Assembly: GCA_026707945.1 (NCBI GenBank)
Contig: JAPOVV010000077.1
Location: 186,001-250,000 of the forward strand
DNA from: Gammaproteobacteria bacterium
Lineage (GTDB): Bacteria; Pseudomonadota; Gammaproteobacteria; Pseudomonadales; Azotimanducaceae
Direction: 5' to 3'
DNA: 64,000 nucleotides
In this document: piece by piece, positions 1-64,000 of the stretch
Position numbering within the stretch: position 1 is the first letter of the stretch
How the letters are laid out: every line of letters starts with the position of its first letter
Notes under the pieces: generated by a model
The model's input: the letters and a program-made list of their open reading frames with translations, nothing else
Database searches by the model: none
Told to the model about the DNA's origin: nothing
Program-made: the position numbers and the translations under genes

Positions 1-1
1 G

Positions 2-973
2 TACAGTCTTTGGTTCGGTGCAAATCCTGAATCCGACCCGGATTTTCTGCGATTCGAGTACTCGTCGCTCACGACTCCCGAAACGACCTACGATTACGAA
101 TTCGCATCAGGGAAACTACGCACCCGAAAAATACAGCAAATTCCTAGTGGACATGATTCGACACAGTATGTGACAGAACGCGTACTCGCAACGGCACGTG
201 ACGGCGTAGAAGTACCAATATCCCTGCTTTATCGAAAAGGCACGCCACGTGACGGCTCCGCACGACTTTATTTATACGGCTATGGGGCTTACGGAGCGAC
301 GATGGATCCGTATTTTCGTACCACCATACTCTCTATGGTCGATCGCGGTTTCGTATACGCGATTGCACACATTCGCGGAGGTGCTGAGCTAGGATATCAC
401 TGGTATGAAAGCGGCAAACTTCGTAACCGAACAAATACCTTCAACGATTTCGTCGACGTCGCGCGTTATCTAGTAAAAGAGAACTATTCTGCGAACGGTC
501 GCATCGCTATCGCTGGCGGAAGCGCGGGTGGATCGCTAATGGGTGCTGCGATTAATCAAGCCCCCGATCTCTGGGGTGCTGTTGCCGCGCACGTCCCATT
601 CGTCGACATACTCAACACGATGCTTGACGATTCGCTACCGTTAACGCCTATCGAGTGGCCTGAGTGGGGAAACCCTATCGAGAATAAGGAAGATCTCGAA
701 TACATCCTCTCTTATTCACCCTATGATCAACTCAAAGCTGCCTCCTATCCACCGCTTTTTGTTACCGCAGGACTGAACGACCCTCGCGTGACCTACTGGG
801 AACCCGCGAAATGGGTCGCGAAAATCCGACACCTCAAGCTGGACGACAATCCTCTCGTTCTAAAAACTGAAATGGGCGCAGGCCACGGCGGTCGATCTGG
901 TCGTTACGACTCGTTACGCGAGGTTGCCGAGGAGTACGCGTTTATTCTCAATGCAATGGGGTTAGAACGCTAA
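2..973 (+). CDS. ptrB: Oligopeptidase B (prolyl oligopeptidase family S9A), C-terminal part
   Basis: This is the 3' part of a serine peptidase that cleaves short peptides after basic residues. The reading frame is open from the window edge, so the gene is cut off and its beta-propeller is mostly missing. The visible part is the alpha/beta-hydrolase catalytic domain: an RGGAELG stretch typical of the family, nucleophile serine in GGSAGG, likely aspartate in the LNDPRV segment, and catalytic histidine in GAGHGG near the C-terminus. About 324 residues are visible, against roughly 680-700 for the whole family. The gene is convergent with nlpD, with only 20 bases between the two stops. Oligopeptidase B is preferred over prolyl oligopeptidase because of the closely matching C-terminal region, but the S1-pocket residues were not checked. 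Confidence 0.85.
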   Translation, partial: YSLWFGANPESDPDFLRFEYSSLTTPETTYDYEFASGKLRTRKIQQIPSGHDSTQYVTERVLATARDGVEVPISLLYRKGTPRDGSARLYLYGYGAYGATMDPYFRTTILSMVDRGFVYAIAHIRGGAELGYHWYESGKLRNRTNTFNDFVDVARYLVKENYSANGRIAIAGGSAGGSLMGAAINQAPDLWGAVAAHVPFVDILNTMLDDSLPLTPIEWPEWGNPIENKEDLEYILSYSPYDQLKAASYPPLFVTAGLNDPRVTYWEPAKWVAKIRHLKLDDNPLVLKTEMGAGHGGRSGRYDSLREVAEEYAFILNAMGLER

Positions 974-993
974 GGAGCGCTAACGCAGACCTT

Positions 994-1932
994 TCAGTTT
1001 CGGGTCGCTACGGCGATCACTCTATCGGGATTCAGCGGTTTTCCATTAGCCCAAATCTCAAAACGAAACTGTCGATAACGTTCTGGATCCGCAGAACCAT
1101 TTTCGCCGCGACGCTCTATTCGTGTAATCGTATCGCCGCGACTAATGTTCTGACCTTCTGAAATATCGTGAGGTGTGTTGAACTCATATGCAACAAGGTG
1201 CGACGTCGCAGAATCCACGATAATCAAATGACGGAACTTGTTCAACCCAGCCCCTGCGTAAATCACCTTTCCACCAATCGCCGCTACGATTTCAGTGTCG
1301 TCTGCCAATCGGTACTCCAAACCTTTTTCACCTTTGTTGGCGATGGGTTCATACGGTACGGGCCACTGCCATCCAGACTTTGTGCGAGTGGTTCGCAAGG
1401 TCATCTTCACCGGAGGCGTAGATGCATTCGGCGGCTTCGCATTCGAGAGTGGACGTTGCGCGTTTGGTCGTGGCGTTGCCACGGGTTCCGCAGTCGCAGG
1501 TGCTGGTGTTGTGTTCTCGCTGGGTGTCGACGATACGGTCGCAGATGTGTCCTGAGCTATTTGTTGAGGCGCTGCTTCTACGTTGCGTGCAGACTGAGAG
1601 GGTATCACCTGTGGCGCGCTCGGAACCGGTTCTGCTCCTTGACGCACAACGAGCAATTCTCCTGGGCGGATGATGTACGGCGCTTTGATGACATTGCGCG
1701 AAGCGATTTCCACAACTTTCAAGCCGTATCGTCGAGAAATTGCGTACAGCGTATCCCCGCGTTCAACGACGTGACAAAACTCCTCCGCGGTCTCTGCCTG
1801 ACATGCAGATTGATTTTCAGAATATGCGTAATCGCTCTGACGCGATTTATCAATCACCGGTGCCGGCGTTTTCGACACGCACCCCGCGATCGAAATGAGC
1901 AGGAATAGACACCAAAACCGACTATGCAACAT
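994..1932 (-). CDS. nlpD: NlpD-like murein hydrolase activator lipoprotein (LysM + degenerate LytM)
   Basis: This is an outer-membrane lipoprotein that in related bacteria activates the amidase AmiC during daughter-cell separation. It has a signal peptide with a lipobox (SIAGC), a LysM domain at about residues 53-98 (RGDTLYAISRRYG), a long Pro/Thr/Ala-rich linker (about 100-180) and a C-terminal M23/LytM-like domain. That domain lacks the zinc ligands: the usual final HxH is QFRFEI and the first GxxHxGxD is missing. It therefore looks like a non-catalytic activator, as in E. coli NlpD. GTG (1935) and ATG (1932) starts are adjacent, and the ATG is chosen because GGTGGA lies 5 bases upstream. 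It overlaps the DUF368 gene by 11 bases and is the last gene of the minus-strand block. The rpoS gene that normally follows is absent. Confidence 0.88.
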   Translation of the reverse strand: MLHSRFWCLFLLISIAGCVSKTPAPVIDKSRQSDYAYSENQSACQAETAEEFCHVVERGDTLYAISRRYGLKVVEIASRNVIKAPYIIRPGELLVVRQGAEPVPSAPQVIPSQSARNVEAAPQQIAQDTSATVSSTPSENTTPAPATAEPVATPRPNAQRPLSNAKPPNASTPPVKMTLRTTRTKSGWQWPVPYEPIANKGEKGLEYRLADDTEIVAAIGGKVIYAGAGLNKFRHLIIVDSATSHLVAYEFNTPHDISEGQNISRGDTITRIERRGENGSADPERYRQFRFEIWANGKPLNPDRVIAVATRN

Positions 1933-2764
1933 CACGATCCACCAATCGCATTAGGACTAGCACGCCAACACACCCAATGACCATGCACGCGATCACAGCA
2001 AGCATCTGCGCATCGATACTCAAGACGGGTAGTTCCGGTAAATCCGAATCCGATCTCCAAGGCCACGCACGATACACCGTACTAGCGACCAGACCGATGA
2101 AAAACGCAAGCATCTGTTGTCGATAACGCCGGATCCCACTCGCAAGGACTCGCGGCACTATCGCAAACGCTAGCGCCATACCTGCCGCAAAAAGTGCAAG
2201 TTTTGTCACTTCCAAGTCTCGAACAGCTTCAAGCGTTGGCACCCAAATCCCCATTAGCAACAACATCATAGAACCAGATATTCCAGGAAGTATCCAGGCA
2301 CTAAAAGCACCGATTCCACCGATCGCGAACATCCACAAAGGAGGTTCTAACGACGCGGGTGGGAGAGCCACGATGGGGATACCGATGAACAACCCAACCG
2401 GTACGAAGCGAATCAAGTATTGGGTATCGACAGTGCGTGTGAGGTGAATAACTACTCCTACAACAATCCCCAATATCGCGCCCCAAAATAGCTGAGGTGT
2501 TCGACCCACGAGTTCGAGGATCGTCAGCATTGATGCGATGAAACCGCACACCATCCAAAACCCAAGTTGAACGAGGAACTTAAGCGAGGCTAGCCAAGAC
2601 GCACGTTCAGCATCAACCGCGCGAAACTTGGCAATTTGGCTCAGTGAATTAATGAGTTTGTCATATATCTGTGTGAGCAACGCAATGGTGCCACCAGAAA
2701 TCCCTGGTAGCACTTCAACAATGCCCATTAACAAACCGCGCCAACACAACCCTAGCCAGGTCAT
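1922..2764 (-). CDS. DUF368 membrane protein, PopT-type undecaprenyl-phosphate translocase family
   Basis: This is a polytopic membrane protein of about 280 residues. The DUF368 hallmark is two inverted-repeat loops, PGISGGT near the N-terminus and PGISGSM in the middle, each followed by hydrophobic helices. DUF368 proteins were shown to take part in undecaprenyl-phosphate recycling across the inner membrane. A longer open frame exists upstream, but the family begins at the MTWLGLCWRG methionine, whose ATG overlaps the pcm stop as ATGA, a coupled start. It lies in the same transcription direction as uppS, which makes the lipid's precursor, and between pcm and nlpD where this family is not standard. 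The function is inferred from the family, not proven here. Confidence 0.8.
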   Translation of the reverse strand: MTWLGLCWRGLLMGIVEVLPGISGGTIALLTQIYDKLINSLSQIAKFRAVDAERASWLASLKFLVQLGFWMVCGFIASMLTILELVGRTPQLFWGAILGIVVGVVIHLTRTVDTQYLIRFVPVGLFIGIPIVALPPASLEPPLWMFAIGGIGAFSAWILPGISGSMMLLLMGIWVPTLEAVRDLEVTKLALFAAGMALAFAIVPRVLASGIRRYRQQMLAFFIGLVASTVYRAWPWRSDSDLPELPVLSIDAQMLAVIACMVIGCVGVLVLMRLVDRDVA

Positions 2765-3423
2765 GGTCCTGCCTCGATACCTTTGAGCATTGGGACAAAC
2801 CGTACCCCACAGATATCCCTTTTTCTGAACCCTGTCTCTATGCGTTCCCATTGAATGAGTGATTGCCCGACGAACAATGCGTTGCTGACCGGCATGATCA
2901 AGCGGCCGTTCATCGCGACTTGATCCGACAACTCCGAAGGAACTTCCTCTGCGCTCGCAGTACCGATCACAGCGTTGTATGGACCGTATTCGGGCCAACC
3001 TTCATGTCCATCCGCGAATTTGAACGTGACATTCGTTATTTCGAGATTCGCCAATGTCCGACGAGCATGCAGCTGCAATGGTTCGATTCGCTCGATCGTG
3101 AAAACTTCGTCGAACAATCGCGACAAGATCGCAGTCTGATATCCGCACCCAGTACCTATTTCCAGTACGCGTGATCGCTCTGATACGCCAGCTGCCGCAT
3201 TCGACATCATGGCAACGACCGTAGGCTGCGAGATGGTCTGCTGGAAACCGATCGGCAGCACGGTATCGTCATATGCTCGGTGCGCGATCGCTTCGTCAAC
3301 GAAGACATGTCGGGGAACATCATTCATGATCTCGAGCACTTCAGCCGTCGCGAGATCCTGAGCGGCTAATTTATTGACTAAGCGCGCCCGTGCCCGCGCC
3401 GAGGTCATCCCAATACCAAACAT
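2761..3423 (-). CDS. pcm: Protein-L-isoaspartate O-methyltransferase
   Basis: This enzyme transfers a methyl group from S-adenosylmethionine to abnormal isoaspartyl residues and so starts repair of aged proteins. The SAM-binding motif VLEIGTGCGYQTAIL and the family motif QTISQP are both present, as is the C-terminal VRFVPM segment. The open frame continues 28 codons into truD, but the ATG at 3423 lies just after the truD stop (10-base gap) and gives about 220 residues, near the usual 208. ATG 3408 is an equally acceptable start. In gammaproteobacteria surE normally sits directly upstream; here truD does. The stop overlaps the next gene's ATG by 4 bases. Confidence 0.93.
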   Translation of the reverse strand: MFGIGMTSARARARLVNKLAAQDLATAEVLEIMNDVPRHVFVDEAIAHRAYDDTVLPIGFQQTISQPTVVAMMSNAAAGVSERSRVLEIGTGCGYQTAILSRLFDEVFTIERIEPLQLHARRTLANLEITNVTFKFADGHEGWPEYGPYNAVIGTASAEEVPSELSDQVAMNGRLIMPVSNALFVGQSLIQWERIETGFRKRDICGVRFVPMLKGIEAGP

Positions 3424-3433
3424 CCGGAACCCG

Positions 3434-4438
3434 TTAACTCCGATCGTCTTGAAAATCGAAGCACTCGCGGAGTACGCTCGTTGCATAACTCCCAGAAGGC
3501 AGTGCAAACCGCACCTTCGCCGTGTCCTGTTCGATTTCGCAATTCAAATCAATCGGCGTCACTACTAATGAGCGGCGTTCCTGCTTCAAACCGACCCACT
3601 CTAATGCTTCTTTTATCGGCGCAACGCTATTCAGTGTTGTCTCTTCAATCGTCTGCGCAAGTCCCCTCGTAAGACTACGTCCACGTCCCCATAGAGGTCC
3701 GGTTGGCACTTCCTCACTAGTTACGACATCTCCGTCGATCCTGCTGCACCAATCGCCACGCTTGACTCGTGACGCTAACACGAGATTGAAAACGTAGCTT
3801 CGTAGGGACGATATATAGATCGACTTAAGGAATGGAGAAATATGCGGTTTGCCTTCTCCGACCCACTTCATTGCGTTTCTTACATTACGCCCATCTCGGC
3901 CGAACCGCTGTTGGCCAAAGTAGTTGGGTACCGAGTGCATCAAACGCCACTCGACTGTCTCCGGTGCGACTTCTCTGATCAGAATCTCAAACCAGTTTTG
4001 ACATCCATCTGACGCTCGTAGCTTTCTGTGGTGTCGGCGTTGTTTCAATATCTTGACGTCTGGTACGTGGGGCAATCTTGTTTCTGCTGGTACAGGTACG
4101 CTGAACCATTGCGTTGCAACACTGCGCTTGTCCTTGAGTCCAATGTATCCCACCTCTTTCGACTTCAAGTGAAACTCACGTGCAAGGCGACTCTGAACCT
4201 CGGGCGTAGTTAGATTCGATCGGCGTACACATAACAAGAGATGCTCGCCGTCGTCTGTCGGTGAAAACGGTAATTCCTCTTCTACCTTGAAGTCCGCGAC
4301 TTCACGGCGAATGTGACCCGGGGAACGTAGAACGTCGCCAGCACGAGGTAAGTCTCTAAAAACGTAAGGTGCTTCTCTTTGAGCTGACTCATCCGGGCTA
4401 GGGTTTTCTATTGCTGCCCGTTTATGAGTCGTCGACAT
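3434..4438 (-). CDS. truD: tRNA pseudouridine(13) synthase
   Basis: TruD isomerises uridine 13 of certain tRNAs to pseudouridine. The catalytic-aspartate motif GLKDKRSVATQWFSV is at about residue 98, and the second signature NYFGQQRFGRDGRN follows at about 172. At 334 residues it is close to the E. coli length (349). Its N-terminus overlaps the end of ftsB by 17 bases. In most gammaproteobacteria ispD and ispF stand between ftsB and truD, but here nothing does. The C-terminus ends just before the pcm start, with no surE. Assignment is certain; the ATG start agrees with the family N-terminus, which begins with a short variable tail. Confidence 0.95.
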   Translation of the reverse strand: MSTTHKRAAIENPSPDESAQREAPYVFRDLPRAGDVLRSPGHIRREVADFKVEEELPFSPTDDGEHLLLCVRRSNLTTPEVQSRLAREFHLKSKEVGYIGLKDKRSVATQWFSVPVPAETRLPHVPDVKILKQRRHHRKLRASDGCQNWFEILIREVAPETVEWRLMHSVPNYFGQQRFGRDGRNVRNAMKWVGEGKPHISPFLKSIYISSLRSYVFNLVLASRVKRGDWCSRIDGDVVTSEEVPTGPLWGRGRSLTRGLAQTIEETTLNSVAPIKEALEWVGLKQERRSLVVTPIDLNCEIEQDTAKVRFALPSGSYATSVLRECFDFQDDRS

Positions 4439-4697
4439 ATAGATAGAAGGTTTCGTTCGGCTTGATCATGCCGAGATCGTTACGGGCGATGGACTCGATG
4501 ACCGATTTGTCGTGTTTGATTCGCTGAATCTCCATGCGGAGTAATTCGTTGCGCTCAGCTAAGCGCTGGTTGAATTCCGCTTGAGCTTTCACGTCTTGCA
4601 CGAGCAATCGTGTCGCGAAAAATCCCGATTCCCCGAATAAGTACATGTACTGCATCACGACAAACATGCAGAACAAAGAAGGTAGTAAGAGCTTCAT
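4422..4697 (-). CDS. ftsB: Cell division protein FtsB
   Basis: This is a small bitopic membrane protein of the FtsQLB divisome complex. The visible layout is an N-terminal membrane segment (LLLPSLFCMFVVMQYMYLF), then a coiled coil (about residues 25-65, LAERNELLRMEIQRIK) and the C-terminal ARNDLGMIKPNETFY motif, which matches the FtsB signature. The frame extends 15 codons into eno, but the ATG at 4697 has AAAGGA 9 bases upstream, overlapping the last eno codons. The resulting 91 residues match the usual FtsB length. It is downstream of eno, as in Pseudomonas and E. coli, and overlaps truD by 17 bases. Confidence 0.93.
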   Translation of the reverse strand: MKLLLPSLFCMFVVMQYMYLFGESGFFATRLLVQDVKAQAEFNQRLAERNELLRMEIQRIKHDKSVIESIARNDLGMIKPNETFYLYVDDS

Positions 4698-4701
4698 AGG
4701 T

Positions 4702-6002
4702 TCAAATCCTTTTGAACTTGGCGAATTCGCTGGCTCCTCCAAACGCTAGGGTCTCGACTTGCTCTTCGATACGCAACAGCCGGTTGTATTTCGCGACTCT
4801 TTCGGATCGCGATGCTGAGCCGGTTTTGATCTGCCCGGCTCCCGTACCTACAGCGATATCGGCGATCTTGGTGTCTTCCGTTTCACCCGATCGATGCGAG
4901 ACAACAGTAGTGTAATCATGGTCATGCGCCACACGCATGACATCCAATGTCTCGGTAACTGTACCTACTTGATTCAATTTCACCAAAACTGAATTTGCCA
5001 TACCTTGTGCGATGCCGTCGAGAACTCGCGCCTTATTCGTTACGAACACGTCGTCACCGACTAGCTGCGTCGATTCGCCAAGTCGTTCCGTCAATCGTTG
5101 CCAATCATCGAATCTCGACTCAGCACATCCGTCCTCAATCGACATCATGAACGGGCATGCGGCTTTGATTTCTGCAAGCGAATCGATCATCTGAGCCGGT
5201 TCTAAAGGCGGTGAACCCGCTTCCGCAGCGTAGCCGCCTTCGTCGTAAAACTCGGTGGCGGCACAGTCTAACCCGATGTAACAATCGACGCCAAGCTCGT
5301 AACCCGCATCCCGAACTGCATTACTTAAAAATTCAAGCGCGTCGTGATTTGAATCCAAATCCGGCGCGAAACCACCTTCATCGCCAACCGCTGTCGATCG
5401 CTTTGGCTGTGCATTCTGCAAATTCTGCTTGAGCACGTGGAAGACTTCAATTCCAATGCGTAACGCTTCGCGGAACGAGCCACCACCCACCGGAATCACC
5501 ATGAATTCCTGAAAAACGACATCGTTGTCTGCATGCGCGCCACCGTTTAGAACGTTCATCATCGGTACAGGCATCCGCATAGGCACAGAGTCGTAAAGGT
5601 CGTTGACATGCTGGTAAAGCGGCACACCTTTCGCACGTGCTGCAGCTTCTAACGTCGCAAGTGACGCGCCAAGGATGGCATTCGCACCGAGATGTTGTTT
5701 ATTTGGTGTGCCATCAAGTGCGATCAACCGTTCATCCACGCCCGCTTGGTCAACTGCATCAAGTCCATGAAGACCTTCAGCGATGATGCCGTTAACGTTA
5801 GCGACCGCTTGAAGTACGCCTCTACCCAGGTAGCGTTTAGGATCTTCGTCGCGTCGTTCTACGGCTTCAAACGAACCCACTGATGCGCCGGACGGAACCA
5901 TCGCTGATCCGATAGAACCGTTACTTAGATGAACGTCGACTTCAACTGTCGGATTGCCGCGTGAGTCAAGAATCTCCCGGCCGTGTACCGCGACGATCCT
6001 GC

Positions 6003-6006
<4 letters not shown>
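4702..6006 (-). CDS. eno: Enolase (phosphopyruvate hydratase)
   Basis: Enolase converts 2-phosphoglycerate to phosphoenolpyruvate. At 434 residues it is full length. Catalytic and metal-binding segments are present: [40 protein letters not shown] and [18 protein letters not shown]. The mobile substrate loop reads [10 protein letters not shown] rather than the near-universal SGASTG (Thr to Val at residue 43), while the metal-ligand serine is kept. The start is TTG, overlapping the kdsA stop as TTGA, so translation is probably coupled to kdsA. It lies between kdsA and ftsB, the Pseudomonas order. Confidence 0.97.
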
Positions 6007-8566
<2,560 letters not shown>

Positions 8567-8603
8567 CTACAACAGGTTGCTTGATTCACTATGCACCCGC
8601 ACC

Positions 8604-9839
8604 TTACAGCAGCGGGTCTACTCGACGCCATTGCGGTACCCAGCCGCCAGGTGAGCAAGCCGAAGAAGCAACCCCTAGACCCGGTACCGCCACTAATTGT
8701 TCGTCGCGATAAAACAATGGCCAAGCCTCACGCTCCCACGGCGGTACGTTTTGATGGTAGAACCATTTCGAGAGCTGTACCCTTCGTTTGTTTAGTTGAA
8801 GCGTCTCGCCTCCTTTTCTCGCGACGCAACGAAGCCGAGTGCCCGAACGCAGACCAACGGTTTCTTTCCGCCACTCTAACCTACCAAACGCATAACTGCA
8901 ATCTTCACCGACGTTTATCGAATGCTCGAGGAGTGGAACCGCGACGGGGACGACAAAGAACAAACCTTTAAATCTGCGCACACTCGCGCTCGAAGACACC
9001 CGCACGAGAACCTGCGCGTCTTCGCGAGCAGTTGCTTGGCGCATGATCTCATTCACGACGGCGGTCTTCGGTGTGATGTCAAACGCATGGAGCCATGCCC
9101 GTACTCGCGTCGAATCCTGCGAAAGCGCTTCAGCTTCAATGGGTTCACGACTCATCTTCGCCAGCGGAGGTTCTTTCAGCCGCAATAGCTGCGACTCAAA
9201 ATCTAAAAAAGCTGTCCTTAGGCGGGGTAAAACTTCGTGTCGAAGCGCGTTTCTAGTAAGTGAAACGTCTAGATTCGATTCGTCCTCGATCCAACGCCAT
9301 TTATTTTGACGCGCGATGCATAGCAATTCGTCACGTTTGTATTCAAGCAATGGTCGCCAAAGACGCCCACGCTTCAAATTTCGCCATTCGGCAATACCGA
9401 CAAGCGCCCTACCCGTGGCGAGCTGCCACATTAAGCTCTCCAATTCATCATTTAGATGGTGCGCAGTGGCTACAACGTCTCCTGCGCTTAGAATCCCATC
9501 AAAGACCTTTAATCGCTCCCGACGACCTTCGAATTCTGGATTTCGACCTGTCAACGTAATTCGACGTCGTACAAACGTCAGACCTAGTCGAGCAGCAACT
9601 GATTCGCAGTGTGTCTCCCACGCGTCCGCGTTACTACTCAAGCCATGGTTAACATGCAAGACTGTTACGAGTTCTGAATCGAAAGCTCTCGCGGCTGCGT
9701 GTAATAAGACCGTTGAATCAACACCGCCGCTGAAAGCGATCCAAAGTCGACTAGCAGGTTCGAGGTCTAATTCCGCAAGCCGTCGAATGACCTGACCGAG
9801 CGAAACGTCGTTAGTTCGCGACCTTTTGAAATCCGACAT
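8604..9839 (-). CDS. tilS: tRNA(Ile)-lysidine synthase
   Basis: TilS ligates lysine to cytidine 34 of tRNA-Ile2(CAU), changing both charging and codon reading. The PP-loop ATPase motif AFSGGVDSTVLLHAA is near the N-terminus, followed by HHLNDELESLMWQLATG, a variant of the usual ADDQAET region. The C-terminal TilS substrate-binding domain is present (GETLQLNKRRVQLSKWF and PPWEREAWPLFYRD). The frame opens at TTG 9857, but ATG 9839 is the more likely start and gives 411 residues; either start lies inside the 3' end of dnaE. In most relatives accA stands between dnaE and tilS; here there is no room for it. Confidence 0.92.
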   Translation of the reverse strand: MSDFKRSRTNDVSLGQVIRRLAELDLEPASRLWIAFSGGVDSTVLLHAAARAFDSELVTVLHVNHGLSSNADAWETHCESVAARLGLTFVRRRITLTGRNPEFEGRRERLKVFDGILSAGDVVATAHHLNDELESLMWQLATGRALVGIAEWRNLKRGRLWRPLLEYKRDELLCIARQNKWRWIEDESNLDVSLTRNALRHEVLPRLRTAFLDFESQLLRLKEPPLAKMSREPIEAEALSQDSTRVRAWLHAFDITPKTAVVNEIMRQATAREDAQVLVRVSSSASVRRFKGLFFVVPVAVPLLEHSINVGEDCSYAFGRLEWRKETVGLRSGTRLRCVARKGGETLQLNKRRVQLSKWFYHQNVPPWEREAWPLFYRDEQLVAVPGLGVASSACSPGGWVPQWRRVDPLL

Positions 9840-12800
9840 TGACGACACTGAGTCCAAAAATTTCGCGCAGTTCTTCCAACACCCGATCGGTTACCGGGAG
9901 CTTCCGATAGCCTTTACCCAGATTGACCCGCAACGCGGCACTATCTTTGTGAATTGCGATCTCGACCCGACGTCCTTCTCTGCGCTCGAAATGCTTGAAG
10001 ACCTCTTCGAATTTATGTAAGTTATCAGACGTCAGTAGGGTGCGCGTCTCGTCAGTTTCGAATCGTAGCGTAATAAACGCTTGCCAGTGCTTTCTAGCGC
10101 TGACCACATCAAACACCGCGCTAGCGGACAATTGATGCTCGTCGCGAAAACTGTCGTAACGCATGCGCCCTTTAACGACCACGAACTCGTCATCAATTAC
10201 GTATCGCGAATACTTGCGATACTGATCTGACCAAAGAATGACACTTAGAGAGCCTTGCTGACCTTCTAAAGTCAACGTGACTATCTCACCGCGGTTAGGT
10301 TGAAAACGTACCTCCGAATCCCTGATCTTACCAGCGACAACGATCTCCTCATTTCTTTGTGCTGATTGAGCTTCATACAAAGTGCACGTACAAATTGATT
10401 CAAACTCACGGAAATATGAACGCGCGGACTCGTCACTCACCGCGAATCCAATGGTCTGCTTTTCCCCGTCGTGTAGTGCGTCTTTCGATAAGGGTTCGGG
10501 GGCAACGTAGTTAACGAATACCTCTTTCTCCTGAGGACCGCCGAACAAGCTATGACTTGATTGCGTACCGTCTGTTCCGGCTTGATATGCGAGTTCTAGT
10601 TTGTCAAGAAGCACCGCTCGAACTAACTCTCGCTTTTGAAACTCCGGTTCTATCAAGTCAAGCGCACCTGACTTTATCAGCCTCTCTATGGTGTTGCGAT
10701 GCATCTTGGTCACGTCGATTCGCGTGCAAAAATCGAAGAGACTTGTGAATTCCTCTTCGCCAAGTGCTTGTTCTATGGTGCGTACGTCCCCTTCTCCAAC
10801 TCCTTTCAGACATGGCATGCCAACTCGCAACCCATTCTCCAACGGGACACAATCAAGTGTCGGCCGATTCACGTCGGGTGGTTCCATCATGAACCCCATC
10901 CGTTCAGCTTCCGCGAGAAGTCGCCGAACGCGGTTCGGATCACCTCGCTCAACAGAAATCGCTGCTGCCATGTATTCGTGAGGGTAGTTGGCTTTTAGGT
11001 ATGCAGTCTGATATGTAACGACGGCGTATGCGGTAGAGTGCGCCTTTGGAAAAGCGTATTCAGAGAACCCCAACATTTTTTCGTAGATTTCTCCCGCTAT
11101 CCTCGGGTCGATGTGTTTTTCGCTGCAACCTTCGGCGAATCGGTCCTTTAGTTCCTCGAGTTTCTCTCGAATCTTCTTCCCCATTGCCTCTCGAAGGATA
11201 TCTGCTTCTCCGCCAGAAAATCCGGCGAGAGCCCTCGAAACACTCATGACATCCTCTTGGTAAATCATGAGCCCATAGGTGTTTTTTAATACCGATTCAA
11301 GTAACGGGTGATCGTAGCTAACTGCCTCCTCGCCGCGCTTTCTTAACGCGTAGCTCTTGTCGACACCAGCGTTCAAGGGTCCAGGTCGAAACAGTGCGAC
11401 GAGCGCGACGATGTCGTCGAACTTATCCGGTCGTAGTTGTCGAATCAACCGTTTCATCCCGGGTGATTCCAATTGAAAAACACCTTCTGTGTCCGCAGCT
11501 GCGATTAGCTTGAAAGTACTGCGATCGTCAAGCGGAATCTGTGTGGGTTCGAGACGAGGTTCGCCGTCTTGTAGTTTCTCGTTAATAAACTGGATCGTTC
11601 GATCGATGACGGTCAAGTTTTTTAGACTCAACAGATCGAACTTAACCAATCCAGCTTTTTCGACATCATCTTTATCGAGTTGTGTGACAAGCAAATTGGT
11701 ATCAGTATCGAGCTCACATGGCACGTATTCCTCAAGACGATCGGGTCCAATCACAATCCCTGCCGGATGTATGCCTGACGTTGCCACGATGCCTTCAAGT
11801 TTCTTGCTTTCGTCCAGTAGCTCGGTGCAACCGTAGCGTTCCGCAGTTTCTTCTATCCTAGGTTCTTCCCGGCAAGCATCCTCCAATTTCGTACCCGGTT
11901 TGGTTGGAATCAACTGTGTGATTCGAGATACGTCGCTATGCGAGTACTCGAGCGCTCTACCCATGCCATGGACGATACCTTTTGCTGCGAGCGTACCTTG
12001 GGTGGCTATCAAACCTACACATTCCCGACCGAATTGCTCTACCAGATGCCACATTACTTCATCGCGGCGTTTCGCACAGAAATCGATATCCAAGTCGGGC
12101 ATAGATCGTCGATCGCGATTGAGTAGCCGCTCAAAGAAAAGATTGTGTTTGATTGGATTCAATCCCGTGATTCCAAGCAGCATGGCAACCAACGATGCCG
12201 CACCTGATCCGCGGCCCGGTCCGACTGGGATCCCGTGCTCTTTCGCCCATAAGACGATGTCTCGAACGATCATGAAGTACCCGGCAAAGCCCATTTCAAC
12301 GATCACTTCTAGTTCGTATCTGGCACGCTCCCGGTACGTATCAAACTCGGATTCATCAATGTCAGACTGTTCGTCTGATAAGAATGCTTCAAGCGCTTCA
12401 TTGACCGTCGTATTTAGTATCTCGTTGTTTTCATTCTCCGTCGGTTTTGGATATGGACGCTGGAAGTACTTACCCGTTTCAACCTCTACGTTACATCGTT
12501 TTGAAATCTCAACCGTGTTCTCAATTGCGTCGGGTAGATCTGCAAATTGCGCAGCCATCTCGTCAATGGAGCGTAAATACTGATGCGGACTGTAGTGGCC
12601 TTTCCAAGAGTAGGTCTCACCCATATGTTCGCTACGTTGAATGCAAAGTTTCGCGTCGTGAAGCGAAAAGTCATTCTCCGATACGCAAACAACGTCGTTC
12701 GTAGCGACGAGGGGGACGTTTTTCGCTGCGGCAAGCGGGACGATTGAATCAATGTAATCGTTCTCATCGATACGACCAGTCCGGGAGATCTCTGCATAAA

Positions 12801-13275
12801 ACCGATCGCCGAAGTGTTCGAGGTACCAATCAAGTAACCTCTCGGCACTCTCGTATTCCTTAGCGAGAAGCCTTTGACCTAGATCTCCATTGACGCCACC
12901 GGACAGCAGTATCAAACCGTCATTGAGCTCCGATAGCATCTCGTAATCGGCACAACGTTGATTTCCGGTATTTCGAGACGCATTTGTGACCAGCCGTATC
13001 AAGTTGTGATAACCAGCCTGATTCGCGGACAGTACCAAGAGTTTCGTCTTGCCGTTCGCGCCAGAAAGTGCTAGATCGCAACCAAATATCGGTTTGATCT
13101 GGTGTTTACGACACTCGTTCTGAAACTTGAGCATCGCTGTTAAGTTGCCTTTGTCCGTCAATGCGACACTTGACATTCCTAGGCGCTTGACCGCAGGAAC
13201 CAGCTGATTTAGGAAAACAACACTGTCTTCAACCGAGTATTCACTGTGCACGGATAAGTGGACAAAGTCAGTCAT
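9811..13275 (-). CDS. dnaE: DNA polymerase III subunit alpha
   Basis: This is the catalytic subunit of the replicative polymerase. At 1154 residues it matches E. coli DnaE (1160). Domains in order are PHP (residues 1 to about 270, opening FVHLSVHSEYS), the polymerase domain with catalytic aspartates in PDLDIDFC (about 396 and 398) and the VKFDLLSLK segment, a helix-hairpin-helix region, and a C-terminal OB fold (RFQPNRGEIVTLTLEG). The ATG start overlaps the rnhB stop as ATGA. It is embedded between rnhB and tilS, the standard lipid A/replication block arrangement minus accA. Confidence 0.97.
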   Translation of the reverse strand: MTDFVHLSVHSEYSVEDSVVFLNQLVPAVKRLGMSSVALTDKGNLTAMLKFQNECRKHQIKPIFGCDLALSGANGKTKLLVLSANQAGYHNLIRLVTNASRNTGNQRCADYEMLSELNDGLILLSGGVNGDLGQRLLAKEYESAERLLDWYLEHFGDRFYAEISRTGRIDENDYIDSIVPLAAAKNVPLVATNDVVCVSENDFSLHDAKLCIQRSEHMGETYSWKGHYSPHQYLRSIDEMAAQFADLPDAIENTVEISKRCNVEVETGKYFQRPYPKPTENENNEILNTTVNEALEAFLSDEQSDIDESEFDTYRERARYELEVIVEMGFAGYFMIVRDIVLWAKEHGIPVGPGRGSGAASLVAMLLGITGLNPIKHNLFFERLLNRDRRSMPDLDIDFCAKRRDEVMWHLVEQFGRECVGLIATQGTLAAKGIVHGMGRALEYSHSDVSRITQLIPTKPGTKLEDACREEPRIEETAERYGCTELLDESKKLEGIVATSGIHPAGIVIGPDRLEEYVPCELDTDTNLLVTQLDKDDVEKAGLVKFDLLSLKNLTVIDRTIQFINEKLQDGEPRLEPTQIPLDDRSTFKLIAAADTEGVFQLESPGMKRLIRQLRPDKFDDIVALVALFRPGPLNAGVDKSYALRKRGEEAVSYDHPLLESVLKNTYGLMIYQEDVMSVSRALAGFSGGEADILREAMGKKIREKLEELKDRFAEGCSEKHIDPRIAGEIYEKMLGFSEYAFPKAHSTAYAVVTYQTAYLKANYPHEYMAAAISVERGDPNRVRRLLAEAERMGFMMEPPDVNRPTLDCVPLENGLRVGMPCLKGVGEGDVRTIEQALGEEEFTSLFDFCTRIDVTKMHRNTIERLIKSGALDLIEPEFQKRELVRAVLLDKLELAYQAGTDGTQSSHSLFGGPQEKEVFVNYVAPEPLSKDALHDGEKQTIGFAVSDESARSYFREFESICTCTLYEAQSAQRNEEIVVAGKIRDSEVRFQPNRGEIVTLTLEGQQGSLSVILWSDQYRKYSRYVIDDEFVVVKGRMRYDSFRDEHQLSASAVFDVVSARKHWQAFITLRFETDETRTLLTSDNLHKFEEVFKHFERREGRRVEIAIHKDSAALRVNLGKGYRKLPVTDRVLEELREIFGLSVVNVGFQKVAN

Positions 13276-13880
13276 GTCATGGATCCGAATAGGCTATAGC
13301 GTACTTCACGTACCGGGCCAAAACTGAGACGGTGAATGGGACACGGACCATGTTCGCGGAGACGCGCAAGATGTAATGCAGTCGGATAGCCCTTGTGACG
13401 GTCGAAGCCGTACTGGGGGTAAGTTGCGTCATACTCCACCATCATACGATCACGGGTCACCTTCGCCAAAATGGACGCTGCACTAATCGCAGGCATTTTG
13501 GCGTCGCCACCTACAAGCGTGAATGTTGGCGCTGATACCCCAGGATCTTTGTCTCCATCGACCCAAACTTCGTCCGCATTGAGTGCGGTCGCCTCGTACG
13601 CACGGCGCATTGCGAGCAAACTTGCTTGCAGAATATTGTGAACGTCAATTTCGCGCGCATCCGCTAATCCAACACCGTACGCCAGTGCGCTACGTTCAAT
13701 TTCGTCGAACAATCTATCGCGCTTGCGGAACGTCAGACGCTTACTGTCTGCCAAACCTTCGATTGGTACTCGTGCATTAAGCGCAACAGCGCCAGCAACA
13801 ACCGGACCTGCCAATGGACCTCGCCCGGCTTCATCAATTCCGACCAGAACCTGAATATTGGAACTAACTCGATTCGACAA
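13272..13880 (-). CDS. rnhB: Ribonuclease HII
   Basis: RNase HII cleaves the RNA strand of RNA-DNA hybrids and removes misincorporated ribonucleotides. The core motif LVGIDEAGRGPLAGPV carries the first catalytic acids, followed by ADSKRL, the DEVWVDGDK segment and the family signature AISAASILAKVTRDR. The start is uncertain. The frame is open back to an ATG at 13916 inside lpxB. TTG 13880 gives a 202-residue protein with the usual short N-terminal tail and overlaps lpxB by 17 bases, and it is chosen for those reasons. No strong Shine-Dalgarno precedes either. The stop overlaps the dnaE start. Confidence 0.93.
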   Translation of the reverse strand: MSNRVSSNIQVLVGIDEAGRGPLAGPVVAGAVALNARVPIEGLADSKRLTFRKRDRLFDEIERSALAYGVGLADAREIDVHNILQASLLAMRRAYEATALNADEVWVDGDKDPGVSAPTFTLVGGDAKMPAISAASILAKVTRDRMMVEYDATYPQYGFDRHKGYPTALHLARLREHGPCPIHRLSFGPVREVRYSLFGSMT

Positions 13881-15018
13881 GTGAGAGCACAGTTTCCGCA
13901 GCACGATCCGCAGCATTTTGCTTCAACGACCTATGGAGCGATGCGAATTCGTCAGTCAGTGTTGTGTCGTTGCGGTTCAACTGCTCAATGAGCGCTGTGG
14001 CTAGGTTTTGTGGTGACGCATCGTCCTGCAAGAACTCGGGTACGAGCATCTTGTTAGCAAGTATATTGGGTAATGCAACGTGATCGATAAACATCATGGA
14101 ACGGACGATCTTTGCCGTTAATGCGCCTATTCGATAAGCGACAACCATCGGTGTTTTCATCAACATTGCTTCGAGCGTGCTCGTCCCCGATTTCACCAAC
14201 GCGACGTCGCTCGCCGCCAAAACCTGCGTTGCTTCGACGTCGGTAATCTCGACGTTCAACGAAGGAAAATCACCGGACATCTCGCGCCATCTTCGGTGAA
14301 CTTCCGGATGTCGTGCCGCTACGAGCACCTCGAGCTTCCTCTTCTCGATTCGCTCCTGGAAGATTCGTGCCGCCTCTAAGAAGATTTCAAAATGAAATCC
14401 GATCTCCGAGCCTCTACTACCTGGCATCAGACAGAGCATTAACGATTCGCTTGCCCACCCATTGGCAGTTCGAGCTTTCACCATAAGCGTAGATTTGTCC
14501 TCGGCGGGATCGTGTTTGTCCGCCGTAGGGTGACCTACGAAAACAGCCCGGATGCCTCGGTCGTCGTACACTTTAGTCTCGAACGGAAACAACGTCATGA
14601 TGACATCGACAGCATTGCCGATTCGTTTTACTCGTCCGCGACGCCACGCGTAGACCGATGGACTCACGTAATGAGCGGTCGGTATTCCTCGTTTCCGTAT
14701 TCCACGTTCTAAGAAAAGGTTGAATACGTTAAAGTCGACACCAACCACGACATCCATGCTTGACAGCTCACGAATTAACCGTCGTAAGAGCCGATAGAGA
14801 CTCCCGATACGCAATAGCGGATCTACAAATCCATTGACCGCAAAGTTGTCAATGCTCGCCAAGCTTCTTAACCCGTGAGCAATCATCGTCTGGCCACCAA
14901 CACCGACGAATTCGACTTCAGATATACGTTCTGAAATCGCTGCCATCAAGGAAGATCCAAGCAAGTCACCAGAGGCTTCGCCAGCCACGATACCCACTCG
15001 AAGAGGTGTTAACGACAA
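13864..15018 (-). CDS. lpxB: Lipid-A-disaccharide synthase
   Basis: LpxB joins UDP-2,3-diacylglucosamine and lipid X to form the beta-1',6-linked lipid A disaccharide, working at the inner face of the inner membrane. The N-terminal IVAGEASGD motif, the central MPGSRGSEI motif and the C-terminal VKSGTSTLEAML donor-binding segment are all present in 384 residues. The start is TTG, which puts the conserved VAGEASGD at the normal distance from the N-terminus. There is no clear Shine-Dalgarno, so translation may be coupled to fabZ, whose stop is 24 bases upstream. lpxA, which normally sits between fabZ and lpxB, is absent. Confidence 0.96.
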   Translation of the reverse strand: MSLTPLRVGIVAGEASGDLLGSSLMAAISERISEVEFVGVGGQTMIAHGLRSLASIDNFAVNGFVDPLLRIGSLYRLLRRLIRELSSMDVVVGVDFNVFNLFLERGIRKRGIPTAHYVSPSVYAWRRGRVKRIGNAVDVIMTLFPFETKVYDDRGIRAVFVGHPTADKHDPAEDKSTLMVKARTANGWASESLMLCLMPGSRGSEIGFHFEIFLEAARIFQERIEKRKLEVLVAARHPEVHRRWREMSGDFPSLNVEITDVEATQVLAASDVALVKSGTSTLEAMLMKTPMVVAYRIGALTAKIVRSMMFIDHVALPNILANKMLVPEFLQDDASPQNLATALIEQLNRNDTTLTDEFASLHRSLKQNAADRAAETVLSLVESS

Positions 15019-15042
15019 GATTCGACGCGAGTCAATGCGCGT

Positions 15043-15486
15043 TTAGCCGCTCGCGATCAGAAGCTCCGTTGAGCATACAACGCTTTCGTCGACGAGCGCT
15101 TCGCAACTGAACTTCATGATGTCACGACGTTCACTTACCACGTTAGCATCCAAAATTAATCGATCGCCTGGTACGACCGGTTTCTTAAAACGCGTTTTAT
15201 CCATACCTGCCAAGAGGAAGACGCCCCCATGTTTCTCAATCGAGAGATCACGAGAACGAAGAGCCAGAATACCGCTTGCCTGTGCTAATGCTTCCACGAT
15301 AAGTACCCCAGGCATGATTGGTTTGGTAGGAAAGTGGCCCGGAAAGAACGGTTCGTTGGCCGATATGTTCTTTAAACCTCGTATTCGCTTACCCAACTCA
15401 ATCTCTAGTACACGATCTACTAACAGGAACGGGTACCGATGTGGCAGGTAGTCCGTAATCTCAAAATCGATATCTTGCTCAGACAT
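15043..15486 (-). CDS. fabZ: 3-hydroxyacyl-[acyl-carrier-protein] dehydratase FabZ
   Basis: FabZ dehydrates beta-hydroxyacyl-ACP in fatty acid elongation and competes with the lipid A pathway for 3-hydroxymyristoyl-ACP. The hot-dog fold active site is complete: His51 in FFPGHFP and Glu65 in [12 protein letters not shown]. The [12 protein letters not shown] signature is at residues 14-25. The length of 147 is standard. It is 8 bases downstream of lpxD. The next gene is lpxB, where nearly all gammaproteobacteria have lpxA. Confidence 0.97.
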
Positions 15487-15494
15487 GGATTCGC

Positions 15495-16532
15495 TTACTC
15501 TGCGCGTTCTTGTTTTTCACAGATTTGCTCAATGCGACGTAACCGCTTCGCCATTGAATCGAGTTCATTTAACCTCAGAGCGTTTCGGCGCCACGTTCGA
15601 TTATCCGTGTGGAGTGTTGAACCTGAGTAGCGACCTGGTTCGGTTATATCTCTAGAGACGAACGTCATAGCGCCGATTTCTACGCCTCCAGCAATTGAGA
15701 CTGGGCCTTCACCCGCGATACCGACCCCACCGGCAAGTACACAGTACTCGCCCAACGTTACGCTCCCTGCTAACGAGGAGCGTCCACACATGATCGAATG
15801 TGCACCCACTACGCAATTGTGGGCAATGTGGACCTGATCATCGATTTTCACATTGTCGTGGATGATCGTATCATCGATCGTGCCTCGATCAATTGTTACG
15901 CTCGCGCCAACCAACACATCGTCACCAATCTGAACGCGACCCACTTGAGGTACCTCTTGGAGTTGTCCCTCGTCATCCGCCACGATACCAAATCCATCTA
16001 CCCCAATCGAGGTGTTCGCGTGAATCGTACAACGTGCGCCGATTCGAACGTCATGGTATACCACGACGTTTTCACGAATACTGGTATCCAGACCGACTGA
16101 GGTAAAAGCGCCAATACAAACGTTCGCGCAAAGCTCAACGCCGTCTGACAACACAGAATGTGCACCTACGTTTACGTTGGGTCCAATCCGAAGATTCCTG
16201 CCCAATTGCGCAGTTGGATCAATACGAGCGGTTGAATCGATACCAGTCTCGATTCGCTCGCGTTTGTCAAATTCGACGGCGATCTGCGCGAAAGCGAGTT
16301 GTGGGTTAGTAACAACAATCGCCGGGATGGGGCAATTAGAAACATTCTGTTCTGCAAGCAATACGGCGGCAGCCTTTGTCGCTTGCAATTGCCCACGATA
16401 TCTTTGATTGGAAAGGTACGTCAGGTCGCCTTGCCGTGCGTTTGCAAGCGATCCAACACCTGAAATACAAGTCAGTTCGTCGCCTATCACTCGCCCTTGA
16501 GTGCGTTGCGCGATCTCGGCGAGCGACAACAT
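15495..16532 (-). CDS. lpxD: UDP-3-O-(3-hydroxyacyl)glucosamine N-acyltransferase
   Basis: LpxD adds the second 3-hydroxyacyl chain to UDP-3-O-acylglucosamine, the third step of lipid A synthesis. It has the N-terminal uridine-binding domain (about 1-100), then a left-handed beta helix of hexapeptide repeats ([16 protein letters not shown] and similar, about 105-310) with catalytic His238 in VHIAHNC, and a C-terminal helix. The length of 345 matches E. coli (341). The start ATG overlaps nothing, and skp ends 31 bases upstream. Its substrate requires LpxA and LpxC, neither of which is in this window. Confidence 0.96.
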
Positions 16533-16563
16533 GATGGGACTAGCAGAAATTGAAATACATCAC

Positions 16564-17082
16564 TTACTCGGTGATGTTGTTCATTGCCTCCGTGACTCGA
16601 CGCGTGATGTTATGACGTGGATTTACGAAAAGCAATACACTGGGGTTGTATTGATAGACCATGTCGAAGTTCTCCAATTCGACAAGATCTCGGAGCGCTT
16701 TTTGAAATTTCGGATTAAGCGCACTCAGCAATTCATCGCGTCGTTCTGTCAGCTCGCGTTGTAATTTTTGTGCGCCTACCTCGAGATCAAACTGCATGTC
16801 CTCCATCTGCTTTTGCATCTGGCGGCGTTCTTCCTCTGAAGTTACAGCACTATCGTTGATTAGTTTTTCACGCAATTTGATCAAATCTTGTTGCAATTGC
16901 TTCAAGCGATCGCTCTCTGGCGCGAATTCTTCTTCGATCTGCGCAAGTGTTGCCTTTGCTTCCTCCGTCGCCATCGCGGCTTCTGACGAGTTCACGACTG
17001 CAATGCGTAACTGGGCAGACGCCGCCACCGCCACATTGAGCGCTAGCACAACACAAAGCAGCTTCAACAATTTAGAGATCAT
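16564..17082 (-). CDS. skp: Periplasmic chaperone Skp/OmpH family protein
   Basis: Skp carries unfolded outer-membrane proteins across the periplasm to the BAM complex. A Sec signal peptide (residues 1-23, cleaved after ASA) is followed by a short beta segment (LRIAVVNSSEA) and a long charged helical hairpin (about 40-120, rich in E, K, Q) that forms the tentacles of the trimer. It has 172 residues, against 161 in E. coli. Position between bamA and lpxD is the classical one. A TATAAT element lies 60 bases upstream of the start. Confidence 0.9.
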   Translation of the reverse strand: MISKLLKLLCVVLALNVAVAASAQLRIAVVNSSEAAMATEEAKATLAQIEEEFAPESDRLKQLQQDLIKLREKLINDSAVTSEEERRQMQKQMEDMQFDLEVGAQKLQRELTERRDELLSALNPKFQKALRDLVELENFDMVYQYNPSVLLFVNPRHNITRRVTEAMNNITE

Positions 17083-17141
17083 GAATGCCTCAGGGTTTCG
17101 TGGGCGCAGACCATGGCAGAAGCACGCTACGCAGGGCGGCG

Positions 17142-17147
17142 CATTAT
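17142..17147 (-). promoter_or_regulatory. Possible -10 element of a promoter for skp-lpxD-fabZ
   Basis: In the 125-base gap between bamA and skp the minus strand reads TATAAT followed by a GC-rich stretch (GCGCCGCCC), ending about 60 bases before the skp ATG. No good -35 hexamer is found 16-18 bases upstream. An internal promoter here would let skp and the lipid A genes be expressed apart from bamA. Only the exact -10 match supports it. Confidence 0.35.
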
Positions 17148-17207
17148 ATTCTTGGGTCGAGATTTCACGGTCATTTTTCGGAGCGGGAAAGTCAATATCG
17201 AGCTAGG

Positions 17208-19550
17208 CTAGAAAGTCTGACCTAGTTCGAAACTAAAGACTTCCGTCTCGTCCAAATCACTGTTGTTGAACGGATACCCAAGCGAGAATGACATCGGTCC
17301 CATGCGAGTTAACCAAGACACAGCAATTCCTGTCGAACCACGCAGTTCCTTAAAACTCGGTGCAAAGCAATTCAAAGAGGTTTCAGAACAATGATCGCTA
17401 AAGATATTTCCAGCATCGACAAAATACAGTGACCGGACTTGTCCTTTGTTCTTCATGAAAGGAAGAGGGAACACGAATTCTGCTGAAAGTTCTGCCATGA
17501 TGTTGCCACCAAACGGTCGGCCCGGAACGTTCGACGCAAAGTTTCGCAACGCCGTGCTTCTAGGACCTAGCGATGCCCTCTTGTACGTTCGAATTGAGCC
17601 AAAACCGCCACCATAAAAATGTTCATAGAACGGGTAAATTTCCGTATCACCGTAAGCGCCGCCATAACCGAGGTCGGCATTCAGATGAAAGGCGAAGTTC
17701 GGATTTAACCCTGGTACAGGAAAATACTGTTCGAGCTGAACCGTTGCCCGATAAAACTCTAAATCACTGCCCGGCACCGAAATCTCTAACGCCGTGGTTT
17801 GTCTAGACCCACGTGTTGCGAAGATAGCCCGGTTACGAGTGTCGCGGGACCATAGTCCTTCAACCTTGTAGTTCAAGAAAGTTTGGCCACTGGAGCGAAT
17901 GAAGTCACGTATTTCTTCCGCCTCCGTGCCACTCTGTTCTACGTCCGTGTACTCGACTCGACCGGCGAACTGAAGTCGCTTTGTTTCTCCGATCGGAAAA
18001 CTAAAACGAGCGCCAGCGCCGACCGCAGATGTCGAAAAAGCGTTCAAATTCAAGGTGCTGTAGTCAGTATCTCTAACGAAAACGCTAAGTCCGCGACTGA
18101 CGCCATCTTCCGTGAAATACGGGTTGATATAGGTGTACGAAAAAGACTTGCGATAGTCGCTCCAATCCAACGAAAGACCAATGTTCTTACCTGTTCCAGC
18201 GATATTCGACTTTTGGATAGACGCTCCGAGAATCATCCCGGATAGCTTTTGATAGCCAAGCGAACCTGTGATTGATCCGGTCGACTGCTCTTCTACCTGA
18301 ATATCAACATCGATAAGCCCTTCTTCTCCTGCCACCTCTGGCGTTTCAACGGTTACATCTGAGAAGAAACCCATCCGCTCAAGTCGAACTTTGGACAAAT
18401 CAATCAAGTCCGTTGACGCCCACGCCCCTTCAAGCTGGCGCATTTCTCTTCTCAGCACCGTATCTCGCGTGGTCGTATTACCCGCGAAGCTCAATCGTCG
18501 TACATACGCACGCTTGCCAGTATTCACCATGAATCGGACATTGACCGTACCGTCTTCATTTATCTCTGGTACAGCGGTCGCGGTGGCGAATGTGTAGCCA
18601 TGACGCCCTAATTGACGCGTAATCAGTTCCTCAGTGGCGGTTAAAAGCGCGCTCGAGTAGAGCTGTCCTTTCGAGACAATGATGAGCTTCTCGATCTCGT
18701 CAGGATCGACGTCATCAAGATCGCCGACCAATTCCACGTCCCCAATCAAGTGTTTCTCGCCTTCACTGACATTTATCGTTACATAGACCTGCTTTCGATC
18801 CGGTGTCATACTGACCTGCGTCGAATTGATTTTGAATTCGATATACCCTCTATCCGTATAGAACGCTTCGATCGCCTCTAAATCCCCCTGAAGTTTTTCA
18901 CGAGAGTACCGGTTTTCGCCACTAATGAAACCAAACAAGGTCGGTTGCTTCAGTTCCATTCGATCAAGCAACGTTGTTGTGTCGAATACTTCGTTTCCAA
19001 CAAAAGCGATTTGCACGATCGTTGCACGTTTACCTTCTTCAACCTCAATCTCAATCTTGACTCTGTTTCGTGCCAAAACTTCGATATCCGTTTCGATGCT
19101 GGCTGTGTATTGACCTTGCGCCACATATTGACGCACCAATTCGATGCGAACTCTGTCAAGCGTCGCTTGCTTGAAGATCTCTCCCTCTTTCAAACCTTCG
19201 GCAGCCAGCCCCTCAAGTAATGCTTCTGTCGGAACCGCCTTATTACCAGTGATTTCGATCTCAACGATCGAAGGTCGCTCATCGACCTCAACCAATAAGA
19301 TATCGCCGTCGCGTTTTATCGTTACTTCATTGAAATAGCCAGTCTTGAACAGTTCGCGAACGGTCTCTCGAACTGTCTGCGGCGTCGCAACATCACCGAG
19401 CTCAATACTCATCGCGTTGAATACCGTTCCTGGCGTTACTCGCAGGAGCCCTTGCACCCTAATATCGGATATTTCGAAGCTGTAGTTCGAAAGCGCAAAC
19501 GAACACGCCAAACATAGTGCAAGACCGATCGAGATCTTTAGTCGATGCAT
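17208..19550 (-). CDS. bamA: Outer membrane protein assembly factor BamA
   Basis: BamA is the core of the machine that folds and inserts beta-barrel proteins into the outer membrane. A signal peptide (about 1-21) is followed by five POTRA domains (from FEISDIRVQGLLRV to about residue 420) and a 16-strand Omp85 barrel. The barrel has the conserved GGFGSIRTYKR and VRSLYFVDAGN segments and ends in a terminal phenylalanine (ELGQTF), the usual barrel signal. At 780 residues it is slightly shorter than E. coli (810). It sits between rseP and skp as usual, with its own upstream promoter-like sequence in a 204-base gap. Confidence 0.97.
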   Translation of the reverse strand: MHRLKISIGLALCLACSFALSNYSFEISDIRVQGLLRVTPGTVFNAMSIELGDVATPQTVRETVRELFKTGYFNEVTIKRDGDILLVEVDERPSIVEIEITGNKAVPTEALLEGLAAEGLKEGEIFKQATLDRVRIELVRQYVAQGQYTASIETDIEVLARNRVKIEIEVEEGKRATIVQIAFVGNEVFDTTTLLDRMELKQPTLFGFISGENRYSREKLQGDLEAIEAFYTDRGYIEFKINSTQVSMTPDRKQVYVTINVSEGEKHLIGDVELVGDLDDVDPDEIEKLIIVSKGQLYSSALLTATEELITRQLGRHGYTFATATAVPEINEDGTVNVRFMVNTGKRAYVRRLSFAGNTTTRDTVLRREMRQLEGAWASTDLIDLSKVRLERMGFFSDVTVETPEVAGEEGLIDVDIQVEEQSTGSITGSLGYQKLSGMILGASIQKSNIAGTGKNIGLSLDWSDYRKSFSYTYINPYFTEDGVSRGLSVFVRDTDYSTLNLNAFSTSAVGAGARFSFPIGETKRLQFAGRVEYTDVEQSGTEAEEIRDFIRSSGQTFLNYKVEGLWSRDTRNRAIFATRGSRQTTALEISVPGSDLEFYRATVQLEQYFPVPGLNPNFAFHLNADLGYGGAYGDTEIYPFYEHFYGGGFGSIRTYKRASLGPRSTALRNFASNVPGRPFGGNIMAELSAEFVFPLPFMKNKGQVRSLYFVDAGNIFSDHCSETSLNCFAPSFKELRGSTGIAVSWLTRMGPMSFSLGYPFNNSDLDETEVFSFELGQTF

Positions 19551-19621
19551 ATTGATGCCTTCAATGGATCCAATTCACTACCCGGGCCGCCGCGAATGGA
19601 CCCAAATACGGTTTTCGTTCG

Positions 19622-19652
19622 ATTATAGACCTGCAAATCACTGGTCAGTTCC
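19622..19652 (-). promoter_or_regulatory. Sigma-E-like promoter upstream of bamA
   Basis: On the minus strand, 70-100 bases before the bamA start, GGAACT is followed after 17 bases by TCTATAAT. GGAACT(T) with TCT(A/G)A about 16 bases downstream is the consensus of the extracytoplasmic stress sigma factor RpoE, which controls bamA in E. coli. The same -10 also contains a perfect TATAAT, so sigma-70 could use it too, with a poor -35. The sequence match is direct; RpoE control is inferred from the family regulon. Confidence 0.5.
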
Positions 19653-19754
19653 GCCGTATCAGGCGCAATTTCGGTGGGATTTGGCGCTCACAAGTCTTCT
19701 TTAGATTTGCTTACCGGAGCACTGAGCACTGAACGTCCAATAGAACCATGGACG

Positions 19755-21068
19755 CTACGATGCTACCAATCGTGCGATATCGTTGTAAAGCGCAAAAATC
19801 ATGATTGAACCGACGACGAAAAGGCCGATTCGCATTCCGATGGCTTGAATCTTCAACGGGATCGGTCTATTCGATATCCATTCGATGAGACCGAACAGCA
19901 CGTGTCCACCGTCCAGCATTGGTATCGGTAGCATGTTGATCAATCCTAGAGCAATCGTGAGTAATGCAAGTAGCATCAGGTATGGCGTAATGCCTAGTTC
20001 GGCTAGGTCACCCGCAAATTCAGCGATTCGCACAGGACCCCCAAGATTTCCGGCGTGAACGTCGCCAACGATCATCTTGTAGATTGACTCGATTGTCAGC
20101 GCGATGTAGTCAATCGTCTTGTCGAATGCCACGGGGATTGCAGCAATCGGCCCATAGCGAACGAGACGTCCAACCTGAGGTCTAATCCCTGCTTGTCCAA
20201 AGGTGGTCCCATCATCAGCGACGATCGATCTTGGAACGAGGGTGAGAGAAACAATTTCGCCTTCACGTTCCACTGTTAACAGAAGCCTACGATCCTCATT
20301 GTCCCGAACGATCTCTACTATGTCTTGCCACGACTGAATCGACCGACCGTCGATGTGCGATATATAGTCTCCGACGCTAATTCCCGCTTGTGCCGCCGCA
20401 GAGTCCGCGGAGACGTAGCCAATGTGGGCACGAAGCTGAGGTTCTAGTCCGATTTCGGTCACGACGTCAGGATCGACCTCATCGGATAGCCATGACGTAA
20501 TTTGTACGCCGTATTCACCTCGATCGGTTTGAATCCATATTGTTCCTGTATCTCCTAGCCGCTCCGCGAATGCAAGATTGACGTCCTGCCACGATTTCAT
20601 CTCTTGGCCATCTACCCGAAGGATTTCTTCACCTTCACCGATGCCTGCAACCATCGCAGGGGAACCCTCAGCAACTTCACCTACATAAGGTTCTAGTTCT
20701 CGCGTGCCCGTGATCAGAATCACGTAGATGATGACGAACCCTAACAACAAACTTGCAAAGGGTCCCGCGGCAGCAATCGCAACTTTGCGACTTGGTTTCG
20801 CATTGGAAAACGCTTCCGCGACCTCGTCGGGTTTTGGTTGCGCAGAAAACTCATCCTCGCCGAGCATTCGCACATAGCCGCCGATAGGGAAAGCTGCAAG
20901 TTGGTACTCGGTACCGCGTCGATCTTTGAACGACCAGATTTTCGGTCCAAATCCGATCGAAAACGTCAGAACTCGAACTCCCGCCCATCGTGCGACAAGG
21001 AAGTGACCCAGCTCATGGAAAAATACAAGGATCAGGATCGCAACGATAAAAGCGATTAGATAGGTCAT
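19755..21068 (-). CDS. rseP: Site-2 zinc metalloprotease RseP
   Basis: RseP cleaves membrane-spanning substrates such as anti-sigma factor RseA, which releases sigma E. The zinc motif HELGH is at residues 18-22 in the first membrane helix, two PDZ domains lie in the periplasmic region (about 120-300), and the third zinc ligand is in the NMLPIPMLDGGH segment before the last helices. The ATG at 21068 overlaps the cdsA stop as ATGA and gives 437 residues; the open frame runs 9 codons further. In E. coli and Pseudomonas dxr (ispC) stands between cdsA and rseP, and it is missing here. Confidence 0.95.
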   Translation of the reverse strand: MTYLIAFIVAILILVFFHELGHFLVARWAGVRVLTFSIGFGPKIWSFKDRRGTEYQLAAFPIGGYVRMLGEDEFSAQPKPDEVAEAFSNAKPSRKVAIAAAGPFASLLLGFVIIYVILITGTRELEPYVGEVAEGSPAMVAGIGEGEEILRVDGQEMKSWQDVNLAFAERLGDTGTIWIQTDRGEYGVQITSWLSDEVDPDVVTEIGLEPQLRAHIGYVSADSAAAQAGISVGDYISHIDGRSIQSWQDIVEIVRDNEDRRLLLTVEREGEIVSLTLVPRSIVADDGTTFGQAGIRPQVGRLVRYGPIAAIPVAFDKTIDYIALTIESIYKMIVGDVHAGNLGGPVRIAEFAGDLAELGITPYLMLLALLTIALGLINMLPIPMLDGGHVLFGLIEWISNRPIPLKIQAIGMRIGLFVVGSIMIFALYNDIARLVAS

Positions 21069-21979
21069 TGCGTGTAGCGTCCAAAAAGAATGCAAGCTGC
21101 AAACGTGAACGGGGCTGCAATTACGAGTGAATCAATTCGATCGAGCAAGCCTCCGTGACCGGGTAGGATCGAACCCGACTCCTTCGCTTCGCTGATCCGT
21201 TTGAGCACGCTCTCAAACAAGTCGCCGCAAACGGCTAGTATCGGAATAGAAATAGACACGAGGATTACGCCATACTTGGGCCAACCAAATTCAGGTTGTA
21301 TCCACCAGAAACCAATAATTAAAGCAAGTGCCCATCCGAGAAGGCAACCCCCAATCGTACCTTCAACTGTCTTTTTAGGGGAGATACGTTTTGCCAGTGG
21401 CCTCTTACCGAACGCATGCCCGGCGAAGTACGCGCCGGTATCGGTAGCCCAAGCGACGGCGAGAACATAGATCAGGATCCAAGGGCTGATGTGCGCGTAC
21501 AGCCCCCAAAAACTGATACATAACGAAACTAACACGAGAAGACAGCCAACAGTCAATAAGAACTTCGCCGTTCGCGACGCTGAAGAGATCCTAGTGGAAA
21601 TCTCAGAAGGGTAATGTGGGGATGATTTCTTTTTTCTCGACGTCCAAAATTCTCGCATATCGCTACTTAACGTTGTCCATGCACAGAACCACGAGAGCAG
21701 CAATATATTTAGATTGAAAGACGCTTGTCCGAAAACCAATAAAGACGTTTCTCGACTAATGGTGATAACAAAAAAGAAGGCGGCACCACCGATGCCTGCG
21801 TATAGGACTCTGATTCCTGCGTGTTTGAGCTGCAATAACCCAGAACATTCCCACAATAAAAGGACAACGAGAACCAAAAGAACAGCGGGAACCGCAATGC
21901 CATCATAGGCAAATAACGCTAAAAAAAGTAGCGGAATACCAACGCCCGCTGTAATCAGGCGTCTAGTTAGATTCGACAA
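21065..21979 (-). CDS. cdsA: Phosphatidate cytidylyltransferase
   Basis: CdsA makes CDP-diacylglycerol from phosphatidic acid and CTP, the branch point of phospholipid synthesis. It is a polytopic membrane protein of 304 residues. The C-terminal signature AVCGDLFESVLKR followed by KDSG-like KESGSILPGHGGLLDRIDS is present. The start is TTG at 21979, overlapping the uppS 3' end by 17 bases. It lies between uppS and rseP. Its substrate is ultimately supplied by PlsB, encoded at 41164-43500. Confidence 0.94.
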   Translation of the reverse strand: MSNLTRRLITAGVGIPLLFLALFAYDGIAVPAVLLVLVVLLLWECSGLLQLKHAGIRVLYAGIGGAAFFFVITISRETSLLVFGQASFNLNILLLSWFCAWTTLSSDMREFWTSRKKKSSPHYPSEISTRISSASRTAKFLLTVGCLLVLVSLCISFWGLYAHISPWILIYVLAVAWATDTGAYFAGHAFGKRPLAKRISPKKTVEGTIGGCLLGWALALIIGFWWIQPEFGWPKYGVILVSISIPILAVCGDLFESVLKRISEAKESGSILPGHGGLLDRIDSLVIAAPFTFAACILFGRYTQ

Positions 21980-22721
21980 GCGATGGCTTGCGCGTTAGTT
22001 CACGTCTTCCGCCAAATCGACGTTGGCGCTGACCGTACTCTCGCAGCGCGATATGCAGTGCATCGGTCGTAAATCCCGGCCAGAAGCAATCCGCGAAGTA
22101 AAACTCCGTGTAGGCAAAGTCCCACAACAGGAAATTACTAATTCGTCGGTCACCACCCGTCCGAATACAAAGATCTGGCGCTGGCAAACTACGAGTCGCA
22201 AGGTACGAGCCGATCACTGATTCGTCGATTTCGTTCGGATGTAGATATCCCTGCTGAACCGCTTGCGCGATCTCCCGAGTCGCATTGGTGAGATCCCAGC
22301 GACCACCGTAGTTCAGCGCGATGGTTAGAAATAACTTATCGAAATGCGATGTTTGTGCTTCGCACTTCCTCATCTTGTCCTGGATCGCCGTCGGAAATCG
22401 CGATCTTTCGCCAATGAATTGCACCTTCGTTTCTCGCTCAATGAGTTCATGGAGTTCATTGTCGAGCGTTTCACCAATCAATTCGATCAAGAACTCAACC
22501 TCGTCGCGAGGACGATCCCAGTTTTCGGTACTGAACGCGAACAATGAGAGGTATCGAACACCAAGATCTGCAGATGCTTCAGCAATCCTTCGAACGTGTT
22601 TAGCGCCGGCACGGTGTCCTTCATCGCGTTGGAAACCATGGGCTTCAGCCCAGCGCGAGTTACCGTCCATGATGATTGCGAGATGAGAAGGTGGATTAGC
22701 TAGTTCCGTGTAGCTAGTCAA
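21963..22721 (-). CDS. uppS: Undecaprenyl-diphosphate synthase (isoprenyl transferase)
   Basis: UppS adds eight isopentenyl units to farnesyl diphosphate, making the carrier lipid for peptidoglycan and O-antigen. The catalytic aspartate lies in AIIMDGNSRWA (Asp19). The segments FAFSTENWDRP, ALNYGGRWD and PDLCIRTGGDRRISNF, and the C-terminal WP.F motif, are conserved. The start is TTG, 10 bases after a strong GGAGG; no ATG or GTG is available at the right place. Its substrate needs an IPP pathway, yet the three MEP genes usually found in this block are missing. A 176-base gap precedes it. Confidence 0.96.
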   Translation of the reverse strand: MTSYTELANPPSHLAIIMDGNSRWAEAHGFQRDEGHRAGAKHVRRIAEASADLGVRYLSLFAFSTENWDRPRDEVEFLIELIGETLDNELHELIERETKVQFIGERSRFPTAIQDKMRKCEAQTSHFDKLFLTIALNYGGRWDLTNATREIAQAVQQGYLHPNEIDESVIGSYLATRSLPAPDLCIRTGGDRRISNFLLWDFAYTEFYFADCFWPGFTTDALHIALREYGQRQRRFGGRRELTRKPSLVESN

Positions 22722-22897
22722 GCGACAAGATCCTCCTCGTTAATGGTGAAACTGTTAATTTAGGCTCGAGATCAAGCAACGCAGGCTTAGTTTCTGAGAA
22801 CATGACAGGATTCCTTTCCTGTTCGCGTACTAGACAGCAAATCGGTCTAAAAATTCAAAATACCAATGGAATTAGGGATATTCTTGCCTGAGTGACG

Positions 22898-23455
22898 TCA
22901 AAAGGACATCAAATCGGTTTCTTTGTCCGCCAAATGCTGGTCAACAAGATCAACATGTCGATCAGTGAGTTTCTGAGCCTCATCCTCGCCTTCGTGACCT
23001 TCGTCCTGTGTCGCGAGTTTCTCTTTGACGCATTCTCGTATATCGTGTATGGCATCCCGTCGGATATTTCGTACGGCAACTCGTGCAGTCTCAGCGACCG
23101 AATGCGCTTGCTTAATCAGGTCCCGACGATTTTCCTCGGTAAGTGGCGGTAGCTCAAGCCTGATCACCTCTCCATTGTTATTCGGCGTCAATCCCAAGTC
23201 AGCTGCATAGATCGCTTTCTCAAGAGCCTTCAATATCCCGGCATCAAACGGCTTGATGACGAACGTTCTGCCTCCTTCGACTGAGATGGCCGCAACGTGT
23301 TTCATCGGCGTCTGAGCGCCGTAGTAGTCGAGCTCGACCGGATCCAGAAAAGACGGGTGGGCGCGACCGCTGCGAATCGCAGCAAACTGTCCAACTAACG
23401 CTTTGACCGACTTGTCCATTCGTTCATCAGCGTCACTGAGAATTTCATCGATCAC
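22898..23455 (-). CDS. frr: Ribosome recycling factor
   Basis: Frr works with EF-G to split the post-termination ribosome. Signatures seen are RMDKSVKAL, AIRSGRAHPSFLD, PPLTEENRRDL and the C-terminal LADKETDLMSF. The frame opens at TTG 23473, but GTG 23455 has GGGAG 8 bases upstream and gives 185 residues, exactly the usual RRF length, so the GTG is chosen. It lies between pyrH and uppS as in most gammaproteobacteria. Confidence 0.96.
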   Translation of the reverse strand: MIDEILSDADERMDKSVKALVGQFAAIRSGRAHPSFLDPVELDYYGAQTPMKHVAAISVEGGRTFVIKPFDAGILKALEKAIYAADLGLTPNNNGEVIRLELPPLTEENRRDLIKQAHSVAETARVAVRNIRRDAIHDIRECVKEKLATQDEGHEGEDEAQKLTDRHVDLVDQHLADKETDLMSF

Positions 23456-23490
23456 AAGTTGCGCTCCCTTCAATCGCGCATAACCGACAC

Positions 23491-24213
23491 TCAGTTCGCG
23501 CGGATTATCGTGCCTTCGTTAGAGCCGTTTACTATTCTAGATAGTGCACCTTCGTTCTTGAACGCGTATACGATCAATGGCATTCCATTTTCCCGGCAAA
23601 GCGCGCTTGCGGTCGTATCGATCACTTCGAGGCGCTTCTCGATCGCCTCGTCAAACGTAAGCGAGTCGAAGCGTTTCGCGTTACGATCCTTTCGAGGGTC
23701 CCCATCGTAAACACCATCAACTTGGGTCGCCTTGATCACCACGTCGACACCTAGTTCTATACCACGTAAGCATGCTGCAGAATCGGTTGTGAAGAGCGGA
23801 TTGCCTGTACCGCCAGCGCAGATAACGACGCTACCATCGTGCATCGCCGCTAGAGCGTCTGTAACCGAGTACGTCGCAACCATGCTCGGTATGCCATGGG
23901 TCGCGAAGATAACACTCGGTACGCCGGCGTGTACGAGTAAGTCTCGTACCGCTAATCCGTTAGCAATCGTTCCTAACATGCCCATCTGGTCTGCAGATGC
24001 TTGACGTAGTCCGACTTGACCAAGTGTTCGTCGCAAATCGCGCCCGCGTACGAGGTTTCCTGCGCCGACAACAAGCGCAATCGCGACCCCATCAGCGCGA
24101 ATCGATTTAACTTCTGCCGTCAGACGTTCAAGCGCTGACGCATCGAAACCCGCGCCGTGTTCACCACCGAGTGCTTCGCCAGAGACCTTAAGTAGTATGC
24201 GTCGATAAGTCAC
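23491..24213 (-). CDS. pyrH: Uridylate kinase (UMP kinase)
   Basis: PyrH phosphorylates UMP to UDP, feeding pyrG. It is a member of the amino acid kinase family: N-terminal LLKVSGEALGG, the VVGAGNLVRGRD loop, the allosteric/UMP-binding region AVRDLL, and KATQVDGVYDGDPRKD near residue 165. The length of 240 matches E. coli (241). The start codon is GTG. The gene order rpsB-tsf-pyrH-frr is intact. Confidence 0.96.
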   Translation of the reverse strand: MTYRRILLKVSGEALGGEHGAGFDASALERLTAEVKSIRADGVAIALVVGAGNLVRGRDLRRTLGQVGLRQASADQMGMLGTIANGLAVRDLLVHAGVPSVIFATHGIPSMVATYSVTDALAAMHDGSVVICAGGTGNPLFTTDSAACLRGIELGVDVVIKATQVDGVYDGDPRKDRNAKRFDSLTFDEAIEKRLEVIDTTASALCRENGMPLIVYAFKNEGALSRIVNGSNEGTIIRAN

Positions 24214-24237
24214 TTGACAGATCTCTACGTTTGGTGA

Positions 24238-25083
24238 CTAGATTAGTTTCTGCACCTCAGCGGCGAGATCGTCTTCTCGTTTTTCTATGCCTTCGCCAAC
24301 TTGATAGCGCACGAACCTTTCACACGCTGCGTTTCGCGATTTCAGAACGTCGCTTACCTTCTGCTCCGGGTCTTTGACAAACGGCTGCTCGGAGAGACAC
24401 GATTCTGCGCGAAACTTGCGTAAACGACCTTCAACCATCTTCTCGATGATGTTTTCTGGTTTGCCAGAGTCGCGTGCTTGCTCAAGCAAGATGTCGCGTT
24501 CTTTTGCCACGACCGATTCGGGCAAATCGTCAGCATTGACCACCAGCGGTTCGGATGCAGTAACGTGCATCGCCACATCACGAGCAGTCTGATCATCGCC
24601 ACTCGACATTTCAACCAATGTACCAACCACACCGTTAGTGTGCAGATAAGATGAAACAAAACCATCGTCCGACTTGGCTACAAAACGGTCAGCTCGCCTC
24701 AAGCTGACGTTTTCGCCGATGGTCTGCACGAGCTCCTTTCGGAGACCATCTAATGTCTCGAGCGAATCGGGACCGTCTCGCAGGACCGTATCGACCGCGG
24801 TGTCACAGAATGCGCCAAAGCGCTCATTACGGGCCGCAAAGTCCGTCTCAACGTTGATTTCAACGATTGCACCGGACTTGCCGTCATCTGCGATCTTAAT
24901 AGCCAAGCGGCCTTCTGCCGCTGTGCGATCAGCTTTCTTTGCGGCTTTGACCGCGCTTTGCTTGCGTATGTGATCGATCGCTTTTTCTACGTCCCAATCA
25001 GAAGCTGCGAGTGCTTTCTTGCAGTCCCCGAAACCGATGCCGGTTCGTTCTCGAATTTCTTTGATTTTTGCAATGTCACTCAC
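24238..25083 (-). CDS. tsf: Elongation factor Ts
   Basis: EF-Ts exchanges GDP for GTP on EF-Tu. The N-terminal UBA-like domain carries RERTGIGFGDCKKAL, the core includes VEINVETDFAARN (containing the TDFVAR-type signature), and the C-terminal part is a coiled coil plus dimerisation region ending FVRYQVGEGIEK. At 281 residues it matches E. coli (283). The start is GTG, 58 bases after rpsB, so it is probably co-transcribed with rpsB. Confidence 0.96.
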   Translation of the reverse strand: MSDIAKIKEIRERTGIGFGDCKKALAASDWDVEKAIDHIRKQSAVKAAKKADRTAAEGRLAIKIADDGKSGAIVEINVETDFAARNERFGAFCDTAVDTVLRDGPDSLETLDGLRKELVQTIGENVSLRRADRFVAKSDDGFVSSYLHTNGVVGTLVEMSSGDDQTARDVAMHVTASEPLVVNADDLPESVVAKERDILLEQARDSGKPENIIEKMVEGRLRKFRAESCLSEQPFVKDPEQKVSDVLKSRNAACERFVRYQVGEGIEKREDDLAAEVQKLI

Positions 25084-25141
25084 GACAACCGTACTCCAAA
25101 GTCGAATTGAGTATCAAATGGAAAGAATGAAGATGGATGAA

Positions 25142-25930
25142 CTATTCGTCGGGACTATCTTCGCCGTTCGTCGCTTCTTCTGAAGGAGTTTCCTCATTTT
25201 CAGTCGCTTCAGCGACGAAGTCTTCAGCGGTTACGCCACCTTGTTCTTCTAGTTTCCTGCCTTCGATGATGGCGTCTGCGACGGCCGTCACATATAGACT
25301 CACTGCTCTAAACGCGTCGTCGTTGCCTGGAATCACCCAGTCCACACCATCAGGGTCACTATTAGTGTCCACGACACCAATGATGGGAATACCAAGCTTG
25401 TTGGCTTCGTCTACCGCAATCCGCTCGTGCATGACATCAACGACGAAGAGTGCGTCCGGGAGGCCACCCATATCCTTAATACCGCCCAAACTCTTCGTTA
25501 GCTTGTCCATCTGACGGCGTTTTTGAAGTGCTTCCTTCTTTGGCAGCAAGTCAAATTGCGACATCGCGTCCTGCGCTTCGAGATCAGTTAAGCGACGAAT
25601 CGATTGTCGAATTGTCTTGTAATTCGTCAGCATTCCGCCTAACCATCGTCTATCGACGTAAGGCATTTCGGCGCGGATCGCCTGTTCCCGAATCGTGCGA
25701 GATGCCGACCGTTTCGTACCGACGAAAAGAATCTGCTTGTTGCGACTTGCGAGCAGGCGAACTGACGCAAGTGCTTCTTCTAATAGCTCTAATGTTCGTT
25801 CGAGATGAACGATGTGAACTTTATTGCGCGAACCGAAGATAAAGGGCGCCATCTTCGGATTCCAGTAACGGGTTTGATGTCCGAAGTGGACTCCCGCATC
25901 AAGCATGTCGCGCAGACCGATGTCTGCCAT
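25142..25930 (-). CDS. rpsB: 30S ribosomal protein S2
   Basis: S2 is a large protein of the small ribosomal subunit, on the solvent side. It starts [19 protein letters not shown], a textbook S2 start. Further signatures are [38 protein letters not shown] and the [15 protein letters not shown] region. The last 30 residues are an acidic tail ([20 protein letters not shown] and following). It is the first gene of the 25-kb minus-strand block and is preceded by a structured leader and a TATAAT element. Confidence 0.98.
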
Positions 25931-26082
25931 AAGTTAAACTCCGGGTTGGATTGCACCAGCTGGCGCTTTACCGTGCAAGTTACGTTGTATACGTCGTTCA
26001 AAAACGACCACCCGCAACGTAATCGTCTGTTGCACGAGTGATTGCTGGCGAGCACAGCCCGCCAATTCGCGGCGAAATTATA
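25931..26082 (-). promoter_or_regulatory. rpsB promoter and structured leader (possible S2 autoregulatory RNA)
   Basis: The minus strand has an exact TATAAT (26077-26082) followed by a GC-rich discriminator, typical of growth-rate-controlled ribosomal promoters; the -35 is poor. The transcript would have a leader of about 140 bases. It contains a two-tier hairpin at 25982-26020 (outer ACGTTG/CAACGT, inner GTCGTT/AACGAC with a TTTG loop) and a second hairpin at 25951-25978 (TTGCAC/GTGCAA), ending 20 bases before the rpsB ATG. In gammaproteobacteria S2 represses rpsB-tsf through a conserved leader structure. I see the pairing; S2 binding is inferred. Confidence 0.5.
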
Positions 26083-26159
26083 GAAATGGTGCGAGTTTCG
26101 ACCGCCATTCCTTACTATTTGCATCCTCAATGTGATATACAAACTCGCTCGGACGTCCC

Positions 26160-26948
26160 GTGAGCATCCGCCTGCTTAGTGAAAGTGAAATTGACAAGAT
26201 GCGCGTTGCCGGAAAGCTGGCGGCAAGCGTTTTGGACATGATTGGGTCACATGTCAGAGCGGGCGTCAGTACTGAAGAACTCGATCGGATATGCCACGAA
26301 TATATCGTCGATGACTTGAGCTGCATTCCTGCACCGCTCAACTACCGAAACGGTAGTTCGCCACCTTTCCCCAAGTCGATCTGTACGTCTGTGAATCACG
26401 TTGTGTGTCACGGAATCCCATCTGAACGTAAGGTGCTCAAACGCGGTGACATCCTAAATATCGATATCACTGTCATCAAAGACGGTTTTCACGGCGATAC
26501 GAGCAAGATGTTCACCGTTGGCGAACCAACCGTCCTTGCGAATCGGCTGATCGCAATTACGCAAGAGTGTCTATATCTAGGAATCAAGCAAGTTCGTCCA
26601 GGCGCACGCCTCGGTGATATTGGTCACGCAATTCAAACACATGCCGAACGTGCTCGTTTTTCCGTCGTACGGGAGTTCTGCGGACACGGAATCAACGATA
26701 AATTTCATGATGAACCGATGGTGTTGCACTATGGAAATCCAGGCGAAGGCGTCGAGCTTCAACCGGGTATGACATTTACGATCGAACCTATGATCAATGC
26801 CGGGAGGCGCCACATCAAACTCCTAACTGATGAATGGACTGTGGTTACCCGGGACCACCGCCTTTCCGCACAATGGGAGCACACCATCCTCGTTACCTCA
26901 ACCGGATACGAGATCTTGACACTGCGCGAAGAGGAAACGTTTCATTGA
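26160..26948 (+). CDS. map: Type I methionine aminopeptidase
   Basis: Map removes the initiator methionine from nascent proteins. The five metal ligands fall in the standard places: first aspartate in ILNIDITVIKDGFHGD, second in FHGDTSKMF, histidine in CGHGIN, glutamate in FTIEPMIN and glutamate in QWEHTILVT. The length of 262 matches E. coli (264). The start is GTG, and the gene diverges from rpsB across a 229-base gap. The next gene, glnD, begins at or just after its stop. Confidence 0.97.
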   Translation: MSIRLLSESEIDKMRVAGKLAASVLDMIGSHVRAGVSTEELDRICHEYIVDDLSCIPAPLNYRNGSSPPFPKSICTSVNHVVCHGIPSERKVLKRGDILNIDITVIKDGFHGDTSKMFTVGEPTVLANRLIAITQECLYLGIKQVRPGARLGDIGHAIQTHAERARFSVVREFCGHGINDKFHDEPMVLHYGNPGEGVELQPGMTFTIEPMINAGRRHIKLLTDEWTVVTRDHRLSAQWEHTILVTSTGYEILTLREEETFH

Positions 26949-26991
26949 CGCTTCGTTAGAGTCGATCGACGATCTCAAACGCCGCATCCAC

Positions 26992-29553
26992 GTGATGGAG
27001 GATGCACTCGCCGATCAATTCTGGGCTGGCCAAGACGTCGAAGAGTTGGTGCGCGAGCGCGCAACTTTCATCGATGCATTCCTCTGTGAGCTGTGGCACC
27101 ACTGGTTTGAGTACGACGACGATTGTGCACTCTTCGCAGTAGGGGGTTACGGACGAGGTGAACTGCATCCTAAGTCCGATATCGATCTGCTGATCCTTAT
27201 TAAAGAGCGCTTACGCAATAGCGAGAGGATCGGCGAGTTCATTCGACTGTTGTGGGATCTGAAACTAGAAATCGGTCACAGTGTGCGCACGGTCCGCGAG
27301 TGCAAGAGCGAGGCGACTCGAGATTTATCCGTGATGACCGCCCTGATCGAAAGACGGTTGCTTATCGGTTCGCCGCGCCTGGCACAGAAATTAGATCGTG
27401 CGCTAAGTAGCAGGTTTCTTTGGCCAAGTAATCGATTTTTTAGCGGTAAGCTTGAAGAACAGAACGCCCGGCATGAGCACTATTCGGACATTGAATATGG
27501 GCTCGAGCCGAATATCAAGAGTTCTCCAGGCGGGCTTCGAGATATCCAAACCATCAGCTGGATCACCCAAAAGCACTGCGAGACTACCGATCTGAGTGAG
27601 CTGATTCAACGCGGTTTCCTGACCGAAAGTGAATGCAAAACTTTGCTCGACGGACGTCGTTTTTTGTGGCAAGTGCGATTTGCATTGCACCTATTGACTC
27701 GTCGTAAGGAAGATCAACTTTACTTCGACCATCAACGCGAGATTGCAGATCGTTTCGGTTACAAGGATTCTGATGGTTTGCTCGCCGTTGAAGCATTCAT
27801 GCGTGACTATTACCGGCTCGTTCTCGAACTCCGAGAAGTCAACGATATATTGATACAGCATTTCACCGAAGCAACACCCTCAAGGCGCCGCCGCGTTGTC
27901 GTTGAACCAATTAACGGCAACTTCCGCATTCGAAACCATTACATCGAAACGACTGCGAGCGATGTATTCAGACGTCAACCGTCCGCGTTGATGGAAATAT
28001 TCGTCATCATGGCGAACCGTACAGACATTCGCGGCGTTCGGGCGAACACGATTCGTCAGATCCGGCAAAGTCTAGAGCTGATTGACGATCGATTTCGACA
28101 TGACAAGGAAATCGGGAAACTGTTTGTCACGCTGCTAAAGTCACCGTATACAGTCGTCAGTCAACTCACCCGGATGCGTCGCTATGGCATCCTCGGCGCA
28201 TATATCCCTGAGTTTGGTCGCGTCATCGGACAGATGCAACACGACCTATTCCACATATACACCGTGGATGCGCATACGATGACGCTGCTAAGAAATCTGC
28301 GACGCATGTACTTACCCGAATACGAAGATCTTTTCCCATTTTTGCGTGGTGTCGTCGCCAAAATCCATCGCATTGAGCTGCTATTCATCGCTGGGTTATT
28401 TCACGATATTGGAAAAGGGCGCGGCGGCAATCACTCCTCGTTAGGGGCGGTCGACGCAGGCAAGTTTTGCGACCAAGTTGGAATCGATGAAGATGGACGG
28501 GACCTAGTTGTTTGGCTGGTACAGCGGCATTTGTACATGTCCATGACATCACAACGGGAAGATCTCTCGGATCCTGCCAATATTCACAAATTTGCAACGA
28601 TCGTCCAATCCACCGAGCGCTTGCACTATCTCATGGCACTGACGGCAGCAGATATTCATGCTACGAATCCGAAGGAGTGGAACGCGTGGCGAGAATCACT
28701 GTTGATCCAACTCTACAACTCGACTCTAGCCGTGCTTGAGCAAGGAGGGTACGGCACAAATGAACGCGTCCAAGCGGTTGAAAAACGACAGCAAGAAACT
28801 GCTGTTTTGCTTGAGCAACGCGCGATTAAGCATGTCGATCTGGATTTCCTATGGACCGATGTTTCACCCGGTTTTGTACTTTCGCACGAAGCACCCACTC
28901 TCGCAGATATCGCGGTTGCAATCGTCAATCGACCTGCGGACTCACAAGGAATCGTCCAACTCTTTGAAGCAACCGGAGAGCGACTGTACACGATTTTCAT
29001 TTACACTCGCGACCGACCGCGACTTTTTGCGGATTGTGTCGCGGTCCTAGACGTCCTTAATCTGGACGTTATGCGTGCAAACATCAGTACAGGTGCATCT
29101 GATTTCTGTTACGACTCATTCGTTGTCATGGAGGACGAGGCTAACTTAGTCCCAAATACGCGAAAATCCGAAATTCAGGACACGCTGCAACGCGTGATTG
29201 ACGGTAATCCAGCGCCCGAAAGAAGACAGCATCGGCGCATTTCACGGCAACTAAAGCAATTTGATCGACCTGCTCGCGTGACGATCAACGAACCAAATGC
29301 GAACGGCATCAGTCGACTTGAAGTCGTTACCGCTGATCGTCCGGGTCTACTAGCGCTTATTAGTTCGTTGTTCGTCGAATTCAATATCGAACTTCATCAA
29401 GCACGAATCACAACACTGGGTGAACGCGTCGAGGATATCTTCTTGGTGAGTACAACCGACGATACATCTCTTGTTAATCCAGCTCACGTTGACGCCCTCA
29501 AGTCACGTCTGACGGATCGCATTAATGCCGAATTACCACAGCTGACGTATTAG
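26992..29553 (+). CDS. glnD: Bifunctional uridylyltransferase/uridylyl-removing enzyme GlnD
   Basis: GlnD senses glutamine and uridylylates or deuridylylates PII proteins, so it controls nitrogen assimilation. In order it has the nucleotidyltransferase domain (GGYGRGELHPKSDIDLL), a helical linker (RLLWDLKLEIGHSVRT, PNIKSSPGGLRDIQ), the HD hydrolase (LFHDIGKGRGGNHSSLG) and two C-terminal ACT domains. The given start is GTG (ATG at 26995), but homologous residues continue upstream (SIDDLKRRIHV before the methionine). The frame reaches an ATT at 26944 that overlaps the map stop and has AGAGGA 8 bases upstream. The true start may be that ATT, giving 869 residues. Confidence 0.96.
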   Translation: MMEDALADQFWAGQDVEELVRERATFIDAFLCELWHHWFEYDDDCALFAVGGYGRGELHPKSDIDLLILIKERLRNSERIGEFIRLLWDLKLEIGHSVRTVRECKSEATRDLSVMTALIERRLLIGSPRLAQKLDRALSSRFLWPSNRFFSGKLEEQNARHEHYSDIEYGLEPNIKSSPGGLRDIQTISWITQKHCETTDLSELIQRGFLTESECKTLLDGRRFLWQVRFALHLLTRRKEDQLYFDHQREIADRFGYKDSDGLLAVEAFMRDYYRLVLELREVNDILIQHFTEATPSRRRRVVVEPINGNFRIRNHYIETTASDVFRRQPSALMEIFVIMANRTDIRGVRANTIRQIRQSLELIDDRFRHDKEIGKLFVTLLKSPYTVVSQLTRMRRYGILGAYIPEFGRVIGQMQHDLFHIYTVDAHTMTLLRNLRRMYLPEYEDLFPFLRGVVAKIHRIELLFIAGLFHDIGKGRGGNHSSLGAVDAGKFCDQVGIDEDGRDLVVWLVQRHLYMSMTSQREDLSDPANIHKFATIVQSTERLHYLMALTAADIHATNPKEWNAWRESLLIQLYNSTLAVLEQGGYGTNERVQAVEKRQQETAVLLEQRAIKHVDLDFLWTDVSPGFVLSHEAPTLADIAVAIVNRPADSQGIVQLFEATGERLYTIFIYTRDRPRLFADCVAVLDVLNLDVMRANISTGASDFCYDSFVVMEDEANLVPNTRKSEIQDTLQRVIDGNPAPERRQHRRISRQLKQFDRPARVTINEPNANGISRLEVVTADRPGLLALISSLFVEFNIELHQARITTLGERVEDIFLVSTTDDTSLVNPAHVDALKSRLTDRINAELPQLTY

Positions 29554-29562
29554 GTCTACCCT

Positions 29563-30750
29563 TTGAACCGTCACCTTGCTGCATTACTCCCATATCCATT
29601 CGAACGGCTTAACGCACTGAAAGAAGGCATTCGATCTGAAACCAACTTACCGCATGTGTCGTTAGCGCTCGGGGAACCTAATCACGATCCGCCGGATTTC
29701 GTAATCCAGTGTTTATCCGACCCAGATGTATTGCATCGCGGTCTCACGACTTATCCACCTACACGAGGTGATGCGTCATTGCGCGAAGCCATCTCTCAGT
29801 GGCTGAAACGAAGGTACTTCATAGACGTAGAGCCCGAAACTAGCATTCTGCCCGTAAGTGGAACCCGTGAAGGTCTGTTCTCCTTAGGCCAGGCGGTGCT
29901 TAGTGGTGATGCGAACTCGATCACCGTATTACCAAATCCGTTCTATCAAATCTACGAAGGCGCAGCGTTTCTTCGCGGATCAACGCCCTACTACGTTCCT
30001 TCTACAGAACGGCCCGAAATCGAGGAGGTTCCCTCCGAAATCTGGCAAAGGGCTGAGCTGGTATACGTCTGTTCACCTGGAAATCCCTCAGGCTACGTGG
30101 CCGATCGACAGCTTTTTTCATACCTCATAGAAAAGGCACAAGAGCATGAATTCATCATAGCCTCTGATGAGTGCTATTCCGAGATCTACGTCAAAGAGAA
30201 CGAACCGCCAGTAGGGCTGCTGGAAGTCGCAGCGGCAATGGGTCTTCCGAAGTTCAATCGCTGTATTGCGTTCAACAGTCTCTCAAAACGTTCAAACTGC
30301 CCGGGATTGCGTTCAGGTTTTGTTGCGGGAGATCCTCTCGTAATTGAACAGTACTACAACTATCGCACGTATCACGGTTGCGCCATGCCAGTACACGTCC
30401 AAGCGGCAAGTGAACAAGCGTGGTTGGATGAGGAACACGTAATTTCGAATCGTGCTGTCTATCGACGAAAGTTTGAAGCGACGCACGCGATGATGTCCCG
30501 TACGTTCGGTGCTCAGTTACCCGATGGCGCGTTTTACTATTGGCCTGATGTGGGTATCGACGACGAACTGTTTGCCACTGAGCTATTTCGCCGAGAGAAC
30601 ATTACTGTATTGCCGGGTAAATATCTCGGTCGAACGGTAGAAGGTCAGAATCCAGGAGCAAGTCGTATCCGCGTTGCCCTTGTGGCACCGCATCAAGATT
30701 GCGTAGACGCAATCCGTCGCCTCTGTCGTGCTGCCGAAGGGATACGCTGA
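29563..30750 (+). CDS. dapC: Succinyldiaminopimelate transaminase (class I/II aminotransferase)
   Basis: DapC makes N-succinyl-LL-diaminopimelate in lysine and peptidoglycan precursor synthesis. PLP fold-type I signatures are visible: SLALGEPNHDPPDF, PVSGTREGLF, LPNPFYQIYEGAA, VCSPGNPSG, the ASDECYSEIY aspartate and the PLP-lysine in NSLSKRSNCPGLRSG. The 395 residues and position between glnD and dapE match Pseudomonas. The start is TTG, 9 bases after the glnD stop. Its stop overlaps the next start (TGATG), which fits a dapC-dapE operon. Confidence 0.92.
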   Translation: MNRHLAALLPYPFERLNALKEGIRSETNLPHVSLALGEPNHDPPDFVIQCLSDPDVLHRGLTTYPPTRGDASLREAISQWLKRRYFIDVEPETSILPVSGTREGLFSLGQAVLSGDANSITVLPNPFYQIYEGAAFLRGSTPYYVPSTERPEIEEVPSEIWQRAELVYVCSPGNPSGYVADRQLFSYLIEKAQEHEFIIASDECYSEIYVKENEPPVGLLEVAAAMGLPKFNRCIAFNSLSKRSNCPGLRSGFVAGDPLVIEQYYNYRTYHGCAMPVHVQAASEQAWLDEEHVISNRAVYRRKFEATHAMMSRTFGAQLPDGAFYYWPDVGIDDELFATELFRRENITVLPGKYLGRTVEGQNPGASRIRVALVAPHQDCVDAIRRLCRAAEGIR

Positions 30751-31913
30751 TGCGTAGTCAGGTTCTTGACCTCACGCGAGAGCTGATCGCGCGGCCTTCT
30801 ATCTCACCACGAGACGAAGGATGCCAGGAACTCATGGCCGACCGCCTAAAAGCGATTGGATTTACCGTAGAGCACATGCCATTTGAAGACGTAAGCAATC
30901 TTTGGGCGTGGCGGGGGGAAGCAAAACCTCGACTAGTGTTCGCCGGCCACACAGACGTTGTACCTGTTGGTTCACTTGAATCTTGGCAGAGCGATCCGTT
31001 TGAACCAACATTGCGGGAAGGCTATTTGTACGGCCGAGGTGCTGCGGATATGAAAAGCAGTTTAGCGGCAATGATCGTCGCGGCAGAGCGATTCGTTGCA
31101 CAACATCCGTCGCACGAAGGTTCAATCGGATTGCTGATCACTAGCGATGAAGAAGACATAGCAATCAATGGCACCAAACGCGTTATTGAGACCCTGCAGG
31201 CACGTGGCGAGACGATAGACTACTGCGTCGTTGGCGAACCATCCTCAAGCGCCCGACTTGGCGACGCAATCCGTGTAGGTCGTCGAGGCTCCTTGAATGG
31301 CACACTAACGTTGAATGGTCCCCTTGGCCATGTAGCCTACCCTGACGCTACACCGAACTCGCTACACGAAGCACTCCGCTGCCTGACACCGCTGACTCGT
31401 CGGGTATGGGACGAAGGTAACGAGTACTTCCGTGCAACGTCGTTTCAGATTTCAAACCTGAACAGTGGTACCGGTGCGGTCAATGTAATCCCGGACAAGG
31501 TACGTGTAGCCTTTAACTTTCGATACAGCACGGAACAGACCGAAGCTACGCTAAAAAGTGCCGTAGAGGACGCCATAGCCGAAATTGATTCGCGAGTTAC
31601 TTCCGAAATTGACTGGCATACGTCCGGTCTACCTTTCCTCTCTCAACAAGGTGTTTTGACTGACACCGTTGTTAGCACAATCAAAGAAATCACCGGACTT
31701 GATACTGAGAAGTCGACCGCTGGTGGCACTTCCGACGCACGATTCATCGTCCCGTCTGGCATTGAGACGGTTGAAATCGGCCCGGTGAATGCAACAATCC
31801 ACAAGATCAACGAACGGATAGCGCTCTCGGACCTTGAACCGCTTGCTGCGGTTTACCAGCGAATCATGGAGAAAGTGCTAATCGCTTCAAAGAGAACGGG
31901 CACTACTACATGA
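30750..31913 (+). CDS. dapE: Succinyl-diaminopimelate desuccinylase
   Basis: DapE is a di-zinc hydrolase that releases succinate and LL-diaminopimelate. M20 peptidase motifs are clear: FAGHTDVVPVG, LYGRGAADMKSSLAAM, ITSDEEDIAINGTK with catalytic Glu, VGEPSSSARLGD, and the C-terminal GGTSDARFI and HKINERI. The frame extends 17 codons upstream into dapC, but the family N-terminus begins at the ATG at 30750, which overlaps the dapC stop by one base. The 387 residues match E. coli (375). It acts directly after DapC. Confidence 0.95.
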   Translation: MRSQVLDLTRELIARPSISPRDEGCQELMADRLKAIGFTVEHMPFEDVSNLWAWRGEAKPRLVFAGHTDVVPVGSLESWQSDPFEPTLREGYLYGRGAADMKSSLAAMIVAAERFVAQHPSHEGSIGLLITSDEEDIAINGTKRVIETLQARGETIDYCVVGEPSSSARLGDAIRVGRRGSLNGTLTLNGPLGHVAYPDATPNSLHEALRCLTPLTRRVWDEGNEYFRATSFQISNLNSGTGAVNVIPDKVRVAFNFRYSTEQTEATLKSAVEDAIAEIDSRVTSEIDWHTSGLPFLSQQGVLTDTVVSTIKEITGLDTEKSTAGGTSDARFIVPSGIETVEIGPVNATIHKINERIALSDLEPLAAVYQRIMEKVLIASKRTGTTT

Positions 31914-33589
31914 GTCGATATCTAATCGCGACGGTCTTGTTGACCCTCGCTATGTTGTCTAAGCCAGTACTTGGTGATCCTCCACCAGCCGATTACCGCA
32001 ATTCAATCGACGCCTACGTTGCCGCGAAGGATCGATCATTCGATTGGCGAGCATCCGAACGGATTCTTCGCGACGGATACGAGACCGTGTTAATCGACAT
32101 GACATCTCAACGGTGGTTGAAGAAAAATGAAGTTGATCGACAGCTTTGGCGTCATCGCCTCATCCTGACCATACCCGAAGAGCTCCATTCCTCGGATATC
32201 GCTTTTCTCTACATTAGTGGTGGCTCAAATGATGAGACACCTCAACGCGAATCGCGTGATCTTGTTCGTCAGATTGCGCTCACGACGGGCACTGTTGTTG
32301 CTGAACTACGCCACGTCCCAAACCAACCTCTCGTATTTCGCGAGGATGGTGAACCTCGCTATGAAGACAACCTCATCGCGTACGCGTGGGTTCAGTATCT
32401 CCAATCAGGAGACCCTACATGGTTACCGCGCAATGCGATGGTCAAGAGTGCCGTCCGCGCGATGGACGTTATCAGCGAATTCATGCGGAAATATCGAGAC
32501 GGCAAACATCAAATCCATCGATTCGTCGTTGGGGGTGGCTCGAAGCGTGGCTGGACGACATGGCTCACCGGTGCGATGGATCGACGGGTCGTCGCCATAG
32601 TCCCGATCGTTATTGACGTGTTGAACATCGACGTTTCCATGCGCCATCACTTCGCCGCATACGGATATTGGGCACCGTCAATCGGCGACTACGTGAATCA
32701 TGGCATCATGCAGAGGATGGGTAACGACGAGCTGAAACGGATCTATGACTTAGTCGATCCTCTCCGATACGTAAATCGTTTGGACATACCGCAGTTTGTG
32801 GTTAATGCCTCGGGTGACCAGTTTTTTCTACCTGATTCGGCACAGTTCTACTGGCATCATTTGCTAGATCAGAAATACCTTCGCTATGTTCCGAACACGA
32901 ATCACGGTCTCGGGAATAGTGATGGAGGCGAGTCGATTGCCGCGTTTCACTTTGCCGTAACGCGCAATATACGACTACCCGAACTGGCATGGGAATATCA
33001 GAACGACCATGAGGTCGACGTCATATTCGGTACGGTACCGAACACGATCACATTGTGGCAGGCGACCAACGAAGATTTTCGTGATTTTCGAATCGAGACA
33101 TTCGGCCCTGGCTACCAAGCAACCCTGCGCGACACGACTGCGCTCGAACCTGGATCCGCTCGACGATATCGCGTTGAATCGCCTCCCGTTGGTTGGAAAG
33201 CTTGGTACCTAGAAATGTCCTACGACATCGGTTTCGTTCGTCCACTTAAGCTGAGTACCGAGATTCGCGTAACACCAGATAACCTCCCATTCGAGGGGAA
33301 AGCCCCCAACCTTCCAACGTCGGTCACGTTTGTGCTCTATGACTTAGATTCAACCGACGGTCTTTTCGATGCAGCGAGCGCACATCTAAACGCGTCCGGC
33401 TTGGGTACTGAACTCTCGGTTGCTACTCAGGGGAACCGCACGTATCTCAATTTCCAACCGCAGGGTGACGCGCGTGTTGCTTACATCACATTCGCAGGTT
33501 TTCTGCGGAACCGATTCGGTGACAATCTCAATGCATCTCTACAGCTTGAATCTGGCATCGGCGCTACGCTTGCTCCCATAATGCGTTAG
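31910..33589 (+). CDS. PhoPQ-activated pathogenicity-related (PqaA-like) alpha/beta-hydrolase
   Basis: This is a secreted or periplasmic protein of the PqaA family; its enzymatic activity is not known. A signal peptide (residues 1-22) is followed by an alpha/beta-hydrolase domain. The probable triad is Ser211 in GGGSKRGWTTW, Asp303 or Asp309 in SGDQFFLPDS and His332 in NTNHGLG. About 200 C-terminal residues form beta-rich domains. The ATG overlaps the dapE stop by 4 bases, so it may be translated with the dap genes, although no metabolic link is evident. The family is named from Salmonella but is common in environmental bacteria, so the name implies nothing about virulence here. Confidence 0.85.
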   Translation: MSRYLIATVLLTLAMLSKPVLGDPPPADYRNSIDAYVAAKDRSFDWRASERILRDGYETVLIDMTSQRWLKKNEVDRQLWRHRLILTIPEELHSSDIAFLYISGGSNDETPQRESRDLVRQIALTTGTVVAELRHVPNQPLVFREDGEPRYEDNLIAYAWVQYLQSGDPTWLPRNAMVKSAVRAMDVISEFMRKYRDGKHQIHRFVVGGGSKRGWTTWLTGAMDRRVVAIVPIVIDVLNIDVSMRHHFAAYGYWAPSIGDYVNHGIMQRMGNDELKRIYDLVDPLRYVNRLDIPQFVVNASGDQFFLPDSAQFYWHHLLDQKYLRYVPNTNHGLGNSDGGESIAAFHFAVTRNIRLPELAWEYQNDHEVDVIFGTVPNTITLWQATNEDFRDFRIETFGPGYQATLRDTTALEPGSARRYRVESPPVGWKAWYLEMSYDIGFVRPLKLSTEIRVTPDNLPFEGKAPNLPTSVTFVLYDLDSTDGLFDAASAHLNASGLGTELSVATQGNRTYLNFQPQGDARVAYITFAGFLRNRFGDNLNASLQLESGIGATLAPIMR

Positions 33590-33604
33590 CAGCAACCGAT
33601 CGAG

Positions 33605-34807
33605 TTGCGTGTGCAAAGAGCTAGCACAACCGTCGTACAAGATATGCGACGGCTAGCGTTCTCGATCTACCTACCCTCATTCCTAAACTCGATCGCTCGT
33701 GGTGGCGCGCTAGTGCTGCTACCACTCTACGCATTGGAGAGCGAAGGCGGGGCTGTCGTCGCCGGCGCGATCCTCAGTCTACGCGCGCTTGGTACGATGC
33801 TTGCGGACGTTCCGGCTGGACAACTGACGGCAAAAATCGGCGATAAAGCCGTCATGCTCTGCGGTCTAGCGATCGTGGGGACGACCGCGATTCTCGCTTC
33901 TCTTACCGGCTCGCCGCTCGCTTTAACTGCTGTGGCGGTAGGTTTTGGCGTAGGAAGCGGCGCTTGGATCCTAGGACGATTGTCGCACATAACCGAAAAC
34001 GTCCGTCTTGAGCGGCGCGGCCGCGTCATCTCGGTACTTGCAGGTCTAGAGCGCGCAGGCGCGATGATCGGACCCGTTTCTGCAGGCGTAGGTGTCGAGC
34101 TAATTGGCTACGCGCCTGTCTTTGTCTTACTCGGCGTCATTTCACTTTGTTCATTCGTGCTCGTTTCCTTTCTGACAACGCGCACCCAATTGCGAACCAT
34201 GAGCCACGTACCGGTCGGCGCCCTCCAAATCGCGAGCAAGCATGCTAGTACCCTTTCACGCTGCGGTGGAGTAATGATCTGCCTATCGCTCTTGCGGAAC
34301 TCGCGGCAGCTCATCATCCCCGTTTGGGGTACTGCCATAGGACTAGGACCAGCAGAAATTGGCTTGGTTTCGAGTCTCACCGCGACCGTCGATCTAATGA
34401 TGTTCATTCCTGCCGGTCTGATCCTTGATCATCTCGGCCGACGCGCAGCACTCATCCCGGCGATGACCATCATGAGTGTGGCTTTGACGTTACTCCCTTG
34501 GACGGAATCATTTTCAAGTTTCTTGCTCGTATCACTACTAGGCGGACTTGGCAACGGATTCGGCACAGGTATCTTTATGACGATAGGCGGCGATCTAGCA
34601 CCTCGCTACGGTCGCAGTCAGTTCTTGGGGATTTGGCGACTCATCGGCGATAGCGGCGGTGCCGCTGGACCTACGGTACTCGGAACGCTCGCCCAGTCGT
34701 TCACCATGGTCGTCGCCTGCGGCGTAACCGGAGCGATCGGTGTCGTTGGAGCAGTCGCTGCATATCTCATCATCCCAGAAACCCGGCATCGACCACTAGA
34801 CGGTTAG
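33605..34807 (+). CDS. Major facilitator superfamily transporter
   Basis: This is a 400-residue integral membrane protein with about twelve hydrophobic segments. The A-motif-like loop between helices 2 and 3 reads DVPAGQLTAKIGDKAVM, and the corresponding second-half loop is DHLGRRAALIPAM. The segment GNGFGTGIFMTIGGDLAPRYGRSQFLG resembles drug/proton antiporters, but the substrate cannot be told from sequence. The start is TTG 33605 or GTG 33611, 15-21 bases after the PqaA-like gene, so the two are probably co-transcribed. Confidence 0.82.
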   Translation: MRVQRASTTVVQDMRRLAFSIYLPSFLNSIARGGALVLLPLYALESEGGAVVAGAILSLRALGTMLADVPAGQLTAKIGDKAVMLCGLAIVGTTAILASLTGSPLALTAVAVGFGVGSGAWILGRLSHITENVRLERRGRVISVLAGLERAGAMIGPVSAGVGVELIGYAPVFVLLGVISLCSFVLVSFLTTRTQLRTMSHVPVGALQIASKHASTLSRCGGVMICLSLLRNSRQLIIPVWGTAIGLGPAEIGLVSSLTATVDLMMFIPAGLILDHLGRRAALIPAMTIMSVALTLLPWTESFSSFLLVSLLGGLGNGFGTGIFMTIGGDLAPRYGRSQFLGIWRLIGDSGGAAGPTVLGTLAQSFTMVVACGVTGAIGVVGAVAAYLIIPETRHRPLDG

Positions 34808-34861
34808 CTCAGCTAGTGTACAAACTACTAAACTATGCACGAAACACGTAGGAGAACCCGT

Positions 34862-35236
34862 ATGTCGACCGATCCGAGACCAGATGTTGCAGTGGGTCAT
34901 ATCCGCTTAAACGTGAATGATGTCGCTGCTGAATTCAGTTTTTTTGTCAGCCACGGGATGCGCGAAATCCTAAATCGTGACAACTTTGCGATTTTGGAAC
35001 TACGTGGCGGTACCCATCTCATACTGGAGAAATCGGAGAGGCAAGTTGAGACAGGCTTACGTACGCCGTTCGATCTAATGGTCGATGACATTGATGCTGC
35101 GCATACAAAGTACGTTGACGACGGATTGAGCACCTCGCCAATTGAGCGCGGTAACATCCATGATTCATTCACTGTCACTACACCTACCGGCTACTTAATC
35201 CCAGTGAATTCATCCCACGTCGCAGGACCCGTATAA
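34862..35236 (+). CDS. VOC-family (glyoxalase/bleomycin resistance-like) protein
   Basis: This is a 124-residue protein with the paired beta-alpha-beta-beta-beta modules of the vicinal oxygen chelate fold: VGHIRLNVNDVAAEFSFFV at the start, LELRGGTHLIL in the middle, PFDLMVDDIDAAHTKYVDDG, and FTVTTPTGYLIPVNSS at the end. A longer frame starts at 34835, but ATG 34862 has AGGAG 7 bases upstream and is chosen. The function is unknown; the family includes lyases, dioxygenases and antibiotic-binding proteins. It lies 54 bases after the MFS gene and converges on the DUF1537 gene. Confidence 0.78.
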   Translation: MSTDPRPDVAVGHIRLNVNDVAAEFSFFVSHGMREILNRDNFAILELRGGTHLILEKSERQVETGLRTPFDLMVDDIDAAHTKYVDDGLSTSPIERGNIHDSFTVTTPTGYLIPVNSSHVAGPV

Positions 35237-35239
35237 GAA

Positions 35240-36277
35240 CTACGTTGTGTTTGAGCTTCGGACGATATTTCGAAGCGAGTCCAACGTGCCTATGCCACCT
35301 CCTTTTGTAACCAACGCTTTGCCTTCGTAGTTTGAAACCGGAATCCCGGCTTCAACCGTCCCAAGTACCTCTAAGGTTCTATCGCCAACACACGCGGCGA
35401 CGGTGTCACCGCCTACGATGACGAGAGTGGCTAAGTCAATTTGAGTGCCATGAATTGTTTTTGCCACTCGCTGTGCCATCGCTTCAGCCATCGCGTTCGT
35501 TATTTCGCCCTTCGGAACTGGTGTGGTGATAACCCGAACATCGTCGAAGGTGGGAATCGAGTCGTCTAAATCGAGTCGAACACCATCTAACCTGTCAAGC
35601 TGGTCTCGGCTGGTTGTATTCAAGCTACCGCAAACAATCAACATCGGCTGCGATAAACGAATCGATGCGGGTATCGGATTGCCGAGTATGTGTGCGGCAT
35701 AGGATCCAACCGCGCCAGATGGGCCGACTAGAACACGATCCTCATCTAAGCTTCGACGTGTCGCTCGATCAAGTTCCTCATTGTCGTTCGCATCCCAGAC
35801 GACGACCTCGCTGAACGTACATTTCGCTTCTTCAAGGACCTCCATAGGTCTACTGCTACAAGGCGCAGTGAGCGGGTCCGATCCGAAAGGTGAATCAAGC
35901 ACGGGAACGTCTTGAATGTACACGACGCCATCTTTGCAACGTCTGCCTGCATCAGGAAAACTTGGAACGACCGCGACCCGGTAGCCCAGTTCGACTAATG
36001 CATGGACCTCATGGGGCCAGTTACCACGCAGACCGGCGTCCATCTTGTGTGAACGATAACTCGCTTGGCGTTGGTGCGCTTCCAACACCGTCAAAAACGC
36101 CTGCTCCGAAGTAATGTGACGAGATGCTAAATCGACGACGCAACACCGATCGTCATCAGCGTTCGGACCGACGGGCACGGGTTTGCCTTCCGCCGCAATG
36201 ATGCCGCCTATTTCGAGCGACCCTGTACGATCATCCGCAGTAATGAAGAGGAACCTCGCTTCTATATGCTCATCCAT
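35240..36277 (-). CDS. DUF1537 four-carbon acid sugar kinase family protein (short form)
   Basis: The family phosphorylates threonate, erythronate or related four-carbon acids (OtnK, DtnK, LtnD-linked pathways). The N-terminal FITADDRTGSLEIGG corresponds to the family's ADDLTGA substrate motif. The C-terminal VIVGGDTVAAC and ALVTKGGGIGTLDSL match the nucleotide-binding part (usually TGGDTA and KSGGFG). It has 345 residues, shorter than the usual 400-430, and the typical aldolase or dehydrogenase partners are not adjacent. The substrate is therefore open; it could act on another hydroxy acid. It is transcribed away from the dioxygenase gene across 190 bases. Confidence 0.78.
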   Translation of the reverse strand: MDEHIEARFLFITADDRTGSLEIGGIIAAEGKPVPVGPNADDDRCCVVDLASRHITSEQAFLTVLEAHQRQASYRSHKMDAGLRGNWPHEVHALVELGYRVAVVPSFPDAGRRCKDGVVYIQDVPVLDSPFGSDPLTAPCSSRPMEVLEEAKCTFSEVVVWDANDNEELDRATRRSLDEDRVLVGPSGAVGSYAAHILGNPIPASIRLSQPMLIVCGSLNTTSRDQLDRLDGVRLDLDDSIPTFDDVRVITTPVPKGEITNAMAEAMAQRVAKTIHGTQIDLATLVIVGGDTVAACVGDRTLEVLGTVEAGIPVSNYEGKALVTKGGGIGTLDSLRNIVRSSNTT

Positions 36278-36424
36278 TTATTCACCGTTCTTCATTTCGC
36301 GGCTCTCAATTCAAGTCTTACGACCGGACCAATAGATTTCGGTTGCGCAAGCTTCTATGACCGTACGTCGAAGGACTTTAAATAAGGACCTATTCAACAA
36401 AAACCCACCGTTTAAGGGTGTTTC

Positions 36425-36430
36425 TATAAT
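36425..36430 (+). promoter_or_regulatory. Possible -10 element for the phytanoyl-CoA dioxygenase-like gene
   Basis: An exact TATAAT lies 40 bases before the chosen ATG (36470), in the 192-base divergent region between the DUF1537 and dioxygenase genes. A transcript starting about 7 bases later would have a leader of about 33 bases. There is no clear -35 hexamer at 16-18 bases spacing, so support is limited to the -10. Confidence 0.35.
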
Positions 36431-36469
36431 CCCACATCGCCGTTGAAATCCCGGTACTTCTGCCTGAAT

Positions 36470-37531
36470 ATGCACGCTACGACCCTTTCTTACGCAGAAA
36501 AACAAACGCTAAAGCGAGACGGGTTCGTCATCCTTCGAGACGTCATTCCACGTGACGTGATCGTACAAGCGAAGGAACTCATCAACCAAGATCCAACGCG
36601 AATTGTTCATGGCGACGTCGCAAGTATCAACAACCTATACAACGAGTCTGCCCTTCGCGGGATAATGATGGAAGCGATGGGACCTCACACGGCACCAATA
36701 AACGCTCAAGTTGCCGTTACATTGCCTCAATTCGCCGACGCCGTCGTACGTAGACCTGCCTCATCTGTGTATCACCCACAGGCTCACGTTGATGGCGGTT
36801 GGGCGGGACAGTGCCCAATGTCTAAATCCGAAATATTGTCGTCCGGTGCAACTCTTGAAACATGGGGAAGCGATGGCGACCCACAGTCAATGGGACCGGC
36901 GGGTCACGCCCCACTGTGGCAAGACCGTGAACGAACGGTTGCTATTGGAAGCTACACGGCATTGGTTGGAGTATGTCTGAACGACCAACGGCAACCAGGT
37001 AAGGGGCAATTTTCTGTGCGCAGAGGCGCACACGAAGCAGTTGAAGCGTTTTTCCGCCATCAACGCGACCTCGGAGGACCTATTGGCGGTGGCGGTCCAG
37101 ATTGGCCTCGGCTACAACCGATGGGAGAGGATGGCGCATTCGCCGGGATAATGCCTCGCAAAATGGTCGATACATATCCTGCAACTCAGTTTGAAGCGGA
37201 GGCATGGCCTTGGCCTGAGTTAACCCCTACACTAATGAATGAAGGGGACGCCGTCATAGCGCTTCATGCTCTGCCCCACACCGCCACACCTAACTTGAGC
37301 GATGATCCACGCATGAATGTCTTCTTCCGGATTCGTCGTTTTCGTGAGGAAAATCCCTACGAAGGAGATCCACGCATCGGTTGGGGCGTGTCGGATCACC
37401 CCGATCGACAGCTTAATGGCGAGTTCCTTGACTATCCCGATTCCTATAACCCCTATAAGACATCCGTGAACAAGATGTGTGATCACTGGAGCGAATGGGA
37501 TGGTATGCATCTGCTAGAGGCGGACCGTTAA
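36470..37531 (+). CDS. Phytanoyl-CoA dioxygenase (PhyH) family protein
   Basis: This is a predicted Fe(II)/2-oxoglutarate oxygenase. The N-terminus (LKRDGFVILRDVIPRDVI) is the usual PhyH opening. The facial triad is plausible: His and Asp in AHVDGGW, and the distal histidine in ALPHTATPN, followed by RMNVFFRIRRF carrying the 2-oxoglutarate-binding arginine. It has 353 residues. The frame opens at TTG 36443, but ATG 36470 fits both the fold and the TATAAT upstream. The substrate is unknown; PhyH relatives in marine bacteria act on diverse lipids and small molecules. Confidence 0.82.
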   Translation: MHATTLSYAEKQTLKRDGFVILRDVIPRDVIVQAKELINQDPTRIVHGDVASINNLYNESALRGIMMEAMGPHTAPINAQVAVTLPQFADAVVRRPASSVYHPQAHVDGGWAGQCPMSKSEILSSGATLETWGSDGDPQSMGPAGHAPLWQDRERTVAIGSYTALVGVCLNDQRQPGKGQFSVRRGAHEAVEAFFRHQRDLGGPIGGGGPDWPRLQPMGEDGAFAGIMPRKMVDTYPATQFEAEAWPWPELTPTLMNEGDAVIALHALPHTATPNLSDDPRMNVFFRIRRFREENPYEGDPRIGWGVSDHPDRQLNGEFLDYPDSYNPYKTSVNKMCDHWSEWDGMHLLEADR

Positions 37532-37562
37532 CCAAAGTCCTGTTGATTGAGGCACTATCTTC

Positions 37563-37583
37563 AAGACCTTCCCGAGTCTTTTT
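37563..37583 (+). terminator. Weak intrinsic terminator after the dioxygenase gene
   Basis: AAGAC and GTCTT can pair around an 8-base loop, and five T residues follow. The stem is only 5 base pairs, so this is a modest candidate. Its place between two unrelated genes supports it. Confidence 0.3.
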
Positions 37584-37625
37584 AGTTTACGCGATCCCGA
37601 GCCTAGCTAAGCAGCAGATATTCAC

Positions 37626-38357
37626 ATGCTAAAACGGTCAGCGTGGATTGGCGGTGCCGTGACACTGCTTATAGCGCTGATCGTAATAGCCCCCGCGGCG
37701 CTTATACCCATGCTACTATCAAGCCCGCATGTAAGACTCGAACATGCCCAAGGCACTGTGTGGCGTGGTGACGCAGAGACATTCATTAACAACCAGCACA
37801 TCGGCGAACTCTCTTGGGAGGTCAAGCCGCTAGAGCTAATCGAAGGAAGACTAACTGTCGACCTCACGCTTGAGCGGGACGGTGTTTCAATCGCCGGCGT
37901 GAGTACATCGAACGCTGACGGTCACGAGATCTCCCTGAGTGGTGTCATAGGTAGTAGGCTTGTAAATGTCTTTACCTTAGCCTACGACATCCGCATGTCG
38001 GGAGAACTTACGATAAATGACGTTAAACTTCGAGTCGATGACCAAAAAAAGGTTGAATCAGCAGAAGGGACTGTGTCGTGGGACGGTGGTCCGGTGCGCT
38101 TTAAGTTGGCGAATGTAGTGCACGAAGTGACCTTGGATCCTGTGCTGGGTACGCTCTCCCAAGGTTCGAGTTTCGTCGAATTGACCGTCCAACGACTGCG
38201 CGCCCAAAAGCCGGTTTTGGCGTTTCGAATCGATCCGGAAACTGGTTGGGTACATCTTAGAGCCTTCCCAGCATTCCTAGAATTTGCAAACGTACCTCCG
38301 AATTACTTGATGCAAGACTCTGATTTCATATTTGAAGTGTCGCAAAAACTCTTTTGA
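37626..38357 (+). CDS. gspN: Type II secretion system protein N
   Basis: GspN is an inner-membrane accessory protein of type II secretion with a periplasmic domain. A single N-terminal membrane segment (ITLLIALIV-like, residues 8-30) is followed by a beta-rich periplasmic domain starting SSPHVRLEHAQGTVWRGDA, which is the GspN signature, and LSWEVKPLELIEGRL. It has 243 residues, near the family's 250. It precedes gspC by 3 bases; in many species gspN is at the other end of the gsp operon. The remaining gsp genes are not in this window. Confidence 0.85.
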   Translation: MLKRSAWIGGAVTLLIALIVIAPAALIPMLLSSPHVRLEHAQGTVWRGDAETFINNQHIGELSWEVKPLELIEGRLTVDLTLERDGVSIAGVSTSNADGHEISLSGVIGSRLVNVFTLAYDIRMSGELTINDVKLRVDDQKKVESAEGTVSWDGGPVRFKLANVVHEVTLDPVLGTLSQGSSFVELTVQRLRAQKPVLAFRIDPETGWVHLRAFPAFLEFANVPPNYLMQDSDFIFEVSQKLF

Positions 38358-38360
38358 GCC

Positions 38361-39263
38361 ATGAGGAATATCGGATTCGCGACGCGATTCACTAGTGTTG
38401 GTTTGGTATCAACACTTGCTTGGCTGGTCCGACTCGGCTGCATTGCTGCCGTTCTGCTTGTTACGGCGGATGCGATTTGGTATTTCGTAGTCGGACCCAC
38501 GGAACGTACTGATGCGTTGACGCCTTCTCAGGGTACCCGTCCCCAAGTACGTGAGGTAAATACCGCTCGCATCCTCGCTACTGAGTTGTTCGGTTCTAGC
38601 GATGGAGCTCAAGAGTCCGATTCTTTGGCAAATCTCCAAGAAACTACCCTCAGTTTGACCCTCGAGGGCACTTATGTTGCCACGGACGATCGATCTCAAT
38701 CCATCGCGTTTATTTCAAACCGAGATAGTAGGGCGGCCGCTCGCGAATATCGAATCGGCGACGCCGTAGCAAGTTTCGCGGAGATTGAGGAAATTCACCC
38801 CCGCTTCGTCGTGATTTCACGCGCTGGTGAACGCGAGTTGCTGACGTTCGAAATCGATAGAGTTTTCTCTGAGCCACCTCTCGATGCGAGAACGGAGTCG
38901 AGCGTTGGTACTCGCCAACCCACAGATCCCATGCAAACGCCTTTGCTCCAGACACCGAGCGTACGCGAACTTGACCCCAAACGCCTTCAAGCGACGACTA
39001 TCGAAGATTTAAAAACGCTTGGATTAACGGAGATCCAGACAGGTGACGGCGCCATGCTTGCGATTACGGATTCGTCCGGTACTTCGCCACTTGCGCGACT
39101 CGGAATGCGACCTGGCGACATCGTGCTCTCGGTTAACGGGCATTCGCTAGACGCACTTCGTAGTGACGAGAAATTAATAGAAAAAGTACGTGACTCGAAT
39201 ACGGCTCGTCTCGGCATCAAGCGCGCAGATCGTACGTTCTTCCTGACAGTGCCAATCCCATGA
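38361..39263 (+). CDS. gspC: Type II secretion system protein C
   Basis: GspC links the inner-membrane platform to the secretin. It has one N-terminal membrane helix (about 20-45), the homology region that contacts GspD (LSLTLEGTYVATDDRSQSIAFI and REYRIGDAV, about 90-145), a linker, and a C-terminal PDZ domain (about 205-295, LARLGMRPGDIVLSVNGHSLD). The 300 residues are typical. Its stop overlaps the gspD ATG by 4 bases (ATGA), consistent with coupled synthesis of the two partners. Confidence 0.93.
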   Translation: MRNIGFATRFTSVGLVSTLAWLVRLGCIAAVLLVTADAIWYFVVGPTERTDALTPSQGTRPQVREVNTARILATELFGSSDGAQESDSLANLQETTLSLTLEGTYVATDDRSQSIAFISNRDSRAAAREYRIGDAVASFAEIEEIHPRFVVISRAGERELLTFEIDRVFSEPPLDARTESSVGTRQPTDPMQTPLLQTPSVRELDPKRLQATTIEDLKTLGLTEIQTGDGAMLAITDSSGTSPLARLGMRPGDIVLSVNGHSLDALRSDEKLIEKVRDSNTARLGIKRADRTFFLTVPIP

Positions 39264-41167
39264 AACAGCTTCGGCGGGGGATGAGTTGCGCATTTTTATC
39301 CCTCGCGATATTTACATGGACTAGCGACGTTCGTGCACAAAACGGTCCTTGGAAGATCAACGTCAAGGACGTCGAGATTGCGAGTTTCATCGAGGAAGTC
39401 GCCACGATTACTGGCAAAACGTTCGTCGTGGACCCGCGAGTTAAAGGTACGGCTTCCATCATCAGCGATACTGAGCTATCACAAGACGGTGTATACGAGC
39501 TGCTACTTAGTGTATTAAAAATACAGGAGTTCAGCGTAATCGAGAGCGGCGACGTCGTAGAGGTTATTCAGTCGTCACGGGCCAGGACACTCGCGGGGGC
39601 AAAAGAGGCGATCGACGCGGCGACAAGCGCAGACTTCTGGGTAACACATGTACTTGATGCAGGACACCTTGACCCAGCAGAAATAGTGAAATCTCTGAGA
39701 CAACTAGCACCTCAGCACGCGCAGTTCTCCGCAATCGCAGAAAGCAATGCGGTCCTGATTTCCGATAGAAAGAACAATGTTGAAGCGATGTTGCGCGTCG
39801 TCGAACAACTCAAGAGTGCAGCCACTCAAAAAACCGTCGTGGTAAATCTCAAACATACCCTCAATTCGGAGGTGGTTGAGCTACTTAAGGCGCTCTTGGA
39901 AGGTGACGAGTCGTTAAACATCATCGGTAATGACAAAAACAACACACTCCTCTTAAGAGGTACAGACTCGGCATTGATGAATGCACTTCAATCGATTGAT
40001 CTGATCGATCAACCAAGTGAAAACAACGTCAATACGCGTGTCTTCCGACTGGGTCAGAGTATCGCAAAAGACGTCGCTGCGATCGTCAGTGAGATCGTGA
40101 GAGAAGGTCCGACGCAAACCGAAAGCAACTCAGTCGGTGATCGGCAGACGCGAATCGTCGCCGACGAGTCACTTAATGCAGTTGTCGTAAAGGCAAATCC
40201 TGCGAATATGCAACGAATCGCATCGCTCATCGAAGGGCTCGACCAACGAAGAACTCAAGTTCTCATCGAAGCGGCGATCGTTGAAGTTGATTTAACCGAC
40301 GTTTCGAGTTCTGGCGTAGAGCTAGCGGCTGCCGATGAGGATGGCGACACGATACCAGCTTTCTCGACATCTTTGAACGGTGTGCTCTCAGCACTCATTA
40401 CTCGACTAGGCGTGAGCGACACATCTGCGGACGGCATTAATCCGGTCGACGTGATTGGCGGTCTTAGTTCTCCGACCATTGCCATTTCCCAACTAGACCC
40501 AGATGGGTTTTCGTTCGGCGCGATCATTAATGCACTTACCACGACGACCTACGCTAACTTGCTGTCTACGCCAAGCGTAGTGGCGTTGAATAATGAAGAA
40601 AGCCGGATTCTTGTCGGTCAAAACGTACCGTTTCGATCAGGCAATCTGATATTTCCCAACGAACAGAGTCTTTCTGGCATACGACCGACAAGTCGTAACG
40701 ACATTGGTACCGAATTGGCTGTTACGCCCTCAATTCACGAAGACCTATCGGTTCGTATGCAAATCAAATCGACTATCGAGGTGATTCAAGATACAGGATT
40801 AGGTATTGGTGAAACAGGATTAGCCGACATTGTTACAAACAAGCGCGAACTTGAGACGGTTGTCGTCGCCGAAAATGAACAGACGATTGTTTTAGGCGGC
40901 TTAATTCGAACGGAGGCTCGAGTTACTGAGAGGCGCGTTCCACTTCTAGGCAATGTACCGCTAATCGGACGATTATTCCGCTCGGAGAATCAGACAAACG
41001 GTCGTACCATGCTGCTCATATTCTTGCGTCCAACCGTCATGGCTGATGCTGACGATGCGCAATCGGTTACAGATCGCAAATATCAAGAATACTGGGAAGT
41101 CACCATCGATAGGAGAGAGCAGGACCAACCTGCCATCGATGATTTATTCAAAGGTGACGCGAACTGA
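39260..41167 (+). CDS. gspD: Type II secretion system secretin GspD
   Basis: GspD forms the outer-membrane channel of type II secretion. A signal peptide (1-26) is followed by the N0 domain (WKINVKDVEIASFIEEVA), the N1-N3 repeats (about 120-340) and the secretin domain with NLLSTPSVVALNNEESRILVG and the C-terminal VPLLGNVPLIGRLFR signature near 575. At 635 residues it is full length. It ends just past the secretin domain with a short charged tail. Its stop codon overlaps the CTG start of plsB, so plsB is in the same operon. Confidence 0.96.
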   Translation: MKQLRRGMSCAFLSLAIFTWTSDVRAQNGPWKINVKDVEIASFIEEVATITGKTFVVDPRVKGTASIISDTELSQDGVYELLLSVLKIQEFSVIESGDVVEVIQSSRARTLAGAKEAIDAATSADFWVTHVLDAGHLDPAEIVKSLRQLAPQHAQFSAIAESNAVLISDRKNNVEAMLRVVEQLKSAATQKTVVVNLKHTLNSEVVELLKALLEGDESLNIIGNDKNNTLLLRGTDSALMNALQSIDLIDQPSENNVNTRVFRLGQSIAKDVAAIVSEIVREGPTQTESNSVGDRQTRIVADESLNAVVVKANPANMQRIASLIEGLDQRRTQVLIEAAIVEVDLTDVSSSGVELAAADEDGDTIPAFSTSLNGVLSALITRLGVSDTSADGINPVDVIGGLSSPTIAISQLDPDGFSFGAIINALTTTTYANLLSTPSVVALNNEESRILVGQNVPFRSGNLIFPNEQSLSGIRPTSRNDIGTELAVTPSIHEDLSVRMQIKSTIEVIQDTGLGIGETGLADIVTNKRELETVVVAENEQTIVLGGLIRTEARVTERRVPLLGNVPLIGRLFRSENQTNGRTMLLIFLRPTVMADADDAQSVTDRKYQEYWEVTIDRREQDQPAIDDLFKGDAN

Positions 41168-43500
41168 CAGCTTGGAGGTCCTTCAAGCAACTTAGCTACA
41201 AGGCTCTCCGTGGCACACTGCGATTTGCCTTACGTCCGGTCGTCACGGGCTCCGTCGACACAGAAACAACACATCTCATCTATGTACTTGAACGACGCTC
41301 GTTATTCGATCTAATAGTTCTCGATATTGTCGCTTCGCAGCTCGGTCTCGAAAGTCCACTTTGCTCTCACGAAGGACTAGACGAACAACGACGGTTTTTC
41401 TTTCTGTTTCGCGCTGTCGGTGCGCGTGGCAAAGTCACGATGTATCGTTTTTCAGAACGGATGCAACGAATCCAGGCAAGACTTACGACCGACAAGCCAC
41501 CCTCTGTCGTGGTGTTACCCGTCAGCATCTACTGGGGACGGACAAATGAGAAAGAGGGCTCAATCGCTCGTCGAGCCGTTTCTGACGAATGGCGCACCTC
41601 AAGCGGCTTACGCCGCGTGCTCGGCATCGTGTTGTTCCGGACAGACATACTGGTCCACATTCACCCAATAGTTGATTGGCGGGCAGAGACACTAGTCGGT
41701 CGTTCAATACCACAAAATCTTCGGCACATTGCTCGGATACTGAGAGCCGCGTTCAAATCCGAACGGGTTGCCGCTCTAGGTCCAACCCTAGTCAAGCGCA
41801 AGTCAATTGTGAACCAACTCGCATTCCAAGGTCAGCATGAGGCTAGCCAGATCGCCCGTCGTCGCAAGATGGCTAAGCGACTTGTCTCGAATCTGTCTTA
41901 CCCCGCTATGCGCACGCTTAAGAGCATTCTCGACATATTCTGGCGGAAGGTTTACGATCGTGTCGAACTATTGCATGTTAGTCGAACCCACGATATAGCA
42001 ACGACACATACGATCGTCTACGTTCCAAATCACCGATCTCATATCGACTACCTCATCCTCAGTTATCTTCTGTTCACGGAGGGCATCGCGATTCCATATA
42101 TCGCGGCAGGGGACAATCTCGATTTACCGATATTGGGCGGTCTATTGCGCCGGTGTGGCGCGTTCTTTATGCGACGAAGTTATCGCGACGATCCGGCATA
42201 TCGTGCTTTACTGGCCGATTACGTGAAGTTCCTTCTGAACGACGGACATTCAATCGAATTCTTCATCGAAGGTACACGAAGTCGGCCAGGCTGGACGCTC
42301 GAACCTCGGCTTGGGTTACTTCACATGATCATGGAGCTGCACGGTCAAGTGCCAATTCGACCAATCGCGCTGTTACCCGTTTACACCTCATATGAACGGC
42401 TAATCGAAAGCGAGAGCTACCGAGCTGAGTTGCTAGGCGAGTCCAAGAAGAGCGAAAGCCTTCTGGATGCTTTTAGCGCGCTTAAGTTGCTGCGACAGCG
42501 ATTAGGCATCATCCAAGTTGCACTAGGTGAACCACTCGAATTGAGCCGACTAACAGAGGAATTAGGTACCGATACCGATGCAGCTCATGCGGCTGCTATC
42601 CGTATCGCATATGCGATCAATGACAACGCCGTGCTCAGTCCAACCAATCTCGTCGCTTCGGCGGCGTTCAGTGTTGGTACTGGTTCCATCACCAAGGAGA
42701 TACTTGCAGGTCGCATCGATTTCTTGCGCGGCTTGGTGCGGGTTGAGTCGCTAAAACATGCCTACACAGTTGCATCGGGCAGTGCAAGCGATCTGCTACA
42801 TCACGTGAATGACCTCGGATTCCTTGAACTCGACGAATCCGAAATCCGCATCACAAATGAAACACTAGCCAACCTTGCGTGGTTCCGAAATAACACTTTG
42901 CATACGCTTGCGGCGCCTTCAATCGTTGCCGTGGTCATGCTAAGTCAAGATAAGCCAACGACAAAGTTGGAAGTCATCCGGCAAGTAGCAGGTCTTCTAC
43001 CGCACGTTGCCGCGGTCTTGAAGTTCCGTACCGACCTTCAGTCAGTCAAGCGATGGTTGACGCATTTCAGAAATGCCCAGTTAATCAGTGAAGACGATCA
43101 AGGTTTAGTTGAAGTAGCCCCATCGGATATACAGGCCGACGCTAATCTCCGTGGATTAGTAAATCTCATCATGCCAGTGCTTGAATGCATGTACGTGATG
43201 ATCACATGCGTGATCGTATGGGAACCTTTCACCATGACTCGCGACGAATTGATCGATAAATCCTTCTTGGTGATTCGAAAGGTAACGTCAGACCGTCAAA
43301 AGGACGCGATGCTCGGTTTCGACCATCGATTTTTTGAATCCTTCCTCGAACAGCTAGTCAAATCGGGGTTGGTCCAAGCAAATTCCGAAGCTAAGCTAGA
43401 ACCTTCACCTAGGTTAGTCGTAATTCAACGGCGTTCTACCGTAGCAATAGACAGCACGTTTCGATCTCAACTACAACGCTATATAGACGAAGCGCGGTAG
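41164..43500 (+). CDS. plsB: Glycerol-3-phosphate O-acyltransferase PlsB, apparently with a CTG start codon
   Basis: PlsB acylates glycerol 3-phosphate from acyl-ACP or acyl-CoA, the first step of phospholipid synthesis, at the inner membrane. Acyltransferase motifs are complete: VPNHRSHIDYL, GAFFMRRSY, FFIEGTRSR and RPIALLPVY. The first ATG in frame (41440) would remove the N-terminal quarter-domain. Homology to E. coli PlsB continues upstream (segment THLIYVLERRSLFDL against RPIMYVLPYNSKADL) without a stop, back to a CTG at 41164. That CTG overlaps the gspD stop (CTGA) and has AAGG 9 bases upstream. No ATG, GTG or TTG occurs between. The product has 778 residues, against 807 in E. coli. Confidence 0.93.
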   Translation: MTAWRSFKQLSYKALRGTLRFALRPVVTGSVDTETTHLIYVLERRSLFDLIVLDIVASQLGLESPLCSHEGLDEQRRFFFLFRAVGARGKVTMYRFSERMQRIQARLTTDKPPSVVVLPVSIYWGRTNEKEGSIARRAVSDEWRTSSGLRRVLGIVLFRTDILVHIHPIVDWRAETLVGRSIPQNLRHIARILRAAFKSERVAALGPTLVKRKSIVNQLAFQGQHEASQIARRRKMAKRLVSNLSYPAMRTLKSILDIFWRKVYDRVELLHVSRTHDIATTHTIVYVPNHRSHIDYLILSYLLFTEGIAIPYIAAGDNLDLPILGGLLRRCGAFFMRRSYRDDPAYRALLADYVKFLLNDGHSIEFFIEGTRSRPGWTLEPRLGLLHMIMELHGQVPIRPIALLPVYTSYERLIESESYRAELLGESKKSESLLDAFSALKLLRQRLGIIQVALGEPLELSRLTEELGTDTDAAHAAAIRIAYAINDNAVLSPTNLVASAAFSVGTGSITKEILAGRIDFLRGLVRVESLKHAYTVASGSASDLLHHVNDLGFLELDESEIRITNETLANLAWFRNNTLHTLAAPSIVAVVMLSQDKPTTKLEVIRQVAGLLPHVAAVLKFRTDLQSVKRWLTHFRNAQLISEDDQGLVEVAPSDIQADANLRGLVNLIMPVLECMYVMITCVIVWEPFTMTRDELIDKSFLVIRKVTSDRQKDAMLGFDHRFFESFLEQLVKSGLVQANSEAKLEPSPRLVVIQRRSTVAIDSTFRSQLQRYIDEAR

Positions 43501-44180
43501 ACATCAAATCGCACGGTCTTTCCGTCGACGGACCAAGCTGGGTCCGTGCGTTCCGGCGGTTGGTTACGTCTCCTTTTGACCACAACACGGTCTTTGGAGA
43601 TGTTCAGTGCTGTGTCAAATACTTCCTCGAAATCGCAACTCCCCGCAAGCGCTGCAAGTATCTGGAGCGATTTTGAGGGTCGTGCCCCCTTAGGATGTTG
43701 CGGAAACATATCGTCGAGATAGATGACATCGAATTCGTGACGTCCACGTTTCATAAAGTCAACTGCGTCACAGCAAAAAATACGTATCTGTGGCGCAACG
43801 ATCAAAGCTCTGGCTCGACTCAGCGTTGCAATTAATGGTACGACCTCACAACACGCTACCCGGCATCCGAACGCCGACAACGTTAGACCATCGGTACCCC
43901 ATCCGCTCAACGCGTCCAGAATTCGCGGCATCCTTGACGCACCGCATGCCTTCGCCAAGCCACTATGTGAAAAACCTACTAGTCTCCGTTCTATGTCGCT
44001 TTCATTGAGTGCAAAACGAAGACCTTGACGACCTACCAATTCGAGTCTTCCGCGCACAGTCTCTAGATGCCACGTAGCAGGAGCTTTTCGAATTGGTTCT
44101 AGCTCGGCTTCTAGTTCTTGAGCGAGCGAGATAGATCGCGAGTCCGTCTTATTGCCGTAAATGACGATGTCAGGCCTCAC
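43479..44180 (-). CDS. rsmJ: 16S rRNA (guanine(1516)-N(2))-methyltransferase
   Basis: RsmJ methylates G1516 of 16S rRNA. The SAM-binding segment ILDALSGWGTDGLTLSAFGC corresponds to the family's DATAGLGRDAF motif, and VIYLDDMFPQHPKGARPSKSLQ matches the catalytic DPMFPxRxKSA motif. GTG 44180 overlaps the tsaB stop (GTGA), giving 233 residues; the frame extends 22 codons upstream into tsaB, but that part is unlike the family. Its 3' end overlaps the convergent plsB gene by 22 bases. Confidence 0.9.
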   Translation of the reverse strand: MRPDIVIYGNKTDSRSISLAQELEAELEPIRKAPATWHLETVRGRLELVGRQGLRFALNESDIERRLVGFSHSGLAKACGASRMPRILDALSGWGTDGLTLSAFGCRVACCEVVPLIATLSRARALIVAPQIRIFCCDAVDFMKRGRHEFDVIYLDDMFPQHPKGARPSKSLQILAALAGSCDFEEVFDTALNISKDRVVVKRRRNQPPERTDPAWSVDGKTVRFDVYRASSI

Positions 44181-44782
44181 CTCACCGGCTGCCAAGGATG
44201 ATCGCCTTCTACATAGATAGGTAACGCATAAGCCGGTGATTGCCATTCAGATTCGTGAACTGACGCCAACAGTAGGACATCGTATGCGCAAAGCGGTACC
44301 ACTGTGTCGTGAAAGATCGGGTAATCGCTGACTAACTCGCCCTGCTTGACTAGTTGGTCTGAAACAACGAAGCCACATTGCTTACCATCGTGGCGTAAAC
44401 GAGCTTCGTAAACTAGATCTCGACGGGAGGTTCGCTGTACGGTATATTCACCTGTCCGTAATGATGTCCGATAGAGTCGTTCTCCCATGCACAAACTCGT
44501 TGGTGCGCAATAGATTTGCGCGGTGATCCCGGCTGCGACACCTTGTGCAACCGCAGCTCCGAGTCGTACCCCAGTAAACGACCCCGGCCCTGCAGAGAAA
44601 GCGACGCATGCAATGTCTTGTTGTTCAATGCCTAAACTTGCACATACCGCGTCCACCATCGGCAGTATTCGCTTGTTGTGCTGTCTTGGCGCATGTTGTG
44701 ACTCTAAAACGTAGTTCTCTGCTGTACCTAACGCGACAGCACATATTTCAGAGGTTGTTTCAAGCGCGAGAATGACTGACAT
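44177..44782 (-). CDS. tsaB: tRNA threonylcarbamoyladenosine biosynthesis protein TsaB
   Basis: TsaB is a non-catalytic partner of TsaD in making the t6A37 modification of ANN-decoding tRNAs. The actin-like fold starts [17 protein letters not shown], with FSAGPGSFTGVRLG as the diagnostic motif at about 65-80. It has 201 residues, slightly short of E. coli (231). The ATG at 44782 is preferred because the family starts two residues before ILALETT. That codon overlaps the 5' end of the divergent moeA gene. The stop overlaps the rsmJ start by 4 bases. Confidence 0.93.
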   Translation of the reverse strand: MSVILALETTSEICAVALGTAENYVLESQHAPRQHNKRILPMVDAVCASLGIEQQDIACVAFSAGPGSFTGVRLGAAVAQGVAAGITAQIYCAPTSLCMGERLYRTSLRTGEYTVQRTSRRDLVYEARLRHDGKQCGFVVSDQLVKQGELVSDYPIFHDTVVPLCAYDVLLLASVHESEWQSPAYALPIYVEGDHPWQPVR

Positions 44783-46046
44783 GCCCGAAATGCTAAGCAT
44801 TGACGACGCCGTCGCTCGACTTGCCTCCTCAATCCATGCGATCGAAGAAACCGAAACGGTTTCGATTGCAGAAGCTTTTCAACGCGTTCTTGCTCACGAT
44901 ATGTACGCGCCAGTTTCGCTACCACCGTTCACCAGTTCGGCGATGGATGGATACGCTATCAAGTCATCGGAATCCGGTGGCGCTGGATCGACCTTTCGAG
45001 TTATCGGATCAAGTTTCGCAGGAAAGCCCTTTGACAACCCTGCTAACTCCGTACGCACAGCCGTACGTATATTCACCGGCGCCGAGGTGCCTGCTTGGGC
45101 TGATACCGTCGTATTGCAGGAAGACGTCGATCGCGAAGAAGAGACGATCACCCTAAAGGATGCGCCAGCGTCAGGCGACAACATACGCCACATCGGACAC
45201 GACGTTCAAAAGGAAGCACTTCTGCTCGCGCAAGGAACGAAACTAGGCGCGTTCGATGTCAGCTGGCTCGCAGCCTGTGGCGTTGCTTCTGTAGATGTCA
45301 TTCGACGGATTCGTGTTGCGCTATTCTCAACCGGTGATGAACTACAGGATCCTGGAAAACGTTTGTCTCCCGGCCAGATTTATGACTCGAATCGAACTGC
45401 TTTAAAGGAACTATTACGCTCAAAACCCGTTGAAGTCAACGACTTGGGTAGGCTACGAGACGACCCCGTCGTCATCGAAGAAGCCATATCTAGAGCATCA
45501 AATATCGTCGACCTGATCGTAACAAGCGGAGGGGTATCCGTCGGAGATGCCGATTACGTTCGTCCAATCGTCGACAAACTCGGCGAATTGACCTTCTGGA
45601 ACGTAGCACTCAAACCCGGTAAACCTCTCGCGGTCGGAAAGGTTGAAAGAGCACTGTTCCTCGGACTACCAGGTAACCCCGTTTCGACTATCGTGACTTA
45701 CCTATTGTTCGTTGCAAGGGCTATCGATGCACTAGGTGGAATGGCGCCAGCAAATCCGCTAACCGTGCCTGCCGAATTAACCAAGCCGCTCCGCCATTCA
45801 AAGGGACGACGAGAATATCAACGCGGCGTCCTCTCTCGCGACGGTAATCGGCTATGTGTACGGCCGACCGGTGATCAGAGTTCCAATCGGCTCGCGACGA
45901 TGGCGGTCGCGAATTGCCTAATTTTGGTGCCGGAAACCGAGGATTCGATAGAAAAAGGCGAAGTAGTCGATGTGCTCCTACTACCCAATGAGGCACATCA
46001 CGTTGTCAACAATCCAATCGAGACGTTACTGCGCGAAGCTTCTTAG
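44772..46046 (+). CDS. moeA: Molybdopterin molybdenumtransferase MoeA
   Basis: MoeA inserts molybdate into adenylylated molybdopterin to form the molybdenum cofactor. Signatures in order are [67 protein letters not shown] and LGLPGNPVS. The 424 residues are near E. coli (411). Possible starts are ATG at 44772, 44781 and 44790; all are within or next to the tsaB start, since the two genes diverge with overlapping 5' ends. Molybdoenzymes and other cofactor genes are not in the window. It overlaps adk at the 3' ends by 21 bases. Confidence 0.95.
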
Positions 46047-46670
46047 GAAGTCGCGGATCGCCACACTAATCGCGTCCACGCTGACTGTGCCATCCGTCTT
46101 GAAATATAGAGATGAGCTCTGTTGGTAATGATCGATCAATGGCGCGGTCTGTTGGTAATACACCGACAGCCGGTCACGAACCGTCTCTTCAGTGTCATCA
46201 GGCCTCTGTATCAATGCCTCACCCGTTTCATCGTCCTGATCAGCTATTCTTGGGGGATTGAAAGTTACGTGATACACGCGTCCACTTCGTTGATGGACTC
46301 GTCGCCCGCTGATTCGCTCAACCACCACATCGTCTGGAACAACCAATTCGACGACCGCGTCGACATTTACTCCTATTTCACCCATGCCTTCGGCTTGGGG
46401 TAACGTTCGTGGAAACCCGTCGAACAATGCGCCAGAAGCGCAGTCGGGTTCCCGTAAACGCTCTGCCACTAACCCCAAGATTATTTCATCGGACACCAAA
46501 TCGCCCACGTCCATGACTTTCTTCGCAGCAATCCCTAACTCACTACCGGCAGCAACAGCTGTTCGAAGCATGTCACCAGTCGAGATTTGAGGAACACCGA
46601 ACTCGTCGACAATGAATTGAGCCTGAGTACCTTTGCCTGAACCAGGCGGTCCCAGCAGAACGACGTTCAT
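46026..46670 (-). CDS. adk: Adenylate kinase
   Basis: Adk interconverts AMP and ATP with two ADP. The P-loop is [10 protein letters not shown] at residues 7-16, followed by the AMP-binding STGDMLR and DGFPRTL, and a long LID domain (about 121-158, [13 protein letters not shown]) without the four zinc cysteines. The 214 residues match E. coli exactly. It is the terminal gene of its transcript and convergent with moeA. The gene 42 bases upstream (46713) is an unrelated dehydrogenase. Confidence 0.97.
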
Positions 46671-46712
46671 TCCAGTTCTTATTAAATTAGATGAGTTTGC
46701 GAGACTTGACGA

Positions 46713-47789
46713 TCATGGCAGGTTGTTTTCGACACCTAAATCGTCCGCCGTCTTCTTGAACCACTCAATGACTTCGGGATGGTATGGAATTCCCCGTGCT
46801 CGACGTTCGACCTCTGCTTCGTATTCTGGATAGCCCGGATAGACAACGCGAGTTTCGCCCGGCGCTGGTTTACATTCTAGGATGCTACGAAGATACTCAT
46901 CCATATCCTTCTTGAATTCATCCAAATCTGTAAACCGCGCGACATCAATCGCCATAAAGTAATGGGCTACGCCTTTACGGCGATGCGGACCTCCGCCGGT
47001 GCCCTGCAGCATGCCACACAGGATTTCGATCATGAAACTGAGTCCGAACCCCTTGTGCGAGCCGATCTCTCGCGTCCCGCCCAATGGCAGCATCATGAAA
47101 TCCTGAGGTACCTGCGTCTCGTCCATGACGGGCGTTCCATCGGCGTCGGTTACCCATCCAGGCAATACATGCCCCCCGACTCGTCTAAGTAGCTCGATCT
47201 TATTCCCGGCAACCGAGCTCATGGAGGCATCGAATATGAATGGCACCTCTTTATCTGCAGGTGCCCCGATGCCTAACGGATTCAGTCCCAGCATCCGTTC
47301 TGCGCCTTGCGTCGGTGCAACCAGGAGGCCACCTGCCGTCATCGAAATACCCACCATATCCTGGTCTAATCCGACGTGAGCGTAGTAGGCACACGCACCA
47401 TAATGACGACCGTTGAATGCGGTCGCCACCGCTACGCCGGTCTCTTTCGCTCTCTCACAAGCTGCGAGCATCATCTCTCTGCTCTGCGCGAGCCCTAGTC
47501 CTCGATCACAGTCGAAGTTAAGCGCTGCGACATGGTCGAGCGTACGGTTCAAATTAGGCTTGGGGTTTATTTGACCAGCACGAAAACCCGCAACGTACGC
47601 ACGCATCATGTTGGAAACGCCGTGCGAGTCGATACCACGGATATCCGCATACATCAGCACGTCTGCGGCAGCTTCTGCCTCTGCATCGGGCATCTCTAGT
47701 GATTTGAAAATACCCTCAACGACCTGGCGCATGTCTTCTTGATTTACGCGCACCGCGATATCGTCAGGAACTTTAAATCGGTCGAGCAT
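46713..47789 (-). CDS. Malate/L-lactate/ureidoglycolate dehydrogenase (Ldh2) family protein
   Basis: This is an NAD(P)-dependent 2-hydroxyacid dehydrogenase of the Ldh2/MDH2 superfamily, which is unrelated to classical malate or lactate dehydrogenases. Typical segments are GIDSHGVSNMMRAYV, with the catalytic histidine, NGRHYGACAYYA, NPLGIGAPADKEVPFIFDASM and the GSHKGFGLSFMIEILCG motif carrying the catalytic lysine. It has 358 residues. The family acts on malate, lactate, sulfolactate, ureidoglycolate or dicarbonyl sugar acids, and sequence alone does not decide. It is in the same direction as the thiamine-diphosphate enzyme upstream, with 243 bases between. Confidence 0.85.
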   Translation of the reverse strand: MLDRFKVPDDIAVRVNQEDMRQVVEGIFKSLEMPDAEAEAAADVLMYADIRGIDSHGVSNMMRAYVAGFRAGQINPKPNLNRTLDHVAALNFDCDRGLGLAQSREMMLAACERAKETGVAVATAFNGRHYGACAYYAHVGLDQDMVGISMTAGGLLVAPTQGAERMLGLNPLGIGAPADKEVPFIFDASMSSVAGNKIELLRRVGGHVLPGWVTDADGTPVMDETQVPQDFMMLPLGGTREIGSHKGFGLSFMIEILCGMLQGTGGGPHRRKGVAHYFMAIDVARFTDLDEFKKDMDEYLRSILECKPAPGETRVVYPGYPEYEAEVERRARGIPYHPEVIEWFKKTADDLGVENNLP

Positions 47790-48032
47790 GTCGGGTCTCG
47801 TTTAAGGCAGCGCGCATTTTAGTTTCGGGAAATTACTCGTCCTCGGACGCTGAGCGGTGACGGTAGATAGAGGTGCACCGACAAATTTCGTCGTCACCTA
47901 CAGTATTTATCCTTGAAGAATGGCAGATACATCCCATCTCACGTTCAGCGGTCGCCGCACGGATTTACGAGAGCATCTTTCCCTGCGACCGCACATCTTC
48001 AATCTACTCCGTGAAAACCATTCCAAGAGCTG

Positions 48033-49574
48033 CTAGAGTTCAGCTTCAATCAAATACGGTCCATCGCACGCCAACGCAGACTCTAGCGCATCCGAAAATT
48101 CTTCGCTTGTCGTGGCTTTCTCCGCAGGGACTCCTTGCCCTTTCGCAAGTGCTACCCAATCTAAAGCCGGATGGCTCAGGTCAAATAATCTAGCAGCTCG
48201 ATCACCAACCTGGTTTACGCCCATCCGCAAGTACTCAACTTCAAGAATGTTGTACTGACGATTAGAAAACACTACGGACTTAATGTTCAAGTTTTCTCTC
48301 GCAGCAGTCCACAGGTACTGAAGTGTGTACATTGCGCCACCATCGCCTAGAAGTGCGAATACCGTGCGTTCCGGGCATGCAAGCGCCGCTCCAACGGCCA
48401 CTGGACCACCGTCCCCGATCGAGCCACCCGTCAGGTTTAACCAGCTATGACGAACACAACCTCGCATTACGTCGTAAGCCGCACCGCCTCCACCGGAGTC
48501 GACGGAAACGATGCTCTCGTGCGGAGCAAGTGCTGCTAATGCTTGCCCTATTGACCGCGCTCCGAGACGCCCTTGGGGAACATTAGGTCGTTCGCCGTTC
48601 ATGGCAACAAAGTTATTTGCACCGATCCCATCTGCAATCTGGATCAGCGCATCTGCGACATCTTCATGCCGATGACCTACGTGAATGACGTCGCAACCGT
48701 CGGGAACAAGCGAACTAGGCTGATCTCTGTACGCAAAGAAGCTCACTGGAACGTCCGCACCAACGAGTACCAATTTCGAACAGTTCGCTAACGTTCCAAG
48801 TACGTGTTCGGGAAAGTACGGTAAGCGATTCACCGAGGGTAGCTGCGGACCTGCTTCTACACGAGCTGGAAATGTAGGCGTGAATAGCGAGCACCGTGTT
48901 TTCTCTGCTATTCGCCCTGCCGCCTCTATGCCATCTTCGGTTAGAGCATTGCCATCGAGTAGGAGCACCGTATTGGCGTCAATCTGAGGTGCAACCGTAT
49001 CGATAACCTGGGTATCGATCTTGGCACGCTCTACGAATGGTCGCGTTTGGCGTCGTTCAATACCGTCGTGCCATGCGCAATCTGTTGGAACGATCAGAGT
49101 TGCAATGTTGCCATTTGGATCTGGGTGATTCCCCATAGCTGCGTGCGTCGCATCGGCCACATCAAGTCCTACGCCATTGGATGTACGAGAGGATCGAATC
49201 CAACTCGAAACAGGTTTCGCGACTGCTTCAACATCCGACGTTAAAGGGGCGTCATATGGTGCATGATGAATCGCATGATCGCCGATGACATTGATCAGAG
49301 GCGTCCCCGCACGCCGACAGTTGTGAAGGTTCGCAATCCCATTGCCCAAACCTGCCCCCAAATGCAGTAGCGTCGTCGCCGGCATACCAGACATTCGACC
49401 ATATCCGTCCGCCGCACCACTACATACGCCTTCAAACAGACAAAGACTTGCATTGAATTCGCTTACGCGATCAATCGCCTGCACGAGGTGCATCTCAGAC
49501 GTTCCCGGATTGGCGAAGCACTGGGTGACGCCGTGATTTACTAATGTCCGGACAAGACTCTCAGCGCCGTTCAT
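48033..49574 (-). CDS. Thiamine diphosphate-dependent enzyme (acetolactate synthase/benzoylformate decarboxylase-like)
   Basis: This is a 513-residue TPP enzyme with the three standard domains. The N-terminal PYR domain begins GAESLVRTLVNHGVTQCFANPGTSE, with the catalytic glutamate in LFEGVCSGAADGYGRM. The PP domain carries the cofactor motif LGDGGAMYTLQYLWTAA with the closing asparagine in NRQYNILE. The sequence is closer to the unassigned 'acetolactate synthase large subunit' and benzoylformate decarboxylase-like groups than to IlvB/IlvI; there is no regulatory subunit gene beside it. True acetolactate synthesis is therefore doubtful, and decarboxylation of a 2-oxo acid is more likely. Confidence 0.8.
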   Translation of the reverse strand: MNGAESLVRTLVNHGVTQCFANPGTSEMHLVQAIDRVSEFNASLCLFEGVCSGAADGYGRMSGMPATTLLHLGAGLGNGIANLHNCRRAGTPLINVIGDHAIHHAPYDAPLTSDVEAVAKPVSSWIRSSRTSNGVGLDVADATHAAMGNHPDPNGNIATLIVPTDCAWHDGIERRQTRPFVERAKIDTQVIDTVAPQIDANTVLLLDGNALTEDGIEAAGRIAEKTRCSLFTPTFPARVEAGPQLPSVNRLPYFPEHVLGTLANCSKLVLVGADVPVSFFAYRDQPSSLVPDGCDVIHVGHRHEDVADALIQIADGIGANNFVAMNGERPNVPQGRLGARSIGQALAALAPHESIVSVDSGGGGAAYDVMRGCVRHSWLNLTGGSIGDGGPVAVGAALACPERTVFALLGDGGAMYTLQYLWTAARENLNIKSVVFSNRQYNILEVEYLRMGVNQVGDRAARLFDLSHPALDWVALAKGQGVPAEKATTSEEFSDALESALACDGPYLIEAEL

Positions 49575-49693
49575 TCGTGCCTCTTTGCGATTTGGGTTTG
49601 TCGAATTTTCTATATGGTTACTGACAGCCCCACTGTTTTGTACGCACGCATGTATGGGAAAATCCGAGCTCTTTCAGCGAGGTCAGCTCTCCC

Positions 49694-50287
49694 ATGGCTC
49701 TTCATTTTGCTTTTAATCGAATCCAAACGGATGGACCCAACTTTCGACCGATGTACGATGCAATCGTCGGTAGCGAACGCGAAAAGCTAGGTGACGCGGG
49801 AATCTGGGGGGCGTTCTATGGTTTATTCGGTCTAGCCTCAAACGAAATGATTCTTGTTACCACCGGCGACATCACAAATATGGATGATCGACTCTGCTTG
49901 GTCGATCCGGTTCAAACAGCTGAGTCCATCTATCTTGAGCCAACCGTTAGACCAGACGACTACGACCCGCGAACGCGCGAAGGCTTGTATGTGTTTAGAT
50001 TCTTTGATGTGAGAAATAGCGACGTCAATCAAATCGCACAGCTCTCCAAGACGGCGTGGGAGACGTTCGAAGTGTCGGACGAGTATCGAGCGATACCGCA
50101 AGCCCTATTCTGCGAACAGGATCGATCGAGTGAATTCGGCAAAATGCTGCTCTGCACTTGGTACGACGGTTTGAATTCATGGCAAGTCTCACGTACACCA
50201 GCACCAGAAGCGCGTGCGAATTTCCGCGCGCGCGGACAGCTCACCCTCAACACGAAACCTTATGCGACTAGACTGATAGGAGGCTAA
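49694..50287 (+). CDS. Conserved protein of unknown function (dimeric alpha/beta-barrel-like)
   Basis: This is a 197-residue soluble protein without signal peptide or membrane segment. It has an apparent internal duplication of short alpha+beta units: ALHFAFNRIQTDGPNFRPMY and GLYVFRFFDVRNSDVNQIAQLSKTAWETF. The second resembles NIPSNAP or dimeric alpha/beta-barrel proteins. The C-terminal half (LLCTWYDGLNSWQVSRTP and RARGQLTL) looks conserved in character, rich in aromatic residues. ATG 49694 is a reasonable start although no strong Shine-Dalgarno is seen. It diverges from the TPP enzyme and converges on the helicase gene with 11 bases between. I cannot assign a function. Confidence 0.65.
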   Translation: MALHFAFNRIQTDGPNFRPMYDAIVGSEREKLGDAGIWGAFYGLFGLASNEMILVTTGDITNMDDRLCLVDPVQTAESIYLEPTVRPDDYDPRTREGLYVFRFFDVRNSDVNQIAQLSKTAWETFEVSDEYRAIPQALFCEQDRSSEFGKMLLCTWYDGLNSWQVSRTPAPEARANFRARGQLTLNTKPYATRLIGG

Positions 50288-50298
50288 CCACCATCTAG

Positions 50299-52617
50299 CT
50301 AGATCACATCTTGCTGCTGAAACGCAGAGACGTGTAAAGCTATTTCCGCAGCCTTGATGGTTTCAGGTTGCCAATGGGATGGGAAATAGCGAGCAAAATC
50401 GCTACGTGTAAACCGAGGATCAATTAGAACGACAACGCCGCGATCCTTCTCACCACGAACGACACGACCGGCCGCTTGCACTACCCTAGTCATTGCTGGT
50501 CGGCGATACGCAATCTCGTAACCGCGATCAGACAAAGTCGCAATGCGGTCGCGTTCCACTGAACGCGGTGGAATTCCCGGGCTCACAACGACAACTCCTT
50601 CGAGTGAAGCCTGTTCGATATCGATTGACTCGGTGAACACTCCGCCCATCACCACAAACCCGAGTTGATTGTCATCAAGTGACAGTCGATTCAAAAATTC
50701 ATCGCGTTCTTCGAGATTCATTCGAGGTCGTTGTACGAGTGTCGATTCAGCAACAGAGAGATGATCGAGCACCAAATCCATGTACTCAAACGACGGAAAG
50801 GCAATCAGCCAATTACCGCTCGAAATACCTCGGATATCCTCAATCAGGCGTGCCAAGTCTGGTGCTGTCCGCTTACGCTCGTTGTAATACGTCGTGACGT
50901 CCGGTACAACAACGACGCTGAGTCGACTTAGGTCAGGTGTCAATGTTGCACTCTTAATTGGCCCTTCGAGACCGTGCTCCTCATTGAAGAGGTCCCCCGG
51001 GGACATCGTTCCCGAAAATCGAATGGATCCGTGAAATTCACTAACGATGTCTTTGATCCAAGCATTCGGCAGCAAGCAACGGAACTGTATGCGACGTTCA
51101 CTTTGCGTCCGGTTGAGCAACCATACGAATTTCCGAGGATCTTCCTCGCTTATCTTTGCGATTGATCGGAAGCGTAAAAACTCGTAGAGGCAATCGTCAA
51201 TCGCACTTGAATCCGTCATAATTCTGAGACGCAAATCATCTGACTCAAACAATCGATCAACCTCTCCGATTAATCTGTTATCAATCTCGTCGACGACCGC
51301 TTCTCCGACCGAAGGAAGAACAGTATCGAGAACATCATTCAATAACGACTGCACTTTTTTGAAATGTGGTTCCAGAGATGAGTTTCTAGCTTCATTGACC
51401 GCGTTCTCAATCAGTTCGAAATCAAATTCACAACTCAGCATGTCTCGCACCCGTTCGGTCAGTCGATGTGCCTCGTCAACCAACAACCCGACTCGATTGA
51501 ACAGCCGTGAACGAAGACGCTTGAGTTGTACCAATGGATCGAAAACGTAGTTGTAGTCGCAGATCACTACGTCGGACCACTCTGCTACGTCAAGTGACAA
51601 CTCAAAGGGACATACTTTTTTCGATTTGGCAACAGCGTCAATCGCAGTTCGATCGACCTTACCGTTTTGAAGTAGATGTTTCGTAGCGTCTCGTACACGG
51701 TCGAAATGACCCTTTGCGTAATCACACTCCTCTGGTCGACATGCAGCACCCGGCGTCAAGCAGACACGGTCCTTCGCAGACACGGTAACCTGAACAAGCC
51801 GATCGTTTTGCTCTTGAAGAGCCGAAAAAGCATCTATCGCTGCCCGTTGACCCGTCGTTCGCGCTGTGCTATATACCACGCGATCGAGTTCTCGTTCACC
51901 CATTGCTTTAACCACAGGAAAAGCCGTAGCCATTGTTTTCCCTGTGCCCGTTGGTGCTTCAATCAATAGGTTCGTTTTATCACGCAGGCTCACGAAACCA
52001 TGACGTGCTAGCTGAAGCTGGTTTTTGTTGTAGGTTTCGAATGGAAACGATTGGGACGACGCTATCTCATTTCGTCTTTCAAGACGGGTCAAAACATCGC
52101 TTATCCAATTACAGTAGTCTTGAGCCGTACCTTCAAAATACTCGTCGAGTGTTTTGGAATCCTCCGCCCGATCGAAATGGTGAGTCTCTCCTGAGTCTGG
52201 ATGAATGTACGTTAGGCGGGTGGCGATCGATGCAACGTCGCCTCGTGAATCGAGCATCGCCGCGTAGAGACGCACCTGAGCTTCATGAACCGTACGATCA
52301 CACGAAGGTACGGCGTTTGGGTTCTTTCTGGTGGTCTTTATTTCCTCTACTAGAAGTCGAGAACCGTTTAACTCTTCCTCAATAGAAACGCCGTCCGCGC
52401 GACCAGTGACGTGTAATGTGATGGACTCGTGCTGGAATTCGCGTCTAACACGCACTTCGGATTCATACGAAGAACGTTCCAGCTTGATTCGTGTTTGATA
52501 TTTACCTTGTGCCTCGATGCCTTCTCGAGCGGTAGTCGGGTCCTCTGAGCGGTCGTCGATATCGCCGCGTCGGTGTACGAATGTCGCGAGTTCAGATACA
52601 CCGATCGAGATTTCCAC
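50299..52617 (-). CDS. Nuclease-helicase fusion: PD-(D/E)XK domain plus iron-sulfur XPD/DinG-type helicase
   Basis: The N-terminal 170 residues look like a RecB/Cas4-type nuclease: GRADG (Asp75), EEIK (Glu92, Lys94) and QVRLY (114-118). The rest is a superfamily 2 XPD/DinG-like helicase: Walker A APTGTGKT (221-228), four cysteines (286, 293, 298, 336) that would hold a 4Fe-4S cluster, DEAH (381-384) and C-terminal motif VI QAAGRVVRG. Such helicases unwind 5'-3' and the nuclease could trim flaps or ends. It follows the FAN1-like gene after 3 bases, so the pair is an operon. The function is inferred from domains; DinG itself lacks the nuclease part. Confidence 0.85.
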   Translation of the reverse strand: MEISIGVSELATFVHRRGDIDDRSEDPTTAREGIEAQGKYQTRIKLERSSYESEVRVRREFQHESITLHVTGRADGVSIEEELNGSRLLVEEIKTTRKNPNAVPSCDRTVHEAQVRLYAAMLDSRGDVASIATRLTYIHPDSGETHHFDRAEDSKTLDEYFEGTAQDYCNWISDVLTRLERRNEIASSQSFPFETYNKNQLQLARHGFVSLRDKTNLLIEAPTGTGKTMATAFPVVKAMGERELDRVVYSTARTTGQRAAIDAFSALQEQNDRLVQVTVSAKDRVCLTPGAACRPEECDYAKGHFDRVRDATKHLLQNGKVDRTAIDAVAKSKKVCPFELSLDVAEWSDVVICDYNYVFDPLVQLKRLRSRLFNRVGLLVDEAHRLTERVRDMLSCEFDFELIENAVNEARNSSLEPHFKKVQSLLNDVLDTVLPSVGEAVVDEIDNRLIGEVDRLFESDDLRLRIMTDSSAIDDCLYEFLRFRSIAKISEEDPRKFVWLLNRTQSERRIQFRCLLPNAWIKDIVSEFHGSIRFSGTMSPGDLFNEEHGLEGPIKSATLTPDLSRLSVVVVPDVTTYYNERKRTAPDLARLIEDIRGISSGNWLIAFPSFEYMDLVLDHLSVAESTLVQRPRMNLEERDEFLNRLSLDDNQLGFVVMGGVFTESIDIEQASLEGVVVVSPGIPPRSVERDRIATLSDRGYEIAYRRPAMTRVVQAAGRVVRGEKDRGVVVLIDPRFTRSDFARYFPSHWQPETIKAAEIALHVSAFQQQDVI

Positions 52618-52620
52618 GGA

Positions 52621-54252
52621 TTAACTGAATCTCCATACGTAGACGTTGAACTGCGCCTGCATCAATCGTTCGATCCAGAGACGCTGATTAGGTCGCAATT
52701 GGTCGCCTGGACCTTTGACCTCTACAAATGCAATCTCACCGTTTTGATCTATCACAGTCAAATCCGGAAACCCGGCACGAAATTGTCGAAGATCTTGAAT
52801 CACAATCCTCAACAGTTTTTCGAGTTGATCTATCGTCATAGCATCAAGAATCGAGTTGAGTAGACTAGGTGTCAGAATCGGCCACGCGACAAGTTGGCTA
52901 CTGATTCCGCGCTTATGGCGAGCAGTTGCAAGGATCCGAGTTTTTAGTTCAATCGGACGAGCAAGTGGGTCTTCACAAACGTCTTGACGGACGCGAAAGA
53001 ACTCTGGCCAATACAGGTCCAGTGGGGTAGCTTGGAACGGGTTTACAAACGCACCACGTACAGAGGCATATAGCCAGTCCCAATACGCCAACGCAAATAG
53101 ACCATTCGGGAGCAGATTTTCCAAATGCCATGCTTGAGACCCTTCGTCCATAAGCTGTTGAGTGGCAAACGACTCAATCCTTTGATAGTCCGTAGTGGGT
53201 GCTAGGTCCTCCCGAATCTCGATTTTTTGTTGCGGTAATCTTGGTCTTCCGAATCGTTGGGCGAACGCATGTTCTTCATACGAACGTGGCGCTTTCAGGA
53301 TATCGACCCTGACTCGTTCTACGTCCTCGGTTCGGCCTTCTTTCATCAAAATGCGCATCGTGCGTTCGCGTGCGGGATGCGCGGTCGAGCTTCGAAAGCA
53401 CCGTAGCGCTAGGTTGTGTTCGTTCGCTCGTTCTAAATTGCGACCTAGAGCATTCAAAGTACGACTACGACGTAGTTCAAAGACGCGGTCTTTCTCCCGC
53501 TTCTTAAGCGCACGATAGATTGATTTCGCGTCCTCAGTCGATACAGCTTTACCGAGAGTTTCAACGACTTCCGCTAGCTCGCTAAGTTCTATATAGCGAT
53601 CAATAGCTCGCCTAGTCTGGAACAATCGAAATGCTGGATCCAACTCATACGTTTCGAATCGCGTGACGCCGAGATCGCGAATGACGAACTCGTCGAGCCT
53701 TTGCAACGAATTTCCAAAGAACAGCAGGCAGAAGAATTCGAATGATTTCGTCGCCGTTACAAGCAACCACGGACAGCACTCACTAACGCGATCGCGAATG
53801 ATTTTGTCATCATGTTCCGACAGTATCGTGTCGACCAGCTCGGACTTTCTTCCTTTCAATTCACTTTGAATGAATGTCGACTTCAATTCTGCCACGGTCA
53901 GTAAGGCAAGTATTTCGGTGCTATCACCTTCTGCATTAACAGCAATCAGACACGCCTTCCTCAACTCTTCGAGCGCTGTTGAAACGTCATCAACGTCCGC
54001 ATACGCGAGTGAATCGATTCGAATATAGCTCTTTGTTCTTGAAAGGAGCCGCGCGAGCAATCGCAGCGCTGAGACTGATAACGATAACGTGGACTCAGCG
54101 AATCTCGACTCGTCAGCTGTTAGGAGATCACTGTACTGATTACAAACCGTACTGATGACCGCAGTTAGATTCTCCGCGTAGTAACCGTCCGGTGGCGCTT
54201 GATTGGGGGCTAAACGAGGCAATGTGCGATCCGTGATACCACCCGTTATCAA
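52621..54252 (-). CDS. FAN1-like structure-specific nuclease (VRR-NUC domain)
   Basis: This is a homologue of Fanconi-associated nuclease 1, which cleaves 5' flaps and takes part in interstrand crosslink repair; bacterial versions exist. A SAP-like DNA-binding segment is visible at about 117-145 (LLTVAELKSTFIQ), then helical repeats, and the C-terminal VRR-NUC domain with Asp497 in GFPDL, Glu511 and Lys513 in VEVKGPGDQL. The 543 residues are in the range of bacterial FAN1. The start is TTG. The operon partner is the nuclease-helicase downstream. No LexA-type box was found upstream. Confidence 0.88.
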   Translation of the reverse strand: MITGGITDRTLPRLAPNQAPPDGYYAENLTAVISTVCNQYSDLLTADESRFAESTLSLSVSALRLLARLLSRTKSYIRIDSLAYADVDDVSTALEELRKACLIAVNAEGDSTEILALLTVAELKSTFIQSELKGRKSELVDTILSEHDDKIIRDRVSECCPWLLVTATKSFEFFCLLFFGNSLQRLDEFVIRDLGVTRFETYELDPAFRLFQTRRAIDRYIELSELAEVVETLGKAVSTEDAKSIYRALKKREKDRVFELRRSRTLNALGRNLERANEHNLALRCFRSSTAHPARERTMRILMKEGRTEDVERVRVDILKAPRSYEEHAFAQRFGRPRLPQQKIEIREDLAPTTDYQRIESFATQQLMDEGSQAWHLENLLPNGLFALAYWDWLYASVRGAFVNPFQATPLDLYWPEFFRVRQDVCEDPLARPIELKTRILATARHKRGISSQLVAWPILTPSLLNSILDAMTIDQLEKLLRIVIQDLRQFRAGFPDLTVIDQNGEIAFVEVKGPGDQLRPNQRLWIERLMQAQFNVYVWRFS

Positions 54253-54375
54253 GGTGTGAACGAGGCAACGACGCCGATTCTTTTATGGTTGTGAGCTGCT
54301 GGTAGGCGAGTTGGCATTATGATTGCACTGCAGTTGTGAACTTGAAGGGAACTTTAAGGTCAAAACTGTAAACAT

Positions 54376-54391
54376 TGACGTAATTACGTCA
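54376..54391. promoter_or_regulatory. Perfect 16-bp palindrome, possible operator
   Basis: TGACGTAATTACGTCA is identical to its reverse complement, and a TTGACG -35-like hexamer overlaps its left end. It lies 78 bases before the ATG of the HvfA-like gene and 124 bases from the FAN1 start, in the divergent region. A dimeric repressor or activator site is likely from the symmetry; the regulator is unknown. No -10 at 16-18 bases from the TTGACG is visible. Confidence 0.45.
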
Positions 54392-54468
54392 GGATGGCGG
54401 GACCTGGTACAGAGACTTCTGGGTCAGTTGCTCGCTTACAAATTGGTTTTGGATGATTGAGGAAAACT

Positions 54469-54735
54469 ATGTCCAAACTCTCTGTTAACCCTCTCGTCTT
54501 AGGAGTGGGTGCTTTTGTAGTAGCAACCGCAGGTTCCTCGGTTCTTGCCGCAGATATGGATGCAGCGCTCGATACGAGTGCTTTAGATGACTCCCTTCTA
54601 ACGATCGCTGGCTCTCATGAAGGTGAAGGTGAATGCGGTGAGAAAGACGAAGAAGGTAAGTGCGGCGAAGGCCAATGTGGTGAAGACGACGGCGGCGAAG
54701 AAGAGGAAGGTGAGGAAGAGGAAGAAGAAGCCTAG
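54469..54735 (+). CDS. HvfA-like small secreted protein with EGxCG motifs (putative copper-binding RiPP precursor)
   Basis: This is an 88-residue protein with a Sec signal peptide (1-27, cleaved after VLA), a spacer, then three EGxCG motifs (EGECG, EGKCG, EGQCG; Cys56, Cys65, Cys70) and a poly-glutamate tail. EGKCG-repeat peptides of the HvfA/bufferin type are modified by a DUF692-family multinuclear iron oxygenase with a DUF2063 partner to give copper-binding groups. The motifs and signal peptide are seen directly; the modification is inferred. No DUF692 or DUF2063 gene is in this window, so the precursor is orphan here. The ATG 54469 has GAGGA just upstream, while a TTG at 54457 has no such site. 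It is a single-gene unit ending at a strong terminator. Confidence 0.7.
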   Translation: MSKLSVNPLVLGVGAFVVATAGSSVLAADMDAALDTSALDDSLLTIAGSHEGEGECGEKDEEGKCGEGQCGEDDGGEEEEGEEEEEEA

Positions 54736-54792
54736 CTTCGACTGACTTCGCTATGTCCGATTAGTTCATAGCTTCTACTCATCGAAAGTAGC

Positions 54793-54830
54793 AAAGCCGT
54801 GGGTGCTTGCATCCACGGCTTTTCTTTTTT
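54793..54830 (+). terminator. Strong intrinsic terminator after the HvfA-like gene
   Basis: AAGCCGTGGGT pairs with ATCCACGGCTT (11 base pairs with one G-U) around a short loop, followed by TTCTTTTTT. It closes the small gene 58 bases after its stop and separates it from the barrel gene downstream. Confidence 0.85.
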
Positions 54831-54985
54831 CTAACAATCGAATCCGTTCTCTCGCTACGTGCCTCTGTCACAACCTAAAGAATTCATCTGAATCCTATAA
54901 TTTCATCCGCAGCGCCCGCGCAAAACTACACGCTTCATCGTTTATATTCAGCGACTATCGGCTATCTAAACACGCCAAGATCACC

Positions 54986-57094
54986 GTGTCGAACTTCGCT
55001 CACCTCACTAGCATAGGGTTTCGCTGTCAGCGACTGCTCGAAGTCGTGATCGCATCTTGCTTTGCCTTTGTATCTATTTCAATAGCGGCGCAACAAACCG
55101 TCGGGACGTCTCAACCTGCTCCCAAACTCTTAGATGCCATCAGTGACCAAACACTTTTTCTCAATCCTGTGTACGTCGAAGCTGCGGGATCGGTTGCGTC
55201 ACAAAGGATTTATTTACGGGATCTACATCTATCTTTCGGAGAGTCAACCGATCAGAAGTTCTCCGCCTATCCGTACAACAAGTCGGTAGCAGACGCATGG
55301 GTTGTTGAGAACTTTCTCATCGTATTAGCGAAATCAGTCGGCTCCGCACAGGTCGCTGTAACAGCTTCCAATGAATTCGGGTCAATGATCGACTGGTTTA
55401 TCGTCCACGTCGAGGAGCGCAAAGAGACGGAACGTTCGAATCAGGCGAAAGCAGTCTTTCAGTCTGAATTCTTGACGGCGCCTATTAGCTTCAAGAGCGA
55501 AATTACTCTGCGATTGCCAGAACTTACTACGGGTTCAGCGAAATACCTCATCGCACCCGACCTACCCTCTGGACTTGTATACGACGAATTAAATAAATCG
55601 ATTCGTGGTCGCCCGGAGGGAGGAATACCCTCATCGACTTATTACTGGATTGGTGTATCAGATTTGGGAGCAGGTATTCAGCAGTTCACTTTCGCTCCTC
55701 ACCAGGAGCGAGAAGTCGAGGCCGCGACATCGAGCGTGTCCACGCCAGTCCTTAGTTTCGAAGAGTCGCTCCCACCAACGATCACAGTCGATTCAGCTAG
55801 TTTCGTAGACCATCGATCGTCAACTTCACCACGTGCCACACCAACGGGATCGGTCGCAGCGTCGCGGCCGTTCCGACCGGAAAGTAGTGATATTTCAACC
55901 CATCAGAATCTCCTGCACGGCGTAACTAGCGCGATGCACTCGCGCTTTCGCGATGTGTCATTGCGACAAGCTGGTTCCGAACCAAGTACATATACCTTGT
56001 GGAACTACGCCAGCACGCGCTACTCTGCCAATTCATCGCGACCTGGCATCGAGCCTTCAGGCATTTACGTGGGTTTCGACACCAAGCTCGTAGAGAACAT
56101 TACGACAGGATTGACCATCAGTTTTGATAGCCAAGGATTCACAAACACCTCACTGCGGAACTCGAATCGCACTCACGACCTGGCAGGAGCGAACCTCGCT
56201 AGCATCCTGCCCTATGCCCGTTGGCACGATGGAAGTGGCGCAGAAATCTGGGGCGTAGTGGGTCTAGCTCGAGATTTGTCAGAATTCGACGGCACTAATG
56301 CGCCGAATTCAGACTTGCGTAGTCGAAATCTTCTCTTAGGCGCTGTAGGATGGCGGCAACTACTCGGTTCAACAGGTAGTGTCCAACTAGCGACGGTTGG
56401 AGACGCGGGTCTCACCATTCCATTGCGCTCAGGCGCAATTGATTCGGATCAAGGGCTATTGACCTACATCGGTTCGCGAAGCCTCAGCGCAGGATTGGAA
56501 ATGTCCTTCTCCGGTGAGCAAGTACAACCGTATGTTGGATTGAGCGGTCGCATAAATAGCAGTCCCGAGACTCGAGACACGTCATTAGAAGCTCTCGGGG
56601 GCGTTCGTTACACCTCGCTAAGCGGCTTAACGTTTGAAGCTGAAGGACGCGCACTTTCAGCCCAAGACGTGTTTGAAGATCCCGAACTGGTGTTCAGCGT
56701 TGCAGCGCATCTAGATCCAGGTCTGCGTGGTGAAGGACTAGCGCTCTCAGTCTCGCCAATGTATGGTGTCAATCGATCTCAAGGGTTCCTAACGCCCGAT
56801 TCGGCGTTTCGCTACTCTCATTACGGAGACGAAAGATTTACCACGAGTCATCAAAATGCTTGGGCGATGAGCGGCTCGCTAAGTTACGGCGTACCGGTTG
56901 GTGGCACTGGCGTTATCACGCCTTTCGGGCAAATCGCGATTTCGACCCTCAACCAAACGCGTATGGGAGTTCGTGTAGCGCTTAATTCAAGCCTTGACCG
57001 ATTGTTCAATCTCGAGATCGCGACCGTACAGTCTCGATTTGATCAGCAGGAGTTCGACAAAGGCGTCGACATTCAGCTCCGGCTTGTCTTCTAA
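54986..57094 (+). CDS. Putative outer-membrane protein: Ig/cadherin-like N-terminus and beta-barrel C-terminus
   Basis: A long frame opens inside the terminator at 54803, but that part cannot be transcribed from the small gene and lacks a signal sequence. GTG 54986 starts a plausible signal peptide (hydrophobic LLEVVIASCFAFVSISIA, cleaved near AQQ). Two cadherin/dystroglycan-type or putative-Ig repeats follow (LVLAK-like segment with VTASNEFGS, then LPSGLVYDELNKSIRGRP). A Ser/Thr-rich linker comes before about 300 C-terminal residues of alternating beta strands ending IQLRLVF. This is an outer-membrane barrel of autotransporter-like style. The 702-residue product has no recognised enzymatic motif. 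The passenger may bind a ligand or surface. Confidence 0.7.
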   Translation: MSNFAHLTSIGFRCQRLLEVVIASCFAFVSISIAAQQTVGTSQPAPKLLDAISDQTLFLNPVYVEAAGSVASQRIYLRDLHLSFGESTDQKFSAYPYNKSVADAWVVENFLIVLAKSVGSAQVAVTASNEFGSMIDWFIVHVEERKETERSNQAKAVFQSEFLTAPISFKSEITLRLPELTTGSAKYLIAPDLPSGLVYDELNKSIRGRPEGGIPSSTYYWIGVSDLGAGIQQFTFAPHQEREVEAATSSVSTPVLSFEESLPPTITVDSASFVDHRSSTSPRATPTGSVAASRPFRPESSDISTHQNLLHGVTSAMHSRFRDVSLRQAGSEPSTYTLWNYASTRYSANSSRPGIEPSGIYVGFDTKLVENITTGLTISFDSQGFTNTSLRNSNRTHDLAGANLASILPYARWHDGSGAEIWGVVGLARDLSEFDGTNAPNSDLRSRNLLLGAVGWRQLLGSTGSVQLATVGDAGLTIPLRSGAIDSDQGLLTYIGSRSLSAGLEMSFSGEQVQPYVGLSGRINSSPETRDTSLEALGGVRYTSLSGLTFEAEGRALSAQDVFEDPELVFSVAAHLDPGLRGEGLALSVSPMYGVNRSQGFLTPDSAFRYSHYGDERFTTSHQNAWAMSGSLSYGVPVGGTGVITPFGQIAISTLNQTRMGVRVALNSSLDRLFNLEIATVQSRFDQQEFDKGVDIQLRLVF

Positions 57095-57146
57095 GTGAGC
57101 TACCTCTACTTGAGCGTCAATTGAGCTAGCTCTCCTCGTCATCAAC

Positions 57147-57632
57147 GTGCCTAAATTCGCGCCGTACTGTTTTGTGACGGTCACCGACCAAAAGGCGCTC
57201 GATGCGGTCCATGAATCCGGTTCAAGCAATGGGTCATTTCGAGATCGCCATCCATGGCTAGTCGCACGGGAGCTACTTGAACTAGCAAGTTCAAACGAAG
57301 AGCTAGTACCCATCGTGTTCGTCGTTGAACCAGACCTTAAACTGAAAGATTGGGCAATTGTTCGTGACATAGACGTCGTCACGTATTCGGGTCAAGCCTA
57401 CGAGACCCAATGTGCGTTTGAACGCCTGCGTCCCGTCAATCCAATTTTCGAAGCACTCGATAGCATAGTATTGCTGCCATCAAGCGAGCAGGTTCACCGT
57501 GAGACGCTTGAACCGATTCGGAAGTATCGACAACACCTCGACGACGTACACGTATTTCCTTACGCTATTTGTGAAACACCAGCGTTTGCGTATACGGAAG
57601 CCGACATCGAGTCGGCGAAGCCAGCCTACTAG
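57147..57632 (+). CDS. Hypothetical protein
   Basis: This is a 161-residue soluble protein with no signal peptide or membrane helix, starting at GTG. It has blocks VTVTDQKALDAVHESG, WLVARELLELASSNEELVPIVFVVEP and FPYAICETPAF, but I recognise no family. The 4-base overlap with the convergent aldolase gene (57629-57632) and a continuous open frame suggest it is real, though support is only moderate. It lies 52 bases after the barrel gene, which could place it in the same transcript. Confidence 0.5.
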   Translation: MPKFAPYCFVTVTDQKALDAVHESGSSNGSFRDRHPWLVARELLELASSNEELVPIVFVVEPDLKLKDWAIVRDIDVVTYSGQAYETQCAFERLRPVNPIFEALDSIVLLPSSEQVHRETLEPIRKYRQHLDDVHVFPYAICETPAFAYTEADIESAKPAY

Positions 57633-58420
57633 TAACCTGAAGCTTCGCGTTTTGCCTCACTGACTTCCTTGGCTTGCGCGAGTTGCGCGCTCGCCGCACC
57701 AGCAAGGAAAGCACTGTCCGTTCCTAGCGTAACGAGATTGAACCCCTGTTCAAGATATCGTTTGGTCGCATCAAGACTACCTGTGTGGATGCCAGCCGCG
57801 ATGCCATGTTTTTCACATGTCCTGCGAATGAGTTCAACGGTATCGATGTGCTTTTGGTCTTGACTTCCGGTTGTCGGGCTCAAACCTAGCGCATAGCCTA
57901 GATCGGAGGGACCAATGTATATTCCATCGAGCCCAGGGGTCGAAGCGATTTCGTCCAGATTTTCAATTCCGTCGGCGGTTTCAACCATCGCCACGCACGC
58001 GATCTGATCATTTGCTTCATGCGTGTACCCCCGCCCGCCATACATGGCCGCTCGGATCGGACCGAAAGATCGATGACCAACCGGTGGATAGCGGCAGGAG
58101 TCGACAGCTAACGCTGCCTCTTCTCGATTGTTGACCATTGGAACGATCACACCGTAAGCGCCTGCATCCAACGCTTTCATGATCTCATACGGCTCGTTCC
58201 AAGGTACCCTGACAAAGGGGATTGAGTCGTAATTCGAGATTGCAGGCAGCATGTATTTGAGATCGTCGTAGCTCAACATACCGTGCTGTAGGTCGACACA
58301 TAGGTAGTCAAACCCGAGATTAGACATCGTTTCCGCCGTGTATGAATTGCCGATACTGAGCCAGCCGCCCACAGATTGTCCGCCTTTTCGCCATGATGTA
58401 AGTACAGTGTTCTCTCGCAT
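57629..58420 (-). CDS. HpcH/HpaI-family aldolase
   Basis: This is a class II pyruvate/2-oxo acid aldolase of the HpaI/citrate lyase superfamily. The TIM-barrel motifs are GFDYLCVDLQHGMLSYDD (catalytic histidine), IPFVRVPWNEPYEIMKALDAGAYGVIVPMVNN, VAMVETADGIENLDEI (metal-binding glutamate) and IYIGPSDLGYALG (metal-binding aspartate). The 263 residues match the family. It likely splits a 4-hydroxy-2-oxo acid to pyruvate and an aldehyde. It diverges from the acyl-CoA ligase gene across 170 bases, so a common control is possible. Confidence 0.88.
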   Translation of the reverse strand: MRENTVLTSWRKGGQSVGGWLSIGNSYTAETMSNLGFDYLCVDLQHGMLSYDDLKYMLPAISNYDSIPFVRVPWNEPYEIMKALDAGAYGVIVPMVNNREEAALAVDSCRYPPVGHRSFGPIRAAMYGGRGYTHEANDQIACVAMVETADGIENLDEIASTPGLDGIYIGPSDLGYALGLSPTTGSQDQKHIDTVELIRRTCEKHGIAAGIHTGSLDATKRYLEQGFNLVTLGTDSAFLAGAASAQLAQAKEVSEAKREASGY

Positions 58421-58590
58421 GATCGTTCTCGCTCCAGGTAGACAATGGCTGCTTCGCGCACGTCAGACGAAGTGCCTATACGATGGTTCGGCGGCGATTT
58501 TAGCGAGGCTTCCAATATCATTCCTCGCTTCGCAAATCTTCAGAACCTCATATGAAGGCGCACGCGCGTTCCAAAGGAACGATCTAGACC

Positions 58591-60312
58591 ATGGCGAGTA
58601 ATACATCGCTCGAACGCGCAATTGCAGACGTAACTGCCCCTGGCAAACCATTCGAAACCGAAACCGTCCACGTAAACGGCGTGGATTTCATCGGTTTTGT
58701 AAACGCGCCGACCAATCTTCGCGAGCTTTACCGTTCGGGGTTACGACATGATGTCGATTTTTATGTCTACGACGACGAGCGCTACTCCTTTAACGATGCT
58801 TGGAAGATCTCGGCCCAAGTAGCTAATACGCTAATTGCCCGAGGTATTAGCCCTGGCGACCGCGTTGGTGTTTCTCTTCGAAACTATCCCGAATGGATAT
58901 TCGCATTCATGGGTATCACCTCTATGGGAGGTATCGCCGTCGCCATGAACGCGTGGTGGTCTGCGGAAGAAATGGAATACGGTATCGAGGATAGCGGGTT
59001 GAAGTTGCTATTTGTCGATCGAGAACGACTTGAGCGCGTCGGTCCACTGGCTAGTGAACTAGGTATCGAGCTAGTTACGGTGCGATGCGAGCACGAATCC
59101 TTCCCTACGTGGGATGCGTTCATTGAAGGCAGTAGCGATGCAATGCCTGAAAACGATATTGCTCCAGAGGACAATGCAACCCTCCTCTACACATCGGGTT
59201 CGACTGCGCACCCTAAAGGGGTTTTGTCAACACACTGTTCGATTTGCAATGCACTACTCGGTTGGGAAGCGGCCGGAGCCGTTGGATATCAACTAACGGT
59301 CAACGAAAATCCAGCACTCGCGGAACACGTGAGGACAGTCCAACCATCAAAACCCGCGTTCCCACCCTCAACCATCCTATCCGTACCGCTGTTCCACGTA
59401 ACCGGCCTGGTTGTTCAATTTCTGTCCTCGTTTCGTTACGGACGTAAATTGGTGGGAATGTACAAATGGGATGTCGAGCGTGCTTTACAAATCATCGAAG
59501 CTGAACGTATCACATCATTCAATGGCGTCCCGACTATGTCTTACGAACTCGTGAAGTCGGCGTCCCTCGGTAATTACGACCTAAGTAGCCTGCAAAGTGC
59601 CGGTGGTGGCGGCGCAGCGATGGCACCAGAGCAAGCTAAGGAAATTGACAAGAAGATCGCAAAAGGAGCATCCGGCACTGGTTGGGGGATGACAGAAACC
59701 CAAGGTCTCGCGACCAGTATCGGTGGGCCGGCATTCACTCTTCGGCCTCGAAGCTGTGGTCGTGCACTACCACCGCTTGTAAAAGTGAAAGCCGTCAACG
59801 AAGAAGGTATGGATCTACCGCCGTTTGAGACGGGCGAGCTATGCATTTGGGGAATCCAGAATTTCAGCGGCTATTGGAACAACCTCGATGCAACGCGAGA
59901 AACGCTCGTTGACGGATGGGTGCACACTGGTGATGTCGGCCACCTAGACGACGAAGGTTACGTCTATATCACAGATCGAATGAAAGATATCGTGATTCGA
60001 GGTGGGGAAAACATCGGCTGTCAAGAAGTAGAAGCCGTGCTTTACGAGCATCCTCACGTGGCGGAGGCCAGCGTATTCGGTATCCCTGATGAACGACTCG
60101 GAGAGACGGTCGCAGCAGTGGTATGCCTCGAGCCTAATACCCGCCTCAATGAAGACGATTTAAAAGAATTTGCGAGCGAAAGACTAGCTCAGTTTAAGGT
60201 CCCATCCCGCATTTGGATAGGTCATGATCGACTACCTCGAACCGCTTCTGAAAAGATCTTCAAACGTCAAATTCGTGAAGAAACTCTCAAAAATTTAGAT
60301 TTGGAAAAGTAA
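58591..60312 (+). CDS. Acyl-CoA synthetase (AMP-dependent ligase)
   Basis: This enzyme activates a carboxylic acid with ATP and CoA. The adenylation motifs are LLYTSGSTAHPKG (198-210), GWGMTETQG (motif A5), the GYWNN..HTGDVGHLDDEGYVY block, RMKDIVIRGGENI and the C-terminal catalytic lysine in RTASEKIFKRQ. The 573 residues fit medium- or aromatic-acid ligases. Substrate is not decided. The next gene starts 3 bases after the stop, so the ligase and the 2-hydroxyacid dehydrogenase form an operon. Confidence 0.9.
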   Translation: MASNTSLERAIADVTAPGKPFETETVHVNGVDFIGFVNAPTNLRELYRSGLRHDVDFYVYDDERYSFNDAWKISAQVANTLIARGISPGDRVGVSLRNYPEWIFAFMGITSMGGIAVAMNAWWSAEEMEYGIEDSGLKLLFVDRERLERVGPLASELGIELVTVRCEHESFPTWDAFIEGSSDAMPENDIAPEDNATLLYTSGSTAHPKGVLSTHCSICNALLGWEAAGAVGYQLTVNENPALAEHVRTVQPSKPAFPPSTILSVPLFHVTGLVVQFLSSFRYGRKLVGMYKWDVERALQIIEAERITSFNGVPTMSYELVKSASLGNYDLSSLQSAGGGGAAMAPEQAKEIDKKIAKGASGTGWGMTETQGLATSIGGPAFTLRPRSCGRALPPLVKVKAVNEEGMDLPPFETGELCIWGIQNFSGYWNNLDATRETLVDGWVHTGDVGHLDDEGYVYITDRMKDIVIRGGENIGCQEVEAVLYEHPHVAEASVFGIPDERLGETVAAVVCLEPNTRLNEDDLKEFASERLAQFKVPSRIWIGHDRLPRTASEKIFKRQIREETLKNLDLEK

Positions 60313-60315
60313 CCA

Positions 60316-61371
60316 ATGAGTCACAAGAAAAAGGTGGCGATGCAGCTACCACGTATTGCTGAAGTCACGAACCTCGACGAGAAATACTCGCTTGAATTAG
60401 AAGCATTACGACCCGTCGCAGATATCGTTGAAGTCGCCTCTCCGACGCCTCTGGATTTTGCCGAAGGTGCGAAAGAATGCGACGCGATCATCACGTCATG
60501 GGGCATTCGAATTAGTAAGGACGTCATCGATCGACTAGAAAACGTCGTGGTCATAGGTCTAGGTAGCGTCGGCGTTGACATGGTGGATGTCGATGCAGCG
60601 ACAGATGCAGGAATCGTTGTTACGAACACGCCTGATGTGTTCATAGAGGAAGTAGCGGATCACGCGATGGCGTTGCTGTTGAACTCGATTCGCCGCACCA
60701 AGGAGATGACCATTTTCGCGGCCGAAAACGAATGGCACAAAGGTCGGCCATTGTTGAACCACGTACCTCGTTTGATGGGCCGGACGCTCGGTTTGGTCTC
60801 GTTTGGGAACGTAGCTCGATGCACTGCAAAACGAGCGCAAGCGTTTGGACTGCACGTCATTGCACATGATCCTTACGTGAGCGAATTAACGATGAGTGAA
60901 TTTGGTGTCGAGCCAGTGGCGTGGGGCGAGTTGCTCGAACGATCGGACTACATTAGTATCCACTCACCACACAACGAAGAAACCGAGCATTCAGTAAATG
61001 TCGACGCGTTCAATCGTATGAAAGATGGCGTGGTGATCGTGAATACCGCACGTGGTCCTATCGTGAAGGAGACGGATCTGATCGATGCGATTAATAGCGG
61101 AAAAGTACAAGCAGCGGGTCTTGACGTTCTAGAGCAAGAACCGCCTGATCCACAAAACCCCCTGCTCAACATGCCCCAGGTCACAGTGACGCCTCACGTC
61201 GCATCTGCGAGTACTCGCATGCGTCCTACGGCGCGTAGGCGTGTCGGTCATGAGGTTTCGCTCGTGCTACGAGGCAAGTGGCCTATGAGTTGTGTAAATC
61301 CAACGGTCCTTCCGAAGACTCCGCTCGAGCGATGGCAACCTGTCCCGATGCTCCGCGGGCCAAATCGTTGA
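60316..61371 (+). CDS. D-isomer-specific 2-hydroxyacid dehydrogenase
   Basis: This is an NAD-dependent dehydrogenase of the 3-phosphoglycerate dehydrogenase/CtBP type, 351 residues. The catalytic residues are Arg246 in NTARGPI, Glu275 in DVLEQEP and His294 in TPHVA. The dinucleotide loop is GLVSFGNVAR (159-168), with Ser where the first glycine is usual. It lacks the C-terminal ACT domain of SerA, so it is probably not the serine-pathway enzyme. It is in an operon with the acyl-CoA ligase; the natural substrate is unknown. Confidence 0.87.
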   Translation: MSHKKKVAMQLPRIAEVTNLDEKYSLELEALRPVADIVEVASPTPLDFAEGAKECDAIITSWGIRISKDVIDRLENVVVIGLGSVGVDMVDVDAATDAGIVVTNTPDVFIEEVADHAMALLLNSIRRTKEMTIFAAENEWHKGRPLLNHVPRLMGRTLGLVSFGNVARCTAKRAQAFGLHVIAHDPYVSELTMSEFGVEPVAWGELLERSDYISIHSPHNEETEHSVNVDAFNRMKDGVVIVNTARGPIVKETDLIDAINSGKVQAAGLDVLEQEPPDPQNPLLNMPQVTVTPHVASASTRMRPTARRRVGHEVSLVLRGKWPMSCVNPTVLPKTPLERWQPVPMLRGPNR

Positions 61372-61421
61372 TCGCCGCCTTAATATGAATCTCGAATCTC
61401 AGGACAGGCTTTGAGTCGATC

Positions 61422-62093
61422 CTACCCCTCGATTACGAATGTCGTAAGCCAATGACCTTCAATTCGATGGAAATACCCGCGGGCGTGCTCTAACAAGCGT
61501 GACGCTTTGAAGTCTTTCTGAGTTTGCGCCGTGAACGAAAGTGCATCCTCATCAACCTTTAGGCTTACATCTCGAAAGCCGAGGAACTCTCCTGTAATAG
61601 GGTTCGTCGCTTTATAGATCGCTTCTTTCGCTGAGAAGAGAGCGGTTCGCCATTCCGGAAGTTGAAGCGAGTTGATCCAGCCAATTTCATCCTCGTCAAG
61701 CACCCGATTCGCGACACGCTCGTCGACAGCACTGATTACTTCAATGTCTACGCCGATACCACGATATTGCATGGCACTCGCGACAGCACTTACCGCAAGG
61801 TGATCCGTATGTGAGATACTGCCTACGACGAACTCCGGCCATACAGGTCGTCGTTCATTTCGCAGGATTGGTCGAAGAGAGATACCAAGATGTGTAAGCG
61901 CGGCCTTAGCGAGTCGCCTACCGGTAGCGAAAGAATTTTGCCTGGATGGATTCGAATCACGAACTAGATCGTGCTCCTCAGGTGATAGCTCCTTGGTATG
62001 GTCGCTTACGCGCCCAAGCACCATATACATACCGGGGACTTCTGCAGGATCGGTGTGAATCTCCGGGATACCATCCAAACAGAACAGATTCAT
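61422..62093 (-). CDS. 4'-phosphopantetheinyl transferase (EntD/Sfp-type)
   Basis: PPTases attach the phosphopantetheine arm of CoA to carrier proteins. The signatures are RRPVWPEFVVGSISHTDHLAV, YRGIGVDIEVI and LFSAKEAIYKAT, which bind the metal and CoA. The 223 residues match the EntD-type group rather than the 125-residue AcpS type. No carrier-protein gene or synthetase is adjacent; it may serve a fatty acid, polyketide or siderophore system elsewhere. It lies just downstream of tRNA-Leu in the same direction. Confidence 0.9.
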   Translation of the reverse strand: MNLFCLDGIPEIHTDPAEVPGMYMVLGRVSDHTKELSPEEHDLVRDSNPSRQNSFATGRRLAKAALTHLGISLRPILRNERRPVWPEFVVGSISHTDHLAVSAVASAMQYRGIGVDIEVISAVDERVANRVLDEDEIGWINSLQLPEWRTALFSAKEAIYKATNPITGEFLGFRDVSLKVDEDALSFTAQTQKDFKASRLLEHARGYFHRIEGHWLTTFVIEG

Positions 62094-62118
62094 ATGTGCG
62101 CTCTTGTTATCTCCCGGA

Positions 62119-62204
62119 TGGTGCCCAGAGAGGGATTTGAACCCTCACGCCACGAAGGCACTGGCTTCTAAGGCCAGCTTGTCTACCAATTCCAACACCT
62201 GGGC
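62119..62204 (-). tRNA. tRNA-Leu (anticodon UAG)
   Basis: An 86-base class II tRNA reads GCCCAGG at the 5' end, pairing with TCTGGGC, and has an encoded ACCA end. The anticodon stem is CTGGC/GCCAG with loop CTTAGAA, so the anticodon is UAG, which decodes CUN leucine codons. A long variable arm and the GGTTCAAAT T-loop are present. No ribosomal RNA or other tRNA is nearby. Confidence 0.96.
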
Positions 62205-62424
62205 AACCTGTCAGGCTGAGCGTGTCCGCACCAGCCAGTTGGAAATTATGGACAGTGGAAACGAACCCGCCTTCTTCTCACGATGAATATTCACACTAAC
62301 GGGATTTCCGTTTGACGCGGTTAGGTCAGACGCAAATCGGTTTCTTTCAGAATCCTGTCCGTTCACAAAGCGACAAACGTCGACCCCTATAAATAGCAGC
62401 GCTATCAATTGGATACCAATCACC

Positions 62425-63252
62425 GTGGAAAAACGACTGTCTGGAAAAGTTGCCTGGGTTACCGGTTCATCAAGAGGAATCGGCCGAGTCGTCGCAACCC
62501 ACTTAGCAGATCTTGGTGCGAGCGTAGCTGTACATGGCACGACACCCACGTCAACGCAAGCTTTCAACGAAGCAACCTCGCTTGATGCCGTTGCAAGCGA
62601 AATTGCTGAACAAACCGGGGTTAACGTAGTTGCTGTCCACGGTGACCTTACCGATCCAGATACAGTGGCTGAGAACTATGCGGCTATCAAGGATCAATTA
62701 GGACCGGTTGACATACTGATTAACAACGCCGGTGGAGATATCGGTTCAACGGGTACGTCGGGACCTAATGCAGGTAAACCTCTAGTCAACGATGCAATTG
62801 AGGTTTCTCTAGAAGACGTGCACACCATCCTTGACCGTAATCTCACGACTTGCATACTCGTCTGCAAAGCAGCGGTACCTTCGATGATGGAACGCAACGC
62901 CGGTTGGATAGTCACCATAGGAAGCATCGCCGGGCTATCTGGACATCGATCTGAAGTTGTATATGGAACAGCAAAGGCTGCTGTTCACGAATATACGCGT
63001 TGCTTGGCTGCACAGATGCGTCCATACGGGGTTTATGCGAACGTAATTGCGCCAGGCGAGATCATCACACCTCGTTTTGTTGCAAGTCGCCCGACAAACG
63101 ACGATCGTAAAGTAGAAGTCGGTCCGTTGACGCGTTATGGTTGGCCGATGGAAGTCGCAAAAGCGGTCGAATTTTTCGTTACTTCGGATTCAAGCTACGT
63201 ATCTGGTCAGGTCTTACGCGTCGATGGTGGTGCGCAGATTTTTCCGAGCTAA
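62425..63252 (+). CDS. Short-chain dehydrogenase/reductase (SDR family)
   Basis: This is a classical NAD(P)-dependent SDR of 275 residues. It has the TGSSRGIGR cofactor motif near the N-terminus, NNAGG after DILI, the catalytic serine in IGSIAGLSG, and the YGTAK (YxxxK) catalytic pair, then the C-terminal YVSGQVLRVDGGAQI. The start is GTG at 62425. It resembles FabG-like oxidoreductases of unassigned substrate. It converges on pyrE with 2 bases between. Confidence 0.87.
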   Translation: MEKRLSGKVAWVTGSSRGIGRVVATHLADLGASVAVHGTTPTSTQAFNEATSLDAVASEIAEQTGVNVVAVHGDLTDPDTVAENYAAIKDQLGPVDILINNAGGDIGSTGTSGPNAGKPLVNDAIEVSLEDVHTILDRNLTTCILVCKAAVPSMMERNAGWIVTIGSIAGLSGHRSEVVYGTAKAAVHEYTRCLAAQMRPYGVYANVIAPGEIITPRFVASRPTNDDRKVEVGPLTRYGWPMEVAKAVEFFVTSDSSYVSGQVLRVDGGAQIFPS

Positions 63253-63254
63253 CT

Positions 63255-63896
63255 CTACAGCTTGCAATGGTTTGACGCGTATTCCTGCACCGCGCTTAGC
63301 CACTGCCGGTCAGTCGCATCCGTCTCAAGATAGTTGAGAACGTCGCGTAGGTCTGAAATGGCGTGTACGCTTAGGTGCAGATTTTCTGCTAACGCTTCAG
63401 CCGCCGTTTGGTCCTCATTAGTGAGTTCCAGTCGATCAATGCCCAAGACCATCCCACATAGGATCCCGCCTTCATTTCGAATCATCTCTGCAGCTTCGAT
63501 TTTCGTAGCGCCGTCGACGACAACATCATCGAGAAGCACCACGCGTCGTTCATCCATCGCTTCGCCGATGAGCCAGCCACCTTCGCCATATGCCTTCGAT
63601 TCTTTTCGGTTGAAAGCAACGCCCACTTCCACTCCTTTCGCTGCTAGTGCAATGGCGGTGGTAACCACGAAAGGAATGCCCTTATAAGCTGGTCCGAACA
63701 AGATTTCCGGCTGAAGATCGTGATCTAGGATACACTGGGCGTAGGCCTGTCCGAGTAATGTCAAACCATCTCCGGATGACACGTTTCCAAGATTGAAAAA
63801 GTACGGGCTCTTCTTCCCGGACCTGAGCGTGAAATCTCCGAATTGGAGTACGCCTTCTTCTTTCATAAGTCGTATGAACTGCTGCGCGTTAGTCAT
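63255..63896 (-). CDS. pyrE: Orotate phosphoribosyltransferase
   Basis: PyrE makes orotidine 5'-monophosphate from orotate and PRPP, which pyrH and pyrG then use downstream. The N-terminal FGDFTLRSGKKSPYFFN, the GPAYKGIP segment and the PRPP loop VVLLDDVVVDGATKIEAAE are all typical. The 213 residues match E. coli exactly. It is the last gene in the window, and the 104 bases beyond its start hold no recognised feature. Confidence 0.96.
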   Translation of the reverse strand: MTNAQQFIRLMKEEGVLQFGDFTLRSGKKSPYFFNLGNVSSGDGLTLLGQAYAQCILDHDLQPEILFGPAYKGIPFVVTTAIALAAKGVEVGVAFNRKESKAYGEGGWLIGEAMDERRVVLLDDVVVDGATKIEAAEMIRNEGGILCGMVLGIDRLELTNEDQTAAEALAENLHLSVHAISDLRDVLNYLETDATDRQWLSAVQEYASNHCKL

Positions 63897-64000
63897 TTAG
63901 CATCGACAAAGTGATTGTTTTGTAACACCGCGTAAAGCTACTGCATCGTGTTTCTACGGGCGCATGCTTCTGATTTCCAGTCACTAACATGCGCGAAGAT

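Follow-up and report, generated by a model that had tools for sequence, protein, structure and literature searches.

An HvfA-family precursor gene lies apart from a conserved hvfBC pair in one clade of a gammaproteobacterial genus

The maturases HvfBC and FonBC oxidise the cysteines of repeated EGxCG motifs in their precursor peptides to 5-thiooxazoles, according to excerpts of PMC13419390 and PMC13097082. The excerpted text of a survey of MNIO systems (PMC12452194) notes bufferin precursor genes that are unlinked to MNIO genes, some of the stand-alone ones being single-gene units, and does not settle whether unlinked precursors stay unmodified or are acted on by enzymes encoded at a different locus. 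Genome mining for RiPPs mostly seeks a precursor that adjoins its enzymes. Modification at a distance is known from the prochlorosins, where one enzyme, ProcM, modifies precursors encoded elsewhere in the genome.

The stretch of DNA analysed here, termed the window (64,000 nucleotides; C8:186001-250000), belongs to a 96% complete draft genome, G000, whose 117 contigs total 3.8 Mb. An open reading frame on its plus strand, with an ATG at 54469 and a stop codon running through 54735, encodes an 88-residue peptide, and an alternative TTG start 12 nt upstream of the ATG would extend this to 92 residues. The gene, referred to as hvfA, and its parts are as follows.

54469-54735, plus strand: hvfA, precursor peptide of 88 aa (open reading frame, NF050137 domain, orthologues and selection)
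54469-54549, plus strand: signal peptide, residues 1-27, predicted by eye (sequence and aligned homologous N termini)
54625-54681, plus strand: core with EGECG, EGKCG and EGQCG (the same in all six genomes in which hvfA lies at this site)
54682-54732, plus strand: acidic tail (sequence)

Residues 1-27 look Sec-like by eye, with K3, a hydrophobic stretch and the sequence SSVLA before the putative cleavage point, which is followed by Ala. This putative signal is followed by a spacer, the arrangement EGECG-EKDE-EGKCG-EGQCG (residues 53-57, 62-66, an exact EGKCG, and 67-71) and the acidic tail. The preliminary description had read the locus as a signal peptide with three EGxCG motifs and an acidic tail in the manner of HvfA, and the sequence of the 88-residue frame fits this layout. 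The HvfA-like reading is likewise supported, both by the HvfA-family domain model NCBIfam NF050137, which the peptide passes (23 bits, cut-off 19.5), and by relatives of the gene that adjoin hvfBC. The HvfA equivalog model NF050188 is not reached (15.2 bits, cut-off 95), nor is it reached by any of the five operon-linked relatives scanned (14-51 bits), so this model is narrower than the HvfA family. By these models the product is assigned to the HvfA family at the domain level and not to the HvfA equivalog. Among four other orthologues from genomes with the same arrangement, the G154 peptide passes NF050137 (22.3 bits), those of G007 and G124 fall just under (18.8 and 18.7 bits, both exceeding the cut-off in the genome-level search) and that of G040 scores 14.5 bits, under the cut-off; of the five operon-linked relatives four pass and G150 gives no match. 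A Pfam search of the peptide at E values up to 1 returned zero families. The 20-residue cysteine core is identical in all six genomes, and EGECGEKDEEGKCGEGQCGE is invariant across them, the G040 peptide having otherwise drifted (67% identity before the core). With NF050137 above its cut-off, orthologues in five further genomes, low dN/dS and an identical cysteine core, 54469-54735 is judged to be a real gene and not a chance reading frame.

The peptide carries three EGxCG motifs, and the operon-type precursors whose complete sequence was read carry four to six. EGECG is frequent in operon-linked relatives. At E values up to 10, NF050137 matched only hvfA in the whole G000 genome; further small EGxCG proteins, which the preliminary description had suggested looking for, thus did not emerge from this profile search. 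A search of the same genome for the bufferin precursor family DUF2282 at E values up to 1 gave no match either. Identity as a bufferin, considered as a candidate, was rejected on this result and on the scores of the enzyme, which exceeds the HvfB cut-off but not that for BufB.

The G000 genome holds a single DUF692 match (C8:25397-26188) and a single DUF2063 match (C8:25084-25341). The two genes, hvfB and hvfC, are adjacent minus-strand genes immediately following a DEAH helicase gene, taken here to be hrpA, and lie on the same contig as hvfA at a distance of about 214 kb. The DUF692 protein exceeds the HvfB equivalog model NF003818 (414 bits, cut-off 360) and stays under that for BufB (260 bits, cut-off 310), whereas the DUF2063 protein exceeds the HvfC equivalog model NF050145 (231 bits, cut-off 142) and contains both DUF2063 and NGO1945_C. 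HvfB matches the solved MNIO structure PDB 3bww at 9e-67, with the VNN and DTH motifs aligned. In an alignment of 25 rows (18 from the genus and seven from other genera; the HvfB tree likewise has 25 rows), H81, H116, E160, N194/N195, H223, D237 and H239 are invariant in all 25 and E266 in all 24 lettered rows. These residues presumably make up the metal site, as in the known structures. The same assignment also rests on the excerpted text of PMC13419390. As the preliminary description had stated, DUF692 and DUF2063 genes are missing from the vicinity of hvfA, the sole matches in the genome being those some 214 kb away. Its term orphan holds locally and fails genome-wide, given one HvfB and one HvfC equivalog on the same contig; the genome search that it proposed found one gene of each kind, side by side, and the absence of any DUF692-type gene, which it had named as grounds for abandoning the idea, is contradicted by this match. 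A second DUF692 gene could be missing from the assembly, since the genome is a 96% complete draft.

A six-frame translation of 16 kb around hvfBC contains no EGxCG motif. DoxX was rejected as a partner: no DoxX gene is linked to the hvf genes of G000, the only one in the genome lying elsewhere beside DUF1801, and the two genes scanned 3' of hvfC in G081 are not DoxX. Just 3' of hvfC in several of the genomes that share the G000 arrangement (L002 4791-6588, L071, L115) are genes that by eye resemble PIN-domain genes, probably toxin-antitoxin pairs.

Both hvfA, by profile search, and DUF692 are present in all 18 genomes of the genus. The order hrpA-hvfA-hvfB-hvfC occurs in 12 of them, within a single contig in ten (G081, G097, G146, where hvfC is covered only in part, G063, G113, G133, G140, G150, G152 and G153) and broken by a contig end in two (G151, within hvfA, and G155, within hvfB). 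In the other six (G000, G007, G124, G156, G154 and G040), hereafter the split genomes, hvfA adjoins fan1 and hvfBC stays behind hrpA. By the bounds of protein matches, hrpA and hvfB overlap by 28-34 bases in four of the six and are separated by 5 bases in G040 and 30 in G154. On the other side of hvfA, five split genomes have an autotransporter-like gene; in the sixth, G154, the contig stops short of this position and is identical to the reverse complement of the public JAGWBO010000093.1. None of the 18 genomes has two hvfA loci, a second match in G151 being a contig break, and each split genome has one MNIO match.

In the HvfB tree the six split genomes form one clade (100/99), with the operon-type G150 as its sister (95/88). 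The HvfA tree, which covers 16 of the 18 genomes (all except G153 and G155) and in which G150, G097 and G040 are long rows, likewise places the split six on one side of a branch (99/96) and G150 next to them (99/98). Because the split genomes form a single clade in the HvfB tree while the others keep the operon order, hvfA appears to have moved once, in the ancestor of the six, with the hvfBC pair kept. Within this clade HvfA, HvfB and HvfC are under purifying selection: over five pairs excluding G040, Nei-Gojobori dN/dS is 0.022-0.064 for HvfB, 0.049-0.108 for HvfC and 0.034-0.072 for HvfA, most dS values other than those of HvfA being near saturation and the G040 pair being saturated for every gene. 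The autotransporter-like gene evolves faster than the hvf genes (0.15-0.17, three pairs). HvfA has a low dS, 0.47-0.95 as against 1.2-2.1 for HvfB and HvfC in the matching G000 pairs, as would be expected for high expression or for an additional constraint on the RNA.

The site at which hvfA now lies in G000 is bounded by two genes.

52621-54252, minus strand: fan1-like VRR_NUC nuclease, left neighbour (Pfam VRR_NUC and FAN1_HTH over cut-off; on this side in all six split genomes)
54986-57094, plus strand: autotransporter-like outer-membrane gene, right neighbour (Pfam Autotransporter match weak and below cut-off; start codon unsure)

The fan1 gene was found in 17 of the 18 genomes, the exception being G150. 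In the 11 non-split genomes that have it, neither hvfA nor the autotransporter-like gene occurs in the stretch inspected around fan1; its partner is an AMP-ligase-like gene in seven and an HpcH-like gene in G155, and no gene of the reference set faces fan1 in the other three (G063, G081 and G146). As both genes are missing beside fan1 in these 11 genomes, hvfA and the autotransporter-like gene look like a single inserted block. Near full-length matches to the autotransporter-like protein, which is about 700 aa long and fast-evolving, are confined to the six split genomes among the 18 searched; eight other genomes give partial matches at 24-32% identity, mostly within much larger open frames.

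The sequences flanking hvfA contain candidate control elements, all on the plus strand.

54337-54361, plus strand: ECF (RpoE-type) promoter motif TGAAC-N17-GTC, 132 nt before the ATG (motif and spacing kept in relatives)
54362-54468, plus strand: 5' leader (strongly conserved in the alignment of the six split genomes)
54376-54391, plus strand: leader hairpin 1, palindrome TGACGTAATTACGTCA (six pairs, two changed on both sides, 94% of cells paired)
54396-54436, plus strand: second predicted leader stem-loop (RNAalifold consensus; near-invariant, with compatible pairing and no proof from covariation)
54793-54832, plus strand: terminator-like hairpin of hvfA (stem 54793-54822, then a T-rich tail)

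The promoter motif is presumably of the ECF, or RpoE, type, a label that we give it by resemblance. In the form [GT]GAA[CT]-N17-GTC, having first been spotted by eye in some of the same genus sequences, it stands 101-132 nt before the hvfA ATG in 14 of the 16 genus members examined (G153 and G155 being outside the 16), the misses being G097, where a run of N intervenes, and G150. It precedes hvfA at the old and new sites alike. In other genera, 29 hvfA loci were scanned, of which 26 were scored and three had no usable start. The motif was found at the exact spacing of 17 in 13 of the 26, lying 74 to 325 nt upstream of the start taken, where mononucleotide shuffles would yield 0.43, and ten alternative spacings (12-16 and 18-22) gave 0-3 matches each; the 26 are not independent trials, because the loci are related and are the best-scoring ones of the profile search. 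Over both strands of the whole window, 17 is also the commonest of nine spacings counted (18 sites, compared with 7-17 for the eight others). The presence of the motif in half of the scored loci of other genera suggests that many hvfA genes of this bacterial family answer to an envelope-stress-type sigma factor, which would help to explain when the peptide is produced. A sigma-54 promoter at TTGGCATTATGATTGCA (around 54311), whose -24/-12 spacing fits in G000 and G154, was rejected, because G007, G124 and G156 lack the GG at -24 and G040 lacks the GC at -12. No sigma-70 promoter was found within 54200-55000.

An upstream palindrome noted in the preliminary description is real and corresponds to hairpin 1. 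It varies across relatives yet still mostly pairs (G040 has GATGC-TTCG-GCATC) and is for that reason read as a probable RNA hairpin near the 5' end of the transcript rather than an operator. In 500 shuffles the observed value was reached 43 times for doubly changed pairs, 41 times for the percentage paired, 35 times for the covariation score and 298 times for the number of pair types; since shuffles reach the observed values, the covariation is suggestive only and the leader structure is not claimed as proven. A model of the leader built from the six split genomes, with 150 candidates scored in each of the 18 genomes, found only those six below an E value of 0.3, the next best standing at 0.37. 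In Rfam, four sub-threshold matches all fall at 54707-54842, covering the end of the gene and the terminator, and the leader has none. A short upstream reading frame in the leader, seen by eye, is unsupported; it changes amino acids and stays open in G040. The terminator that the preliminary description gave the gene corresponds to the terminator-like hairpin and T tail 3' of hvfA. The stem is kept in all six split genomes with changed bases; a strong T tract follows it in G000 and G154 only, and G124 and G156 have a weak one. The transcript at the new site would start with hairpin 1, run on through the conserved leader and stop at this terminator-like hairpin. It is a long shot, though a conceivable one, that the leader is a new metal- or stress-responsive RNA element controlling translation of hvfA, within a clade-wide split pathway in which a stress sigma factor drives the precursor mRNA and the enzymes are made with hrpA.

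Taken with the observed gene content, gene order, clade, selection and motif conservation, the reading that we hold to be highly probable is that, after a single relocation, HvfBC matures HvfA in trans into a Sec-exported, Cu(I)-binding peptide, the modification and copper binding being deduced from related systems. In the ancestor of six of the 18 genomes, hvfA would have left its place between hrpA and hvfBC and settled, together with an ECF-type promoter motif, between fan1 and the autotransporter-like gene, while hvfB and hvfC would have remained behind hrpA, abutting or overlapping it. An envelope-stress sigma factor would drive hvfA. In the cytoplasm, the RiPP-recognition domain of HvfC would bind the precursor and present it to HvfB, an iron enzyme, which would oxidise two or three of the EGxCG cysteines to 5-thiooxazoles, with a loss of about 4 Da per cysteine. 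Sec would then export the product as a periplasmic Cu(I) buffer. The chemistry, export and copper binding are attributed to HvfA on grounds of family membership. Precursor and enzymes would thus arise from separate transcripts and act in trans, a separation that may permit induction of the precursor with enzyme production tied to hrpA. The excerpts of PMC13097082 give a loss of 8 Da for two repeats. They also report that FonBC poorly processed a variant with Glu before Cys in both repeats, and the first motif, EGECG, may accordingly stay unmodified. A role in copper stress is not a safe assumption, as a related cluster in Microbulbifer was not detected in the proteome and showed no copper response in the part of PMC12538549 consulted.

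An artefact of assembly or binning as the source of the split was rejected and has practically no chance of being correct. G000 is a draft, and in five of the six split genomes the two loci lie on different contigs, which is what such an artefact could produce; against this, both loci share one contig in G000, the hrpA-hvfB and fan1-hvfA junctions lie inside contigs in all six, and six separate genomes belonging to one clade agree. Possible, but doubtful, is a different origin for the gene at the new site, namely that it is a second precursor, gained by duplication or transfer, whose counterpart in the operon was later lost. Its place in a block with an autotransporter-like gene that has no near full-length matches in the other 12 genomes would suit such an origin, as would the failure to find a counterpart of the leader in operon-type genomes among the 150 candidates scored in each. 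The absence of any genome with both loci among the 18 argues against it, and so does the agreement of the HvfA and HvfB trees on the split group and on G150 as its nearest relative, G150 and G040 being long rows in the former.

What the peptide does at the new site could also differ from the relatives. It is improbable that HvfA has become a secreted, acidic, cysteine-bearing metal binder that goes unmodified, with HvfBC serving another substrate or being lost: hvfA and hvfBC do form separate transcription units and the motifs number three instead of four to six, but strong purifying selection acts on HvfB and HvfC in the split clade, the G000 genome has no other recognised precursor, and the motif core is invariant while the remaining peptide drifts. 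We consider it very unlikely that the relocated peptide works with its autotransporter-like neighbour, for example in display on the cell surface or in supplying copper at the outer membrane. Each of the five split genomes whose contig covers both genes has them side by side, and near full-length matches to the neighbour are confined to this clade; yet a terminator-like hairpin lies between them, the neighbour evolves faster (dN/dS about 0.16) and Pfam recognises no metal-binding family in it. Between the options raised in the preliminary description, an unmodified protein and modification in trans, the latter is preferred, because the hvfBC pair appears to have been conserved after one relocation and the EGxCG and DUF2282 searches revealed no other candidate substrate. 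HvfBC could nonetheless serve another, unrecognised substrate. Distances in HvfA and HvfB are correlated (r 0.968, 16 genomes), which shared phylogeny alone would also give.

Separation of transcripts may often have begun within the operon. A hairpin lies between hvfA and hvfB in all nine operon-type genomes folded there, and the eight bases that follow it include at most four T in G081, G097, G146, G063 and G152, five or six in G113, G133 and G140, and seven in G150. With a hairpin and a T run separating the two genes, precursor and enzyme transcripts may already be partly uncoupled in these operons, most clearly in G150, where on contig C115 a strong terminator-like hairpin stands between hvfA (about 2302-2610, minus strand) and hvfB (1255-2070). 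G150, a genome that is 87% complete, is a possible intermediate state. A terminator exclusive to G150 was rejected in view of the five or six T in G113, G133 and G140. At eight operon-type loci the intergenic stem-loop is long, changes in sequence, is followed by two to six T and may set the ratio of precursor to enzyme.

Across a sample of 150 genomes of the family, a profile search with NF050137 exceeded the cut-off in 61; among the matches listed, 62 could be placed in 60 genomes and 53 of these have a DUF692 gene within 3 kb. The remaining nine comprise three split genomes, four matches at contig ends (G070, G019, G100 and the second G125 piece), a second locus in G031 and the locus in G016. 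These counts are lower bounds, as NF050137 misses the operon-type precursors of G113, G133 and G140; G040 was also in the sample and missed. In G016, from another genus, hrpA-hvfA on C155 (about 5044-10282) is followed by a transposase-like ORF, identified by eye, at the place expected for hvfB, and no DUF692 match was found in this draft genome, so that the precursor is apparently without its enzyme. The second locus of G031 (C4, near 8474-8695) is of the EGKCG type; this genome has three DUF692 genes, all of them on other contigs.

Compared with the oxazolin system HvfA-HvfB-HvfC of Haemophilus influenzae and the fontiphorin system FonABC, the locus has in common a putative signal peptide, as judged by eye, repeated EGxCG motifs and maturases that are HvfB and HvfC equivalogs. 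It differs in the distance of about 214 kb between the precursor gene and hvfBC, in having three motifs only, in lacking a linked DoxX and in not reaching NF050188. With the bufferins Buf1 and Buf2 (BufABC) it shares an MNIO with a DUF2063 partner and a cysteine peptide exported by Sec, the export here being predicted, whereas it lacks a DUF2282 match and its enzyme scores under BufB and over HvfB. ProcM is a lanthipeptide system in which a promiscuous enzyme acts on many precursors, unlike the one precursor and one enzyme pair seen here. The split clade therefore offers a clean natural test of modification at a distance: a single precursor faces a single enzyme pair, the draft yielded no further MNIO and the sister lineage, which keeps the operon, can serve as control, so that the question can be tested with little confusion. 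Sigma-factor genes occur in Buf1 clusters, as noted in the excerpts of PMC12452194. In comparison with the stand-alone precursors described there, the relocation here is traced to one apparent event in one clade, each split genome has one MNIO match and both halves are conserved; no traced relocation of such a precursor appeared among the matches listed in the open-licence literature, as far as its excerpts go. Unlinked precursors of this kind are thus known, and what appears to be new is a relocation traced to a single clade in which the enzymes have been kept.
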